This document shows positions 1-41,127 of a stretch of DNA of 41,127 bases, piece after piece. Both the position numbers and the translations under genes were made by a program. Source of the DNA: a virus; IMG/VR virus record IMGVR_UViG_3300040808_002390, positions 1 through 41,127 of that record, one strand, 5' to 3'. Positions within the stretch are counted from its first letter, which is position 1. The number at the start of each line of letters is the position of its first letter. The notes beneath the pieces are model-generated. The model did not search any database and was not told where the DNA came from. It was given only the letters and a program-made list of their open reading frames with translations.

Positions 1-2
1 TA

Positions 3-779
3 GACCCCGAGCGCATCGAGCAGGTCCGCAAGGAGTTCGGGGAAGACAGCGACATGTGGCTCGTCGGCGTGATGGGCGAGTTTCCTCAAGAGGGCTCTAA
101 GGCCGTTCTGCCCCTGCGGTTCATCGAAGAGTCGGTCGGCAACCCTATGGGGTTGGCCATTGCGCTCGGGCCAGGGCTGCGCGTCATCTCCGTGGACTTC
201 GCGAGGTTCGGGGGCGACGAGAACGTCATCTACGTTCGGTCAGGCAACGCCATCATCCACTGGGAAGCCACGATCTGTGACCCAAACGTGGCTGCGGCCC
301 GGAGCCGCGAATTGGCCCTGGAGATGGGCTGGGACCCGTCCACCGTCGTGTTCGTGATCGACAGCGTCGGCATGGGACAGGCTCTGGCCTACGACTACCT
401 GGAGATGGGCCTGAACCTGTGCGAGTTCCACCCCGCACGCAAGAGCCCGGTCGAGGGCTACCGCAACCACCTGAGCGCGGCGTGGTTCAACCTGCGGCAC
501 CGCATGAAACACAGCACGGTCCACATCCCTGACGATCCGGTCCTGCACCAGCAGTTGGTCACGCGCGAGTTCACCTACGTCCAGGACAGGATCGAGGTCG
601 AGTCCAAGAAGAAGTACCGCGACCGAGGATTCAAGAAGAGTCCCGACCGCGCCGACGCCCTCATCATGGCGTTCTCCGAAGAAGGTGACATCCTCGGCTC
701 GCAGAGCCTAGACATGGGAGCATTCTTCGGGTCTGACGAACCGTCCGAACACACCGACATCTTCAAACAGACATGGTAG
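3..779 (+). CDS. terL: Terminase large subunit, C-terminal part (cut by left edge)
   Basis: DNA-packaging motor subunit; the window holds its nuclease domain, which cuts concatemeric phage DNA. The frame is open to base 3, so the N-terminal ATPase domain lies outside the window and the ATG at 54 is internal. The RNase H-like nuclease signature is clear: an acidic first strand (VISVDFARFGGDEN), a second acidic strand (VFVIDSVGMGQA) and a C-terminal KSPDRADALIMAF helix with the last metal-binding Asp. These fit the three acidic positions of terminase nucleases. The stop overlaps the start of the zinc-ribbon gene by 7 bases. It is on the plus strand, opposite to the tail genes that follow. Family assignment is firm; the phage subtype cannot be given without the ATPase half. 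Confidence 0.93.
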   Translation, partial: DPERIEQVRKEFGEDSDMWLVGVMGEFPQEGSKAVLPLRFIEESVGNPMGLAIALGPGLRVISVDFARFGGDENVIYVRSGNAIIHWEATICDPNVAAARSRELALEMGWDPSTVVFVIDSVGMGQALAYDYLEMGLNLCEFHPARKSPVEGYRNHLSAAWFNLRHRMKHSTVHIPDDPVLHQQLVTREFTYVQDRIEVESKKKYRDRGFKKSPDRADALIMAFSEEGDILGSQSLDMGAFFGSDEPSEHTDIFKQTW

Positions 780-1171
780 GTCCGCGCAAGTACAACGACC
801 CGCGCTGGAAGCGACCCTGCTACAACTGCGGATACGAGCTAGAGGGACCTGTGTGTCCCAACTGCGGCAATCACGAACAGGACAACCCGTGGAAAGATTG
901 CCCCAACCCTGGATGCGACGGGCAACTGCGAGCCCACCACAGCTACACCTCGGGCGGGTACAAGACAGGACGGCTAGGATGCCCCAAGTGCGGATCGACA
1001 GTCAACTTTGCCGCCAAGATCGAAACTGTGGTGACGCCGAGCACCGAAAAGAGTCAGCGACCGCCGGGCGTGATTTCACTGATGAACGAACTGGTCGGCA
1101 GACAGGGCTCAAGCCCCGATCAGGGAACGCCGCGCTTCATTCGGTTCATCCGGCGCTTTCGTCCGAGCTAG
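773..1171 (+). CDS. Double zinc-ribbon protein
   Basis: A 132-residue protein with two predicted four-cysteine zinc ribbons: C16/C19 with C28/C31, and C43/C48 with C70/C73. The C-terminal 50 residues are basic and low in structure. Its start lies inside the end of the terminase gene (ATGGTAG), so translation is probably coupled. Zinc-ribbon proteins next to terminase genes may bind DNA or help packaging; here that is inference from position. It could equally be a small transcription regulator. The 3' end overlaps the convergent coiled-coil gene on the other strand by 26 bases. The paired CxxC motifs make the reading frame secure. Confidence 0.8.
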   Translation: MVGPRKYNDPRWKRPCYNCGYELEGPVCPNCGNHEQDNPWKDCPNPGCDGQLRAHHSYTSGGYKTGRLGCPKCGSTVNFAAKIETVVTPSTEKSQRPPGVISLMNELVGRQGSSPDQGTPRFIRFIRRFRPS

Positions 1172-1403
1172 CTTCGCGGAGCACTTTGGCGTTGTGTTCG
1201 CTGCGCTCGTCAATGCGCTCGACACGCTTGAGCAGGTCTTTGACCATGCTGCCCATCTCGTCACACACGGTCGTGAGGCGGTCAACTTGGTCGTTCACCT
1301 CGTGCAAGCCCTCAAGTTGGTTGGCGAACGTGGCGTGGACTGCACCGCGCCACTCTTTGTCGTCCAGCTTCATGAACTCAGGCTCTTCGTTTTTGTCAGA
1401 CAT
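1146..1403 (-). CDS. Small coiled-coil protein, last gene of the tail operon
   Basis: An 85-residue acidic protein. The start at 1403 is chosen because it forms a TGATG overlap with the stop of the zincin gene, which marks translational coupling; an upstream in-frame start would overlap that gene for about 50 bases. The middle has heptad-like spacing (LEGLHEVNDQVDRLTTV, then MVKDLLKRVERIDE), so a coiled coil is likely. There is no membrane segment or signal peptide, so it is not an obvious holin or spanin. Function unknown. It ends 26 bases inside the plus-strand zinc-ribbon gene, tail to tail. Confidence 0.65.
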   Translation of the reverse strand: MSDKNEEPEFMKLDDKEWRGAVHATFANQLEGLHEVNDQVDRLTTVCDEMGSMVKDLLKRVERIDERSEHNAKVLREASSDESAG

Positions 1404-1744
1404 CAGTGATCTCCAAAGATCAGGTTGTACAGGCTCGCGTACACGACGCCCCATACGGCGTCCTCACTCGGTCCTGAGTATTCGTGAATCAGTGCGTGAG
1501 CGTATTCATGCACCAATACCTCGTCAAAGGCTTTCTCGTCCAGCGCGTTCGAGATCGTGATCACGAACGAGTCGGTGTCTTCCCTGTACTCGGTAGACCC
1601 TTCGGCTTCAGGAAGCTCCTTGATCTGAACTTCCAAGGGCCGGGCCAGCGGATGGCAATGCTGTAGAACCGCTAGCGTCGTCCAGACCCTCAGGTCGCGG
1701 CGACCGTGTTGAAGGTCTCGGTTCTCGTCTGGGCTGATCTCCAC
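1403..1744 (-). CDS. HEXXH zincin-type metalloprotease-like protein
   Basis: Carries a clear HEYAHAL motif (residues 79-83 from the GTG at 1744), the HEXXH zinc site of zincin metallopeptidases. About ten residues later comes an aromatic stretch, WGVVYASLYN, that resembles the helix after the zinc site in small phage and SprT-like metallopeptidases. The third zinc ligand is not certain. The start is doubtful: GTG at 1744 lies 55 bases inside the upstream esterase gene and has no good Shine-Dalgarno sequence, so the true protein may begin later at a rare start. It is coupled to the next gene by TGATG. Target unknown; processing of virion proteins or attack on host cell material are both possible. 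Confidence 0.62.
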   Translation of the reverse strand: MEISPDENRDLQHGRRDLRVWTTLAVLQHCHPLARPLEVQIKELPEAEGSTEYREDTDSFVITISNALDEKAFDEVLVHEYAHALIHEYSGPSEDAVWGVVYASLYNLIFGDH

Positions 1745-2577
1745 GCTTTGAACATTTTAGTCCCCAGGAGCATGGCCGAGCTGTCCGAGAAATGCGGATC
1801 GCTAGAGTTCCACGGGATGCCTTCCATCCAGGCCGTCGCACGCCCCGAGGTTTGCTTCCACTGGTCAGTTTGGGCTTGGCAGGTCTCTACGCGGCTCTCA
1901 GAGGTCGTAGGAGCCTCTTGGATGACCGAACGTGGTATCCGGGTCGCGACTTGCCTACCGCCACCAGAGGCCAGCACAGAGCCTTCTACGGCAGAGAACA
2001 CGCTAGCAAGGTTCGAGGACAGGTTCCCTGACTCGTCCGTAGTGTAGACCGTCGAGTTGTTCAAATTGTTTCCAAGAGACGCGAGGCACCCCAGGTAGAC
2101 GTGATCGGTCGTCACCTCGTCCGTTGCCAGTGCCTCAGTCAGGTACTTCGACTGGTAGCGGCCCATGATCCCGCCAGACAGCCCCGGATACCAAGAGATC
2201 GTGTTGTTGCCGCCGGGAGGCGTCTGAGTCACGTCAGTGGCCGGGATGGCCATGCAAATGACCCGAAGCTCCTCCAGACCCAAATAACGACGGATTGCCG
2301 ACGCCGTGTAATAGACCGGGAGCGGGCCGTTGTTCTGCCAGTTGGAGTCTGCGTAGCGCAACGAGTCCCAGCCGGGGGTGTGGCCCGTGTCGCTCAACCC
2401 TGCTCGCACATCTACCGTCTGGGCTTCGTTACCGACTCCCGCGTCGAACGTGTAACGGTTGTAGATGAAGACCCGATTGTCCCCGTTCGCGCCGAACGGG
2501 GGCGTCTGCGTGGCCGGGCCGTTGTACCCCGCTTGAAGACTGTCTCCGACGACAGCCAGGACAGCCTTAACGCCCAT
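1690..2577 (-). CDS. SGNH/GDSL-family esterase, probably tail-associated
   Basis: A 295-residue SGNH hydrolase. Block I is VVGDSLQAG with the nucleophile at Ser13, a GNN stretch at 169-171 fits block III, and the C-terminal D260-P-H262 pair gives the rest of the triad. The fold suggests removal of acetyl or other ester groups, and the overall layout resembles sialate O-acetylesterase-like proteins. It sits downstream of two tail-fibre genes, so the likely substrate is O-acetylated polysaccharide on the host surface, though this is inferred from position. There is no signal peptide, in line with a virion component. It is linked to the preceding gene by TGATG. Confidence 0.82.
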   Translation of the reverse strand: MGVKAVLAVVGDSLQAGYNGPATQTPPFGANGDNRVFIYNRYTFDAGVGNEAQTVDVRAGLSDTGHTPGWDSLRYADSNWQNNGPLPVYYTASAIRRYLGLEELRVICMAIPATDVTQTPPGGNNTISWYPGLSGGIMGRYQSKYLTEALATDEVTTDHVYLGCLASLGNNLNNSTVYTTDESGNLSSNLASVFSAVEGSVLASGGGRQVATRIPRSVIQEAPTTSESRVETCQAQTDQWKQTSGRATAWMEGIPWNSSDPHFSDSSAMLLGTKMFKAWRSAQTRTETFNTVAAT

Positions 2578-2975
2578 CAGTCGTTCAGGAAGTTGCGGAT
2601 GGCTTCCAGCCAGATGTTCGGGATCGCGACCAGCAGGTCCTTTTCGTCAGAGGTCAGAGTGTCGTCTTGATCGACCTCTGCGATGTAGGCCAGAAGTAGC
2701 GGCACCAGACCCTCAAGCTCGACAACCTGAAACTCAGCGTCAAGCTCGTCGGAGAACAGGTTGATGTAGTACTCCGCACGCGCAGCGAGGTCCGGGCGGT
2801 ATGCCTGGAGTTGCTCCAGAGTCTCAAGCATGGGCGGCTCCCACTGACCCACCGTGGTTGTGATCTTTGCAGGATCTGTCTCCACGGTACGGCAACCCGT
2901 GCAGCACGACGGAAAGACGAGAAGCAGCCCGAGGACAACGAGCGGCACGACAGTGGGAACGAGACGGTGCTTCAT
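2577..2975 (-). CDS. Small secreted or lipoprotein-like protein (spanin candidate)
   Basis: A 132-residue protein with a basic N-terminus, a hydrophobic run (residues 6-22) and then FPSCCTGC, where Cys24 or Cys25 could be a lipidation site. The lipobox is imperfect, so lipidation is only possible. The rest is acidic and helical (around 48-132). Start at 2975 forms a 4-base ATGA overlap with the preceding gene. Lipoproteins late in phage genomes can be outer-membrane spanins (Rz1 type), but Rz1 proteins are usually shorter and proline-rich, and no partner is clear. Alternatives are a superinfection-exclusion lipoprotein or a plain secreted protein. Confidence 0.6.
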   Translation of the reverse strand: MKHRLVPTVVPLVVLGLLLVFPSCCTGCRTVETDPAKITTTVGQWEPPMLETLEQLQAYRPDLAARAEYYINLFSDELDAEFQVVELEGLVPLLLAYIAEVDQDDTLTSDEKDLLVAIPNIWLEAIRNFLND

Positions 2976-3340
2976 ACCTTTGCGACTAGACGGATGGCGA
3001 GACGGACGATGAAAACAACTCGGTCAGCGAACAGCTTCTGGCTCTGACGAGCAATCGCGATCTGGGCAGACTCGGCATAGAGCTGAACAGCACGCGCGTA
3101 GTTCGTGAGGAAGGCGGTGTCACCCATCGCCTCTGCCTTCGCAACCAGCTCAAACTGGTCTTGCAGGAACCCCTTCAGTCGTTCTGGCGAGTTGCCCCAC
3201 TGAGGCTTCGCCGGAAGGTACTCCTTCAGTAGGTCCAGGGCTTCCTCAGCGACGACACCCCAGTCCAGCTCGGGCTCGGCTGCGGGCTCGGGCTCGGGCT
3301 CGAAGAAGAAAGATTCCTCAGGTTCGATTTCGTCGTTCAT
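2972..3340 (-). CDS. Hypothetical acidic/helical protein
   Basis: A 122-residue protein. The N-terminus is very acidic with an alternating Glu-Pro run (residues 15-24), followed by a helical middle, and ends in a basic amphipathic stretch (DRVVFIVRLAIRLVAKV) that might touch a membrane. Similar Glu-Pro linkers occur in the nuclease gene at 36949-38595. It is coupled to the lipoprotein-like gene by ATGA and follows the second fibre gene by 3 bases. Not recognised; a role in lysis is conceivable from its position and amphipathic tail but unsupported. Confidence 0.6.
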   Translation of the reverse strand: MNDEIEPEESFFFEPEPEPAAEPELDWGVVAEEALDLLKEYLPAKPQWGNSPERLKGFLQDQFELVAKAEAMGDTAFLTNYARAVQLYAESAQIAIARQSQKLFADRVVFIVRLAIRLVAKV

Positions 3341-3343
3341 AAA

Positions 3344-4243
3344 TCAGTGAAGCGCGATCCAGCTGGACCACACGTTGTTGTTGGAGGAGCGAACGTAGAC
3401 TGTCGGTTGGGCGCTCCCGGACTGAGCCACCGTGGCCCGCACAAAGTAGAAGTACCCCTCATCGAACCCAGTGCCACTACTGAGACGCACCTCTCCACCT
3501 CGGAAGACCTCCATGAGGTAGGCTCGGTTGTTGGTCGCAGACCCAGAAGTAATGGGGTATTCGTAGGTCGTAGCGGAGGTCGAGTTCAAAACGAAGGTGA
3601 TGAACGTAGCCGAGTCTCCACCATTGTCGCAGTAAGACTTGTAGTCCCAGTCGATGCCACGCTGGACCCCGGCCTGAACCTCGGTCCTTGTGGGGTTGCC
3701 GTCCACCGCCTGGGTCAGGAAGAAGTCCCCCGCAGCGGCTTCGACCGTTTGGAACTCGGGGAGCCCGGTAGCCGCCACGCCCAGGACTTGACCTTGCGTT
3801 CCCGCCGCCACCTGCACAACGGTGTCGGTCGTGTCGTCCCATGCGAACATGACCCCCGTGGAGGAAGGCTCGGGCAGCGCCGGGGAGAGGATGTCAACGT
3901 ACTCGCTGCCGTTGGCTTGGAGCACGCGGCCCGACGAGTAGCCGCTACCGCTGAGGTTGAACTGAAGCGCGTCTGTGAACTCCAGCGCCGTGCCACCCGA
4001 GTTGACCACGGCTTTTTGCCCGGCGGTGCCTAGGGATGCAGGAGTGTCGGTCAGTTGCGTGAAGGTAGTGACACCACTGCCCTCGCCTCCTCCGATCAGT
4101 CTTCCACCATCTCCAAGAAAGAAGAACAGCTCTGTAGTGCTGTCGGTGGGCACACCGACGACACCAGCAGGGAAGTCAAGACTTTCGTCGCCCGCGCCTG
4201 CTGCCAGTTGCGCCTTTGTGTACCCGTTCAGTCTCTTGAGCAT
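3344..4243 (-). CDS. Tail fibre protein
   Basis: A 299-residue fibre-like protein, rich in Gly, Ser and Thr. Residues around 60-92 carry a segment (FTQLTDTPASLGTAGQKAV, then VVNSGGTALEF) typical of phage fibre and appendage proteins. The C-terminal 110 residues end in Trp-containing beta strands (NNNVWSSWIALH), like the knob domains of pyocin and phage fibres. It follows the giant fibre gene by 17 bases and has a strong GGAGGT ribosome-binding site, so it is translated independently. The C-terminal knob would be the natural receptor-binding part. Category secure, receptor unknown. Confidence 0.78.
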   Translation of the reverse strand: MLKRLNGYTKAQLAAGAGDESLDFPAGVVGVPTDSTTELFFFLGDGGRLIGGGEGSGVTTFTQLTDTPASLGTAGQKAVVNSGGTALEFTDALQFNLSGSGYSSGRVLQANGSEYVDILSPALPEPSSTGVMFAWDDTTDTVVQVAAGTQGQVLGVAATGLPEFQTVEAAAGDFFLTQAVDGNPTRTEVQAGVQRGIDWDYKSYCDNGGDSATFITFVLNSTSATTYEYPITSGSATNNRAYLMEVFRGGEVRLSSGTGFDEGYFYFVRATVAQSGSAQPTVYVRSSNNNVWSSWIALH

Positions 4244-4248
4244 CGCTT

Positions 4249-4254
4249 ACCTCC
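4249..4254 (-). promoter_or_regulatory. Shine-Dalgarno site of the second fibre gene
   Basis: GGAGGT on the minus strand, 5 bases before the ATG at 4243. It is one of few strong sites in this operon and supports that start. Confidence 0.7.
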
Positions 4255-4260
4255 GCGTAC

Positions 4261-7200
4261 TTACTGTAGCCTCTGAGTGCCCGCACGATCAGCGGCCAGT
4301 TTGGTTTGTTGTGAAAGCTCCCCGAAGGACCCTGCGCCCTGGTGGTCAGCAATGAGCTTGTTCCATACCGCAGTTGCGATCTCTTCAGCCGAGGGGACCG
4401 CTTCAGGGATGTCCTGGACCAGCTTCCCGAACGTGCCGGGAATGTTGTGGGAGCCGTACATCACGTCCCACACGTCCGTGGACCGAGACCGAACACCCTC
4501 GAACGCCCCCGGATCGCACCCACCGCCGATGCGCTTGACGCCGTTGATGTCAAAGACAGGAACGTCCGCGTTGGCTGCGGGTCCGACGCCACCACCAAGG
4601 GCTGCGTTGTCATCAACGACGATGAGAGCGCCTGTAGCGGCCTCGTAGATCGCGAAGTGTCCTGGGCCGGGGTCCGTGTTCGTCGTGGCCGTGATCGGGT
4701 ACGGGGAGCCTTGGATTGCGGCGGGGAGGTCAGTGCCCCCGCCCGTGTTGGGCGAAAAGTTGTTTGAGCCCGTCACGGTGGCCGTGCCAGAGCCTGAGGA
4801 ACTGAAGGGCCTTGAAAAGGCCGTCCAGCAGTTCAGCACTTGCAAGGAGTTGGTGCGGCCTGTGTTCGTGTATAGAATGAACTGCCGCTGGTTTATGTCA
4901 CCCGCAAGATCCGGATGATAGATGTTGGTGCAGTTCCTGATGCGGAAGTGCGAGTCAGCGGAATCTGCGCTGATATTGAAGCTGCCTCGGGCTACGCAGT
5001 TCTCAACGATGTGCGGGTTCGCTGATGTTCCAGATCCGAAAGGAGAGAAGATGAAGACGCCTAGGATTGCACCGCTCGTGGATGACCCATCCCAAAGGCA
5101 GTTCTGAATCAGGTTGCCCACTGTTCCGGCTGTTTGGAACCTGAGTCCGGAGGGACCAGATGCTTGGAATTGAAGGTCGCGGAACGTGATGTAATCCTCA
5201 GACGCATAGACGCACGCCGTGGTCGTGCTTGTCAGAATTGGCCCCGAACCAAAGACGCCGCCATGCGGCACCGCAGCCCGATAGGTGACGTTACGCGTTG
5301 GGTCCTTTGTGAGGCCGTCAGACATGACCACCAACCCGCTGTAGGTTGCAGAGTCCACAACGAACTCAATCCGCTCGTTCTCGAACACAAGGTCCGCAGA
5401 CCCGCCGATGTTCTCAACGTCAGCTTCCGCTTCAATGAACGTCGCGTAGTCCCGCCCAACAGGCCCGATGGTCCTCGTCAGCACCGCAGTCGCCTGAGCC
5501 AGCGCAAACGCTCCGGGGTTCGTCGTCGTGCCTGACCGCGTGTCGCCAAGGATGTCCGTCGTCGGCACGTCCGCGTTCGCAGCAGGCCCGACGCCACCGT
5601 TGATCACGTCGTTATTGGGCGAGTCGAGGAGCGCCCCGTTCTTGCCGACGTACAGCGCGAAGTCGCCTGCGCCGGGGTCGTAGGCGGTGGAGGCGGTGAT
5701 CGGGTAGGGGGAGCCTTGGAGGGCGACGGGGAAGGGGCCACCGGAGCCGCCGAAGTTGTTAGAGCCCGTGATATTCCGGGCAGGATCCGTGTAGTTGCCT
5801 GCCCAGACTGTGGATTCGCCAAGGCTAAGGTGATTGACGACCTCAGCCTCCAGCGTGTTCGCCGTTGAGCCTCCGACGAAGAACGACCAGTTCCCATCAG
5901 CGACGGTGGTGCAGTTGACCAGCCGCGCATAAGTGTCGCCGCTATAGGTCGCCAACTGCCACGCACGTTGCGTAAACCCTACTTGCTGGCCGTAAACAAT
6001 ACAGTTTTCCCATGTAACGGGGTGCTGAGCTGTACCACCAGCATTTATGCCCCAGGTAGTATTACCTGTTGGGTTGGCTGCAACGCAGCCACGGTACACG
6101 ACACCCACCGCCGAGTTGAAGATCGAGTGGTCGCCGCCTGACTGGGCGTAAAGCACCAGCCCGTCTAGCGTGGTGAAGTCGTCCATCACTCCCGTGGCAG
6201 CATCTATCCTAGGGACGCCGCTTAGACTGCCGCCATGTTCCGCCCCTTCGGTAGGTTTATAGGTGACGTTGCGGGTGGGGTCAGTGGTCAGACTTGACTG
6301 AAAGTAGACCGCGCTCGCTGTCGAATCGTACGTCGCTGCGTCGGCCTCGAAGACGAACGCTCGGTTCGTGAAGGTGATGTCCTCAGACGGCAGCGAAGCC
6401 TCGGCCAGAGTGAACGTCGCGAAGTCTCTTCCGACAGGTCCGATGGTCTGAGTCGTGATCGTCGGCGCAACGAACCCGTCCGCCTCGAACGCCCCAGGGT
6501 TACAGCTCGCCCCGCTCCTCGCCACGCCGTTGATGTCCGTGGTGGGCACGCTTGCGTTTGATCCAGGGCCGACGCCCTGCTGCCACACGTCGTTGCCCGG
6601 CTTGTCGGCAAGGGCTCCGGTGGCCCCCATGTAGACCGCGTAGTCCCCTGCGCCCAGCGGGGTGGAGAAGCTCGTGGTTGCGGTGATCGGGTAGGGGGAG
6701 CCCTGGACTGCGACAGGGAGCGCGCCTGCCGAGATTGAAAAGTTGTTGCTGCCGCTGATCGTCGGGCTTGCGACTGCTTGATAAGCCGCGCCGCTTGTCA
6801 CGAGCCCGAGGTGGTTGATTAGCGTCAGGTTCGCGGCGCTGCCATAGGCGCGAATCGCATAGCTGCCGGAGGAGACGACCGCCGTGCTGTTGACGAGATG
6901 AACGTGGGCTGCTGTGCTCGGCGCGAAGATATAGAACCCGTTACCGTTGGTGGCGTGCGCGACGCAGTTGAGACAGCGCACGGGGTTGAGGGCCGTGCCA
7001 TTCTGGAAGATGGCGACGTGCGCGTTCGTGTTTGCCAGAAGTAGACCGTCCACGGTGACGCCATCCGCGCCGATCGCAATGGCGTAGGAGGCGGAACTCT
7101 TGACGACGATGCCCTCGAAGTGAATGAAGTCGTCGTAGAGCCCTGCCGCGTTTCCACTGGAGCCACTCACAATCACGCCTGCGCTGAGGCTCCCCCCGTG

Positions 7201-10200
7201 CTCGCTGCCGCTTGCTGGACGATAGGTGACGTTCCGAGTCGCGTCAGTGGTGAGCGAGCTGCTGAATGACACGCTCTCCGAGTACGTCGCCGCGTCAGCC
7301 TCAAAGACAAACGCCCGGTTCGTGAAGGTGATGTCCTCCGCAGGCAGCGAAGCCTCGGCCAGAGTGAACGTCGCGAAGTCTCGGCCCACAGGACCGATGG
7401 TCTGAGTCGTGATCGTCGGAGCCACGAACCCATCGGCCTCAAACGCGCCAGGGTTGCAGCTCGCCCCGCTCCTCGCCACGCCGTTGATGTCGGTCGTCGG
7501 AACGTCGGAGTTGGTTCCAGGCCCGACGCCCTGCTGCCACACGTCGTTCCCGGTGACGTTCGCGAGGGCTCCAGTGGCCCCCATGTAGACCGCGTAGTCC
7601 CCAGCGCCCAACGGGGTGCTGAAGCTCGTGGTCGCGGTGATCGGGTAGGGGGAGCCTTTACCGGGGAACTGCCAAGACGCGCTTGACTGCACACCGAAGT
7701 TCCCCGCACTACCCGTCGTGGTTACGGTTAGTGTGCTTGTGCTTTGGTTGAAGTCGTTAGCGACACCGACGTTCAGGCAGTTGACGACCTTGATGTTGAG
7801 CGTGCCACTTGTGTCAAAGACGCCAAAGGCTTGCGTGCCACCACCTGCGGCTGCGCTTTTGCTCAGGAACGTACAGTTGCTGAAGACAAGGTTGTCCGCG
7901 ATGGTCGCCCCAGACCCTGGACTGCCTAGGGGGACCGCGTGAATGCCGACGCGCAGAAACACGCAACTGGACACGGTGACCGGGTTTGACGCTGTGCCAA
8001 GAAAGCCGTTGCCTGAGTTGCGGTAGCACTGCACCCCATACCCGACATTGCTGTCGCTGCACGCGATGATGCAATTGGTCAGGCGCTGCCCCTGGATGTT
8101 CATGCCTCCAAAGCCGACAACATTGTGTGCGTAAAACGAACTGGCATTGGCTATGACCAAGCCCACAAATGCAGTGTTGTCGTCGCGCACGTTGACCGCC
8201 GTATACGCTGTGCTGACGATACGCACGCCTGCGCTTTCAGATCCACCGTGCTCGCTGCCAGCAGCGGGCTTGTAGGTCACGTTGCGCGTCGGGTCCGTCG
8301 TGAGCGAGCTGATGAAGTTGACTTGCGCGGACTCGTTGTAGACTGCCGCATCAGCCTCGAACACGAAAGCTCGGTTCGTGAACGTGATGTCCTCGGACGG
8401 CAGCGAAGCCTCAGCCAGAGTGAACGTCGCGAAGTCTCTTCCGACAGGTCCGATGGTCTGAGTCGTGACCGTGGGCGCAACGAACCCATCGGCCTCAAAC
8501 GCTCCGGGGTTACAGGTCGCCCCGCTTCGCGCCACGCCGTTGATGTCCGTGGTCGGAACGTCGCTATTGGTTCCAGGGCCGACGCCCTGCTGCCACACGT
8601 CGTTCCCCGGCTTGTCGGCAAGGGCTCCGGTAGCCCCCATGTAGACAGCAAAGTCACCAGCGCCCAACGGCGTGGAGAAGCTCGTGGTGGCGGTGATCGG
8701 GTAGGGGGAGCCCTGGAGGGCTACAGGCCACGGGGCGCCGCTGCCGCCGAAGTTGTTGCTCCCTGTGATCGTCGCAGTTCCGCTGTTGTCACGGAATGTG
8801 CTTCCTGATGTGAGCGCGACGTTGTTAGTGAACTCAAGCGTTGCGGACGGGTTGTAGTTGATATAGCACCACTCAAGCGCAGAGTGGACAACGGTGCAGT
8901 TTGTGACCCGCGCGTGATATGTGCCGGATCCGAAGAACCCAATGCCTCGCGATCCCTGGACGAACACCACGCAGTTCTGGATTACCACAGGGAAGTCCGC
9001 TGTAGCACCCGCGTTGTCGTTGCGGATTGCCATTGTTGCGGAGTTCAAGTCATCAACAATTAGGCTATCCAAGATCACGCCTGGAGCACTGCCTAGCAGT
9101 GACACGCCGTAGTTACCCGTAAACGTACACACGAAGCCTTCTAGCCGCAGGAAGTCGCACGGCGCGCGAAACGCATAACTGGTTCCGCCAGCTACGATGA
9201 CTCCCGCAGTTCGATCTCCTCCATGCTCGCTACCGTCTTGGGGCCGCAGCGTGAGGTTTCGCGTCGGGTCAAAATCAAACGACGTGCTGTCAACATTGAC
9301 GTTCCCGGCGTAGTTACCAGCAACAGCTTCAAAGGCAACCGCTCGGTTCAACAGCGTCAGGTCTGAGCCCCCTGCCACATTTGCAAGGTCTGCGAGGGCG
9401 AGACTAAACGTGGTGTAGTCGCCAGCGCCGCTTGCGTCGATGGTCCTCGTGATGACCGTCGGCGCAACGAACCCATCGGCCTCGAACGCGCCGGGGTTGC
9501 AGCTCGCCCCGCTTCGCGCCACGCCGTTGATGTCCGTGGTCGGGACATCGGAGTTGGTTCCAGGCCCCACGCCCTGTTGCCACACGTCGTTCCCCGGCTT
9601 GTCGGCAAGGGCTCCAGTGGCCCCCATGTAGACCGCGTAGTCGCCTGCGCCGAGGGGCGTGCTGAAGCTCGTGGTGGCGGTGATCGGGTAGGGGGAGCCC
9701 TTCAGCGCCGCAGGAAACACATGAGTCGCGCTCGTCTGGGGACCGAAGTTGTTAGAGCCGAGCACGGTGCTGGTTCCGCCGCCGCCTTGATCGCGCCAGT
9801 CTTCCGCCGCCGACAAGATCAGGTTATTCGTAATGGTGCAGGTGGTGTCGGTCGTGTGGCTAAAGATGTCAAAGGCTCTGCCGCTGCATTTGATTGTGCA
9901 GTTCGTGACCGTCCATGCCTTGTCGCTCGCGCCGTAGTTCCACAGCCTGAAGCCAGCAGCGTTGCTCCCGTCCAGCACGCAGTTACTGACTTGAACAGGG
10001 AAGGATTGCGTGTCTGAGATGTTGACCTGAGCCGACAAAAACATGACCCCAGTACCCGCGTGCCGAATGATGCAGTCGCTAAAGGTGACGCCTTCTATGT
10101 TGTTTTGCGTTTCGGCTGGACGCCCGGTGGAACCGCTGTCCGTCCAATCAAACTCCAAGCCTTTGACAGCGGTGAACGGGTCGTTGGCCGCGATGCACCA

Positions 10201-11463
10201 ACTGCTTAGAGATAGGTTGCCAAATTGGATCCGCACCCCTTGGCCCGGCACGCCACCGTGCTCACTCCCCGCCGCAGGCTTGTAAGTCACCTGACGGGTC
10301 GCATCCGTTACCAGCGAGCTGCTAATCGTGACGTACTCCGAGTACGTCGCCGCGTCCGCCTCGAACACAAACGCTCGGTTCGTGAAGGTAATGTCCTCGG
10401 AAGGCAGCGAAGCCTCAGCCAACGTGAACGTGGCGTAGTCCCGGCCTACGGGACCGATGGTCTGGGTCGTCACCGTCGGAGCCACGAACCCGTCGGCCTC
10501 GAACGCGCCGGGGTTCGCCGTCGCCCCGCTCCTCGCCACGCCGTTGATGTCCGTGGTCGGAACGTCGCTGTTGGTTCCCGGTCCCACGCCCTGTTGCCAC
10601 ACGTCGTTCCCCGGCTTGTCCGCAAGGGCTCCGGTGGCCCCCATGTAGACCGCGAAGTCCCCGGAGCCGAGAGGCGTGGAGAAGCTCGTGGTCGCGGTGA
10701 TCGGGTAGGGGGAGCCCTGGAGGGCGGCGGGGAATGGGTTCGAGCCACCGCCGAAATTGTTGGAGCCTGTAGCGTTGACGGTCCCAGCGCCCAACTCGAT
10801 GTATGTGACGGATGCCGTGGTGAGCACGAGAACATTGTCGAGCGTTGCGTTCACATCTTGCGCCGCGTCGGCGGTAAGGCTAACGCCTCGGCCAGCCGAT
10901 CCGACGATTGTGCTGTTCGTCACGCGGATGTTCTGCGCCGTCCCCGAACTGGAATTAGCCGCAATGCCGTACACGACTCCGCTCACGGTCACCGCGACAC
11001 AGTTCTCGATGACGTTTGGAGAAGAGACTGTGCCGCCAGGGTTGCCGTTGAAACCTGGGTAGGCTTCGCCACCGCTCACACAGGACACGGCTCGCGCTCC
11101 TGCGGCTGCGCTTAGAGATATCTGCTTGGCGGATAGCCCTTCGAGCTTGGTGAAGCTGTCCACCACGTTCACATAGGCACCGCTGATATACGGCCCAGAG
11201 CCGAGCACGCCACCATGCTCACTTCCCGCCGCAGGCTTGTACGTCACCTGCCTCGTCGCGTCAGTCGTGAGCGAACTGCTCCATGTGACGATCTCGTTGT
11301 ACGTCCCCGCATCAGCCTCGAAGACGATGGCCCCGTCGTTCGCCACCAGATCCGTCCCGCCGAACTCCGCTGTGGCGATGCTCTCCACCGCAGCTTCCGC
11401 CAGCGTGAACGTCGTGTAGTCGCGCCCGGTCGGGCCGATGGTCTTCGTGACGACGGTGACCAC
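4261..11463 (-). CDS. Giant modular tail fibre with seven tandem beta-helix modules
   Basis: A 2400-residue protein starting at GTG 11463, supported by AGGAGG 8 bases upstream. It is built of seven modules of 318-352 residues plus a 78-residue C-terminal tail. Each module opens with a head (TIGPVGRDYATFTLAEA...), continues with a variable core rich in NCTI, NCVV and NNL steps typical of right-handed parallel beta-helices, and closes with a cap (GSPYPITATTSFST ... DINGVARSGA ... NPGAFEAD). The closing R-G-x-NPGAFE resembles the end of pectin-lyase-like beta-helix proteins. The C-terminal tail (SAEEIATAVWNKLIAD) is helical and unrelated. It lies directly after the tail-tip genes, so it is probably a long side or tip fibre, possibly with polysaccharide-binding or depolymerase modules. 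No catalytic residues could be assigned. Confidence 0.88.
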   Translation of the reverse strand: MVTVVTKTIGPTGRDYTTFTLAEAAVESIATAEFGGTDLVANDGAIVFEADAGTYNEIVTWSSSLTTDATRQVTYKPAAGSEHGGVLGSGPYISGAYVNVVDSFTKLEGLSAKQISLSAAAGARAVSCVSGGEAYPGFNGNPGGTVSSPNVIENCVAVTVSGVVYGIAANSSSGTAQNIRVTNSTIVGSAGRGVSLTADAAQDVNATLDNVLVLTTASVTYIELGAGTVNATGSNNFGGGSNPFPAALQGSPYPITATTSFSTPLGSGDFAVYMGATGALADKPGNDVWQQGVGPGTNSDVPTTDINGVARSGATANPGAFEADGFVAPTVTTQTIGPVGRDYATFTLAEASLPSEDITFTNRAFVFEADAATYSEYVTISSSLVTDATRQVTYKPAAGSEHGGVPGQGVRIQFGNLSLSSWCIAANDPFTAVKGLEFDWTDSGSTGRPAETQNNIEGVTFSDCIIRHAGTGVMFLSAQVNISDTQSFPVQVSNCVLDGSNAAGFRLWNYGASDKAWTVTNCTIKCSGRAFDIFSHTTDTTCTITNNLILSAAEDWRDQGGGGTSTVLGSNNFGPQTSATHVFPAALKGSPYPITATTSFSTPLGAGDYAVYMGATGALADKPGNDVWQQGVGPGTNSDVPTTDINGVARSGASCNPGAFEADGFVAPTVITRTIDASGAGDYTTFSLALADLANVAGGSDLTLLNRAVAFEAVAGNYAGNVNVDSTSFDFDPTRNLTLRPQDGSEHGGDRTAGVIVAGGTSYAFRAPCDFLRLEGFVCTFTGNYGVSLLGSAPGVILDSLIVDDLNSATMAIRNDNAGATADFPVVIQNCVVFVQGSRGIGFFGSGTYHARVTNCTVVHSALEWCYINYNPSATLEFTNNVALTSGSTFRDNSGTATITGSNNFGGSGAPWPVALQGSPYPITATTSFSTPLGAGDFAVYMGATGALADKPGNDVWQQGVGPGTNSDVPTTDINGVARSGATCNPGAFEADGFVAPTVTTQTIGPVGRDFATFTLAEASLPSEDITFTNRAFVFEADAAVYNESAQVNFISSLTTDPTRNVTYKPAAGSEHGGSESAGVRIVSTAYTAVNVRDDNTAFVGLVIANASSFYAHNVVGFGGMNIQGQRLTNCIIACSDSNVGYGVQCYRNSGNGFLGTASNPVTVSSCVFLRVGIHAVPLGSPGSGATIADNLVFSNCTFLSKSAAAGGGTQAFGVFDTSGTLNIKVVNCLNVGVANDFNQSTSTLTVTTTGSAGNFGVQSSASWQFPGKGSPYPITATTSFSTPLGAGDYAVYMGATGALANVTGNDVWQQGVGPGTNSDVPTTDINGVARSGASCNPGAFEADGFVAPTITTQTIGPVGRDFATFTLAEASLPAEDITFTNRAFVFEADAATYSESVSFSSSLTTDATRNVTYRPASGSEHGGSLSAGVIVSGSSGNAAGLYDDFIHFEGIVVKSSASYAIAIGADGVTVDGLLLANTNAHVAIFQNGTALNPVRCLNCVAHATNGNGFYIFAPSTAAHVHLVNSTAVVSSGSYAIRAYGSAANLTLINHLGLVTSGAAYQAVASPTISGSNNFSISAGALPVAVQGSPYPITATTSFSTPLGAGDYAVYMGATGALADKPGNDVWQQGVGPGSNASVPTTDINGVARSGASCNPGAFEADGFVAPTITTQTIGPVGRDFATFTLAEASLPSEDITFTNRAFVFEADAATYDSTASAVYFQSSLTTDPTRNVTYKPTEGAEHGGSLSGVPRIDAATGVMDDFTTLDGLVLYAQSGGDHSIFNSAVGVVYRGCVAANPTGNTTWGINAGGTAQHPVTWENCIVYGQQVGFTQRAWQLATYSGDTYARLVNCTTVADGNWSFFVGGSTANTLEAEVVNHLSLGESTVWAGNYTDPARNITGSNNFGGSGGPFPVALQGSPYPITASTAYDPGAGDFALYVGKNGALLDSPNNDVINGGVGPAANADVPTTDILGDTRSGTTTNPGAFALAQATAVLTRTIGPVGRDYATFIEAEADVENIGGSADLVFENERIEFVVDSATYSGLVVMSDGLTKDPTRNVTYRAAVPHGGVFGSGPILTSTTTACVYASEDYITFRDLQFQASGPSGLRFQTAGTVGNLIQNCLWDGSSTSGAILGVFIFSPFGSGTSANPHIVENCVARGSFNISADSADSHFRIRNCTNIYHPDLAGDINQRQFILYTNTGRTNSLQVLNCWTAFSRPFSSSGSGTATVTGSNNFSPNTGGGTDLPAAIQGSPYPITATTNTDPGPGHFAIYEAATGALIVVDDNAALGGGVGPAANADVPVFDINGVKRIGGGCDPGAFEGVRSRSTDVWDVMYGSHNIPGTFGKLVQDIPEAVPSAEEIATAVWNKLIADHQGAGSFGELSQQTKLAADRAGTQRLQ
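4498..5484 (-). repeat. Beta-helix module 7 (329 residues)
   Basis: Both head (EADVENIGGSADLVFENERI) and cap (NTDPGPGHFAIYEAATGAL) are divergent. Core steps include IQNCLWDGSS, VENCVARGSF and IRNCTNIYH. Confidence 0.8.
5485..6459 (-). repeat. Beta-helix module 6 (325 residues)
   Basis: Standard head but divergent cap (AYDPGAGDFALYVGKNGALL, then ILGDTRSGTTTNPGAF). Core steps include WENCIVYGQQ and LVNCTTVADG. Confidence 0.8.
6460..7413 (-). repeat. Beta-helix module 5 (318 residues, the shortest)
   Basis: Near-standard head (SLPAEDITF) and cap (GSNASVPTTD). Core is Ala/Val rich, with CLNCVAHATNG and LVNSTAVVSS steps. Confidence 0.8.
7414..8469 (-). repeat. Beta-helix module 4 (352 residues, the longest)
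   Basis: Standard head; standard cap with a small change (ANVTGNDVW in place of ADKPGNDVW). The core has extra steps such as LTNCIIACSD and FSNCTFLSKS. Confidence 0.8.
8470..9456 (-). repeat. Beta-helix module 3 (329 residues)
   Basis: Divergent head (TIDASGAGDYTTFSLALADL) but a standard cap. Core steps include IQNCVVFVQG and VTNCTVVHSA. Confidence 0.8.
9457..10473 (-). repeat. Beta-helix module 2 (339 residues)
   Basis: Standard head (SLPSEDITFTNRAFVFEADA) and standard cap. Core steps include VSNCVLDGSN, VTNCTIKCSG and ITNNLILSA. Confidence 0.8.
10474..11463 (-). repeat. Beta-helix module 1 (330 residues)
   Basis: N-terminal module with its own head variant (insert VESIATAEFGGTDLVANDG) and a standard cap. 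The core contains VTNSTIVGS and VIENCVAVTV steps. Confidence 0.8.
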
Positions 11464-11466
11464 GGA

Positions 11467-11829
11467 TTACGCCTCCTTGTCGGTCGTGATCGCCTGGATC
11501 TCAGCCCAGGTCTTCTCAATACCAGCGGCCTCAGCCTCGTCCTCAGGCACCCAGGTCTCGAACTCCGAGCCCGTGAGCGTGACCTGATACCGACGCTTGC
11601 CGAGCTGCTCAGGCGGGTCCTGCGTGTCGTCCTCCCACGGACTCATGAGCGCGAGCACGTCGGGGTCGTCGTGGTCCTTGTCGCTGATGTAGCAGAACAG
11701 AAAGCCGCTGTCGGTCGGCGTCACTGCCGAGCCAGGGTTCTGGTGGCCTTCGAGGATTTGAACGACATCGTTGTCGTCGTAGGTCAAGCCGCCGCTGGGC
11801 TTCGCGGTAATGATGAGGGCGTGAGACAT
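11467..11829 (-). CDS. Small acidic protein between tip and fibre genes
   Basis: A 120-residue protein, strongly acidic overall, with a beta-rich N-terminal half (HALIITAKPSGGLTYDDND) and a helical end (IEKTWAEIQAITT). No domain recognised. It starts 3 bases after the stop of the J-like gene and ends 3 bases before the giant fibre start; the Shine-Dalgarno sequence of the fibre lies within its last codons. By position it could be a fibre assembly factor, an adaptor between tip and fibre, or a minor tail protein. None of these is shown by sequence. Confidence 0.7.
   Translation of the reverse strand: MSHALIITAKPSGGLTYDDNDVVQILEGHQNPGSAVTPTDSGFLFCYISDKDHDDPDVLALMSPWEDDTQDPPEQLGKRRYQVTLTGSEFETWVPEDEAEAAGIEKTWAEIQAITTDKEA
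11472..11477 (-). promoter_or_regulatory. Shine-Dalgarno site for the giant fibre (GTG start)
   Basis: AGGAGG on the minus strand, 8 bases before GTG 11463. It fixes that non-ATG start. Confidence 0.75.
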
Positions 11830-11832
11830 AAA

Positions 11833-14800
11833 TCAGGGTGCGGGCGAGGGAGGCCCGGCTTCGGTGTAGTCGAGTAGTTTAAGAGCGTTCAAGGTCGTCG
11901 GCAGCGTGCCCGACTGAGGGCCTGTGGACTCGTCAGTCTCCCTGTAACGAACGGCTTCCCAGTTGCCGTCTTGCCCGAAGGTGACGTAGAAGTAGTTCTC
12001 AGGCACGTCGTAGTATCCTACCCCGTCTTGAACTTCCGGGGGGTCCTGAGTTTCCCAAGTTGCGTCGTAGTCGTCACTGCTGGACTTCACAAGAACCTGC
12101 CCCGGCAATCCACCCGAGGGCATTTCACCTTCAGTGGCGGTTCTTGCATCAACCTCAGTCATTGCAGGCGCGGCGGCAGCGTTTCCTAGCGAAGTGGACG
12201 AAGCAGGAACCACTTTGAACTGCCTCCCTGCCGACACAGGCAAGCTAGCTCTTACAGGAGGCACCTGACCGTCCCGGTAGACGTACACAAAGTCTCCGTC
12301 CGACAGAGTCACCGGGGTCGGCCTCAAACAACCCTCGACTCGATACACCCCGCCACCCAGATCGACGATGCTTCGGAACGTGAACATCTCTCCCCGACTG
12401 GTGGCTCCTCGCATGACTGAGCTGCTCGCGTTTGATGCGTCGGCTCGCGGCACCGCGTCGGTGAACATGGGCACTGGCGTGTAGAACGTGATGTTGGTCA
12501 CATCGGTAGATGTCCAGTAGCCGCCGCCTACTCCAGGCACGCTCCCCACGGTCCAGTACGAAACCCCGTCTTCCGACGCGAGCACAACGCCCTGGGTGGC
12601 TCGCTTGTCTGTTGGCAGGCGAAGCACCACAATCCCTTCGTTCGTGTTGAACGTGCCCGAGGACAAGTCTGACGTGATAGGTACTGGGAAATAGCTAGGC
12701 CCGCCTACGTCGAAAGTGATGGGATCTTCGTCCAGCAGGAACGACTCAGGGTAGGCAGTGACATCCACCTCTCTGGATTTTGGCTGGACGTTGACCGACA
12801 AGATGCGGTGGGCCAGGCTGTCATTGGTGATGGCTGAAACGTCGATCACGTCATTGGACCGAAGCGTCATCGCGTCTCGCATCAGCTTGAACTTCGTGAT
12901 CGAGGTCTTGGACTGTTCCTCAGACGCTCGACGTGAAGCGATCAGCTGTCCAGCAATAACGTCCCTCGGGGTTCTGAGGTCGTCTCTCTCGACCCCAGAG
13001 CGTTCAGCGACCTGTACGTTGCCGTGTTCGTCAGCCTCGATGCTGCGCGTCTGGTACTCCTCGGACGCAGACTTGTAAGTGAAGACGATGGTCTTGGTCG
13101 GGTCTGACTCCAGCTTGCGGGTCCTGGCAGGCACCGTTTTCGTCATCAACTCCTGAGGAACCGAAGTCACAGGAGCTGCGGGCCTTCTCAGCCCAAAGAC
13201 GTATTTGCCTTGCACAAGGTCCCACGTCACATCAATGCCAACCTCCAGCATCAGTGCCGACAGACGCTCTTTGACAGTCGCGTAGTCTTCGACGATCAGG
13301 TGGCACCGGATCCCCTCGGTGTCGAGCGTCGTAGCAATGGCCTGAAGTGAGGTCAGATCCCAGCAGCTTGGGTCCAACCCCAGCCCGTGCGGATCCGTGT
13401 CGAACATCAGCTGGTAGAGGATATGCGCGGCGTTCGCGCCAGCGTCCCCATCGGCGTCCACGACGTAAGGACAAACCTCACCGACAAAGTTAACTCTTCC
13501 GGTTAGGTCGAAGTCGGTTTCTACCACCGTCGTGCCTTGAATGCTCAAGTACGGAGCGAACCGGAGCGCGGGCTGAAACTGCCCCCCTGCGGAAGGAGCG
13601 TCCGGCTTTCGAAGCCACATCTCCCCATACAGCCCGCCTTGAACGCTAGCAAACGTCACATCAACCTGGATCTGGTCGGTGGCGTCAATGGTGTTTACGG
13701 AGCTGCTCGCACCTGTGGCGAGCCCAAACCTAAGGAAGCACCAACGGGGCCCTAGGTTGAGGAAGTCCGTGACCGTGACATCTCCCTGAATGGTTCCCAG
13801 CGTCGGCTGTCCTTGATTTCCACCCGGCCAGTCGATTTGAACTGACCCCGACTCAAGAGATGAAGAGGTTGCGTCCGACCTAAGGGCCACCGTCGCGGTG
13901 TGGTCCTCGACGATGATCAAACTCGACACATGGAAGTAGCCTTCAAACCACGAGAAACCGTCTCCGAAGTCTTCCTCGGTAGACCCGCCGGGGGGCAAGT
14001 AGCCCGACGCCCCAGGTGCCAAATCTCGGGTCAGCTTCAGAGTCTTGGCAGCAAACGTCCCCTGAGACGTGTACCGGACTCCGTGATAGTTGGTAGGGTC
14101 AACCCCAGGAGGGCCTGAGGTCAGAGGAGCTGCCTTAGACTCGGTGCCTTGGGTCGCGGTTTCGGCCCAGTACGTCAGCGCATCGGTCTCCAGGGCTCGA
14201 TCTTGGTATACCGTATCGGGTGCAGTGAACACGCTGGTGGCGTCGTAGGTCGCCCCGTATGACCTCCCATAAGCGATCGGCAGCTCCGTGCCGCCCACAC
14301 TACCGGGCTCGTACTTCAGAGCCAAGTAAGCGCCTGCGGCAAGCTCCGTAGAGGCGTCTCCAATGATCCGAATCGAGTTGTTCGGCAGGTTAGGGCTGCT
14401 TACATAGTAAAACAGCACGTCGAAGCAGTTCGCTTCGTCGATCTTCCTGGCGTTACGGAACCAAGGGTCTGAGGTGCCTCCCAGGTTTGTTCCGCTCACC
14501 GACACGACATCTTCGTAGCTGTCGGTTCCGTCCGCGCCGTAGCGGTTGTTGTCGTTGTACGGACGAGACTCAATATCGACCTGGAAGTTGCCCAGTGTGC
14601 CCGCGCCGCCCAGGCGCAACGAAGGCCAGTACAGGTAGCACACAAAGGGGAGCCGGGTCTGCGTAGGAAACCCGCCGCCGACTGGCCCGAATGCGTCCGT
14701 CTCAACGGGCTGGTCCTCTTCGCCCCAATAGATCCTGAACGGCCCTGGCGACTCGGGGTCACTGGCCGTCCTCCCCGTAGAGAACTGAGTGCCTGAAGGA

Positions 14801-15231
14801 GCCTCGTGAGCCCGCACTCCGTTGGGGTATTCGCTGGCCCCGCCAGAAGTAGGCATTGGCCAGATGCGTTCGCCGTTGTACTTGATCTCAAGCAAGCGGT
14901 GCGCCGGGCCGACACACACGCCCATCAAGTACGAAGCGTAAAAGACTTCGTTCGTGAGGCCCCCGCCCCCGGCTCCAACCCCTTTGCCGCCTGCGGTAGA
15001 CTGTGACTCTAGACGAACCTCGCGGTTCCATTCAGAGAGCACTAGCGGCGCTAGCAGGTCTCGCCCGACCAACAGAGGCAGTTGATCCCCCCGCGTAGCC
15101 TTGGTGGAGCGAAACTCAGGAGTCTCGGCCTTAGGGGAGTCAGGCTTGAAGATGCTTCGCAGCACCTGACCGACCAAGAAACCAGCCGCCACCTTGGACG
15201 CAAACGTGAGGATCGTGACGGGATCAGCCAT
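11833..15231 (-). CDS. Tail-tip / host-specificity protein (J-like central fibre)
   Basis: A 1132-residue protein in the place of lambda gpJ and gene transfer agent gp15, directly after the NlpC gene. The N-terminus has a hydrophobic Ala/Gly-rich stretch (VTILTFASKVAAGFLVGQVL), common at the start of these proteins. Next is a segment (YASYLMGVCVGPAHRLLEIK, then YNGERIW) like the first domain of phage tip proteins. Residues around 630-700 (VKERLSALMLEVGIDVTWD, then YVFGLRRP) match the hub-type domain of this family. The C-terminal 150 residues look like a small beta-rich attachment region. TAATG overlap with the NlpC gene. Expected to close the tail tube and contact the receptor or the fibres. 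Confidence 0.8.
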   Translation of the reverse strand: MADPVTILTFASKVAAGFLVGQVLRSIFKPDSPKAETPEFRSTKATRGDQLPLLVGRDLLAPLVLSEWNREVRLESQSTAGGKGVGAGGGGLTNEVFYASYLMGVCVGPAHRLLEIKYNGERIWPMPTSGGASEYPNGVRAHEAPSGTQFSTGRTASDPESPGPFRIYWGEEDQPVETDAFGPVGGGFPTQTRLPFVCYLYWPSLRLGGAGTLGNFQVDIESRPYNDNNRYGADGTDSYEDVVSVSGTNLGGTSDPWFRNARKIDEANCFDVLFYYVSSPNLPNNSIRIIGDASTELAAGAYLALKYEPGSVGGTELPIAYGRSYGATYDATSVFTAPDTVYQDRALETDALTYWAETATQGTESKAAPLTSGPPGVDPTNYHGVRYTSQGTFAAKTLKLTRDLAPGASGYLPPGGSTEEDFGDGFSWFEGYFHVSSLIIVEDHTATVALRSDATSSSLESGSVQIDWPGGNQGQPTLGTIQGDVTVTDFLNLGPRWCFLRFGLATGASSSVNTIDATDQIQVDVTFASVQGGLYGEMWLRKPDAPSAGGQFQPALRFAPYLSIQGTTVVETDFDLTGRVNFVGEVCPYVVDADGDAGANAAHILYQLMFDTDPHGLGLDPSCWDLTSLQAIATTLDTEGIRCHLIVEDYATVKERLSALMLEVGIDVTWDLVQGKYVFGLRRPAAPVTSVPQELMTKTVPARTRKLESDPTKTIVFTYKSASEEYQTRSIEADEHGNVQVAERSGVERDDLRTPRDVIAGQLIASRRASEEQSKTSITKFKLMRDAMTLRSNDVIDVSAITNDSLAHRILSVNVQPKSREVDVTAYPESFLLDEDPITFDVGGPSYFPVPITSDLSSGTFNTNEGIVVLRLPTDKRATQGVVLASEDGVSYWTVGSVPGVGGGYWTSTDVTNITFYTPVPMFTDAVPRADASNASSSVMRGATSRGEMFTFRSIVDLGGGVYRVEGCLRPTPVTLSDGDFVYVYRDGQVPPVRASLPVSAGRQFKVVPASSTSLGNAAAAPAMTEVDARTATEGEMPSGGLPGQVLVKSSSDDYDATWETQDPPEVQDGVGYYDVPENYFYVTFGQDGNWEAVRYRETDESTGPQSGTLPTTLNALKLLDYTEAGPPSPAP

Positions 15232-15698
15232 TACCAGTTCTCCTTGCCGGGAAGGCGATAGTGTGAGTGAAACTCAAGCCCCGACAAACCAAAGCTCGTC
15301 ATGGCAACGCCGTCCGATGTCGCGTGGTAGAAGCGAGGCCAGGGACCAGACAGTATGACGTGGGTCGGACCAGCACCGGGATAGGCGCAGATGATTACGT
15401 CCCCTGGCTCCAGCGTGCTGTCGGTCACCTTCTGCACGTCCCACAACCTAGCCATCTTGCGAAGAAAGCTGCGCGAGATTTCGGGTTGATGCAACGCCGC
15501 GTCCTCGGGCAGAAGCTCCAGCACAGTCTCGGTGCCGTACAGCTGATCAAGAACGCCCAGGACGAAAGACCTACAATCACAACCTACTCCAGGCTGCTGG
15601 TGCCCAGGGCGGTACGGAGTCCCTACCCAAGGCGCGATGGCCGCTTTCAGGGACGCCTCGGCGTCGGGACTGATGGCTTTCCTGGTGAACTGCATCAC
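15231..15698 (-). CDS. NlpC/P60-like tail assembly protein (gpK-like)
   Basis: A 155-residue papain-like peptidase candidate. GVGCDCRSFVLGVL holds the likely nucleophile Cys42, and GPTHVIL supplies His113, in the order and spacing of NlpC/P60 enzymes. Members of this family in tail tips cut peptidoglycan stem peptides or act in tail-tip assembly (lambda gpK, GTA gp14). Unlike lambda gpK it has no N-terminal JAMM domain, so it resembles the GTA version. It overlaps the gpL-like gene by 4 bases (ATGA) and the J-like gene by 1 base. The third catalytic residue is not certain. Confidence 0.83.
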   Translation of the reverse strand: MMQFTRKAISPDAEASLKAAIAPWVGTPYRPGHQQPGVGCDCRSFVLGVLDQLYGTETVLELLPEDAALHQPEISRSFLRKMARLWDVQKVTDSTLEPGDVIICAYPGAGPTHVILSGPWPRFYHATSDGVAMTSFGLSGLEFHSHYRLPGKENW

Positions 15699-16576
15699 TG
15701 AGCCACGGGCTTCGCGAAGACGGGGTGGTGGTCAGGAATTTCGACCCCGATGCCTCTGAAGTTCTCGGTCTGCCCGAACGAAGTGCAGTTCTGGAGGCCC
15801 TTGTTACACCCTGGAGCCACCTGAACAGGAAAGGACCCGGCCTCTTCCCAGTAGGTTGGCACAGCTTGGTTCAGGACGAAGTCGTTGCCCTCACGCCAGT
15901 ACTTGATGTGAACCCGATGTCCTCCGAAGTCAACGTAACCGTCCTGCCAATGCCCAGGGGGCTTATTGGGGAGCCCCGTGATGGTGATCTCATTGCCTGA
16001 AGCCGAGCTTGCCGTCCCGGTCTCCAGCGCATTAGTCAGGTTGAACTTGCAAACCTTGCCTGAGGCGAAATCGTTGCGGCACTTCTCAAGGGCGAGGCTG
16101 TCCAAGGCTTTCTCGGTGCGCTGCTTCGGGTTGAGGCAAGTGAGCTTGAACACGCCCTCGGCCCCGTCTGTATTGACCTCGACCGTCAGCAGTTTGCCAC
16201 AAAACAAGTACGCCCATTCGGTGGCTTCGAGCGTGATGCTCTGATCTTCGATGATGTACTCCACCACCTCGACGGTCACTGTCGGGTGCGAGCGGCCTGA
16301 GACCATGTTCAGAAACGGCTGGATGTTGGCCGAAACTGAGCTGAGGGTGATGATGGCGTCATCTTCCTCCAACGAGCCGTTGCGCTCAGGCAGTTCAACC
16401 TGAAGCGTCGGCTCAGGCGAAAACGTCAAGGTGTCTCCTTGAGCGTCCTGCACGTTGAAGTTGTTGTGCGTGTCGGCCAGCCGCAGCGGCGACTCCAGCC
16501 CGCCCGAAGGGTTGTAGTTGGCGTAGCTAAACGTGACCGTCAATACGCTGATCTGTGACTCGCTCTGTAGGCTCAT
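15695..16576 (-). CDS. gpL-like / phage BR0599-family tail hub protein with Fe-S cysteines
   Basis: A 293-residue tail-tip protein. The C-terminal signature GCNKGLQNC ... ENFRGIGVEIP is that of the phage BR0599 / DUF2163 family, related to lambda gpL. Four cysteines (C166, C176, C257, C264) are placed like those of lambda gpL, which are known to hold an iron-sulfur cluster. Two further cysteines (C126, C147) lie in the core. The N-terminal 140 residues are the beta-rich hub part. Gene order distal tail-hub-NlpC-tip supports the assignment. Coupled on both sides by ATGA overlaps. Confidence 0.85.
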   Translation of the reverse strand: MSLQSESQISVLTVTFSYANYNPSGGLESPLRLADTHNNFNVQDAQGDTLTFSPEPTLQVELPERNGSLEEDDAIITLSSVSANIQPFLNMVSGRSHPTVTVEVVEYIIEDQSITLEATEWAYLFCGKLLTVEVNTDGAEGVFKLTCLNPKQRTEKALDSLALEKCRNDFASGKVCKFNLTNALETGTASSASGNEITITGLPNKPPGHWQDGYVDFGGHRVHIKYWREGNDFVLNQAVPTYWEEAGSFPVQVAPGCNKGLQNCTSFGQTENFRGIGVEIPDHHPVFAKPVAQ

Positions 16577-17979
16577 GTCAGTTCCTCGGGGACCTTGTCC
16601 TCACACTCGACGATGGTGAAGGAGACCTCGCAAATATCGCGGGTGATCCACTTCTCCTCCAACGCACCTGAGAACCTACCAGCAAAAGCACGGTGCAGGC
16701 AAGGAGTCAAGTTGGTGCCGGGAATCTGAAACACGGTGTTGTGCATGTCCAGGTTCCAAGCAGTCACCCGCCCCGCCCCTCCGACCACAGGACTGCCCGC
16801 AGAGATCTCGTTGACGTACCAGTCCCCGCCGTACTGAAAAGCTGTCGCGGTGGTCGTGTTCAGGAAGTCTTGAAGGTTGCCCCCGATCGGTACGACCAAC
16901 CTAGTGCTGCTAGCCCGCTGTGCTTTCTCGTAGATGACCGTAGGGCTGACAACCCACATGGGCCTAGCGCCGCCCTGGGTAGAGTCGAACGCCTGAAGGA
17001 TCGAGTACCACTCCTGTCGGGTCACTGTCAGCGACGTGACCTCCATCGACCAACGGGGACGGAACCCCGACATTCTCGTCAAACTGCCCGCACCAGAGTT
17101 GCCTGGGCGGACGTAGCTGACTTTAAGCGCCTCTGCCCAGTTGTGGTCTACGGGGAACACTAGGCGGGCCGCGCCGCTCTGTCCTGTGAACGTGCTGTAG
17201 CCAGAAGGGGTCGTCCCGGCAGGCTGCGAAGAGGGCATTACGTTGATGCCGGGGTACTCTTCGCCTGAGATTTCCGCTTCGATCACCTTGGCCGTGGTGT
17301 ACGACGAAGGCACTTCGAGCAACGGCAAACAATCCATCACCGGAACTACCCGCCAACCTAGGGCCAGGGGCGGGTCTACGTCAGTTTGAAACCCTTGCGG
17401 GTCGGGCGTCAGCACTAGGCGGTTTGGGTCGCCAGCGGTCATGCTGCCCGGCTGAATTACCGCGTACAGGGCAGGCAGCTCAGTCGTGCCGTTGAGGCGA
17501 AGCAGCGGCGTGTTGTACGGAGGCACCAGGAACACTCCCTGTCCTTCAAAGAACCTGCGGGTGTCCAGATCCTCGACGACGATGTACGTCGCTGTCATGT
17601 TGACGATTTCAGTCGAGTCACAGTCCAGAGGCAGCTTCCACGACTTGCCCAGACCAAAGCCAAAGAAGTCGTAGGCGTTCGCCAGAGTAGCGGAGATGTC
17701 AGGGCTCGTCCGAGCCAAGAACTGCTCAAGGAAGCCTGCCTTGATCTCGTCCGAGATAGCTGAGAAGCTGGCTGCCCGAAGAGGGCGCACGTCCAAGGCT
17801 GTGTACTGCTCGCGGTTGCCGAACGTGCTGGCCAGCGTCTCCACTTCGTACGAGGTCGAGACCCGGAATTCGTCTTTCCAATTGTGGTGGGCGTAGGCGG
17901 GCCTTCCCAACTCAAGCGGCTGAGACTCCATTGTCCGCGTGAAAGCAGACACCGTAGATGTCAGGCTTCGGAACGGCAT
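16573..17979 (-). CDS. Distal-tail-like protein between tape measure and hub
   Basis: A 468-residue protein directly after the tape measure. The N-terminal half has the pattern ETLASTFGNREQYTALDVR, then PLRAASF, resembling the strand motif (GREQRxALRxxPRR) of distal tail proteins. The C-terminal half repeats a similar fold theme (VTSLTVTRQEWYSILQAFDS, then ARPMWVVSP). It may therefore hold two related domains, one forming the ring at the end of the tube. Equivalent positions are lambda gpM and GTA gp12. ATGA overlap with the hub gene and 1-base overlap with the tape measure. Assignment rests on position and weak motif likeness. Confidence 0.65.
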   Translation of the reverse strand: MPFRSLTSTVSAFTRTMESQPLELGRPAYAHHNWKDEFRVSTSYEVETLASTFGNREQYTALDVRPLRAASFSAISDEIKAGFLEQFLARTSPDISATLANAYDFFGFGLGKSWKLPLDCDSTEIVNMTATYIVVEDLDTRRFFEGQGVFLVPPYNTPLLRLNGTTELPALYAVIQPGSMTAGDPNRLVLTPDPQGFQTDVDPPLALGWRVVPVMDCLPLLEVPSSYTTAKVIEAEISGEEYPGINVMPSSQPAGTTPSGYSTFTGQSGAARLVFPVDHNWAEALKVSYVRPGNSGAGSLTRMSGFRPRWSMEVTSLTVTRQEWYSILQAFDSTQGGARPMWVVSPTVIYEKAQRASSTRLVVPIGGNLQDFLNTTTATAFQYGGDWYVNEISAGSPVVGGAGRVTAWNLDMHNTVFQIPGTNLTPCLHRAFAGRFSGALEEKWITRDICEVSFTIVECEDKVPEELT

Positions 17980-20900
17980 TAGCGCATAGGACGCTTGTTG
18001 AGCATCCGCAGGGCCTGCTGGTTAGTCCGCTTGTTGATCCCTGCCACGAATTGCGGGTTGTCGTGAATGCGCCTCATGCTGCGCTCGTCCGTGACCAGCA
18101 CCGGGAGAACTGCGGTGCCCTGGTTGGAGCTTGCCAGTTGGTCTGCCGTGCGAAGAGTGCCCGAGGCAGGACCGCCCGTTGCAAAGCCCTTGGGAGCGTT
18201 CCTGAGCGACCCGAAGTTCGGCAGGCCGTGGACCCCGCGCCGGAGCTTCTCAAGCGCGTAGAAGAGCCCAGGAGCACGCCGCTCCATCTCGGGTGTGGCG
18301 ACGTACTCGCCGGGCCGCAGGAACGCCGGGATCGTGTCCCTGGGATCGAGCCCTGAAGGCGCTGAAGGGAGCGCCAAGGCACTAGAAACTGCGCCCCCTC
18401 CGATGTGGCCTGCTGCGGACACAGACCCTCCGAGTGCTCCACCAGGGGCAGCACCAGGGAAAGCGCCTTGAGCAGCAGCGCCCGCGACCGCAGCACCTGC
18501 ACTCAAACCACCGCTAGCGGAAATGGCTGCGGTCAGCGTAGTGAGGGCAACCGTGTTCGCCTCCAGCGCGATGTTGTTGAACAACTCAAGACCGAACAGC
18601 TCCGAGAGGGCGTTCAGCAGCGGCTGGAACAGGAACTTGTCGATCACCGCGTTGACGAACTGGTTCGCGAGGTCTTGGCCCAGGCGTCGGGCCAGCAGCC
18701 CGAAGTCCACGTCTTCACCAGTGAACGCTGCCTGAAGCGCCGTCGTAGCGGCGTTCTGGACCCCGGCTCGCAGCGTCTGGAACGTGCCCGTGAACAGGGT
18801 CTGGGAGATCGCCTCGGTAGTCAGTTGGCTACTGAGCGTGTCAATCGCGCCCGCGCCGCCCCGGCCCACGTTGCTCAACGACAGGAGCTTCCGTGTGCGC
18901 TCTAGCTGCTTGTCGATTTCCTCGTTCTGGAGCTTCAGGATCTCGGCAGAGTCGAGATCTACCTCGTTGCGCTCTTTCGCCAGCCTCACGAACTCTTTGA
19001 ACGCCGCGTTCTCCTGAGGGTAGCGTTGGCCAAGTTTCGCCAGCAGTAGTTCCGCAGCAGCCACTCCCTCGTTGCGGGCCTCGACCCGCTTCAAGATCTG
19101 CTCGCGCTCGATCAGGTTCTCTCGAATTTGAGAGCCCCCTTCAATGACCTGACGAAGCTGATCCCCCAATGGACCGAACACGGGCACCTGACGCAGACGC
19201 TCCGCAGTTTGAAGGTCGGGGCGTTGCTGCACGTCGGCTTGAGCGTTCAAAATCTCAAGCTGCTTGGTGACTAGGTCCAGGCGGTCCTTCTCTCCCTGTT
19301 TCAGGTCCGCGTCGATCAGCTTACGTTGCGCCTTCAGTAGCAGCAATCTGCTACTGAAGGCGCTCTGAGTTTTGATCGCCTCGTTGATCTCTTTCTGCGT
19401 GCGAAGGAGTCCTTCGTTCTTCTTTTCTGTCTCGACCAGGGCATCGTTCAGGGATTTGATCACATCCTCTGTGCCCGTGCCCAGAGCGCCTGCCTGAGCA
19501 GCCGCCAACTCTCCCTGAAAACCACGGTTGAACTCCCTGAGAGATTTGGCGAAGTCCTCGGCAGTCAGCAGCTTGGAGACTGCTCCGGCGGAAATGCCCT
19601 CTCCGATATCTTCCCCGAGCCCAAACAGTTTATTGCTGAGAGAGCGAACCCCTGACGAGATCGCCTCAAAGAGATCGTCAGAGAACCCGTCCAGCCCGAC
19701 GCCGCCCTCTGGCGTAAGCCCCTTCAAGTCTTCTTTGAACGGACTGGCACTGATGAACCTATTTATCTCATCTTCCAGGTTGCTGATTCGGTCAACGCGC
19801 TCCTGGATGCGTTTGTCAATGCGCTCGGCTTCAGCTAGCGACGCGCCACGCGCTTTTCTCTTTTGCTCCTCGAAGATCCTCAGCTCGCGCTGCGCGTTGC
19901 GTAGTTCTTTGACTTGGTCTTGGACAAGCTTGGCCTCAGCGGCAAAATTCCCCGCAGCCCCGAACTCGCCCGAGAAGAAACGCTTGGCGATCCCGATAGT
20001 GACTTTGAGTCCGTTAGCCGCTGCTTCAAGACTTGCGTTCAGCCCAGGCAACGATGCAGCGAACTTTTCAACTGCAACGATCCCTGCCAAGATCAGTAGC
20101 GGAGTCGCCAGGAACGCGGAGTTGACCGCAAGCGCTGCCGCCTTGAGCCCGGCCAAACTGAAAGTCAGCGACCTAGCCGCAGTGACCAGTTTTCCAATGC
20201 CCGCAGTGATCTGCTTCGGGGTCAGGAAGATCAGCAACTTGAGAGCTGCCGATGCCGACAAGCTGGCCGTTGCGATCGCGGCAAACGAACTTAGTGCCCG
20301 GCCTAGTGCACTCCCTGAAAGCTCTTGAACAGCTTCAAGAAGACCAAGTGCGACACTGAACAGGATGTTAAACACCTGCACGAGCGGGGCGAACGCGGTA
20401 GCTACCAGTGCCGCAGACTCGCCAAGCTCGAAAAAGCCCTTTGCCAGAAGCCCGATCAGCTCCCCGAACGGCTGACCGTCCCTGCCCAGGATTTCAGTGA
20501 TCTCGTCGAACGGCTCGACCAAGAACTGGATGAACGTAGCCAGTTCGCGTTGAGCTTCGTCGTTTGAAAGAGCGTCCCTAACCTCAGAGCCAACCCGTCC
20601 CAAGGTGTCTCTCAGTTGTTCGGTGCCCGCTGCACCTGCCAACCGGAACGCATCCTCAAGGTCGGAAGCAATGACCGGGAGCGTGTTACGCAGAGCCTCA
20701 GAAGCCTCAGCAATACCCGAGAACTTCTCCTGAATAAACTCGAACAGCCTGCCCGCTTCTTTTGCCTTGCGGATGTCCGGGTTCGTAATTCCGAGCGCCG
20801 TGGCAATTCGCGTGTCTCGCGGGCGAACGGTGCCCTGAAGCACCGAGCGGATCTCTTCAGCAAGCTGGGTCTGCGGCACCCCGAGAAGCGTGGCACCCTG

Positions 20901-22232
20901 CGAGAAGAGCAACGCCACCTCGCGGAATTGACTGAGGTCCAAGCCGTTGCCTAGGGCCTGACTGACGTTCTGCTGGTAGATCGTCAGCAGCTGTTCAAAC
21001 GTCGCGGTTGTGCCCAGGGCCTGCTTGCGGATCTCAGTAATCTCGACCCTGGAAATCTTCAGGGCCTCTGCGTACTTCTCAGCCCCTTGGAGCAGGTTGC
21101 CTTGACTGTCAACGATGTCCGAAGCACCTGCCACAAGACCCGCTACTGAAAGTCTCGCAGTCTCAAGCTCATTGCCGAACTCCACAGCGTTCTTGAGCCC
21201 GAACTTAATGGCGTCAATGCTTCGCGTAATGCCTCGGTACACTACGAGACCAACGACCACGCCTCGGATGGTGCCCTTCAGGCGATTGAAGAACTCGTTC
21301 TGCTTCTTGACCTCCTTGTTGCTGCTCCTGACTACGCGAGCAAGGTCTGCCTGTGCCGAGTTGAATTCGGTCTGAAGCGCAAGACGATCCACCGGAGAGA
21401 GCTTCTCGCCCGGCTGCGCCAATCGGTCAGCGGCCAGCGCCCTCTCCACCTTCGCAAGACGCAGGTTTGCCTTCCGAAGAGCTTGCTCCTCTTGAAGCCT
21501 CAGCAACGTCCCTTTCTCGGAAGCGAGCTTGGACTTCTCGCTGGCCAGCCTTTCGTCGGCCTTGGCGACAATCTGAGCTTCAGCCGCACGAAGGGTCTGT
21601 GCAGCCTTGAGCTGTCGCGTCTTGGTTCTTTCTATGTCGGCTTCTTGCCGTTGCAGTTCCGCGAGAATGATTGCTCGCTGCTGCTCAAGTTTGACCCTTT
21701 CTTGAGCCAGTTGCTTGATCGAGGATTCGCTTGCCTTAAACGCCCGCTCGACAATAGGGACCTTTCTCGCAAACCTCCCCTCCTTGTCTCTTCCCGTGAC
21801 CGCGCCGGACTCTTTTCTCCTCCGGTTCAGTTCTGCCTGAAGCCTCGACTCGCGCTTAACCTCCGTGATTCGCGCGTTTGTTTCTTTCAGCAGCTGCTTG
21901 TTCTGCTGGCGACTCAGCTTGAGTCCTTCGACGTAGGTCTTGCCGCCCTCGTTTTGTGCCTTGCGAAGGCTGACGTTTGAGGTTGCTGTCTTCCTGATCG
22001 CCTCGTTGAGCTTGTTCTCTTCCGCGACCAACAGGCGAAGGTCTGCACGAACTTTCTTGAGCCGAGACAGCTCGTCCTTCTCAACTAGGGTCAGGGAGCC
22101 CTTTTTGAACCTCCCCTTGGCGTCTCGAACGGCGGTTTCAAGCTGTTTGATCTCACGCTGAACACGGTCGAACTCGTTCTCATTAGCGAACTCGGCGCTG
22201 ATGATTAGCTTCAGTTCTTCTTGTTCGGCCAT
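17979..22232 (-). CDS. Tail tape measure protein
   Basis: A 1417-residue protein that sets tail length. Residues 1-330 are long, highly charged helices rich in Lys, Glu, Arg and Gln, a predicted coiled coil. Hydrophobic segments follow near 325-345 (GTIRGVVVGLVVYRGITRS) and between about 610 and 740, the usual place of membrane-inserting segments. The end carries a Gly/Ala-rich stretch and then DTIPAFLRPGEYVATPEME, a signature common near the C-terminus of tape measures. At about 1.5 angstrom per residue it predicts a tail near 210 nm. It follows the GT stop by 3 bases and precedes the distal-tail gene, as expected. Confidence 0.93.
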   Translation of the reverse strand: MAEQEELKLIISAEFANENEFDRVQREIKQLETAVRDAKGRFKKGSLTLVEKDELSRLKKVRADLRLLVAEENKLNEAIRKTATSNVSLRKAQNEGGKTYVEGLKLSRQQNKQLLKETNARITEVKRESRLQAELNRRRKESGAVTGRDKEGRFARKVPIVERAFKASESSIKQLAQERVKLEQQRAIILAELQRQEADIERTKTRQLKAAQTLRAAEAQIVAKADERLASEKSKLASEKGTLLRLQEEQALRKANLRLAKVERALAADRLAQPGEKLSPVDRLALQTEFNSAQADLARVVRSSNKEVKKQNEFFNRLKGTIRGVVVGLVVYRGITRSIDAIKFGLKNAVEFGNELETARLSVAGLVAGASDIVDSQGNLLQGAEKYAEALKISRVEITEIRKQALGTTATFEQLLTIYQQNVSQALGNGLDLSQFREVALLFSQGATLLGVPQTQLAEEIRSVLQGTVRPRDTRIATALGITNPDIRKAKEAGRLFEFIQEKFSGIAEASEALRNTLPVIASDLEDAFRLAGAAGTEQLRDTLGRVGSEVRDALSNDEAQRELATFIQFLVEPFDEITEILGRDGQPFGELIGLLAKGFFELGESAALVATAFAPLVQVFNILFSVALGLLEAVQELSGSALGRALSSFAAIATASLSASAALKLLIFLTPKQITAGIGKLVTAARSLTFSLAGLKAAALAVNSAFLATPLLILAGIVAVEKFAASLPGLNASLEAAANGLKVTIGIAKRFFSGEFGAAGNFAAEAKLVQDQVKELRNAQRELRIFEEQKRKARGASLAEAERIDKRIQERVDRISNLEDEINRFISASPFKEDLKGLTPEGGVGLDGFSDDLFEAISSGVRSLSNKLFGLGEDIGEGISAGAVSKLLTAEDFAKSLREFNRGFQGELAAAQAGALGTGTEDVIKSLNDALVETEKKNEGLLRTQKEINEAIKTQSAFSSRLLLLKAQRKLIDADLKQGEKDRLDLVTKQLEILNAQADVQQRPDLQTAERLRQVPVFGPLGDQLRQVIEGGSQIRENLIEREQILKRVEARNEGVAAAELLLAKLGQRYPQENAAFKEFVRLAKERNEVDLDSAEILKLQNEEIDKQLERTRKLLSLSNVGRGGAGAIDTLSSQLTTEAISQTLFTGTFQTLRAGVQNAATTALQAAFTGEDVDFGLLARRLGQDLANQFVNAVIDKFLFQPLLNALSELFGLELFNNIALEANTVALTTLTAAISASGGLSAGAAVAGAAAQGAFPGAAPGGALGGSVSAAGHIGGGAVSSALALPSAPSGLDPRDTIPAFLRPGEYVATPEMERRAPGLFYALEKLRRGVHGLPNFGSLRNAPKGFATGGPASGTLRTADQLASSNQGTAVLPVLVTDERSMRRIHDNPQFVAGINKRTNQQALRMLNKRPMR

Positions 22233-22235
22233 GAG

Positions 22236-23029
22236 TCAGCGTGAGTTCTTCTGGAACTCCTTGAGGCGTTTCTTGATGTCCTTGCCGCTTCCCTGTGCGC
22301 CAAGGGCCGTGTTGGAAAGGTGGAGTGCCTGTTCAGACATTTCCGCCTTGGACTCAAGAGCAGCCAGCTCAAGAAGCTGGCTGACTCCCAAGGTGGTCAG
22401 GTAGCTGGGATCGCTTCCTCTGCGGGCGAGGTAGGCAACACAGTCAGCGACGGTGCGCCAGGACTGGTCGTTTCGCTCATCGACTGTTTGAGGGTCTCGG
22501 CCAGATCTCCGAGCGCGGCGTCGTCCAGCTTCACGTTCAGCATCTGACGCACCGCTCCCGAAAAAGGGCCGAAGACTCCTGCGTTGGCCTTCAAGGCCCC
22601 GAGCAGGCACTCGACGAACACACCAGCCCCGCAGTCTTCGAGCAGCGTTTTGCCTGTGACGCCGTCGAGGCGCAGAGAGTCCGCGATGAACTCTGACAGC
22701 AGCTGCTGGTTGGTCTGACCCATCAGAGCCTCACCGAGTTGGTGGATCGCTTCGGTGCGCTTCTCTTCGTGGTGCCGCGCCAGCTCCGGCGAGACCGAAA
22801 GGTGGGTCTCGTCTTTGCTGACTTGCTCGTCTCCCGTCTGGTTGTAGGAGGTCTGGGATCCTGCGTCATCGCGGGGGTTCCGCATGAGCTGCATGATCGC
22901 GTCGGTGGAAAGGGTGGCTACGTTGCGGAGCTTCGAGAACATCCCCACGGAAACTTCGTGGAAGACCACTTCTCGCCCGTTCACCTCATGAATTTCGGTG
23001 CGGGGCTCCATCCAAGTTTGATTACTCAT
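22236..23029 (-). CDS. Frameshifted chaperone fusion (gpGT-like)
   Basis: Predicted -1 frameshift product: 156 residues of the G frame up to Gly-Pro-Phe, then 108 residues from the overlapping frame ending at 22236, about 264 residues in all. The T part begins with a very basic linker (EAGRRRARRSGRD) and has a conserved-looking helical domain (SWRTVADCVAYLARRGSDPS). Positions and frame relation match lambda G/GT: T in the -1 frame, ending just before the tape measure start. The T part would bind the tape measure or recruit tube subunits. Without frameshifting the T frame has no credible start. Confidence 0.85.
22397..23029 (-). CDS. Tail assembly chaperone (gpG-like, unshifted product)
   Basis: A 210-residue acidic helical protein directly upstream of the tape measure, the fixed place of the lambda G gene. 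Such chaperones coat the tape measure before tube assembly and are absent from the virion. Its frame continues for 52 codons beyond a slippery heptamer at 22568-22562 and stops at 22397. The last 40 residues (SETTSPGAPSLTVLPTSPAE) look unstructured, as expected for a tail that is replaced when ribosomes shift. The ATG at 23029 lacks a strong Shine-Dalgarno sequence; a stable hairpin lies just upstream. Confidence 0.85.
   Translation of the reverse strand: MSNQTWMEPRTEIHEVNGREVVFHEVSVGMFSKLRNVATLSTDAIMQLMRNPRDDAGSQTSYNQTGDEQVSKDETHLSVSPELARHHEEKRTEAIHQLGEALMGQTNQQLLSEFIADSLRLDGVTGKTLLEDCGAGVFVECLLGALKANAGVFGPFSGAVRQMLNVKLDDAALGDLAETLKQSMSETTSPGAPSLTVLPTSPAEEAIPAT
22562..22568 (-). promoter_or_regulatory. 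Programmed -1 ribosomal frameshift site (C CCT TTT)
   Basis: The minus strand reads GGC CCT TTT TCG in the G frame, giving a perfect X XXY YYZ heptamer, C CCT TTT. Slipping back one base keeps full pairing at the TTT codon and two of three pairs at CCT, and enters the T frame. An imperfect stem (GAGCG at 22557-22553 with CGCTC at 22515-22511) could form 4 bases downstream as a stimulator. Confidence 0.85.
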
Positions 23030-23052
23030 GGCTACAGCATACTAATGGAATA

Positions 23053-23081
23053 GGGGGCCAGGGTGAAAAACCCTGGCCCCC
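23053..23081 (-). terminator. Strong hairpin after the tail tube gene
   Basis: Perfect 11-bp stem GGGGGCCAGGG / CCCTGGCCCCC (23053-23063 with 23071-23081) and a 7-base loop. It lies between the tail tube stop and the chaperone start. On the minus strand it is followed by TATTCCATTAG, not a clear U-run, so it may be a partial terminator, an mRNA-end stabiliser or both. It would let the tube gene be expressed above downstream genes. Confidence 0.7.
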
Positions 23082-23115
23082 ACCCTTTCCTCCTCGGGCT
23101 CTCGCCCCAGGTGGC

Positions 23116-24198
23116 TCAGGAGTCCTTCACGTCGTACTTGTGGAAGAACCCTTGAAGGCCAGCACTGCCATCCATCCACGCAGGCTGCTCAACCGATCCC
23201 TCCAGGGAGGCCGTGGAGAAGTCCGTGCCGTCAGAGATGAGGTCCACTTCGCCCGAGGGAATGAGGCGCGTCTTGAAGACCTCGACCACGGCGCGGTAGC
23301 CCGAGCGGTTGGAGTCCTGCTGCTCGAAGCGGATCGCGATGGCACGACTGGCCTTGGCCAGACCTTGAACGACGGGACGCTTCTGCGGTGCGGAATCGTT
23401 GGTGTCGTTGTAGGTCAGCTTCATGCAGACGTTCGGATCGGTGTTGTTGCTAGCAGCACCTGCGATGCTCGCGTAGCTGCCCGAAACAGCCGAGTCCAGC
23501 AGAGGGCTCCCTTGCGGGATGAAGATCGTCCCCTGGGCCGCGTTGACGCTGAACGCGCCGCTAGCGGCGTTGTATGCGGTTCCGCCGCCGGACGCATCGT
23601 TCTCAGTCCCCGAGGCCAGCTCGATCTCAATCGTAGAGGCGTCCACCTGGAACAGGTGGTGAATCGGCTTCCAGGTCGGCAGGACAAAGGCAGGATTGCT
23701 TCCCCCTCCATCCGGGTCAATGGTCTGAGTCGTCCCTGAAGGCAAGTACGGCACACCAGCGTAGACCTTTCCCGCCCCATCGGACCACAGCTTGTAGGTC
23801 CGGCCAGCAACGGTCGGGTCTTCAGGGGGTTCCGCGTAACCAATGTTCGGCAGGAAGATCGCGCCGATCGCTGCTGAGCCAGCGTCAGGGGAATCCTGAG
23901 AGATCGCCTCGGCGGCGTAGATCAGCTCAAGGTTGGCGGTGTCGAGGATGTGGTCGAACGTCATCGAGAGGTCGATGTTCGTCTCGACGGCGACTCGCGC
24001 GTCACGCACACGCTGCTCACCGCACGACGTGTAGTGCTCGGCCTCGGTGGTGTCGAACGAAAGCTGCGCGGAGCTAACGTCACCGACATCGCGCCAGGGG
24101 CCGGGGTTATCGGAGTCGTCCAGAAGCGCGATCTTGACACACGCCCTGGGGATGGACAGGTTGCTGGAGTTCGGGGTTCCCGAGTTGTTAAACGGCAT
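23116..24198 (-). CDS. Major tail tube protein
   Basis: A 360-residue protein in the place of lambda gpV, between tail terminator and chaperones. The N-terminal part has a pattern known from tail tube proteins: DVGDVSSAQLSFDTTEAEHY, then TSCGEQRVRDARV, then NIDLSMTFDHI. The middle (120-260) is Gly/Ser/Asn-rich and may be an outward-facing domain. The end (FSTASLEGSVEQPAWMDG) fits the last strands of a tube subunit. The start at 24198 follows the previous stop by 5 bases. The hairpin immediately downstream fits a highly expressed gene. Confidence 0.82.
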   Translation of the reverse strand: MPFNNSGTPNSSNLSIPRACVKIALLDDSDNPGPWRDVGDVSSAQLSFDTTEAEHYTSCGEQRVRDARVAVETNIDLSMTFDHILDTANLELIYAAEAISQDSPDAGSAAIGAIFLPNIGYAEPPEDPTVAGRTYKLWSDGAGKVYAGVPYLPSGTTQTIDPDGGGSNPAFVLPTWKPIHHLFQVDASTIEIELASGTENDASGGGTAYNAASGAFSVNAAQGTIFIPQGSPLLDSAVSGSYASIAGAASNNTDPNVCMKLTYNDTNDSAPQKRPVVQGLAKASRAIAIRFEQQDSNRSGYRAVVEVFKTRLIPSGEVDLISDGTDFSTASLEGSVEQPAWMDGSAGLQGFFHKYDVKDS

Positions 24199-24203
24199 GG
24201 GTG

Positions 24204-24638
24204 TTACCTGACGAGTGTCTCGAAGGTGAGGATCAGGATCGTGCCCTTCTCAGGGTCGATCTTGGGTCGGTAAGGAGACTCAACGTCAAGCAGACGAAGC
24301 CAAGCGCCGTTCGCTTGAAGACCTTCATGTGCCAACTTCTCGATGAGTCTGTCAGTGATGACTTGTCGGTCCCACTCTACCGTGACTTTCCAGCGCCAAC
24401 GACGCCGTTCCGAGACGGATGAGCAAGACCTGCCCGGCTGGAACTCTTGCACCAGCGGGTGTGCGTACACGCTACGAGGAGTGTCGTAGTTCGTGGTCTG
24501 GTTCAGGATCAGCGACCCGTCAGTGTCGCGAGTCACAGACAACCTGGGGACCGCCAGAGACCGGACGTAGTCGTCGATCTCGTTTTGAAGGGCGATCTCC
24601 CTACTAGTCTCAGTGATCTCTACGACAGGCGATGCCAT
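24204..24638 (-). CDS. Tail terminator protein (gpU-like position)
   Basis: A 144-residue protein between the connector and the tail tube genes, the usual place of the tail terminator that caps the tube and joins it to the head. The fold-like pattern is helix first (IALQNEIDDYVRSL), strands in the middle (RRWRWKVTVEWDR), a helix (DRLIEKLAHEGLQ) and a final strand (GTILILTFETLV), as in gpU-like proteins. No sequence motif is decisive. The start overlaps the end of the connector gene by 19 bases. Function rests on gene order, size and pattern. Confidence 0.65.
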   Translation of the reverse strand: MASPVVEITETSREIALQNEIDDYVRSLAVPRLSVTRDTDGSLILNQTTNYDTPRSVYAHPLVQEFQPGRSCSSVSERRRWRWKVTVEWDRQVITDRLIEKLAHEGLQANGAWLRLLDVESPYRPKIDPEKGTILILTFETLVR

Positions 24639-25243
24639 AGACGGTGCTGGGTGTAGGAGGAAACGGGACCATAGTGCGTGGTCGAGGTGGTCAGGTGACC
24701 ATCACGCGAGGTCAGCAGAGGCGCTTCTTTGTCGGGGCCAAGCATGACTGCTCCGACCCCGCTGATCTTGCTCGCAGAAGAAAGCTCATCCACCTTCTGG
24801 GCCGCACGCATATCCGACAACAGGCGGCGAGAGATGTCATTGGCCTGGGCCTCAAGCTCCATAACGAGCTTGGCACGCTCCTGCGGATTGGAAAGACGGA
24901 AGGGAGCTTCGCGCTGGTAGGTGTCCAGCATCGACCCCGAGTCATCCATGAACGCAGAAGGCAAATCAGGCAGCAGGAAACGCTTTGTGAGCACAACCTC
25001 AAGCTGCTGCGCTTCGACCTTCTGGACTTCTTCCCGAGTGGTCGGGCTGTCCGTTGAAGGCAAGGCTGCGAGCGTCGCTACAGCCCCGTCGCCCAGGACC
25101 CGGATCATTAGCGTCCGAGCCCTGAGCATGGCGTCGTTGAGGATGTCGTCAGCGGCGTCGGTGTCGATCAAGCCCCCGAGACGGAGAGATGCCTTGAGCG
25201 TAGCCTTGTCGGCCACAAACAGGGGTGTCGCGGAAGCTGCCAT
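24620..25243 (-). CDS. Head-tail connector / adaptor protein
   Basis: A 207-residue mostly helical protein. The N-terminal part (LKASLRLGGLIDTDAADDIL, then NDAMLRARTLMIRVLGDG) resembles the helical bundle of gp6/gp15-type head completion adaptors, which open with a repeated short-helix pattern. It precedes the tail terminator gene and follows the small FI-position gene by 5 bases. It would form the ring under the portal. The C-terminal 40 residues are Ser/Thr/His-rich and probably flexible. No fold-defining motif; call based on order and helical pattern. Confidence 0.62.
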   Translation of the reverse strand: MAASATPLFVADKATLKASLRLGGLIDTDAADDILNDAMLRARTLMIRVLGDGAVATLAALPSTDSPTTREEVQKVEAQQLEVVLTKRFLLPDLPSAFMDDSGSMLDTYQREAPFRLSNPQERAKLVMELEAQANDISRRLLSDMRAAQKVDELSSASKISGVGAVMLGPDKEAPLLTSRDGHLTTSTTHYGPVSSYTQHRLWHRLS

Positions 25244-25248
25244 CGAGA

Positions 25249-25767
25249 TCAGGTTGCGGGAGTGATGTCGCCGCCAAGCGTGTGCTCGGCCTGCGAGGAG
25301 GAGCCTTTGCCACGGTCAGACTGAAGGATGTCTTCAAGCTGACTGCGGCCCATGTTGCTCAGGTGCTCCTCGGACATGCCGGGGATGGCCTGCTTGACGG
25401 TCTCACGAAGCTCGTGGTCCGACTTCTGGTCAAGGTAACGCTGGTCGTATCCCAGCGCAGTGCTTGAGTCGTTGATGAACAGAGCGTCGTCATCAACGCG
25501 CTCGGCCTTGGTCGACGTCCCGATAGCAGCGGCGTTGCCGATTGCTTGGGGCGCGGTCATCACCTTGTTCTTCTGAACATCCACGACCGTCTCGACTGTG
25601 CTGGGCACCAGAGTGCCAAGTTTGATCAGACGTTGGATCTCAGAGGCTTCGGTGATGCCGACAGCGTGAAGCTGCTCTTGATTGCGGATGACTTGATTGT
25701 GGGTGAGCAGAACCTTGCCTTGGGCAAGAACGGTGCCTTTGACCACATAGAAGACTTCGTTGGACAT
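25249..25767 (-). CDS. Small head-region protein with possible SAP/HeH-like end
   Basis: A 172-residue protein between major capsid and connector, the place of lambda FI. Start at ATG 25767 is preferred: sequence further upstream in this frame crosses the hairpin at 25797-25826 and runs into the end of the capsid gene. The N-terminal 50 residues are strand-rich (NEVFYVVKGTVLAQGKVLL). The C-terminal part (SDHELRETVKQAIPGMSEEH, then LSNMGRSQLEDIL) looks like a small helix-extension-helix or SAP-type module, common in proteins at this position. Its role may be in packaging or neck assembly. Moderate confidence in the gene, low in the function. Confidence 0.62.
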   Translation of the reverse strand: MSNEVFYVVKGTVLAQGKVLLTHNQVIRNQEQLHAVGITEASEIQRLIKLGTLVPSTVETVVDVQKNKVMTAPQAIGNAAAIGTSTKAERVDDDALFINDSSTALGYDQRYLDQKSDHELRETVKQAIPGMSEEHLSNMGRSQLEDILQSDRGKGSSSQAEHTLGGDITPAT

Positions 25768-25796
25768 GAGAGAGAGGGGGAAAGGGGTGTGGGAAC

Positions 25797-25826
25797 GAGG
25801 GGCAGTGCTTGAAAGCACCACCCCTC
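25797..25826 (-). terminator. Hairpin after the major capsid gene
   Basis: GAGGGG-CA-GTGC, loop TTGAAA, GCAC-CA-CCCCTC: two stem blocks (6 bp and 4 bp) around a symmetric 2-base internal loop. It lies 9 bases after the capsid stop. There is no U-run on the minus strand, so attenuation or transcript protection are as likely as full termination. Confidence 0.6.
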
Positions 25827-25835
25827 GCGTAGCAA

Positions 25836-26945
25836 TCACAGGCAGATGAGCTTCGCGCAGAAGTCAGGCCGGAACGGAGCGACCAGCGGGCGCGTCTGAA
25901 CCATCATCTGCATCTCGGAGGGGTAGTCCACGGACCACGACTTCGAGTACAGCTCGGTGTTGATGGCGCGACCGGGGGCCTCCTTCATGTCGTACACCGG
26001 GGCGTAGAACTGACGGATGTCAGCACCCTGCCCGACGTGCATGAAATAGATCGAGTTGGCGTCCACGAGCGGGACCGAAGAGCCACCGAAAAGGGTGACC
26101 GAGCGGTTGTACTCCCAGAAGTCGATGCCGTTGATCCGACCAATCGGGGTCACCGCGCCCTGCTGGGCGTAGGGAGCCGTCACGTCGATGTACGAGGTCT
26201 GACGGAACTCGTCCAGGTTGCGGTTGTCGAGCCGCGCGTTGAACTTCTGCGGCAGGTCCTTGCGGATCGCAGCAGCAGCTTCAGGACTACAGATCGCCGT
26301 GTTGACGCTCAAGTACTCCTTATCAGCGACAAGCTGCTTGATCGTCTGGATGTCCTCGATGGGCTCGGCGGTCGTCTCGTCCCACTGAGCACCACCCGTC
26401 AGCGTGACCGTGAGGTCCGCACTGCGACCGAAGTCGTAGCTGAAGGCGTCGTAGTTGGAATCCGAGTACGTCACCGTGCCGTCCGACAGCATCCGGCTGA
26501 CCCACCACTCAAGGGTGTTCTCGATGCGACGAACCATGTCCCGCTGGTAGCGGTCCACGCGCGCGGCAAGGCCGTTCGACTGAGTCGTGGCGGCGCTACC
26601 GTTGACGAAGATCTGGTCACCGATCGAACGGTCCTGCGCGATGTCGCCCGAGTGGATCGACTTCCGCATGGCGATGTTCGGGATGTCCATCGCAGTCATC
26701 GAGCGCGTGCGATCACCAACGAAGACCGCAGCGGCCTCAGTCGGGATGAACGGAGCGCCTTCGCGCCCGAGCTGCTCACGACCGAACTCGATGCTGTCCG
26801 TACCGGGGAAGACCGGAGAGACAGGGTCAACGAGAAGGCCCTTGAGAAGGCCCGCAGGCTCTTCGATGTTGAGGACGTTGGCGGTGAGGTATGCCGTCTT
26901 GAGCACGTCAATGCTCCGCATACCCTGCATGTCAAAAGAGGGCAT
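25836..26945 (-). CDS. Major capsid protein (lambda gpE-like, HK97 fold)
   Basis: A 369-residue capsid protein of the gpE family. Recognisable parts are the N-terminal LLVDPVSPVFPGTDSIEFGR region, the spine-helix region (NGLAARVDRYQRDMVRRIEN), the PIGRINGIDFWEYNRSV strand (compare GRVNGxxxYVY of the family), a glycine-rich tip before IYFMHVGQG, and the final INTELYSKSWSVDYPSEMQM segment, which matches the family's YVKxWxxxDP pattern. It lies directly after the decoration gene (TGATG) with AAGGAG 7 bases before the ATG. A hairpin follows. Order protease-decoration-capsid is the lambda order (C-D-E). Confidence 0.92.
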   Translation of the reverse strand: MPSFDMQGMRSIDVLKTAYLTANVLNIEEPAGLLKGLLVDPVSPVFPGTDSIEFGREQLGREGAPFIPTEAAAVFVGDRTRSMTAMDIPNIAMRKSIHSGDIAQDRSIGDQIFVNGSAATTQSNGLAARVDRYQRDMVRRIENTLEWWVSRMLSDGTVTYSDSNYDAFSYDFGRSADLTVTLTGGAQWDETTAEPIEDIQTIKQLVADKEYLSVNTAICSPEAAAAIRKDLPQKFNARLDNRNLDEFRQTSYIDVTAPYAQQGAVTPIGRINGIDFWEYNRSVTLFGGSSVPLVDANSIYFMHVGQGADIRQFYAPVYDMKEAPGRAINTELYSKSWSVDYPSEMQMMVQTRPLVAPFRPDFCAKLICL

Positions 26946-27448
26946 CAGGCAGCTCCTTCAAGGTTGAGGATGAAGAACCCCTTCGCTCGCATGCCCGTCT
27001 TGAGGGCAGCGTCGAGGTTGGACTGGCTTTCACCAGCAGGGAGGACGACTTGGTCGGCGGGCACTTTGCCCCCGAGGATGACGACGCCGATGGTTTCACC
27101 AGCGGCGAGAGTCTTGACGAGTCCGGTCTCGTGGAGACTGAGCCCAGTCTGGCCCCCAGCAAAGGCGTCAACGGACTGCCCGTTAGTCCACACGCGCCAA
27201 CCAGGGGTGCCAGTGGCGTCGTAGACCAGGGGCGTCAGGAACGGGATCAGGTCGCCCTGGTTCGTGGAGCCCCCGGTCAGCGTGGAGTCGTCGATGCGCG
27301 TGTCCGCGACCACGGTGCCCTTGTCGAAGGTTCCGCCGCCCGTCGTGACGAGCGCCGCGAAGACGCCCTGCTGCTGGTGAGTGATCTCAAGATCCTTGGC
27401 CGCGTAAAGCGTCCGGGTCTTGATCATGTTGCGTTCTTGAAGAGCCAT
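26945..27448 (-). CDS. Head decoration protein (gpD-like)
   Basis: A 167-residue protein just before the major capsid gene, the place of lambda gpD. The sequence fits the decoration family: an N-terminal tail, GVFAALVTTGGGTFDKGTVV, a segment with YDATGTPGWRVWTN, then AAGETIGVVILGGKVPADQV and a C-terminal LDAALKTGMRAKGFFILNL. Such trimers sit at local threefold points and stabilise the shell after expansion. Start at 27448 is backed by GAGGT about 8 bases upstream. It is longer than lambda gpD (110 residues), like many relatives. Confidence 0.82.
   Translation of the reverse strand: MALQERNMIKTRTLYAAKDLEITHQQQGVFAALVTTGGGTFDKGTVVADTRIDDSTLTGGSTNQGDLIPFLTPLVYDATGTPGWRVWTNGQSVDAFAGGQTGLSLHETGLVKTLAAGETIGVVILGGKVPADQVVLPAGESQSNLDAALKTGMRAKGFFILNLEGAA
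26953..26958 (-). promoter_or_regulatory. Shine-Dalgarno site of the major capsid gene
   Basis: AAGGAG on the minus strand, 7 bases before ATG 26945 and inside the end of the decoration gene. It gives the capsid gene its own strong initiation besides coupling. Confidence 0.65.
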
Positions 27449-27459
27449 GTTCTTCTACC

Positions 27460-28503
27460 TCAGCGGCGGGACCGCTTAAGAGCCTTCTCGTTCGCAGCTT
27501 CGTGACGGGGGGCAAGCTCCTTCAGGAGCGAGTTGAGTTCCGACTCGAAACCGACCTCTTCCGGTTGCTCGACAGTGCGCTCGCGAAGAGATTTGCGAGC
27601 GGAGCCCTTGGTGCCGTCTTGGCCGTGATCAGCCTTCAGCTTCTCCAGCTGCTCGATGTACGAATCGAGTTCGTCGAGGTCGAGGGAGGCGATGTCGCCG
27701 TCCTCAATCTCAAACTGCTTCTGAAGGCCACGGACAGCGGCATCGAAGCGGTGCTTGCGAAGGGCCTTGGCGTCGGACAGGTCGAGCTTCTTCTCGACCG
27801 CCTTTTCCACAGGCGCTTCCTCCTTGGTGAGCCCTTCCGCAAGTCGCTCAACGACCTCGGAAAGACCTTTGATGGCGTCCATGACGCCGTCTTCGGGGGT
27901 GGTATCGGTCATCTGAGTTTCCTCAGGGGCCTCCTTAGGCTCCGGGGTTGTCGTCGCTGACTTCAAGAGAGCCAGCTCAGAATCGGACGGCTCCTCCAAG
28001 GAGTAACCATCCGGGGGAGAGGTCAAACTCAGTTCAGCAAGATTGCCTTCCCGAGCCTGCTTTCGAAGCTCTTCGTCGAAGAGCTGTACGGTCATGGCCC
28101 ACGACCCGTCGTGCGGGATTTCGCGGCCCAAGTGGTCTGTAGAGGGGAAGCGGTCGTCCTGGCCGTTCATGATGAACGACTCAACAACCGCCGCCTTGGC
28201 CTTGTCGAGGCTGTCCTCCTGGTGCATCAGGTCCAAAGACATACCCGAGCTTCCAAAGCTGTGGCACGCCTTCTTGATGCTGTCGCGGTCCATGTAGTGC
28301 CCGTGGGCGTCCACAACCATCGGGGCATAGACAATCCCGTAGAGCAGCCCCTCTTCAGGAGCAGACTTCATGATCGGAACCAGATTCAGTTCCTCTTCGC
28401 CTTCCTTACTTTTGAACAGGCCGGGCGTGAGGTTTGCCCCTTCGTCAACTAGAGCCACGCGAGTGACTTTGCTGACGACGATCTTCTTCGGTTTGACTGC
28501 CAT
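27460..28503 (-). CDS. XkdF-like prohead protease fused to a scaffold-like domain
   Basis: A 347-residue protein from ATG 28503. Residues about 50-175 match the XkdF-type phage serine protease family (LLYGIVYAPMVVDAHGHYMD, then LDLMHQ, WAMTVQLFDEELR, GNLAELSL). The remaining half is acidic, then helical and charged (VMDAIKGLSEVVERLAEG, then LDELDSYIEQLEKLKADHG), as expected of a capsid scaffold removed by the protease. The end is basic (KALKRSRR). A separate scaffold gene is not seen, so both jobs probably lie in this one chain. It is the first gene of the minus-strand structural block and diverges from the portal across 53 bases. No clear Shine-Dalgarno sequence. Confidence 0.78.
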   Translation of the reverse strand: MAVKPKKIVVSKVTRVALVDEGANLTPGLFKSKEGEEELNLVPIMKSAPEEGLLYGIVYAPMVVDAHGHYMDRDSIKKACHSFGSSGMSLDLMHQEDSLDKAKAAVVESFIMNGQDDRFPSTDHLGREIPHDGSWAMTVQLFDEELRKQAREGNLAELSLTSPPDGYSLEEPSDSELALLKSATTTPEPKEAPEETQMTDTTPEDGVMDAIKGLSEVVERLAEGLTKEEAPVEKAVEKKLDLSDAKALRKHRFDAAVRGLQKQFEIEDGDIASLDLDELDSYIEQLEKLKADHGQDGTKGSARKSLRERTVEQPEEVGFESELNSLLKELAPRHEAANEKALKRSRR

Positions 28504-28556
28504 GAGTAGACTGACTACGAGTAGGCTAACCAAAGATCAAGTGGCCTACTTACATT
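28504..28556. promoter_or_regulatory. Divergent control region between protease and portal genes
   Basis: Only 53 bases separate the two start codons. It contains a 7-bp inverted repeat, AGTAGGC (28520-28526) and GCCTACT (28544-28550), around a 17-base centre, plus a direct repeat of GAGTAG (28504-28509 and 28519-28524). Neither flanking gene has a good Shine-Dalgarno sequence. Two divergent promoters must either overlap here or lie within the coding regions; I cannot assign convincing -35/-10 boxes. The inverted repeat is an operator candidate. Confidence 0.45.
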
Positions 28557-29957
28557 ATGGAAGATCGCACATCTAGCAATAACCCTTTCGAAGACGGCAC
28601 TGCCGCTTTTGGAGGTAGCTCAACTCCTTGGGTAGCTGGCGACTTGGTCTCTAGCAAAGAGCCTCTTCGCAAGACTCTCTACAAGGTTCGCGACCTTCCG
28701 GGGCAAGAAGCCAGCGGGCGCAAGACCCAAGAGTCTGGCAAGGTTCTGCATCCGTTCAACATGGAGCTTGCTGACTCCATGATCGAGGTCAGTCCGTACC
28801 ACGGGTCGTGTCAAGCGACTCTGGTCAGCGCGACTGTCGGGTGCGGGCTGGGCGTCATCGACGAGGAAGCTACGGCGCAAGCCAAGGCCGGACTGGCCCA
28901 GAGCAGCACCGCCGACGCGGCAGGCAAGCTGCCCGTCATTGACCACGAGCGCACCGAGGAGCTGTACGACACGCTCGACTCGATGTGCGAGCACGACTTC
29001 GACCACCTGATGGCCCAGGTTGCGGGCAACTACTGGGGCGTGGGCAACGCCTACATGGAGTGTGGGCGAGACTCTGAGGATCAAGTGTCCTCTCTGTACT
29101 GGTTGCCTGCCCCGGACGTGTACCGCACGCACTACCTGGACAAGCGCCGGGACCGCTTCTACTTCACGCTCTTCAACGGCTACAACGACGGTGAAGTGCT
29201 CTTTGCCCGCTGGCGCAAGATGCAGGAACTGCGAGCTGCCGACGAAGTCAGCCTTGAGCGCCAAGAGATCCTGAACGAGGTCGTGGACTTCACTCGACCC
29301 ACCACGCGCTGGGAAGGCTACGGAGCGCCCCACTGGCTTGCTGCCGTGCCGTACATGGACGTGGACGTGCGTGCTCTTCAGCGCGTCAGTGACTACATGT
29401 TTAACGGGGGCATGCCGCAGAACATGCTGTTCCTGGGCGGCATGCCGATCAACGGAGAGCAGCTGCTGAAGATGCGCGAGGTGATGTCCGGCGCATCTGG
29501 CTCGCGCCAAGGTCAGAGTGCGTTGTTCACCATGCCCAGCTCTTCCAAGGACCGTGCTTGGGTCGAGCACATCAAGGTGGGCGACTCAGTTGAGGGCACG
29601 GGCTTCCAGGATATGCACGGCACGATCAACCTTTCGGTTGCTTCAGCCAATCAAGTCCCCCCTGTTCTGGCAGGCATCACGACCCCTGGCAAGATGGGGG
29701 CGGCGAACGAGATGGCTCAGGCCATCATGACGATGCAGAGCAACGTCATCTCGCCTGTTCAGAACTACCTTGCCAAGCGGCTGAACCGCACGCTGTTCTC
29801 CACCATCGGCGGGATTCGTGGCTTTGCTGGAACCAAGGTCCGCTTCAAGACGTGGCACGAGGCGATGGACATGGCGGCTCTCAACACCGTGGCGCGTCAG
29901 CGCGAACAAGTGGCGGCTGCTCCCGACAGGGATCCCGACGAGGGTCTGAGGCGGTAG
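28557..29957 (+). CDS. Portal protein
   Basis: A 466-residue portal protein. The diagnostic stretch is WEGYGAPHWLAAVPYMDVDV, followed after a helix by YMFNGGMPQNMLF, the pattern of PBSX/P2-type portals (YGxPxWLSAL ... FFxNGGxP). Further support is NYWGVGNAYMECGRD with WLPAPDVYRTHY in the clip and stem region, and IMTMQSNVISPVQNYLAKRL near the end. It forms the dodecameric DNA channel of the head and docks the terminase. Unusually it lies on the plus strand, opposite to the protease, decoration and capsid genes, and far from the terminase gene. Confidence 0.88.
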   Translation: MEDRTSSNNPFEDGTAAFGGSSTPWVAGDLVSSKEPLRKTLYKVRDLPGQEASGRKTQESGKVLHPFNMELADSMIEVSPYHGSCQATLVSATVGCGLGVIDEEATAQAKAGLAQSSTADAAGKLPVIDHERTEELYDTLDSMCEHDFDHLMAQVAGNYWGVGNAYMECGRDSEDQVSSLYWLPAPDVYRTHYLDKRRDRFYFTLFNGYNDGEVLFARWRKMQELRAADEVSLERQEILNEVVDFTRPTTRWEGYGAPHWLAAVPYMDVDVRALQRVSDYMFNGGMPQNMLFLGGMPINGEQLLKMREVMSGASGSRQGQSALFTMPSSSKDRAWVEHIKVGDSVEGTGFQDMHGTINLSVASANQVPPVLAGITTPGKMGAANEMAQAIMTMQSNVISPVQNYLAKRLNRTLFSTIGGIRGFAGTKVRFKTWHEAMDMAALNTVARQREQVAAAPDRDPDEGLRR

Positions 29958-30512
29958 ATGCCGCGCAAGTTTGTAGATCGTCTGGAACCGGGCCTTCGGC
30001 AGGCCACGGACCAGATAGCGGACTTGTACGTCGCGAACCTCGCTGCTGAAGCGGGCATCTACTCGACCACCCTGGCAGAGAGCTTCTTCAGGACACCTCT
30101 TCAGCCAACTCCAAAGGGCTTCTCGTTCCGAGTCGAGACGCCGTTCTTCTGGGCGAACATCATCGACCGAGGCCGAAAGGCGGTCACGATTGCACCTCCC
30201 CGCAAGCTGGCGTTCTTTGCGAACCCACTGGAGGACGACCCAAGGCTTCGCGGAGGGTATCACCGTACCTACGAAGAAGCCTCAAACTCCAGGCTGGATA
30301 TGCCGCCGGAGGAGTTCAAGCGAGCGGTTAAAGAAGGCAGGCTGATCCTGACCAACTACGCCGCTCCTCTGACCCCGACCAACTTTGTGATCAAGGCCAA
30401 GGGCAGGTTCAAACGAGACGCTGCGGAGATCCTGGGCCGAACAGCCAGGACCACCGCCCGCAGCTACCTCAAAGAGATCACGAAGGACATCCGCATCAAC
30501 ATCACCCTCTAA
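29958..30512 (+). CDS. Possible neck / head-tail joining protein
   Basis: A 184-residue basic protein whose ATG directly follows the portal stop (TAGATG). A middle segment (FFWANIIDRGRKAVTIAPPR, then KLAFF) and a helical basic end (FKRDAAEILGRTARTTARSY) recall HK97 gp10-like neck proteins, which have an aromatic-IExG strand and a long terminal helix. The likeness is weak. A minor head protein of the portal-associated type is an alternative. Coupling to the portal argues for a role in the same complex. Followed by the PAS gene with a TAATG overlap. Confidence 0.55.
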   Translation: MPRKFVDRLEPGLRQATDQIADLYVANLAAEAGIYSTTLAESFFRTPLQPTPKGFSFRVETPFFWANIIDRGRKAVTIAPPRKLAFFANPLEDDPRLRGGYHRTYEEASNSRLDMPPEEFKRAVKEGRLILTNYAAPLTPTNFVIKAKGRFKRDAAEILGRTARTTARSYLKEITKDIRINITL

Positions 30513-31057
30513 TGAAGCTCGAAGCAGTAGAGAGGCGAGTGCTGGAGAAGTTCTGGCGGCTTGCGGAGGTCGGCTGTTGTCTTGTGTCCGAAGACGGCAA
30601 GTTTATGGCCGTCAACCAGAAGCTGTGTGAGCTGCTGGAGTACTCGCAGGTCGAGCTTGAGGCTCTGACCTACCAAGATATCACGCACCCTTCAGACGTG
30701 ATGGCGACCGTGGCCATGAAGGATCAAGTGGCGCGAGGGGAGCTGAGTCACTTCCGCATGACGAAGACCTACCTCAAGAAGAGCGGCTACCCGGTTCAGA
30801 TCGACTTGGTCGTGTGGCCCATCAAAAAGGAGGACGGCAGCTTTGAGTTCTTTTTGAACCAGATCGTCCCGAAGGTGAACGTCCACTCAGGCAAGCGACG
30901 GGCTACGGACTGCCAAGACGTTCGTGTGGACAGCTCGATCGTGATCACGAGCTTCTTGCGAGACAACAAGAAGCTGCTGGGGGCGCTGACTGCCTTGCTG
31001 GGGGCCGTGGCAGCTGCTCTAAGCGCCCTGGCGCACAAGCTGATGGCTGGGGTCTAG
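30512..31057 (+). CDS. PAS-domain protein with C-terminal membrane helix
   Basis: A 181-residue protein. Residues about 14-121 are a well-formed PAS domain: G-C-C-L-V-S-E-DG-K entry strand, AVNQKLCELLEYSQVELEAL, the YQDITHPSDV turn typical of S-box PAS domains, a second half with KTYLKKSGYPVQIDLVVWPI and the closing FEFFLNQIVPK. A linker follows and then a hydrophobic helix at 153-175 (KLLGALTALLGAVAAALSAL) with a short basic end. There is no kinase, GGDEF, HTH or other output domain. PAS domains sense ligands or redox state, or form dimers. It ends the portal transcription unit (TAATG with the gene before). Possible roles are a sensing holin-like protein or interference with host PAS signalling; both are inference. 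Confidence 0.85.
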   Translation: MKLEAVERRVLEKFWRLAEVGCCLVSEDGKFMAVNQKLCELLEYSQVELEALTYQDITHPSDVMATVAMKDQVARGELSHFRMTKTYLKKSGYPVQIDLVVWPIKKEDGSFEFFLNQIVPKVNVHSGKRRATDCQDVRVDSSIVITSFLRDNKKLLGALTALLGAVAAALSALAHKLMAGV

Positions 31058-31608
31058 ACGCCCTGCCGAGGGCGTCCACGGGCGTGCCAAAGCGCCATGC
31101 CGACAGTGTCGATTGCGTCGTGGTACTGCCGCTTCGTGATTCGCTTGTGACCTACCAGCACGGAGTCGAAGTGCTCTTTGCTCAGGTCGGCGTCAGGCAG
31201 GTAGTACTGGATCAGCCGCTCGCGGCGGATGTCTTTCTTGGTAGTGGACCAACCACCCTGGCCTGTGGGTGCCCACTGGATTTCCCTGCCCAACGCTGCC
31301 GCGAGAGCCCCGGTGACCATAGCTAGGTCTCGGATGTCCTCCTTGCGGACGTTCCGTGCTTTGAAGTGCTGAGTCTCGACCAGCACAACCTCGAAGCGGT
31401 CGTAGGGCTCCTGGGGAAATAAGGAGGCAATATCACAGCTGGTCAGCATCTTGACTGTGTCTGTGACTGCGTCCAGCCCCTTTCTCAGAGGCTTCTTGCG
31501 TTCTAGAAGCCCTACCTGCTCGACTCCCTGGAGCGCACCGTCGTCGGACCACGACGTGGATGTCCACACAAAGTGGTGCAGCCCTGGGTCAAACGCGACT
31601 ATCCGCAC
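31054..31608 (-). CDS. RuvC-like nuclease (Holliday junction resolvase type)
   Basis: A 184-residue protein of the RNase H/RuvC fold. Catalytic acids are visible in order: D7 (IVAFDPGLHH), E78 (VVLVETQHF), and D164 with D167 (YHDAIDTVGMALWHA). The length is near that of RuvC (about 170). The expected role is to cut branched recombination or replication intermediates before packaging. It is the last gene of the replication operon, and its TAG stop shares the palindrome CTAG with the stop of the PAS gene. A transposase-like or regulatory RNase H fold is unlikely given size and motif order. Confidence 0.82.
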   Translation of the reverse strand: MRIVAFDPGLHHFVWTSTSWSDDGALQGVEQVGLLERKKPLRKGLDAVTDTVKMLTSCDIASLFPQEPYDRFEVVLVETQHFKARNVRKEDIRDLAMVTGALAAALGREIQWAPTGQGGWSTTKKDIRRERLIQYYLPDADLSKEHFDSVLVGHKRITKRQYHDAIDTVGMALWHARGRPRQGV

Positions 31609-31611
31609 GGC

Positions 31612-31902
31612 TCAATCGTAGCCCCTACGCGGCCTTGACTGCTTGCGGGACTGGTAGTCCGAATTGAACGCCTCGCGGCGAGAATCCATGATGTGCAGCG
31701 CCTGGACTTCCAGGTGAGCAACATAAGCCGGGTAGTTGTCACACCAGTCTTCGTCTACTGCCTCCACGCCCGTCATGAGCTTGATGGCCCTATCGACCAT
31801 GTCTCGCCACGGGTCCAGCAGGTTGGCGTGCTTGAGGTCATGAAACATCTTGACCTCGTCGGGACCCCACTCAAGGAGAGTCTCTTCGTCTTCGTTACTC
31901 AT
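31612..31902 (-). CDS. Small hypothetical protein of the replication operon
   Basis: A 96-residue protein, acidic at the start and basic at the end (QSRKQSRPRRGYD). It looks fully helical, with DPWRDMVDRAIKLMTG and YVAHLEVQALHIMDSR. No domain recognised. It is coupled to the polymerase gene by TAATG and ends 3 bases before the RuvC-like gene, so it is probably a replication or recombination accessory protein, an inference from position only. Confidence 0.68.
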   Translation of the reverse strand: MSNEDEETLLEWGPDEVKMFHDLKHANLLDPWRDMVDRAIKLMTGVEAVDEDWCDNYPAYVAHLEVQALHIMDSRREAFNSDYQSRKQSRPRRGYD

Positions 31903-34217
31903 TAGAGAATTGGTTTGTCGGCAGGAACCAAGCGCCCCTGCTCGTCGAATGTCTCAGGGGCGAACTTGTCCCAGCGGTACATCGCCGCCGATTCTACGGT
32001 CATCGGAATGCCTGTGAGAACCTTATTTACGCCTTCGCACATAAGGCGCTCGATCTCGTGCCGCATGGATTCCGTGCGGTCGAAGTCTTCGTGCTCGGGC
32101 AACTGGTACAGAAGTTCGTCGTGCAGGAAGTCCACGAACACCGCGCCGTAGGCGGCGCTGCCCTGCGAAACGTCCCGACTGGCCCGAACACAGTCGAAGA
32201 CTGCGTGGCCAACGCCCTCAGCAGACGGGGGCTGGAGCAGCAAACCGTTCGCGGCCACGGTGTACACGCAGTTTCGTCGGACCATTCCGCCAGGAGTGAT
32301 GACCATGTACCGGGTCTGGCGCTCGCCCTCCTGGTCGTAATGAGAGAACTCCTCATCCACGAGCTTCGTTTTGAAGACGTTAAAGGCTTCTGACCACTCG
32401 GGGAACTCGGCACGCCAGACTTCACGGGCTGCAGTCATCTGATCCAAGGTGATGTGCGTCAGGTTGTACGGCGGCGCGTGCGCCGTCACGAGAGCAGTCG
32501 CAGGACCCATGCCTCCCCAGTTTCCCAGTCCGGTCGGCTTGGCTAGGGTGCGCCACATCTTGAACAGCTTGGGGTCAGACTTCTTCAGGGCCTCGAAAGC
32601 GGCATAGGCTTCCATGCCCTGCGCCCCTCGCAGGTCCATCGGGACGTTCTCTCCCAGGTCCCTCAAGAGCGCGGCACCGAGGTACTGGTGCGGGCACTTG
32701 CCGTCCCGAAACAGCTTGACGAGGACGCTGTCAATCCCTTCCTGAAGGCACCGCCACGCAGCGCAGCGCAGCTCCAGGGCACCGTAGTCGGTTGAGTAGA
32801 GGATGTAGCCAGGGTCCGCGACCAGGGCCACGCGAATGCGCGGGTCAGGGTTCTGCCCATTCATCGACGGGTAAAGAGTTCCGGCGAACGAACCAGTGCG
32901 CCCCGTCGAGACCAACTCTTTGAAGTTGAACCGCATCCGGTCTGTCACTTGGATGTCCATCGCTTCCGCATTGAAGCTGTCGCTCTGCGCCTCCGTGGAC
33001 TTCGACGCTTGAACCATTGCCTTTGCTTTAGGCATCCCGTTGCCTACGTCCCAGAAGAAGCGATGGACGTAGTCCGTTCGCATCTTGATGACTGCTGCCC
33101 TTCGTGCGTACTCCGCTACGGTCTCGTCAAAAGGGACCAACGGCGTGAACACCTTCTTGTTAGTCGAGACCCACTCAGGGTGCTGGTCAAACTTCTCGTC
33201 CACTGCGGGTAGAGACTTGACCCGCTCCCCGAACATAGCGTCGTGCTCTGAGACGCCTTTGTCCGTCAGTGCCAGCTTGAAATTCGGTGCCTTCCTGGCG
33301 GCGGAAAGCATCAAGTCTTGGAGCTTCTTGCGCTTGAGCACCTCACGTTTTGCTGCGGCGAGCTTAGGGGGACACTCGCACGTCTTTGGGGTCTTGCAGC
33401 CTTTGACGTGAGCCTTGGCACCGTTGGCGTAAGGCACCGGAGGCTGCGGGGGGATGATGATTTCCTGCTCGATCAAGTTCGGGAAGTTTGAAAGGTCAAG
33501 CTCAGTCTCAACCTCGTCTTCCACACAGAGGACGCGCTCCTTATCGACGCGCATCCCGTTGTAAGTCATCCAGCCAAGGGCGAGATGCTTGGCAGCTCGC
33601 TTCCCCGCCAGTCGTAGTAGGGTTTCGCGCCCAAGGGATTTGTCTGATCGGTTCAGAAGGCGCTCCAGGATGACGATCAGGTCAGCAGCGTCATCCATCG
33701 CGTACCTGACAAACTCCTCTTCCCACTCGCCTACTGGCACCCCGTCTACGAACGAGTACTCCGTGCGGACGCTGCTCTTCTTCTCTTGAGCACGGTCTTT
33801 TCCCAAGTACCACCGGGTCAATGACGCTTGGCTGTACTCTGCCTGACGGTTCGGATCATCAAACGGCGTGCTGTCAATGTCGCCCCACTCGGCCAAGGCC
33901 AGCATCTTGTGCATCGTCAAGATATCGACCACGCGGCCTTGGGCGTAGGCTTCCCAAATCAAGGGCTCCAGCAAAGGCTCCCAGAGCGAGAGAACGATCA
34001 TGTCGAACTGCGCGTTGGCCAGCACGAACTTCGCCTCTGGGTCTGCCAGGACCCCTTGCAAAAACGAAAGGAGCTGGTCCCGGTCGCACTTGGCGCTGGC
34101 GACCCAGGCACGAACTCGATCAGAGTCTTGCCATGAGATCTGAGCGCAGACCATTTGCGGGTATGGGTGCGTTCCTGAAATAGGGAACGTCTCTGTGTCG
34201 ATGCCGTAGAAGCGCAT
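31902..34217 (-). CDS. polA: Family A DNA polymerase with 3'-5' exonuclease
   Basis: A 771-residue replicative polymerase. The N-terminal proofreading domain has DEDDy motifs: D7-T-E9, N68-AQF-D72 and Y172-AMD-D176. The polymerase domain has motif A (LYSTDYGALELR, Asp477), motif B (R556-TLA-K560-PTG-L564-GNWGG) and motif C (VDFLHDELLYQ, H699-D-E701). No 5'-3' exonuclease domain is present. The position equal to Pol I Phe762 is Leu564, and the Tyr766 equivalent is Gly568. Residues 264-285, between exonuclease and polymerase parts, hold H270, C274, C280 and C282, a possible small zinc site. A hairpin pair separates it from the SSB-like gene upstream. Confidence 0.94.
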   Translation of the reverse strand: MRFYGIDTETFPISGTHPYPQMVCAQISWQDSDRVRAWVASAKCDRDQLLSFLQGVLADPEAKFVLANAQFDMIVLSLWEPLLEPLIWEAYAQGRVVDILTMHKMLALAEWGDIDSTPFDDPNRQAEYSQASLTRWYLGKDRAQEKKSSVRTEYSFVDGVPVGEWEEEFVRYAMDDAADLIVILERLLNRSDKSLGRETLLRLAGKRAAKHLALGWMTYNGMRVDKERVLCVEDEVETELDLSNFPNLIEQEIIIPPQPPVPYANGAKAHVKGCKTPKTCECPPKLAAAKREVLKRKKLQDLMLSAARKAPNFKLALTDKGVSEHDAMFGERVKSLPAVDEKFDQHPEWVSTNKKVFTPLVPFDETVAEYARRAAVIKMRTDYVHRFFWDVGNGMPKAKAMVQASKSTEAQSDSFNAEAMDIQVTDRMRFNFKELVSTGRTGSFAGTLYPSMNGQNPDPRIRVALVADPGYILYSTDYGALELRCAAWRCLQEGIDSVLVKLFRDGKCPHQYLGAALLRDLGENVPMDLRGAQGMEAYAAFEALKKSDPKLFKMWRTLAKPTGLGNWGGMGPATALVTAHAPPYNLTHITLDQMTAAREVWRAEFPEWSEAFNVFKTKLVDEEFSHYDQEGERQTRYMVITPGGMVRRNCVYTVAANGLLLQPPSAEGVGHAVFDCVRASRDVSQGSAAYGAVFVDFLHDELLYQLPEHEDFDRTESMRHEIERLMCEGVNKVLTGIPMTVESAAMYRWDKFAPETFDEQGRLVPADKPIL

Positions 34218-34236
34218 AGCAACCTCAAATAGAAAC

Positions 34237-34265
34237 GGGGGGAGCCCCTACCAAAAGCTCCCCCC
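34237..34265 (-). terminator. GC-rich hairpin between SSB-like and polymerase genes
   Basis: 9-bp perfect stem GGGGGGAGC (34237-34245) with GCTCCCCCC (34257-34265) and an 11-base loop. On the minus strand it is followed by GTTTCTATTTG, a weak U-rich run. It lies 20 bases before the polymerase start. Confidence 0.6.
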
Positions 34266-34270
34266 TAGAC

Positions 34271-34288
34271 CTCAGTCTGCCAACTGAG
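34271..34288 (-). terminator. Second small hairpin after the SSB-like gene
   Basis: CTCAGT / ACTGAG, 6-bp stem with a 6-base loop, just after the SSB-like stop. In tandem with the stronger hairpin it may trim or attenuate the transcript. Confidence 0.45.
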
Positions 34289-34290
34289 TC

Positions 34291-34923
34291 CTACTTCGTG
34301 ACAAAGTACTGAGAAGGAGATCCGAGACCTTGCGCGGCCCTACTGCCGGAGGGTCGAGCGAGGAGGTCAAGCTCAGGGTTCGTTGCGAAGTGAGCATCGA
34401 CTTCCGCGTCGGAGACGATGCCGTCCCAATCGAAGATGTTGTACGGGCGGTTCGCCCTGGACATCTTCTGAGTGACTCGCGTCTTGAGCGTCACCCCAGC
34501 GTAGGTCGCCGGGTTGTTGAGCACGTCGTTGAACGAGTTGGTGCGAGTCTGGTTCGGGTCCGAGATCTCCTGGAGGCAAGCCAGGAACTTGCGGATGGTC
34601 GGATAGAAGCCGAACTCGTTGCTCTTCACCAAGACGCAAGCGCGGGTGACGCCCGGAGACTCCCCGGTGCCGTCAGCGGACAGGTTCTTGGTGATCACAC
34701 CCTCAATGATGGCCAGCATCGCGCCGGACTTCTGAGGGTCTTTGGACTGGCGGTACTCGACCTTGGTCAGAGTCCACCAGTAGGTGCCCGGCTGGAAAGT
34801 CGGGCCGCTGCCTTGCATGACCTGCTTCGAATCACCTTCGGAAAAGTCGAAGCTCAGGGGCTGCGGTTGAGCAGCCATCTGTTGCGGGGCGTTCGGAGGA
34901 AGGGTGGGGGCGTTCTCGTTCAT
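34291..34923 (-). CDS. Probable single-stranded DNA-binding / DUF669-like protein
   Basis: A 210-residue protein from ATG 34923; a more upstream start would overlap the helicase gene. After a Pro/Gln-rich lead, residues about 30-180 form a strand-rich core: FQPGTYWWTLTKVEYRQSKD, KSGAMLAIIEGVI, GVTLKTRVTQKMSRANRPY and NIFDW. This resembles phage OB-fold SSB-like or DUF669-type proteins found in replication operons. Two hairpins after the gene fit a product needed in quantity. The C-terminus (SPSQYFVTK) lacks the acidic tail of bacterial SSB. The call rests on pattern and place. Confidence 0.58.
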   Translation of the reverse strand: MNENAPTLPPNAPQQMAAQPQPLSFDFSEGDSKQVMQGSGPTFQPGTYWWTLTKVEYRQSKDPQKSGAMLAIIEGVITKNLSADGTGESPGVTRACVLVKSNEFGFYPTIRKFLACLQEISDPNQTRTNSFNDVLNNPATYAGVTLKTRVTQKMSRANRPYNIFDWDGIVSDAEVDAHFATNPELDLLARPSGSRAAQGLGSPSQYFVTK

Positions 34924-34951
34924 CTCTATCTCTAGTCTTATGGTTGTTAGC

Positions 34952-36952
34952 TCAGGCACATCCGAACCTACGGAGGTACTCCCTTGCTACTGATGGTGCC
35001 AAAGATTCTACGTTCGGCACCTTGCTCCTAAGCATCTCGGGCGGGGGCAGTCGCGGAGGCGGATCCCATGCCGCCAAGATAGCTTTGTGATCATTACCCA
35101 AAACTTGGTGGGTAAACGTCGCCTCAACGAGGCACGCTCCGAGGGTATCGTGATCGGTTCCTTCCGTCAACACGACCTCAGCGTAAACCTCCTCGGCCTG
35201 CTGCCCCTGGCGGTGCGTGCGGCCCAGGCTTTGCTCAAAGTACGCTGCCGAGCGGACGACCTGGGCGTAGACGTTCGTGTGGAAGTTGTGCTGAAGGTTG
35301 AGTCCGTGAGCGCAGCGGCCCAGGCTCAAGACGAAGACGCAGTTGCGGTAGCTCTTGTCGTACAGCAGGTCCATGTTGCGCTTCGCGTGACGAGGACTGA
35401 CGCCGTAAGTCTCCAACCCGGCCCCTTGCAGCTTCTCGATCAGGCGATCCACCACTGCGTGGTTATGTGCCCACACCAGGGTGCCCGTCTTTCGGTCCTT
35501 CACGACGCGCTTGACCCGCGAGACCACGGCGTCCAGCTTCCAGTCGCAGACCATGACGTAGCGATGATCTCTCTCGATGCGATGCTCGAAGTCAGCTGCT
35601 TGCCGTTCATGCCACCCTTGGACGACCGCAGAGTCGATACCCTGCGTCTCTCCGTTAGCGATCTTCTGGCCGACCTGTAGGTCAGAGTCAAAACCCAGGG
35701 GGCTGGACCGCACCCACGGGAACAGCACAGAACGGTACGTCTGGTCTGCTTCAAGGTATCGCTTCGAGCGATCAAGTAGCACCTCCGCTTCTGCGACTGA
35801 GATCTCCTTGCGTCGAGATACGACCTCAGCCTCTGGCCAGAACGGGTCGTTGTAGAACCCGCAAGACAGCTCGGCTGAGATGTTGTAGATGTGCATCGGC
35901 GTAGAGACCAACTCGCCGTTCGGCTTCATGCCTAGGGTCTCCAGGTTGTGCTTCATCTGCTGAAGCTCGTCCCAGCCCTTTGCCCCAGGATCGTCCGGCA
36001 CCTCGAAGTGACCGATCTTCAAGTCGGCGGCGCAGGAAGCGTCACCTCCCGTGATCACGCCAGGGGCGCTCTTCAGACGGGCCTGAAAGGCCGCTCGTGC
36101 GCCTACGGTGTCTCGCGTGAACTTCTCGTCAGGGAACTGGATCTCGGCCCAGGGAGGCAACCAGGAGCACGCAAGGGTGATGTAGTTGTTGCCGTCTGCT
36201 GCCATCGTCTCGTCCCACTCGTCGAGGTTCTGAGAGTTCAATGGCAGCGGCGCGTTCTCACCCATCGCTTGACGCATGAGCTTCCAGAAGTCCTTGAGCC
36301 GCTTCTTTGCCATCGTGCCAGACAACGCGCAGAACTCGACAGGACGACCCTGAGCTTGCTCGATCTCCTGAAGCACGCCCCAATACCTCTTTGAGCGGGC
36401 CGAGTCGTTGGCCAACGTATGGGCTTCGTCGGCAATCACCAGCGTAGGTGAAATGCCTCGCATGACTTCCAGTCCGTCGAGGTTGGACAGTGCGGTGTAC
36501 GGGACGATGTAGAGCCCCGGACGGTCCTTGCTGATGATCTTGGTCCGCGCGGCCTTTGACTTGCCGACAAGGCTGTACCAGTTGTACCCCAGCGGCATTC
36601 GCTCGCGGACCCAGGGCAGGTCTCGCTGAATGAGCTGGTCGCCCAGACTGGGCGGGATTAGCAGCATGGCCTTCTTGTGCCCACGGAACTTGAAGCCGAT
36701 GTGCGGCACACACAAAGAGATCAAAGTCTTGCCGCCGCCCACGGGGATAGGCGCGAAGAAGCCGCCGTACTGCTGGTAGCTCGCCAGCGCCCACGCCTGC
36801 TCCAGCTTCAACGTGAACGGTGAGCCGTCCGGGTTGAGTGGAGCAGACGCGAGCGTGACGTGCTTCGAGTACTCCACGGCCCACTCTTCGGTGGGACGAG
36901 GCATCACAGGCAGCTGCGCTATGCGTTGGTTGTCCTGCTGGAGAGTCCTCAT
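34952..36952 (-). CDS. SNF2-family superfamily 2 helicase/ATPase
   Basis: A 666-residue SF2 enzyme. Motif I is VGGGKT (72-76), motif II IADEAH (175-178), motif III LSGT (211-213), and motif VI QSLGRTHRQGQ (574-584). The RTHRQGQ form of motif VI is typical of SNF2-type translocases. A long region between the two RecA-like lobes (about 220-400) contains no clear extra domain. Phage SNF2 proteins are thought to help replication or recombination by remodelling or moving along duplex DNA. It overlaps the nuclease stop by 4 bases (ATGA) and precedes the SSB-like gene by 28 bases. Confidence 0.9.
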   Translation of the reverse strand: MRTLQQDNQRIAQLPVMPRPTEEWAVEYSKHVTLASAPLNPDGSPFTLKLEQAWALASYQQYGGFFAPIPVGGGKTLISLCVPHIGFKFRGHKKAMLLIPPSLGDQLIQRDLPWVRERMPLGYNWYSLVGKSKAARTKIISKDRPGLYIVPYTALSNLDGLEVMRGISPTLVIADEAHTLANDSARSKRYWGVLQEIEQAQGRPVEFCALSGTMAKKRLKDFWKLMRQAMGENAPLPLNSQNLDEWDETMAADGNNYITLACSWLPPWAEIQFPDEKFTRDTVGARAAFQARLKSAPGVITGGDASCAADLKIGHFEVPDDPGAKGWDELQQMKHNLETLGMKPNGELVSTPMHIYNISAELSCGFYNDPFWPEAEVVSRRKEISVAEAEVLLDRSKRYLEADQTYRSVLFPWVRSSPLGFDSDLQVGQKIANGETQGIDSAVVQGWHERQAADFEHRIERDHRYVMVCDWKLDAVVSRVKRVVKDRKTGTLVWAHNHAVVDRLIEKLQGAGLETYGVSPRHAKRNMDLLYDKSYRNCVFVLSLGRCAHGLNLQHNFHTNVYAQVVRSAAYFEQSLGRTHRQGQQAEEVYAEVVLTEGTDHDTLGACLVEATFTHQVLGNDHKAILAAWDPPPRLPPPEMLRSKVPNVESLAPSVAREYLRRFGCA

Positions 36953-38595
36953 CGAGAAGCAGTGCTTCGAACGACCTTGCCCGCGTGAGCTTCGAGCATC
37001 CCTGCCAGCTGTTTGATCTCGTAGATGTCGCTATTGACGTAGACAGCTTCCTTGTCCACAGCGGCGATCACGTCAGGGAGACAAAGCTGCTGAAAGTCTC
37101 TTCGCTTCCATGTGTCAGCCGCCCAGTAGCTCTCTCCAACGCGCTCCTGGTACAGGTCGCTGATGACCTTCAGTGCGGCTGAGAGTTGCCACACCTTCTC
37201 AATGCCTCCTGAAGGCAAGCAGTCGATGTACAGGGTGAACGCCTTGGGCGGGCGTCCCTTGCCCTTGTAGCCTTCCTTGCCGACGACCTTCAGGCGGTCT
37301 CCAAAACCTTGGTCAGGGACCTCGACGGGAGCGGCGGGCTCAGGATCCGGCGTGGGCTCGGGCTCCGGCTCGGGCTCGGGCGCGGCGGCACGAGTGTGCT
37401 CAGGGGCATCGTGCCAGACCTCAAAGTCACCTTGAGTGTTCCAGCCCCATGTGTAGTTCATGGGCAGGATGCCCGTGATGGTCTGGCAGTGAGGGCACGC
37501 ACTGCCGTTGATCTGAACGCCTAGTCCCCCGCACACAGGACACGCCGGAGCAGCCCAGGGGGCTTTGCCTCGTGCTGTCTCAAGGTTCGGCTTGGCTACA
37601 GCAGGAGCTGAGTTAGCCAGGGGAGGGGGACCGGAAGCGAGTTGAGGCGAGGTAGGGGTGGGAGGGTTCATGCGTAGTTGAAAATCAGAAATGGATTCGA
37701 GGTTTGAACAGATGCCTCGATAGACACAGCCGCCGTAGGAATCGCACGACGACCAATTCGGAGTGACCTCTTCCCAATCGGGAGAGGCGTCCCTCAAGTC
37801 TAGCATCTCCTGAACGGTAGAGCGGAGGTAGCTCCGCATTTCTTCGGTCCTGTCTTTGGAGATGAACCCTTGCACCTTTTTTGTGCGGGGGTTCAGGTAG
37901 TCCTTGATGAAGATGTTGTGCGCGACGTGAACTCCGTCCTCGATCTCATACTCGTCGCACATCCAGAGCGCGTAGATCTGAAGCTGGTAGTTGTCAGCGA
38001 TCGTGTCTTCGTTGACGGCCCACCTGAGGGACTTGGTGGTCTTGTGGTCTTCGAGCGTGGCCAACGGGGCGCTGTGGTAGTCAGCCAGGGAGGTGAGCCA
38101 GAGCAGGCCCTGGTTACCGTCCAAAGGGAGCCAGAACTTCTTCTCGACCTGCCCCTCGGGAAGCCGCACCACGGTGCCGTTAGAGATTCCCTCTCGCACC
38201 AGGGCTTTGACTAGCTCTTGATCGGGCTCGTCGATCTCGTTCCAGCGCCCGTCTCGGTCTTGGTACTTCCACCACTCGTGGGGAAATAGATCGACTTGGT
38301 TGCCGGGGGTCTGGTTGTACAGGACGCTGCCGGAGCCATAGTTGCCATGCTCGTCCACAGGTTGGTCAGGGAGCTGCCCCGGTGCCGGGACGGTGTCCTG
38401 AGGGCACAGCAGCCAACGCTCCACACACAGGTGCAAGATCGAACCGATCCTAAACGCGGCGTTAGCGGGCTGGGGCATCCCGGCAACGCGGGTCAAGTAC
38501 CACTTGCGCTTACAGTCCTTCCACTCCTTGATCGAAGTTGTGGTTGCAACCATCGCGCCCTTAGGTGGGTCAAAGCTATCGCTCTTATAGTCCAA
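36949..38595 (-). CDS. RecB/Cas4-like Fe-S nuclease with zinc ribbon and extra C-terminal domain
   Basis: A 548-residue PD-(D/E)XK nuclease. Motifs: H55 in GSILHLCVER, D172 in LADYH, E182-D-H-K185 and Y203-Q204 in NYQLQIYALW. Four cysteines (C28, C284, C290, C296) have the split arrangement of AddB/Cas4 iron-sulfur nucleases. A Pro/Ser-rich linker leads to a zinc ribbon (C352/C355, C367/C370), then a Glu-Pro-rich spacer, then an unrecognised domain from about 430 (FTLYIDCLPSGGIEKVWQLS). The start is TTG 38595, backed by AGGAGG 9 bases upstream and overlapping the primase stop. Likely acts in end resection or recombination with the SNF2 enzyme. Confidence 0.84.
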   Translation of the reverse strand: MDYKSDSFDPPKGAMVATTTSIKEWKDCKRKWYLTRVAGMPQPANAAFRIGSILHLCVERWLLCPQDTVPAPGQLPDQPVDEHGNYGSGSVLYNQTPGNQVDLFPHEWWKYQDRDGRWNEIDEPDQELVKALVREGISNGTVVRLPEGQVEKKFWLPLDGNQGLLWLTSLADYHSAPLATLEDHKTTKSLRWAVNEDTIADNYQLQIYALWMCDEYEIEDGVHVAHNIFIKDYLNPRTKKVQGFISKDRTEEMRSYLRSTVQEMLDLRDASPDWEEVTPNWSSCDSYGGCVYRGICSNLESISDFQLRMNPPTPTSPQLASGPPPLANSAPAVAKPNLETARGKAPWAAPACPVCGGLGVQINGSACPHCQTITGILPMNYTWGWNTQGDFEVWHDAPEHTRAAAPEPEPEPEPTPDPEPAAPVEVPDQGFGDRLKVVGKEGYKGKGRPPKAFTLYIDCLPSGGIEKVWQLSAALKVISDLYQERVGESYWAADTWKRRDFQQLCLPDVIAAVDKEAVYVNSDIYEIKQLAGMLEAHAGKVVRSTASR

Positions 38596-41125
38596 GGTCT
38601 CGTACCTCCTGGCACTCCTCGATCAGCTCCTGCACTGTGTGGTCGATCCCCGGCGGCAGGAACTCGCAGAAATGCGAGAGCGCCTGGAAGTCGAGTGCGA
38701 ACCATCGCCGCTTGCCTGACTTGGTGGGTGACTCGACCCACTGCCCCTCGACCTTCTGCATGGCAGTGCCTTGAGTAGCACTGACTCCGCACTGGTTCAT
38801 GACCGAGCCAATGGCTTGCTTCATGTGGAACCGCTGCGAAGTCGTCGCTTCCTTGGCCCCAAGAGCTTCCATCAAGGCCCCGCGCACAGCCAGGACCTGT
38901 CCCGAGCGATCCATGATCGCATAGTTGTCGTTGATCATGCTCGACCGGAGGCACTTTGACAGCTGACGGACCACGGCGGCGATCATCTGAATCTCGTCCA
39001 GAGATTGCGAAGACTCTGCGGTCCCCATCGCCAGAGTGTTCGACACGAGGCGCATGCCTCCGGGCTCCGCGAGCTTCTCATACTCCGAGAAGATGGGCTG
39101 AAGCTCCTCACGGTTCTGATTCATCCACGCGATGTGCGCGGCGACTTCCGAAACCACGTCGGCCCGGCCCCTAGCATTGTCAAACAACCACTCGCGGCAG
39201 TACGGGTTGACCTTGAGCAGAATGCTTCGACGAGCCAGGGCGTCTCGCTTGTCTCGGTCGGAGTGCGAATTGTGGGACTGCATCAGGTCGTCGAAGAACG
39301 CCGACGAGTTGTTGAGCACGACCACGCGCCAGGGGTACTGAAGCCCACGCGCGTCCTTGTACTTCTCGTGGACCTCGACCTGCTGACCCGACAGTACGTT
39401 CAGGAACTCGCCCAAGGCCCGCTTCATCTGCCCGTGGTTGCCGTAGGAGATCGGCTGCACGTCGTCGTAGATCAGGATCAGGCCCTTGGCGTAGTGCGAG
39501 TTGTAGTTGCCCCCGGCAGTGCTCGGGCGAGCGGTCGCCGCCTGCATCTCAATGGCGTTGCCCAGGAGAGTCTTGCCCGAACGAGCGGTGCCGTAGATGT
39601 ACAGCATGGGCAGCTGCGAGCTGTCGAAGTCTCGCAGGTAGGTCAGCCAGTAGATCAGCTGCCTGTAGTCCTCGGTGAGCTTTTCGGGCGACGACCCGGT
39701 CAGGACGTGCAGGTACTTTTCGACCCACTCGCTGCGTGCGGCGGCGATCTCCTGCGGCCTGAACTTGCGCTCGAAGAGGCACACTTGCTGCTGGTCCAGG
39801 CGCGTAGGCTCGAAGCGATCCTCTTCAGGGATCGAGAGCGGGTGATAGACCTGCCGCTCGACCGTCGCGAAGCGGCAGTAGTCCTTCTTGGCGCTCGACT
39901 CAGAGATCTCCTTGGTCTTGCCCGAGTCGTCGATCCACCGCACGCCGAGCAGTACCCCGACCCCATTCCGTGCAGACATCCCGATCGCCATCAGGAACGA
40001 GGGGAACGGCCCTTGGTAGCAGCCGTTGGGTGCGAGGCAGAACACGCTAGTGGCCGAGGTCTGAACGAACGCATACGTCTGAAGCTGCTCGTACCAGCTC
40101 TCGTTGGTCGCACGGTTCAGGAGCGGGTCCTTCAGCTTGTTGTAGAGAAGGTCGCACAGGCCCTCGGGCGTGGTCGAGTTCTGTGCCTTGCGGATCAGCT
40201 CGACTTGCTTGCGTGCAGCAGACTCCTCGTCTGAGCGCCAGTACTCCAGGGTCTTCTCTGCCGCCTTCTCGATCCACGGCCTGCCGTTGTCCTGCGGACC
40301 TGAGTCGATGTCTGTCGCTTGGCACGCGGGCAAGAGCAGCCCGAGCAGGTGGTCGGGAGTGATGCCCTTGGCCGAGACCGACCGGGCCTTCGAGACGAGC
40401 CAGCCCACGGTCTGTGCCACGGATGTGTCGCGCATCCCCTGCGGGAAGGGCTGACCGTCGAGGACTTGCTCGGCGGCGATGGTATGGTTCCCGGCACGCA
40501 TGAGGCTGCTCTCAACCGCCTTGCGAAGGATGCGCCCCTGCTCGGTCGGGTAGTCCAGGTCGCCGTGCGTGTAGACGAGCCCGAGCGCGTCCTCGGGGCT
40601 GTAGGCGAATGAGGGAGCAGACCCGGTCGAGACGGGCATGGCCGGGCCTTTGGAAGGCGTTGCCGCTGCGACAGAGATCGACCCGACCTGGAGCGTGAGT
40701 GCGAGTCCGTCTTCGCCAGCTTGCCACCGCTCGGAGAACCAGGGCTGCTCGGCAGTGCTGATGCCGTTCTCCTTGATGATCCTGGGCAGCGCCACGAGGC
40801 GCGTCCAGTCGCGGCAGGTCTCGTCGGCCTCGACCCCGTTGAGGACCAGCCCGTCGCGCACGGACTGAGACAGACTCTCGTGCTGATGCGGCATCACGGT
40901 CTCGTCGAGCAAGTACCACAGGTGATACCCGTGCTCGGTCGTATGCCAGTAGAGCCACTGGTTGAGAGGGTAGGGCAGAGCCTCCAGTAGCGCGTTGTGC
41001 TCGCCCAGGAGCGCCTCGGTCCAGTCGGCCTTGCCCGGCAGGTCCACGTCCACCGCGATCCACTGGCAGCGCACCTGATCGGGCTTGATGATGTTCTGGC
41101 GAACGGCAGGCTTCGTCAGTCTTAC
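38585..41125 (-). CDS. Primase-SF3 helicase (cut by right edge)
   Basis: At least 846 residues; the frame is open to the right edge, so GTG 41074 is probably internal. Residue numbers here count from that GTG. The start of the visible part looks like an archaeo-eukaryotic-type primase: a D9-V-D11 metal pair (WIAVDVD), TEHGYHLWYL with candidate catalytic His, and a RLVALPRIIKENG strand. Residues 485-640 are a superfamily 3 helicase: Walker A GTARSGKT (495-502), Walker B LILIYDD (532-538) and motif C VVVLNNS (Asn588). Together these prime and unwind DNA at the phage origin. The gene leads the replication operon as far as seen. Primase part is less certain than the helicase. Confidence 0.85.
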   Translation of the reverse strand, partial: VRLTKPAVRQNIIKPDQVRCQWIAVDVDLPGKADWTEALLGEHNALLEALPYPLNQWLYWHTTEHGYHLWYLLDETVMPHQHESLSQSVRDGLVLNGVEADETCRDWTRLVALPRIIKENGISTAEQPWFSERWQAGEDGLALTLQVGSISVAAATPSKGPAMPVSTGSAPSFAYSPEDALGLVYTHGDLDYPTEQGRILRKAVESSLMRAGNHTIAAEQVLDGQPFPQGMRDTSVAQTVGWLVSKARSVSAKGITPDHLLGLLLPACQATDIDSGPQDNGRPWIEKAAEKTLEYWRSDEESAARKQVELIRKAQNSTTPEGLCDLLYNKLKDPLLNRATNESWYEQLQTYAFVQTSATSVFCLAPNGCYQGPFPSFLMAIGMSARNGVGVLLGVRWIDDSGKTKEISESSAKKDYCRFATVERQVYHPLSIPEEDRFEPTRLDQQQVCLFERKFRPQEIAAARSEWVEKYLHVLTGSSPEKLTEDYRQLIYWLTYLRDFDSSQLPMLYIYGTARSGKTLLGNAIEMQAATARPSTAGGNYNSHYAKGLILIYDDVQPISYGNHGQMKRALGEFLNVLSGQQVEVHEKYKDARGLQYPWRVVVLNNSSAFFDDLMQSHNSHSDRDKRDALARRSILLKVNPYCREWLFDNARGRADVVSEVAAHIAWMNQNREELQPIFSEYEKLAEPGGMRLVSNTLAMGTAESSQSLDEIQMIAAVVRQLSKCLRSSMINDNYAIMDRSGQVLAVRGALMEALGAKEATTSQRFHMKQAIGSVMNQCGVSATQGTAMQKVEGQWVESPTKSGKRRWFALDFQALSHFCEFLPPGIDHTVQELIEECQEVRDLGL
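38605..38610 (-). promoter_or_regulatory. Shine-Dalgarno site fixing a TTG start
   Basis: AGGAGG on the minus strand, 9 bases before TTG 38595 and inside the end of the primase-helicase gene. It favours this start over ATG 38553, which would still leave the first nuclease cysteine in place. Confidence 0.7.
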
Positions 41126-41127
41126 AG

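Follow-up and report, generated by a model that had tools for sequence, protein, structure and literature searches.

Gene organisation at the PAS locus

The window, i.e. the whole stretch of DNA analysed here (IMG/VR record, 41,127 bases), belongs to a tailed phage and encodes a major head protein, a head maturation protease, a portal protein, tail proteins, a DNA polymerase and a helicase. An operon on the + strand starts with the gene of the portal protein (28557..29957), which matched PF04860 with E=2.4e-7, below the Pfam cut-off, and the PHROG portal family with E=6.5e-6. The second gene encodes a putative neck-like protein (29958..30512, +); no family match was found for it in Pfam, PHROGs or NCBIfam, and a 37% identical ORF lies at the same place in the sister phage L008. 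The third gene (30512..31057, +) runs in exact frame from ATG to TAG and encodes a protein of 181 amino acids with a PAS domain and a C-terminal hydrophobic helix, named PAS-TM in the following. One base is common to its ATG and the stop codon of the preceding ORF (TAATG), and its stop codon shares 4 bases with a convergent ORF (31054..31608, - strand) that looks RuvC-like by eye (FDPGLHH motif) and gave no match in Pfam. This is the operon with virion genes that was seen in a preliminary description of the locus. Two other near-identical contigs encode an identical PAS-TM protein, with a single, synonymous nucleotide change. Short direct repeats, translated as KRQLLAAS and CRDSPL units, are present in L069 (519-716) and L070 (3489-3818) near the ends of a 53.8-kb near-identical contig and are possible assembly-end or tandem-repeat features.

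The portal, neck-like and PAS-TM genes (28557-31057, +) are opposite in strand to the genes of the head maturation protease, the major head protein and the tail (-). Such a split of the morphogenesis module is unusual; the split between portal and protease is present in L008, too. L008 is related to the window phage with identities of 60% for the portal, 37% for the neck and 61% for the polymerase protein. In L008 the neck and RuvC-like ORFs directly abut, which makes this junction the empty site of the PAS-TM gene, and a PAS match was not found anywhere in the 20-kb record of L008. On this sequence comparison, PAS-TM is an accessory unit that was gained or lost as a whole, since L008 has the same gene order without exactly that gene.

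Neither an endolysin nor a classical holin was recognised in the 41-kb window. Apart from large structural proteins, the only ORFs of the window with a convincing hydrophobic helix were PAS-TM and a lipoprotein-like ORF (2577-2975). This scarcity of other membrane proteins is compatible with a function in lysis but a weak argument for it, because the genome may be incomplete. A tail-fibre-like ORF of 2400 amino acids (4261-11463, -) is followed by small ORFs (1690-4243, -), among them the lipoprotein-like one, and this region is the likely, though unproven, place of the lysis genes of the window phage.

PAS-TM consists of a single PAS domain and a C-terminal hydrophobic helix

The PAS domain was identified by sequence profiles as well as by fold. 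PF00989 matched residues 18-111 (E=1.2e-6; 28.9 bits vs a cut-off of 22.6), the sensory box model TIGR00229 of NCBIfam gave 41.2 bits vs a cut-off of 22.9, and the PAS part of the diguanylate cyclase model NF007298 (DgcE) matched residues 19-119 with E=8e-22. An AF2 model, built on an alignment of 40 rows, had a mean pLDDT of 88 and comprised an N-terminal helix (residues 3-17; 30518..30562, +) leading into the PAS fold, the PAS domain itself (residues 21-120; 30572..30871, +), a linker of low confidence (residues 121-141; 30872..30934, +; pLDDT 52-67) and a C-terminal helix (residues 153-179; 30968..31048, +; pLDDT 94). The PAS core (pLDDT 95-98) contains a five-stranded sheet (strands 21-25, 30-34, 81-88, 94-105 and 111-120), with the helices on one side of it. 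With a limit of E<=0.001, a Foldseek search with the model gave matches in the hundreds; those at the top were all PAS structures, with TMt values of up to 0.88. The top match in the PDB was the PAS domain of NifL (2gj3; E=7e-8, TMt 0.87, identity 11%). The PAS domain of NifL binds FAD. The window protein is a PAS domain protein of the S-box type with a YQDITHPSD motif; the near-canonical PAS domain of the preliminary description was thus found both in the profiles and in the predicted structure, which has the PAS fold. A LOV-type flavin photosensor was rejected, because the E-alpha stretch, which carries an NCRFLQ-type motif in these proteins, reads YQDITHPSD here and lacks the photoactive Cys.

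The hydrophobic core of the C-terminal helix comprises residues 155-173 (LLGALTALLGAVAAALSAL), directly preceded by FLRDNKK and followed by 8 residues. Its Kyte-Doolittle hydropathy is 2.16, compared to <=0.74 for any 19-mer in the PAS part, and when the tail was shuffled 500 times, a value at least this high was reached 12 times. The C-terminal hydrophobic helix described before is corroborated by these values. A kinase, GGDEF or other output domain was searched for in Pfam and NCBIfam, and only the PAS domain gave a convincing match, in line with the earlier statement that the domain stands alone. Nor is the gene a fragment of a multi-domain PAS kinase or cyclase, since the ORF has a start and a stop codon of its own and is conserved in this complete form. 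Cellular S-box PAS domains (TIGR00229/PF00989; NF007298) have the same fold, length and FQDITHPDDL-type motif but reside in multi-domain kinases and cyclases, whereas the phage PAS domain occurs alone with a C-terminal membrane helix.

A family of PAS-TM proteins in phages

A tblastn search with the window protein in 50,697 phage records gave no match at E<=0.01, and with five different family members no PAS protein was found in the same records; weak matches in MT835478 and in Synechococcus phage S-WAM1 were inspected and are not PAS proteins. Scans with single sequences (the window protein, P0001, and the portal protein) and with portal/polymerase pair alignments retrieved only near-copies and one sister phage. 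Because of this outcome, profiles of PAS alignments were required, and 2.9 million viral contigs were scanned, initially with P0001 aligned with cellular PAS domains and then with the phage proteins themselves. These scans revealed 25 distinct viral PAS proteins. L046, a bacterial GGDEF/EAL protein on a viral contig, was left out.

In 23 of the 25 viral proteins a linker connects the PAS domain with a single hydrophobic helix at the C-terminus, the total length being 164-245 amino acids, and the same design is present in at least 22 distinct phages besides the window phage. A loss of the hydrophobic C-terminal helix among relatives, which would have spoken against the preliminary description, was thus seen in only two of the 25 proteins, and the description stands in this respect. 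The relatives are only 24-32% identical to the window protein over the full length, and the invariant core of the subfamily (N35, ITHP at 57-60, K85 and Y87) is kept at this distance. The hydrophobic stretch often has [RK][DN][NY]W directly before it, and 1-47 residues follow its core across the family. For the divergent member L066 the AF2 model also consists of a PAS fold and a C-terminal helix, the helix being less confident. In several members the helix is only marginally hydrophobic, with estimated dG values of about 0 to 3, and for this reason its insertion into the membrane is not certain. The largest contig with a member is of jumbo-phage size (L185, 255 kb) and encodes a PAS-TM protein of 245 amino acids at 4459-5196.

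The two proteins without a helix are those of L179 and L047. In L047, and in the same way in L048, an ORF for a soluble PAS protein (5845-6369) overlaps an ORF for a coiled coil with a C-terminal TM helix (6329-6589). The latter matched XhlA with E=0.015, below the cut-off. The pair, which is located between portal and head genes, looks like a PAS-TM protein split in two.

PAS-like proteins are also found in the viral structure library, where Foldseek detected about 20 at E<=1e-3; phage proteins make up only a part of these. The model of the window protein matched 'PAS domain' proteins of uncultured Caudovirales in BFVD, such as A0A6J5KZZ3 (169 amino acids), with E=1e-7 in an alignment of 177 columns that takes in the C-terminal part; these UniProt/BFVD entries are similar in length and fold and are annotated automatically only. 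The rarity in phages assumed in the preliminary description is thus borne out by the empty tblastn search and has to be qualified in view of the viral structures: PAS-TM is rare in phages but not unique. In the open-access literature on PAS domains with holins or endolysins, or encoded by phages, no description of such a family, membrane helix or linkage to lysis was found, and within what could be searched the family is previously undescribed. The comparison of the predicted proteins shows the window gene to be a member of a set of short, phage-specific proteins, encoded mostly in late regions, each with a linker that joins its only PAS domain to a single hydrophobic helix at the C-terminus.

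The cellular counterparts are built differently. Among the 80 best matches from 84,980 bacterial and archaeal genomes, no short PAS-helix protein was found; all 80 are parts of longer sensors, the shortest open frame having 279 amino acids and being cut by the end of the contig. An Aeromonas plasmid protein whose match extends beyond the PAS domain (residues 3-153) was rejected as a relative, as it is a large multi-domain sensor. On the cellular side, the closest PAS domains are those found in diguanylate cyclases and kinases. In unrooted trees of this short domain, with cellular rows that had been picked for their resemblance to the phage proteins, the viral domains formed one side of a branch, with a support of 98/95 for 13 viral and 40 cellular rows and of 100/98 for 25 viral and 28 cellular rows (in the latter the row of L171 was cut wrongly and is half filled). 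Judged by these trees, the viral PAS domains are a phage-specific lineage apart from the cellular ones compared.

Neighbourhoods of the family members

An earlier proposal was to look for the same architecture beside portal genes of other phages. The architecture recurs in the 23 viral proteins described above, but the neighbours vary, many of them being lysis, tail, baseplate or terminase genes. In 6 of 23 members the same cassette encodes, downstream of PAS-TM, a lysis enzyme or, instead of it, DUF5675 (8 of 23 counting weak cases). In L044 the order is coiled-coil/TM protein, PAS-TM, an overlapping Amidase_2 endolysin (E=7e-17), a holin-like protein, an Rz-like protein and a lipoprotein. 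In L066 the PAS-TM gene follows a tail fibre gene and overlaps the gene of an M15 endolysin (Peptidase_M15_3, E=2.8e-14; PHROG endolysin, 9e-17), next to which a small, holin-like TM protein is encoded. PAS-TM of L165 is followed by a small ORF, a holin-like TM protein and, as the third gene downstream, a phage lysozyme (E=7e-28). Farther from PAS-TM, but still within 2.5 kb downstream, L057 has an endolysin gene of the M15 type (E=2e-23; PHROG endolysin, 1.5e-38) as well as one for a TM protein. DUF5675 follows PAS-TM directly in L045 (6482-6928, E=6e-26), succeeded by a holin-like protein and an Rz-like protein with an embedded Rz1-like lipoprotein, and in L063 (5519-5959, E=2e-20), succeeded by a TM protein; the match of the Rz-like ORF of L045 is weak (E=0.02). 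In L059 and L043 the neighbours are only weakly holin-like or spanin-like.

To our knowledge, the Pfam family DUF5675 has no established lytic function. It takes the position of the endolysin right after PAS-TM in two unrelated phages, L045 and L063, once before Rz/Rz1-like genes, and is a candidate lysis enzyme family.

Assuming about 70 genes per phage, 0.3 of the 23 members would be expected directly upstream of an established endolysin and 2 were observed (P about 0.04); directly upstream of an endolysin or DUF5675, 4 of the 23 were observed (P about 4e-4). The excess is suggestive, not decisive. Most of these lysis cassettes contain separate holin candidates. The remaining members are mostly found near tail, baseplate or terminase (packaging) genes, and L062 is in a non-structural region. 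In the T4-like relatives L052, L181 and L167 PAS-TM adjoins baseplate/tail genes. In two of these, L052 (2728-3779) and L181 (420-1554), the gene is located directly before a baseplate gene that looks gp25-like by eye, and the PAS-TM protein extends further at its C-terminus.

Comparison with known phage proteins

Class III holins (T4 T, T5-like) have one TM helix with N-in/C-out topology (PMC9636201). PAS-TM would resemble them in its predicted single TM helix, which may be oriented N-in/C-out, and in a soluble domain by which triggering could be gated, but the class III holins carry a large periplasmic C-terminal domain where PAS-TM has an N-terminal PAS domain, predicted to be cytoplasmic, and there is no sequence relation. 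Lacking the periplasmic domain, PAS-TM falls outside the definition of a class III holin (PMC9636201). In mycobacteriophages, the timing of lysis is adjusted by additional holin-like proteins with one TM helix, such as LysF1b (PMC13056207). LysF1b resembles PAS-TM in being the second protein, with a single TM helix, of a cassette in which a two-TM holin-like protein is encoded as well; it differs by an N-terminal TM helix with N-out/C-in topology, and no PAS domain is reported (PMC13056207). A regulatory role of PAS-TM would therefore have a precedent, without homology. XhlA-type proteins (PF10779) share the arrangement of a soluble, dimerising N-terminal part and one C-terminal TM helix, with a coiled coil in place of the PAS domain; homology is not established. 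The vibriophage VP882 encodes VqmA, a quorum sensor composed of PAS and HTH domains (PMC8284805), which also ties phage development to a small molecule by means of a phage-encoded PAS domain. VqmA, however, acts in the cytoplasm as a transcription factor; its output is DNA binding, and it has no membrane helix. A sensor of the VqmA type was rejected for PAS-TM, since only PAS was matched and the C-terminus is a hydrophobic helix instead of an HTH.

A possible role in lysis timing

From the neighbourhoods and the conserved architecture we infer a role of the PAS-TM family in lysis timing. We propose, tentatively and at somewhat less than an even chance, that PAS-TM is a membrane-anchored sensor for the timing of lysis and acts most probably as a partner of the holin or as an antiholin-like regulator. 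The helix would serve as an anchor in the inner membrane of the host with the PAS domain in the cytoplasm (N-in/C-out), a topology predicted because positive residues directly precede the helix and a signal sequence is lacking. The PAS domain would dimerise and bind a small ligand or cofactor or respond to the redox or energy state, and its signal would alter the packing of the membrane helices. Expressed late, together with virion and lysis proteins, PAS-TM may then set the time of holin triggering or add to the membrane lesion. In the window phage the gene appears to be translationally coupled to the portal and neck-like genes, so that the protein is probably made together with morphogenetic proteins. 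Since most of the lysis cassettes encode a holin candidate of their own, a regulator or partner of the holin is more likely than the sole holin. A link to lysis timing by a sensing, holin-like protein had been suggested from the window alone; the relatives in lysis cassettes favour the link, whereas the holin-like function fits less well with the separate holin candidates elsewhere, and against both stands the position of the window gene behind portal and neck, with no recognised lysis gene adjoining.

Other functions have to be weighed against a lysis-timing sensor. The PAS domain could be a mere dimerising handle that senses nothing and pairs two helices into a holin-like lesion or an anchor, lysis then following a fixed clock set by accumulation. 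PAS domains commonly dimerise, and the marginally hydrophobic, Ala/Gly-rich helices of the family are suited to helix packing, but the invariant core exceeds what a handle would seem to need, even if these residues may be structural; we consider this explanation unlikely. The coupling to portal and neck in the window and the baseplate/tail neighbours in the T4-like phages would agree with a role in the virion or in its assembly, such as that of a membrane-seated factor for assembly or ejection made together with portal and neck. Such a function is improbable in view of L008, which does without PAS-TM in the same operon, of the neighbours varying between phages, and of the PHROGs, in which no convincing match to a virion family was found.

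Equally improbable is an interference with host signalling, in which the anchored PAS domain would form heterodimers with PAS kinases or diguanylate cyclases of the host and block them late in infection. The nearest cellular relatives are indeed PAS domains of such enzymes, but the viral domains form one lineage apart from them instead of repeated captures from each host, and positions in late regions and lysis cassettes would be odd for a signalling decoy. The pairing with host PAS kinases raised in the preliminary description is left without support by this separation of viral and cellular domains. An inner-membrane protein of superinfection exclusion or immunity, whose activity is tuned by the PAS domain to the state of the cell, would be small, accessory and membrane-anchored, as is predicted for PAS-TM; since no exclusion genes were seen among the neighbours and most relatives are in the late region, we rate it as very improbable.

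A lysis-timing sensor would also have a more general meaning. Only few cases are known in which phages read the metabolic state of the host to choose the moment of lysis, namely lysis inhibition of the T4/N4 type and, for prophage induction, VP882. With its recurrence beside endolysin, holin and spanin genes, PAS-TM is a concrete gene family for probing host-state-dependent lysis, and if it is a lysis sensor, it would be a sensor whose effector is reduced to a membrane helix. The broader view, that a widespread, phage-specific class of membrane PAS proteins couples a chemical, redox or energy signal of the cytoplasm directly to holin triggering, is rather doubtful at present; if true, the moment of lysis in such phages would depend on the sensed state of the cell and not on a fixed clock or superinfection alone.

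PAS-like proteins in the lysis regions of Cellulophaga phages

The Foldseek matches in BFVD also led to PAS-like proteins of the Cellulophaga phages phi18:3 (172 amino acids) and phi19:1 (240 amino acids), which, inferred from phage name and length, correspond to gp090 and gp108. In phi18:3, gp090 (L160; NC_021794, 39102-39620) has an N-terminal TM helix followed by a PAS-like fold and is encoded two genes before the annotated endolysin gp092. In phi19:1, gp108 (L161; NC_021799, 54202-54924), again a TM helix followed by a PAS-like part, follows three TM ORFs and precedes the lysozyme gp113 by about 1.5 kb. The order of TM helix and PAS domain is opposite to that in the PAS-TM family. The PAS-like fold of both proteins is predicted from the BFVD match alone, and sequence profiles did not detect a PAS domain in them. 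These lysis-region proteins are possibly analogous to PAS-TM and give an independent hint of a link between PAS domains and lysis. Both phages infect Cellulophaga baltica and have cultured hosts.
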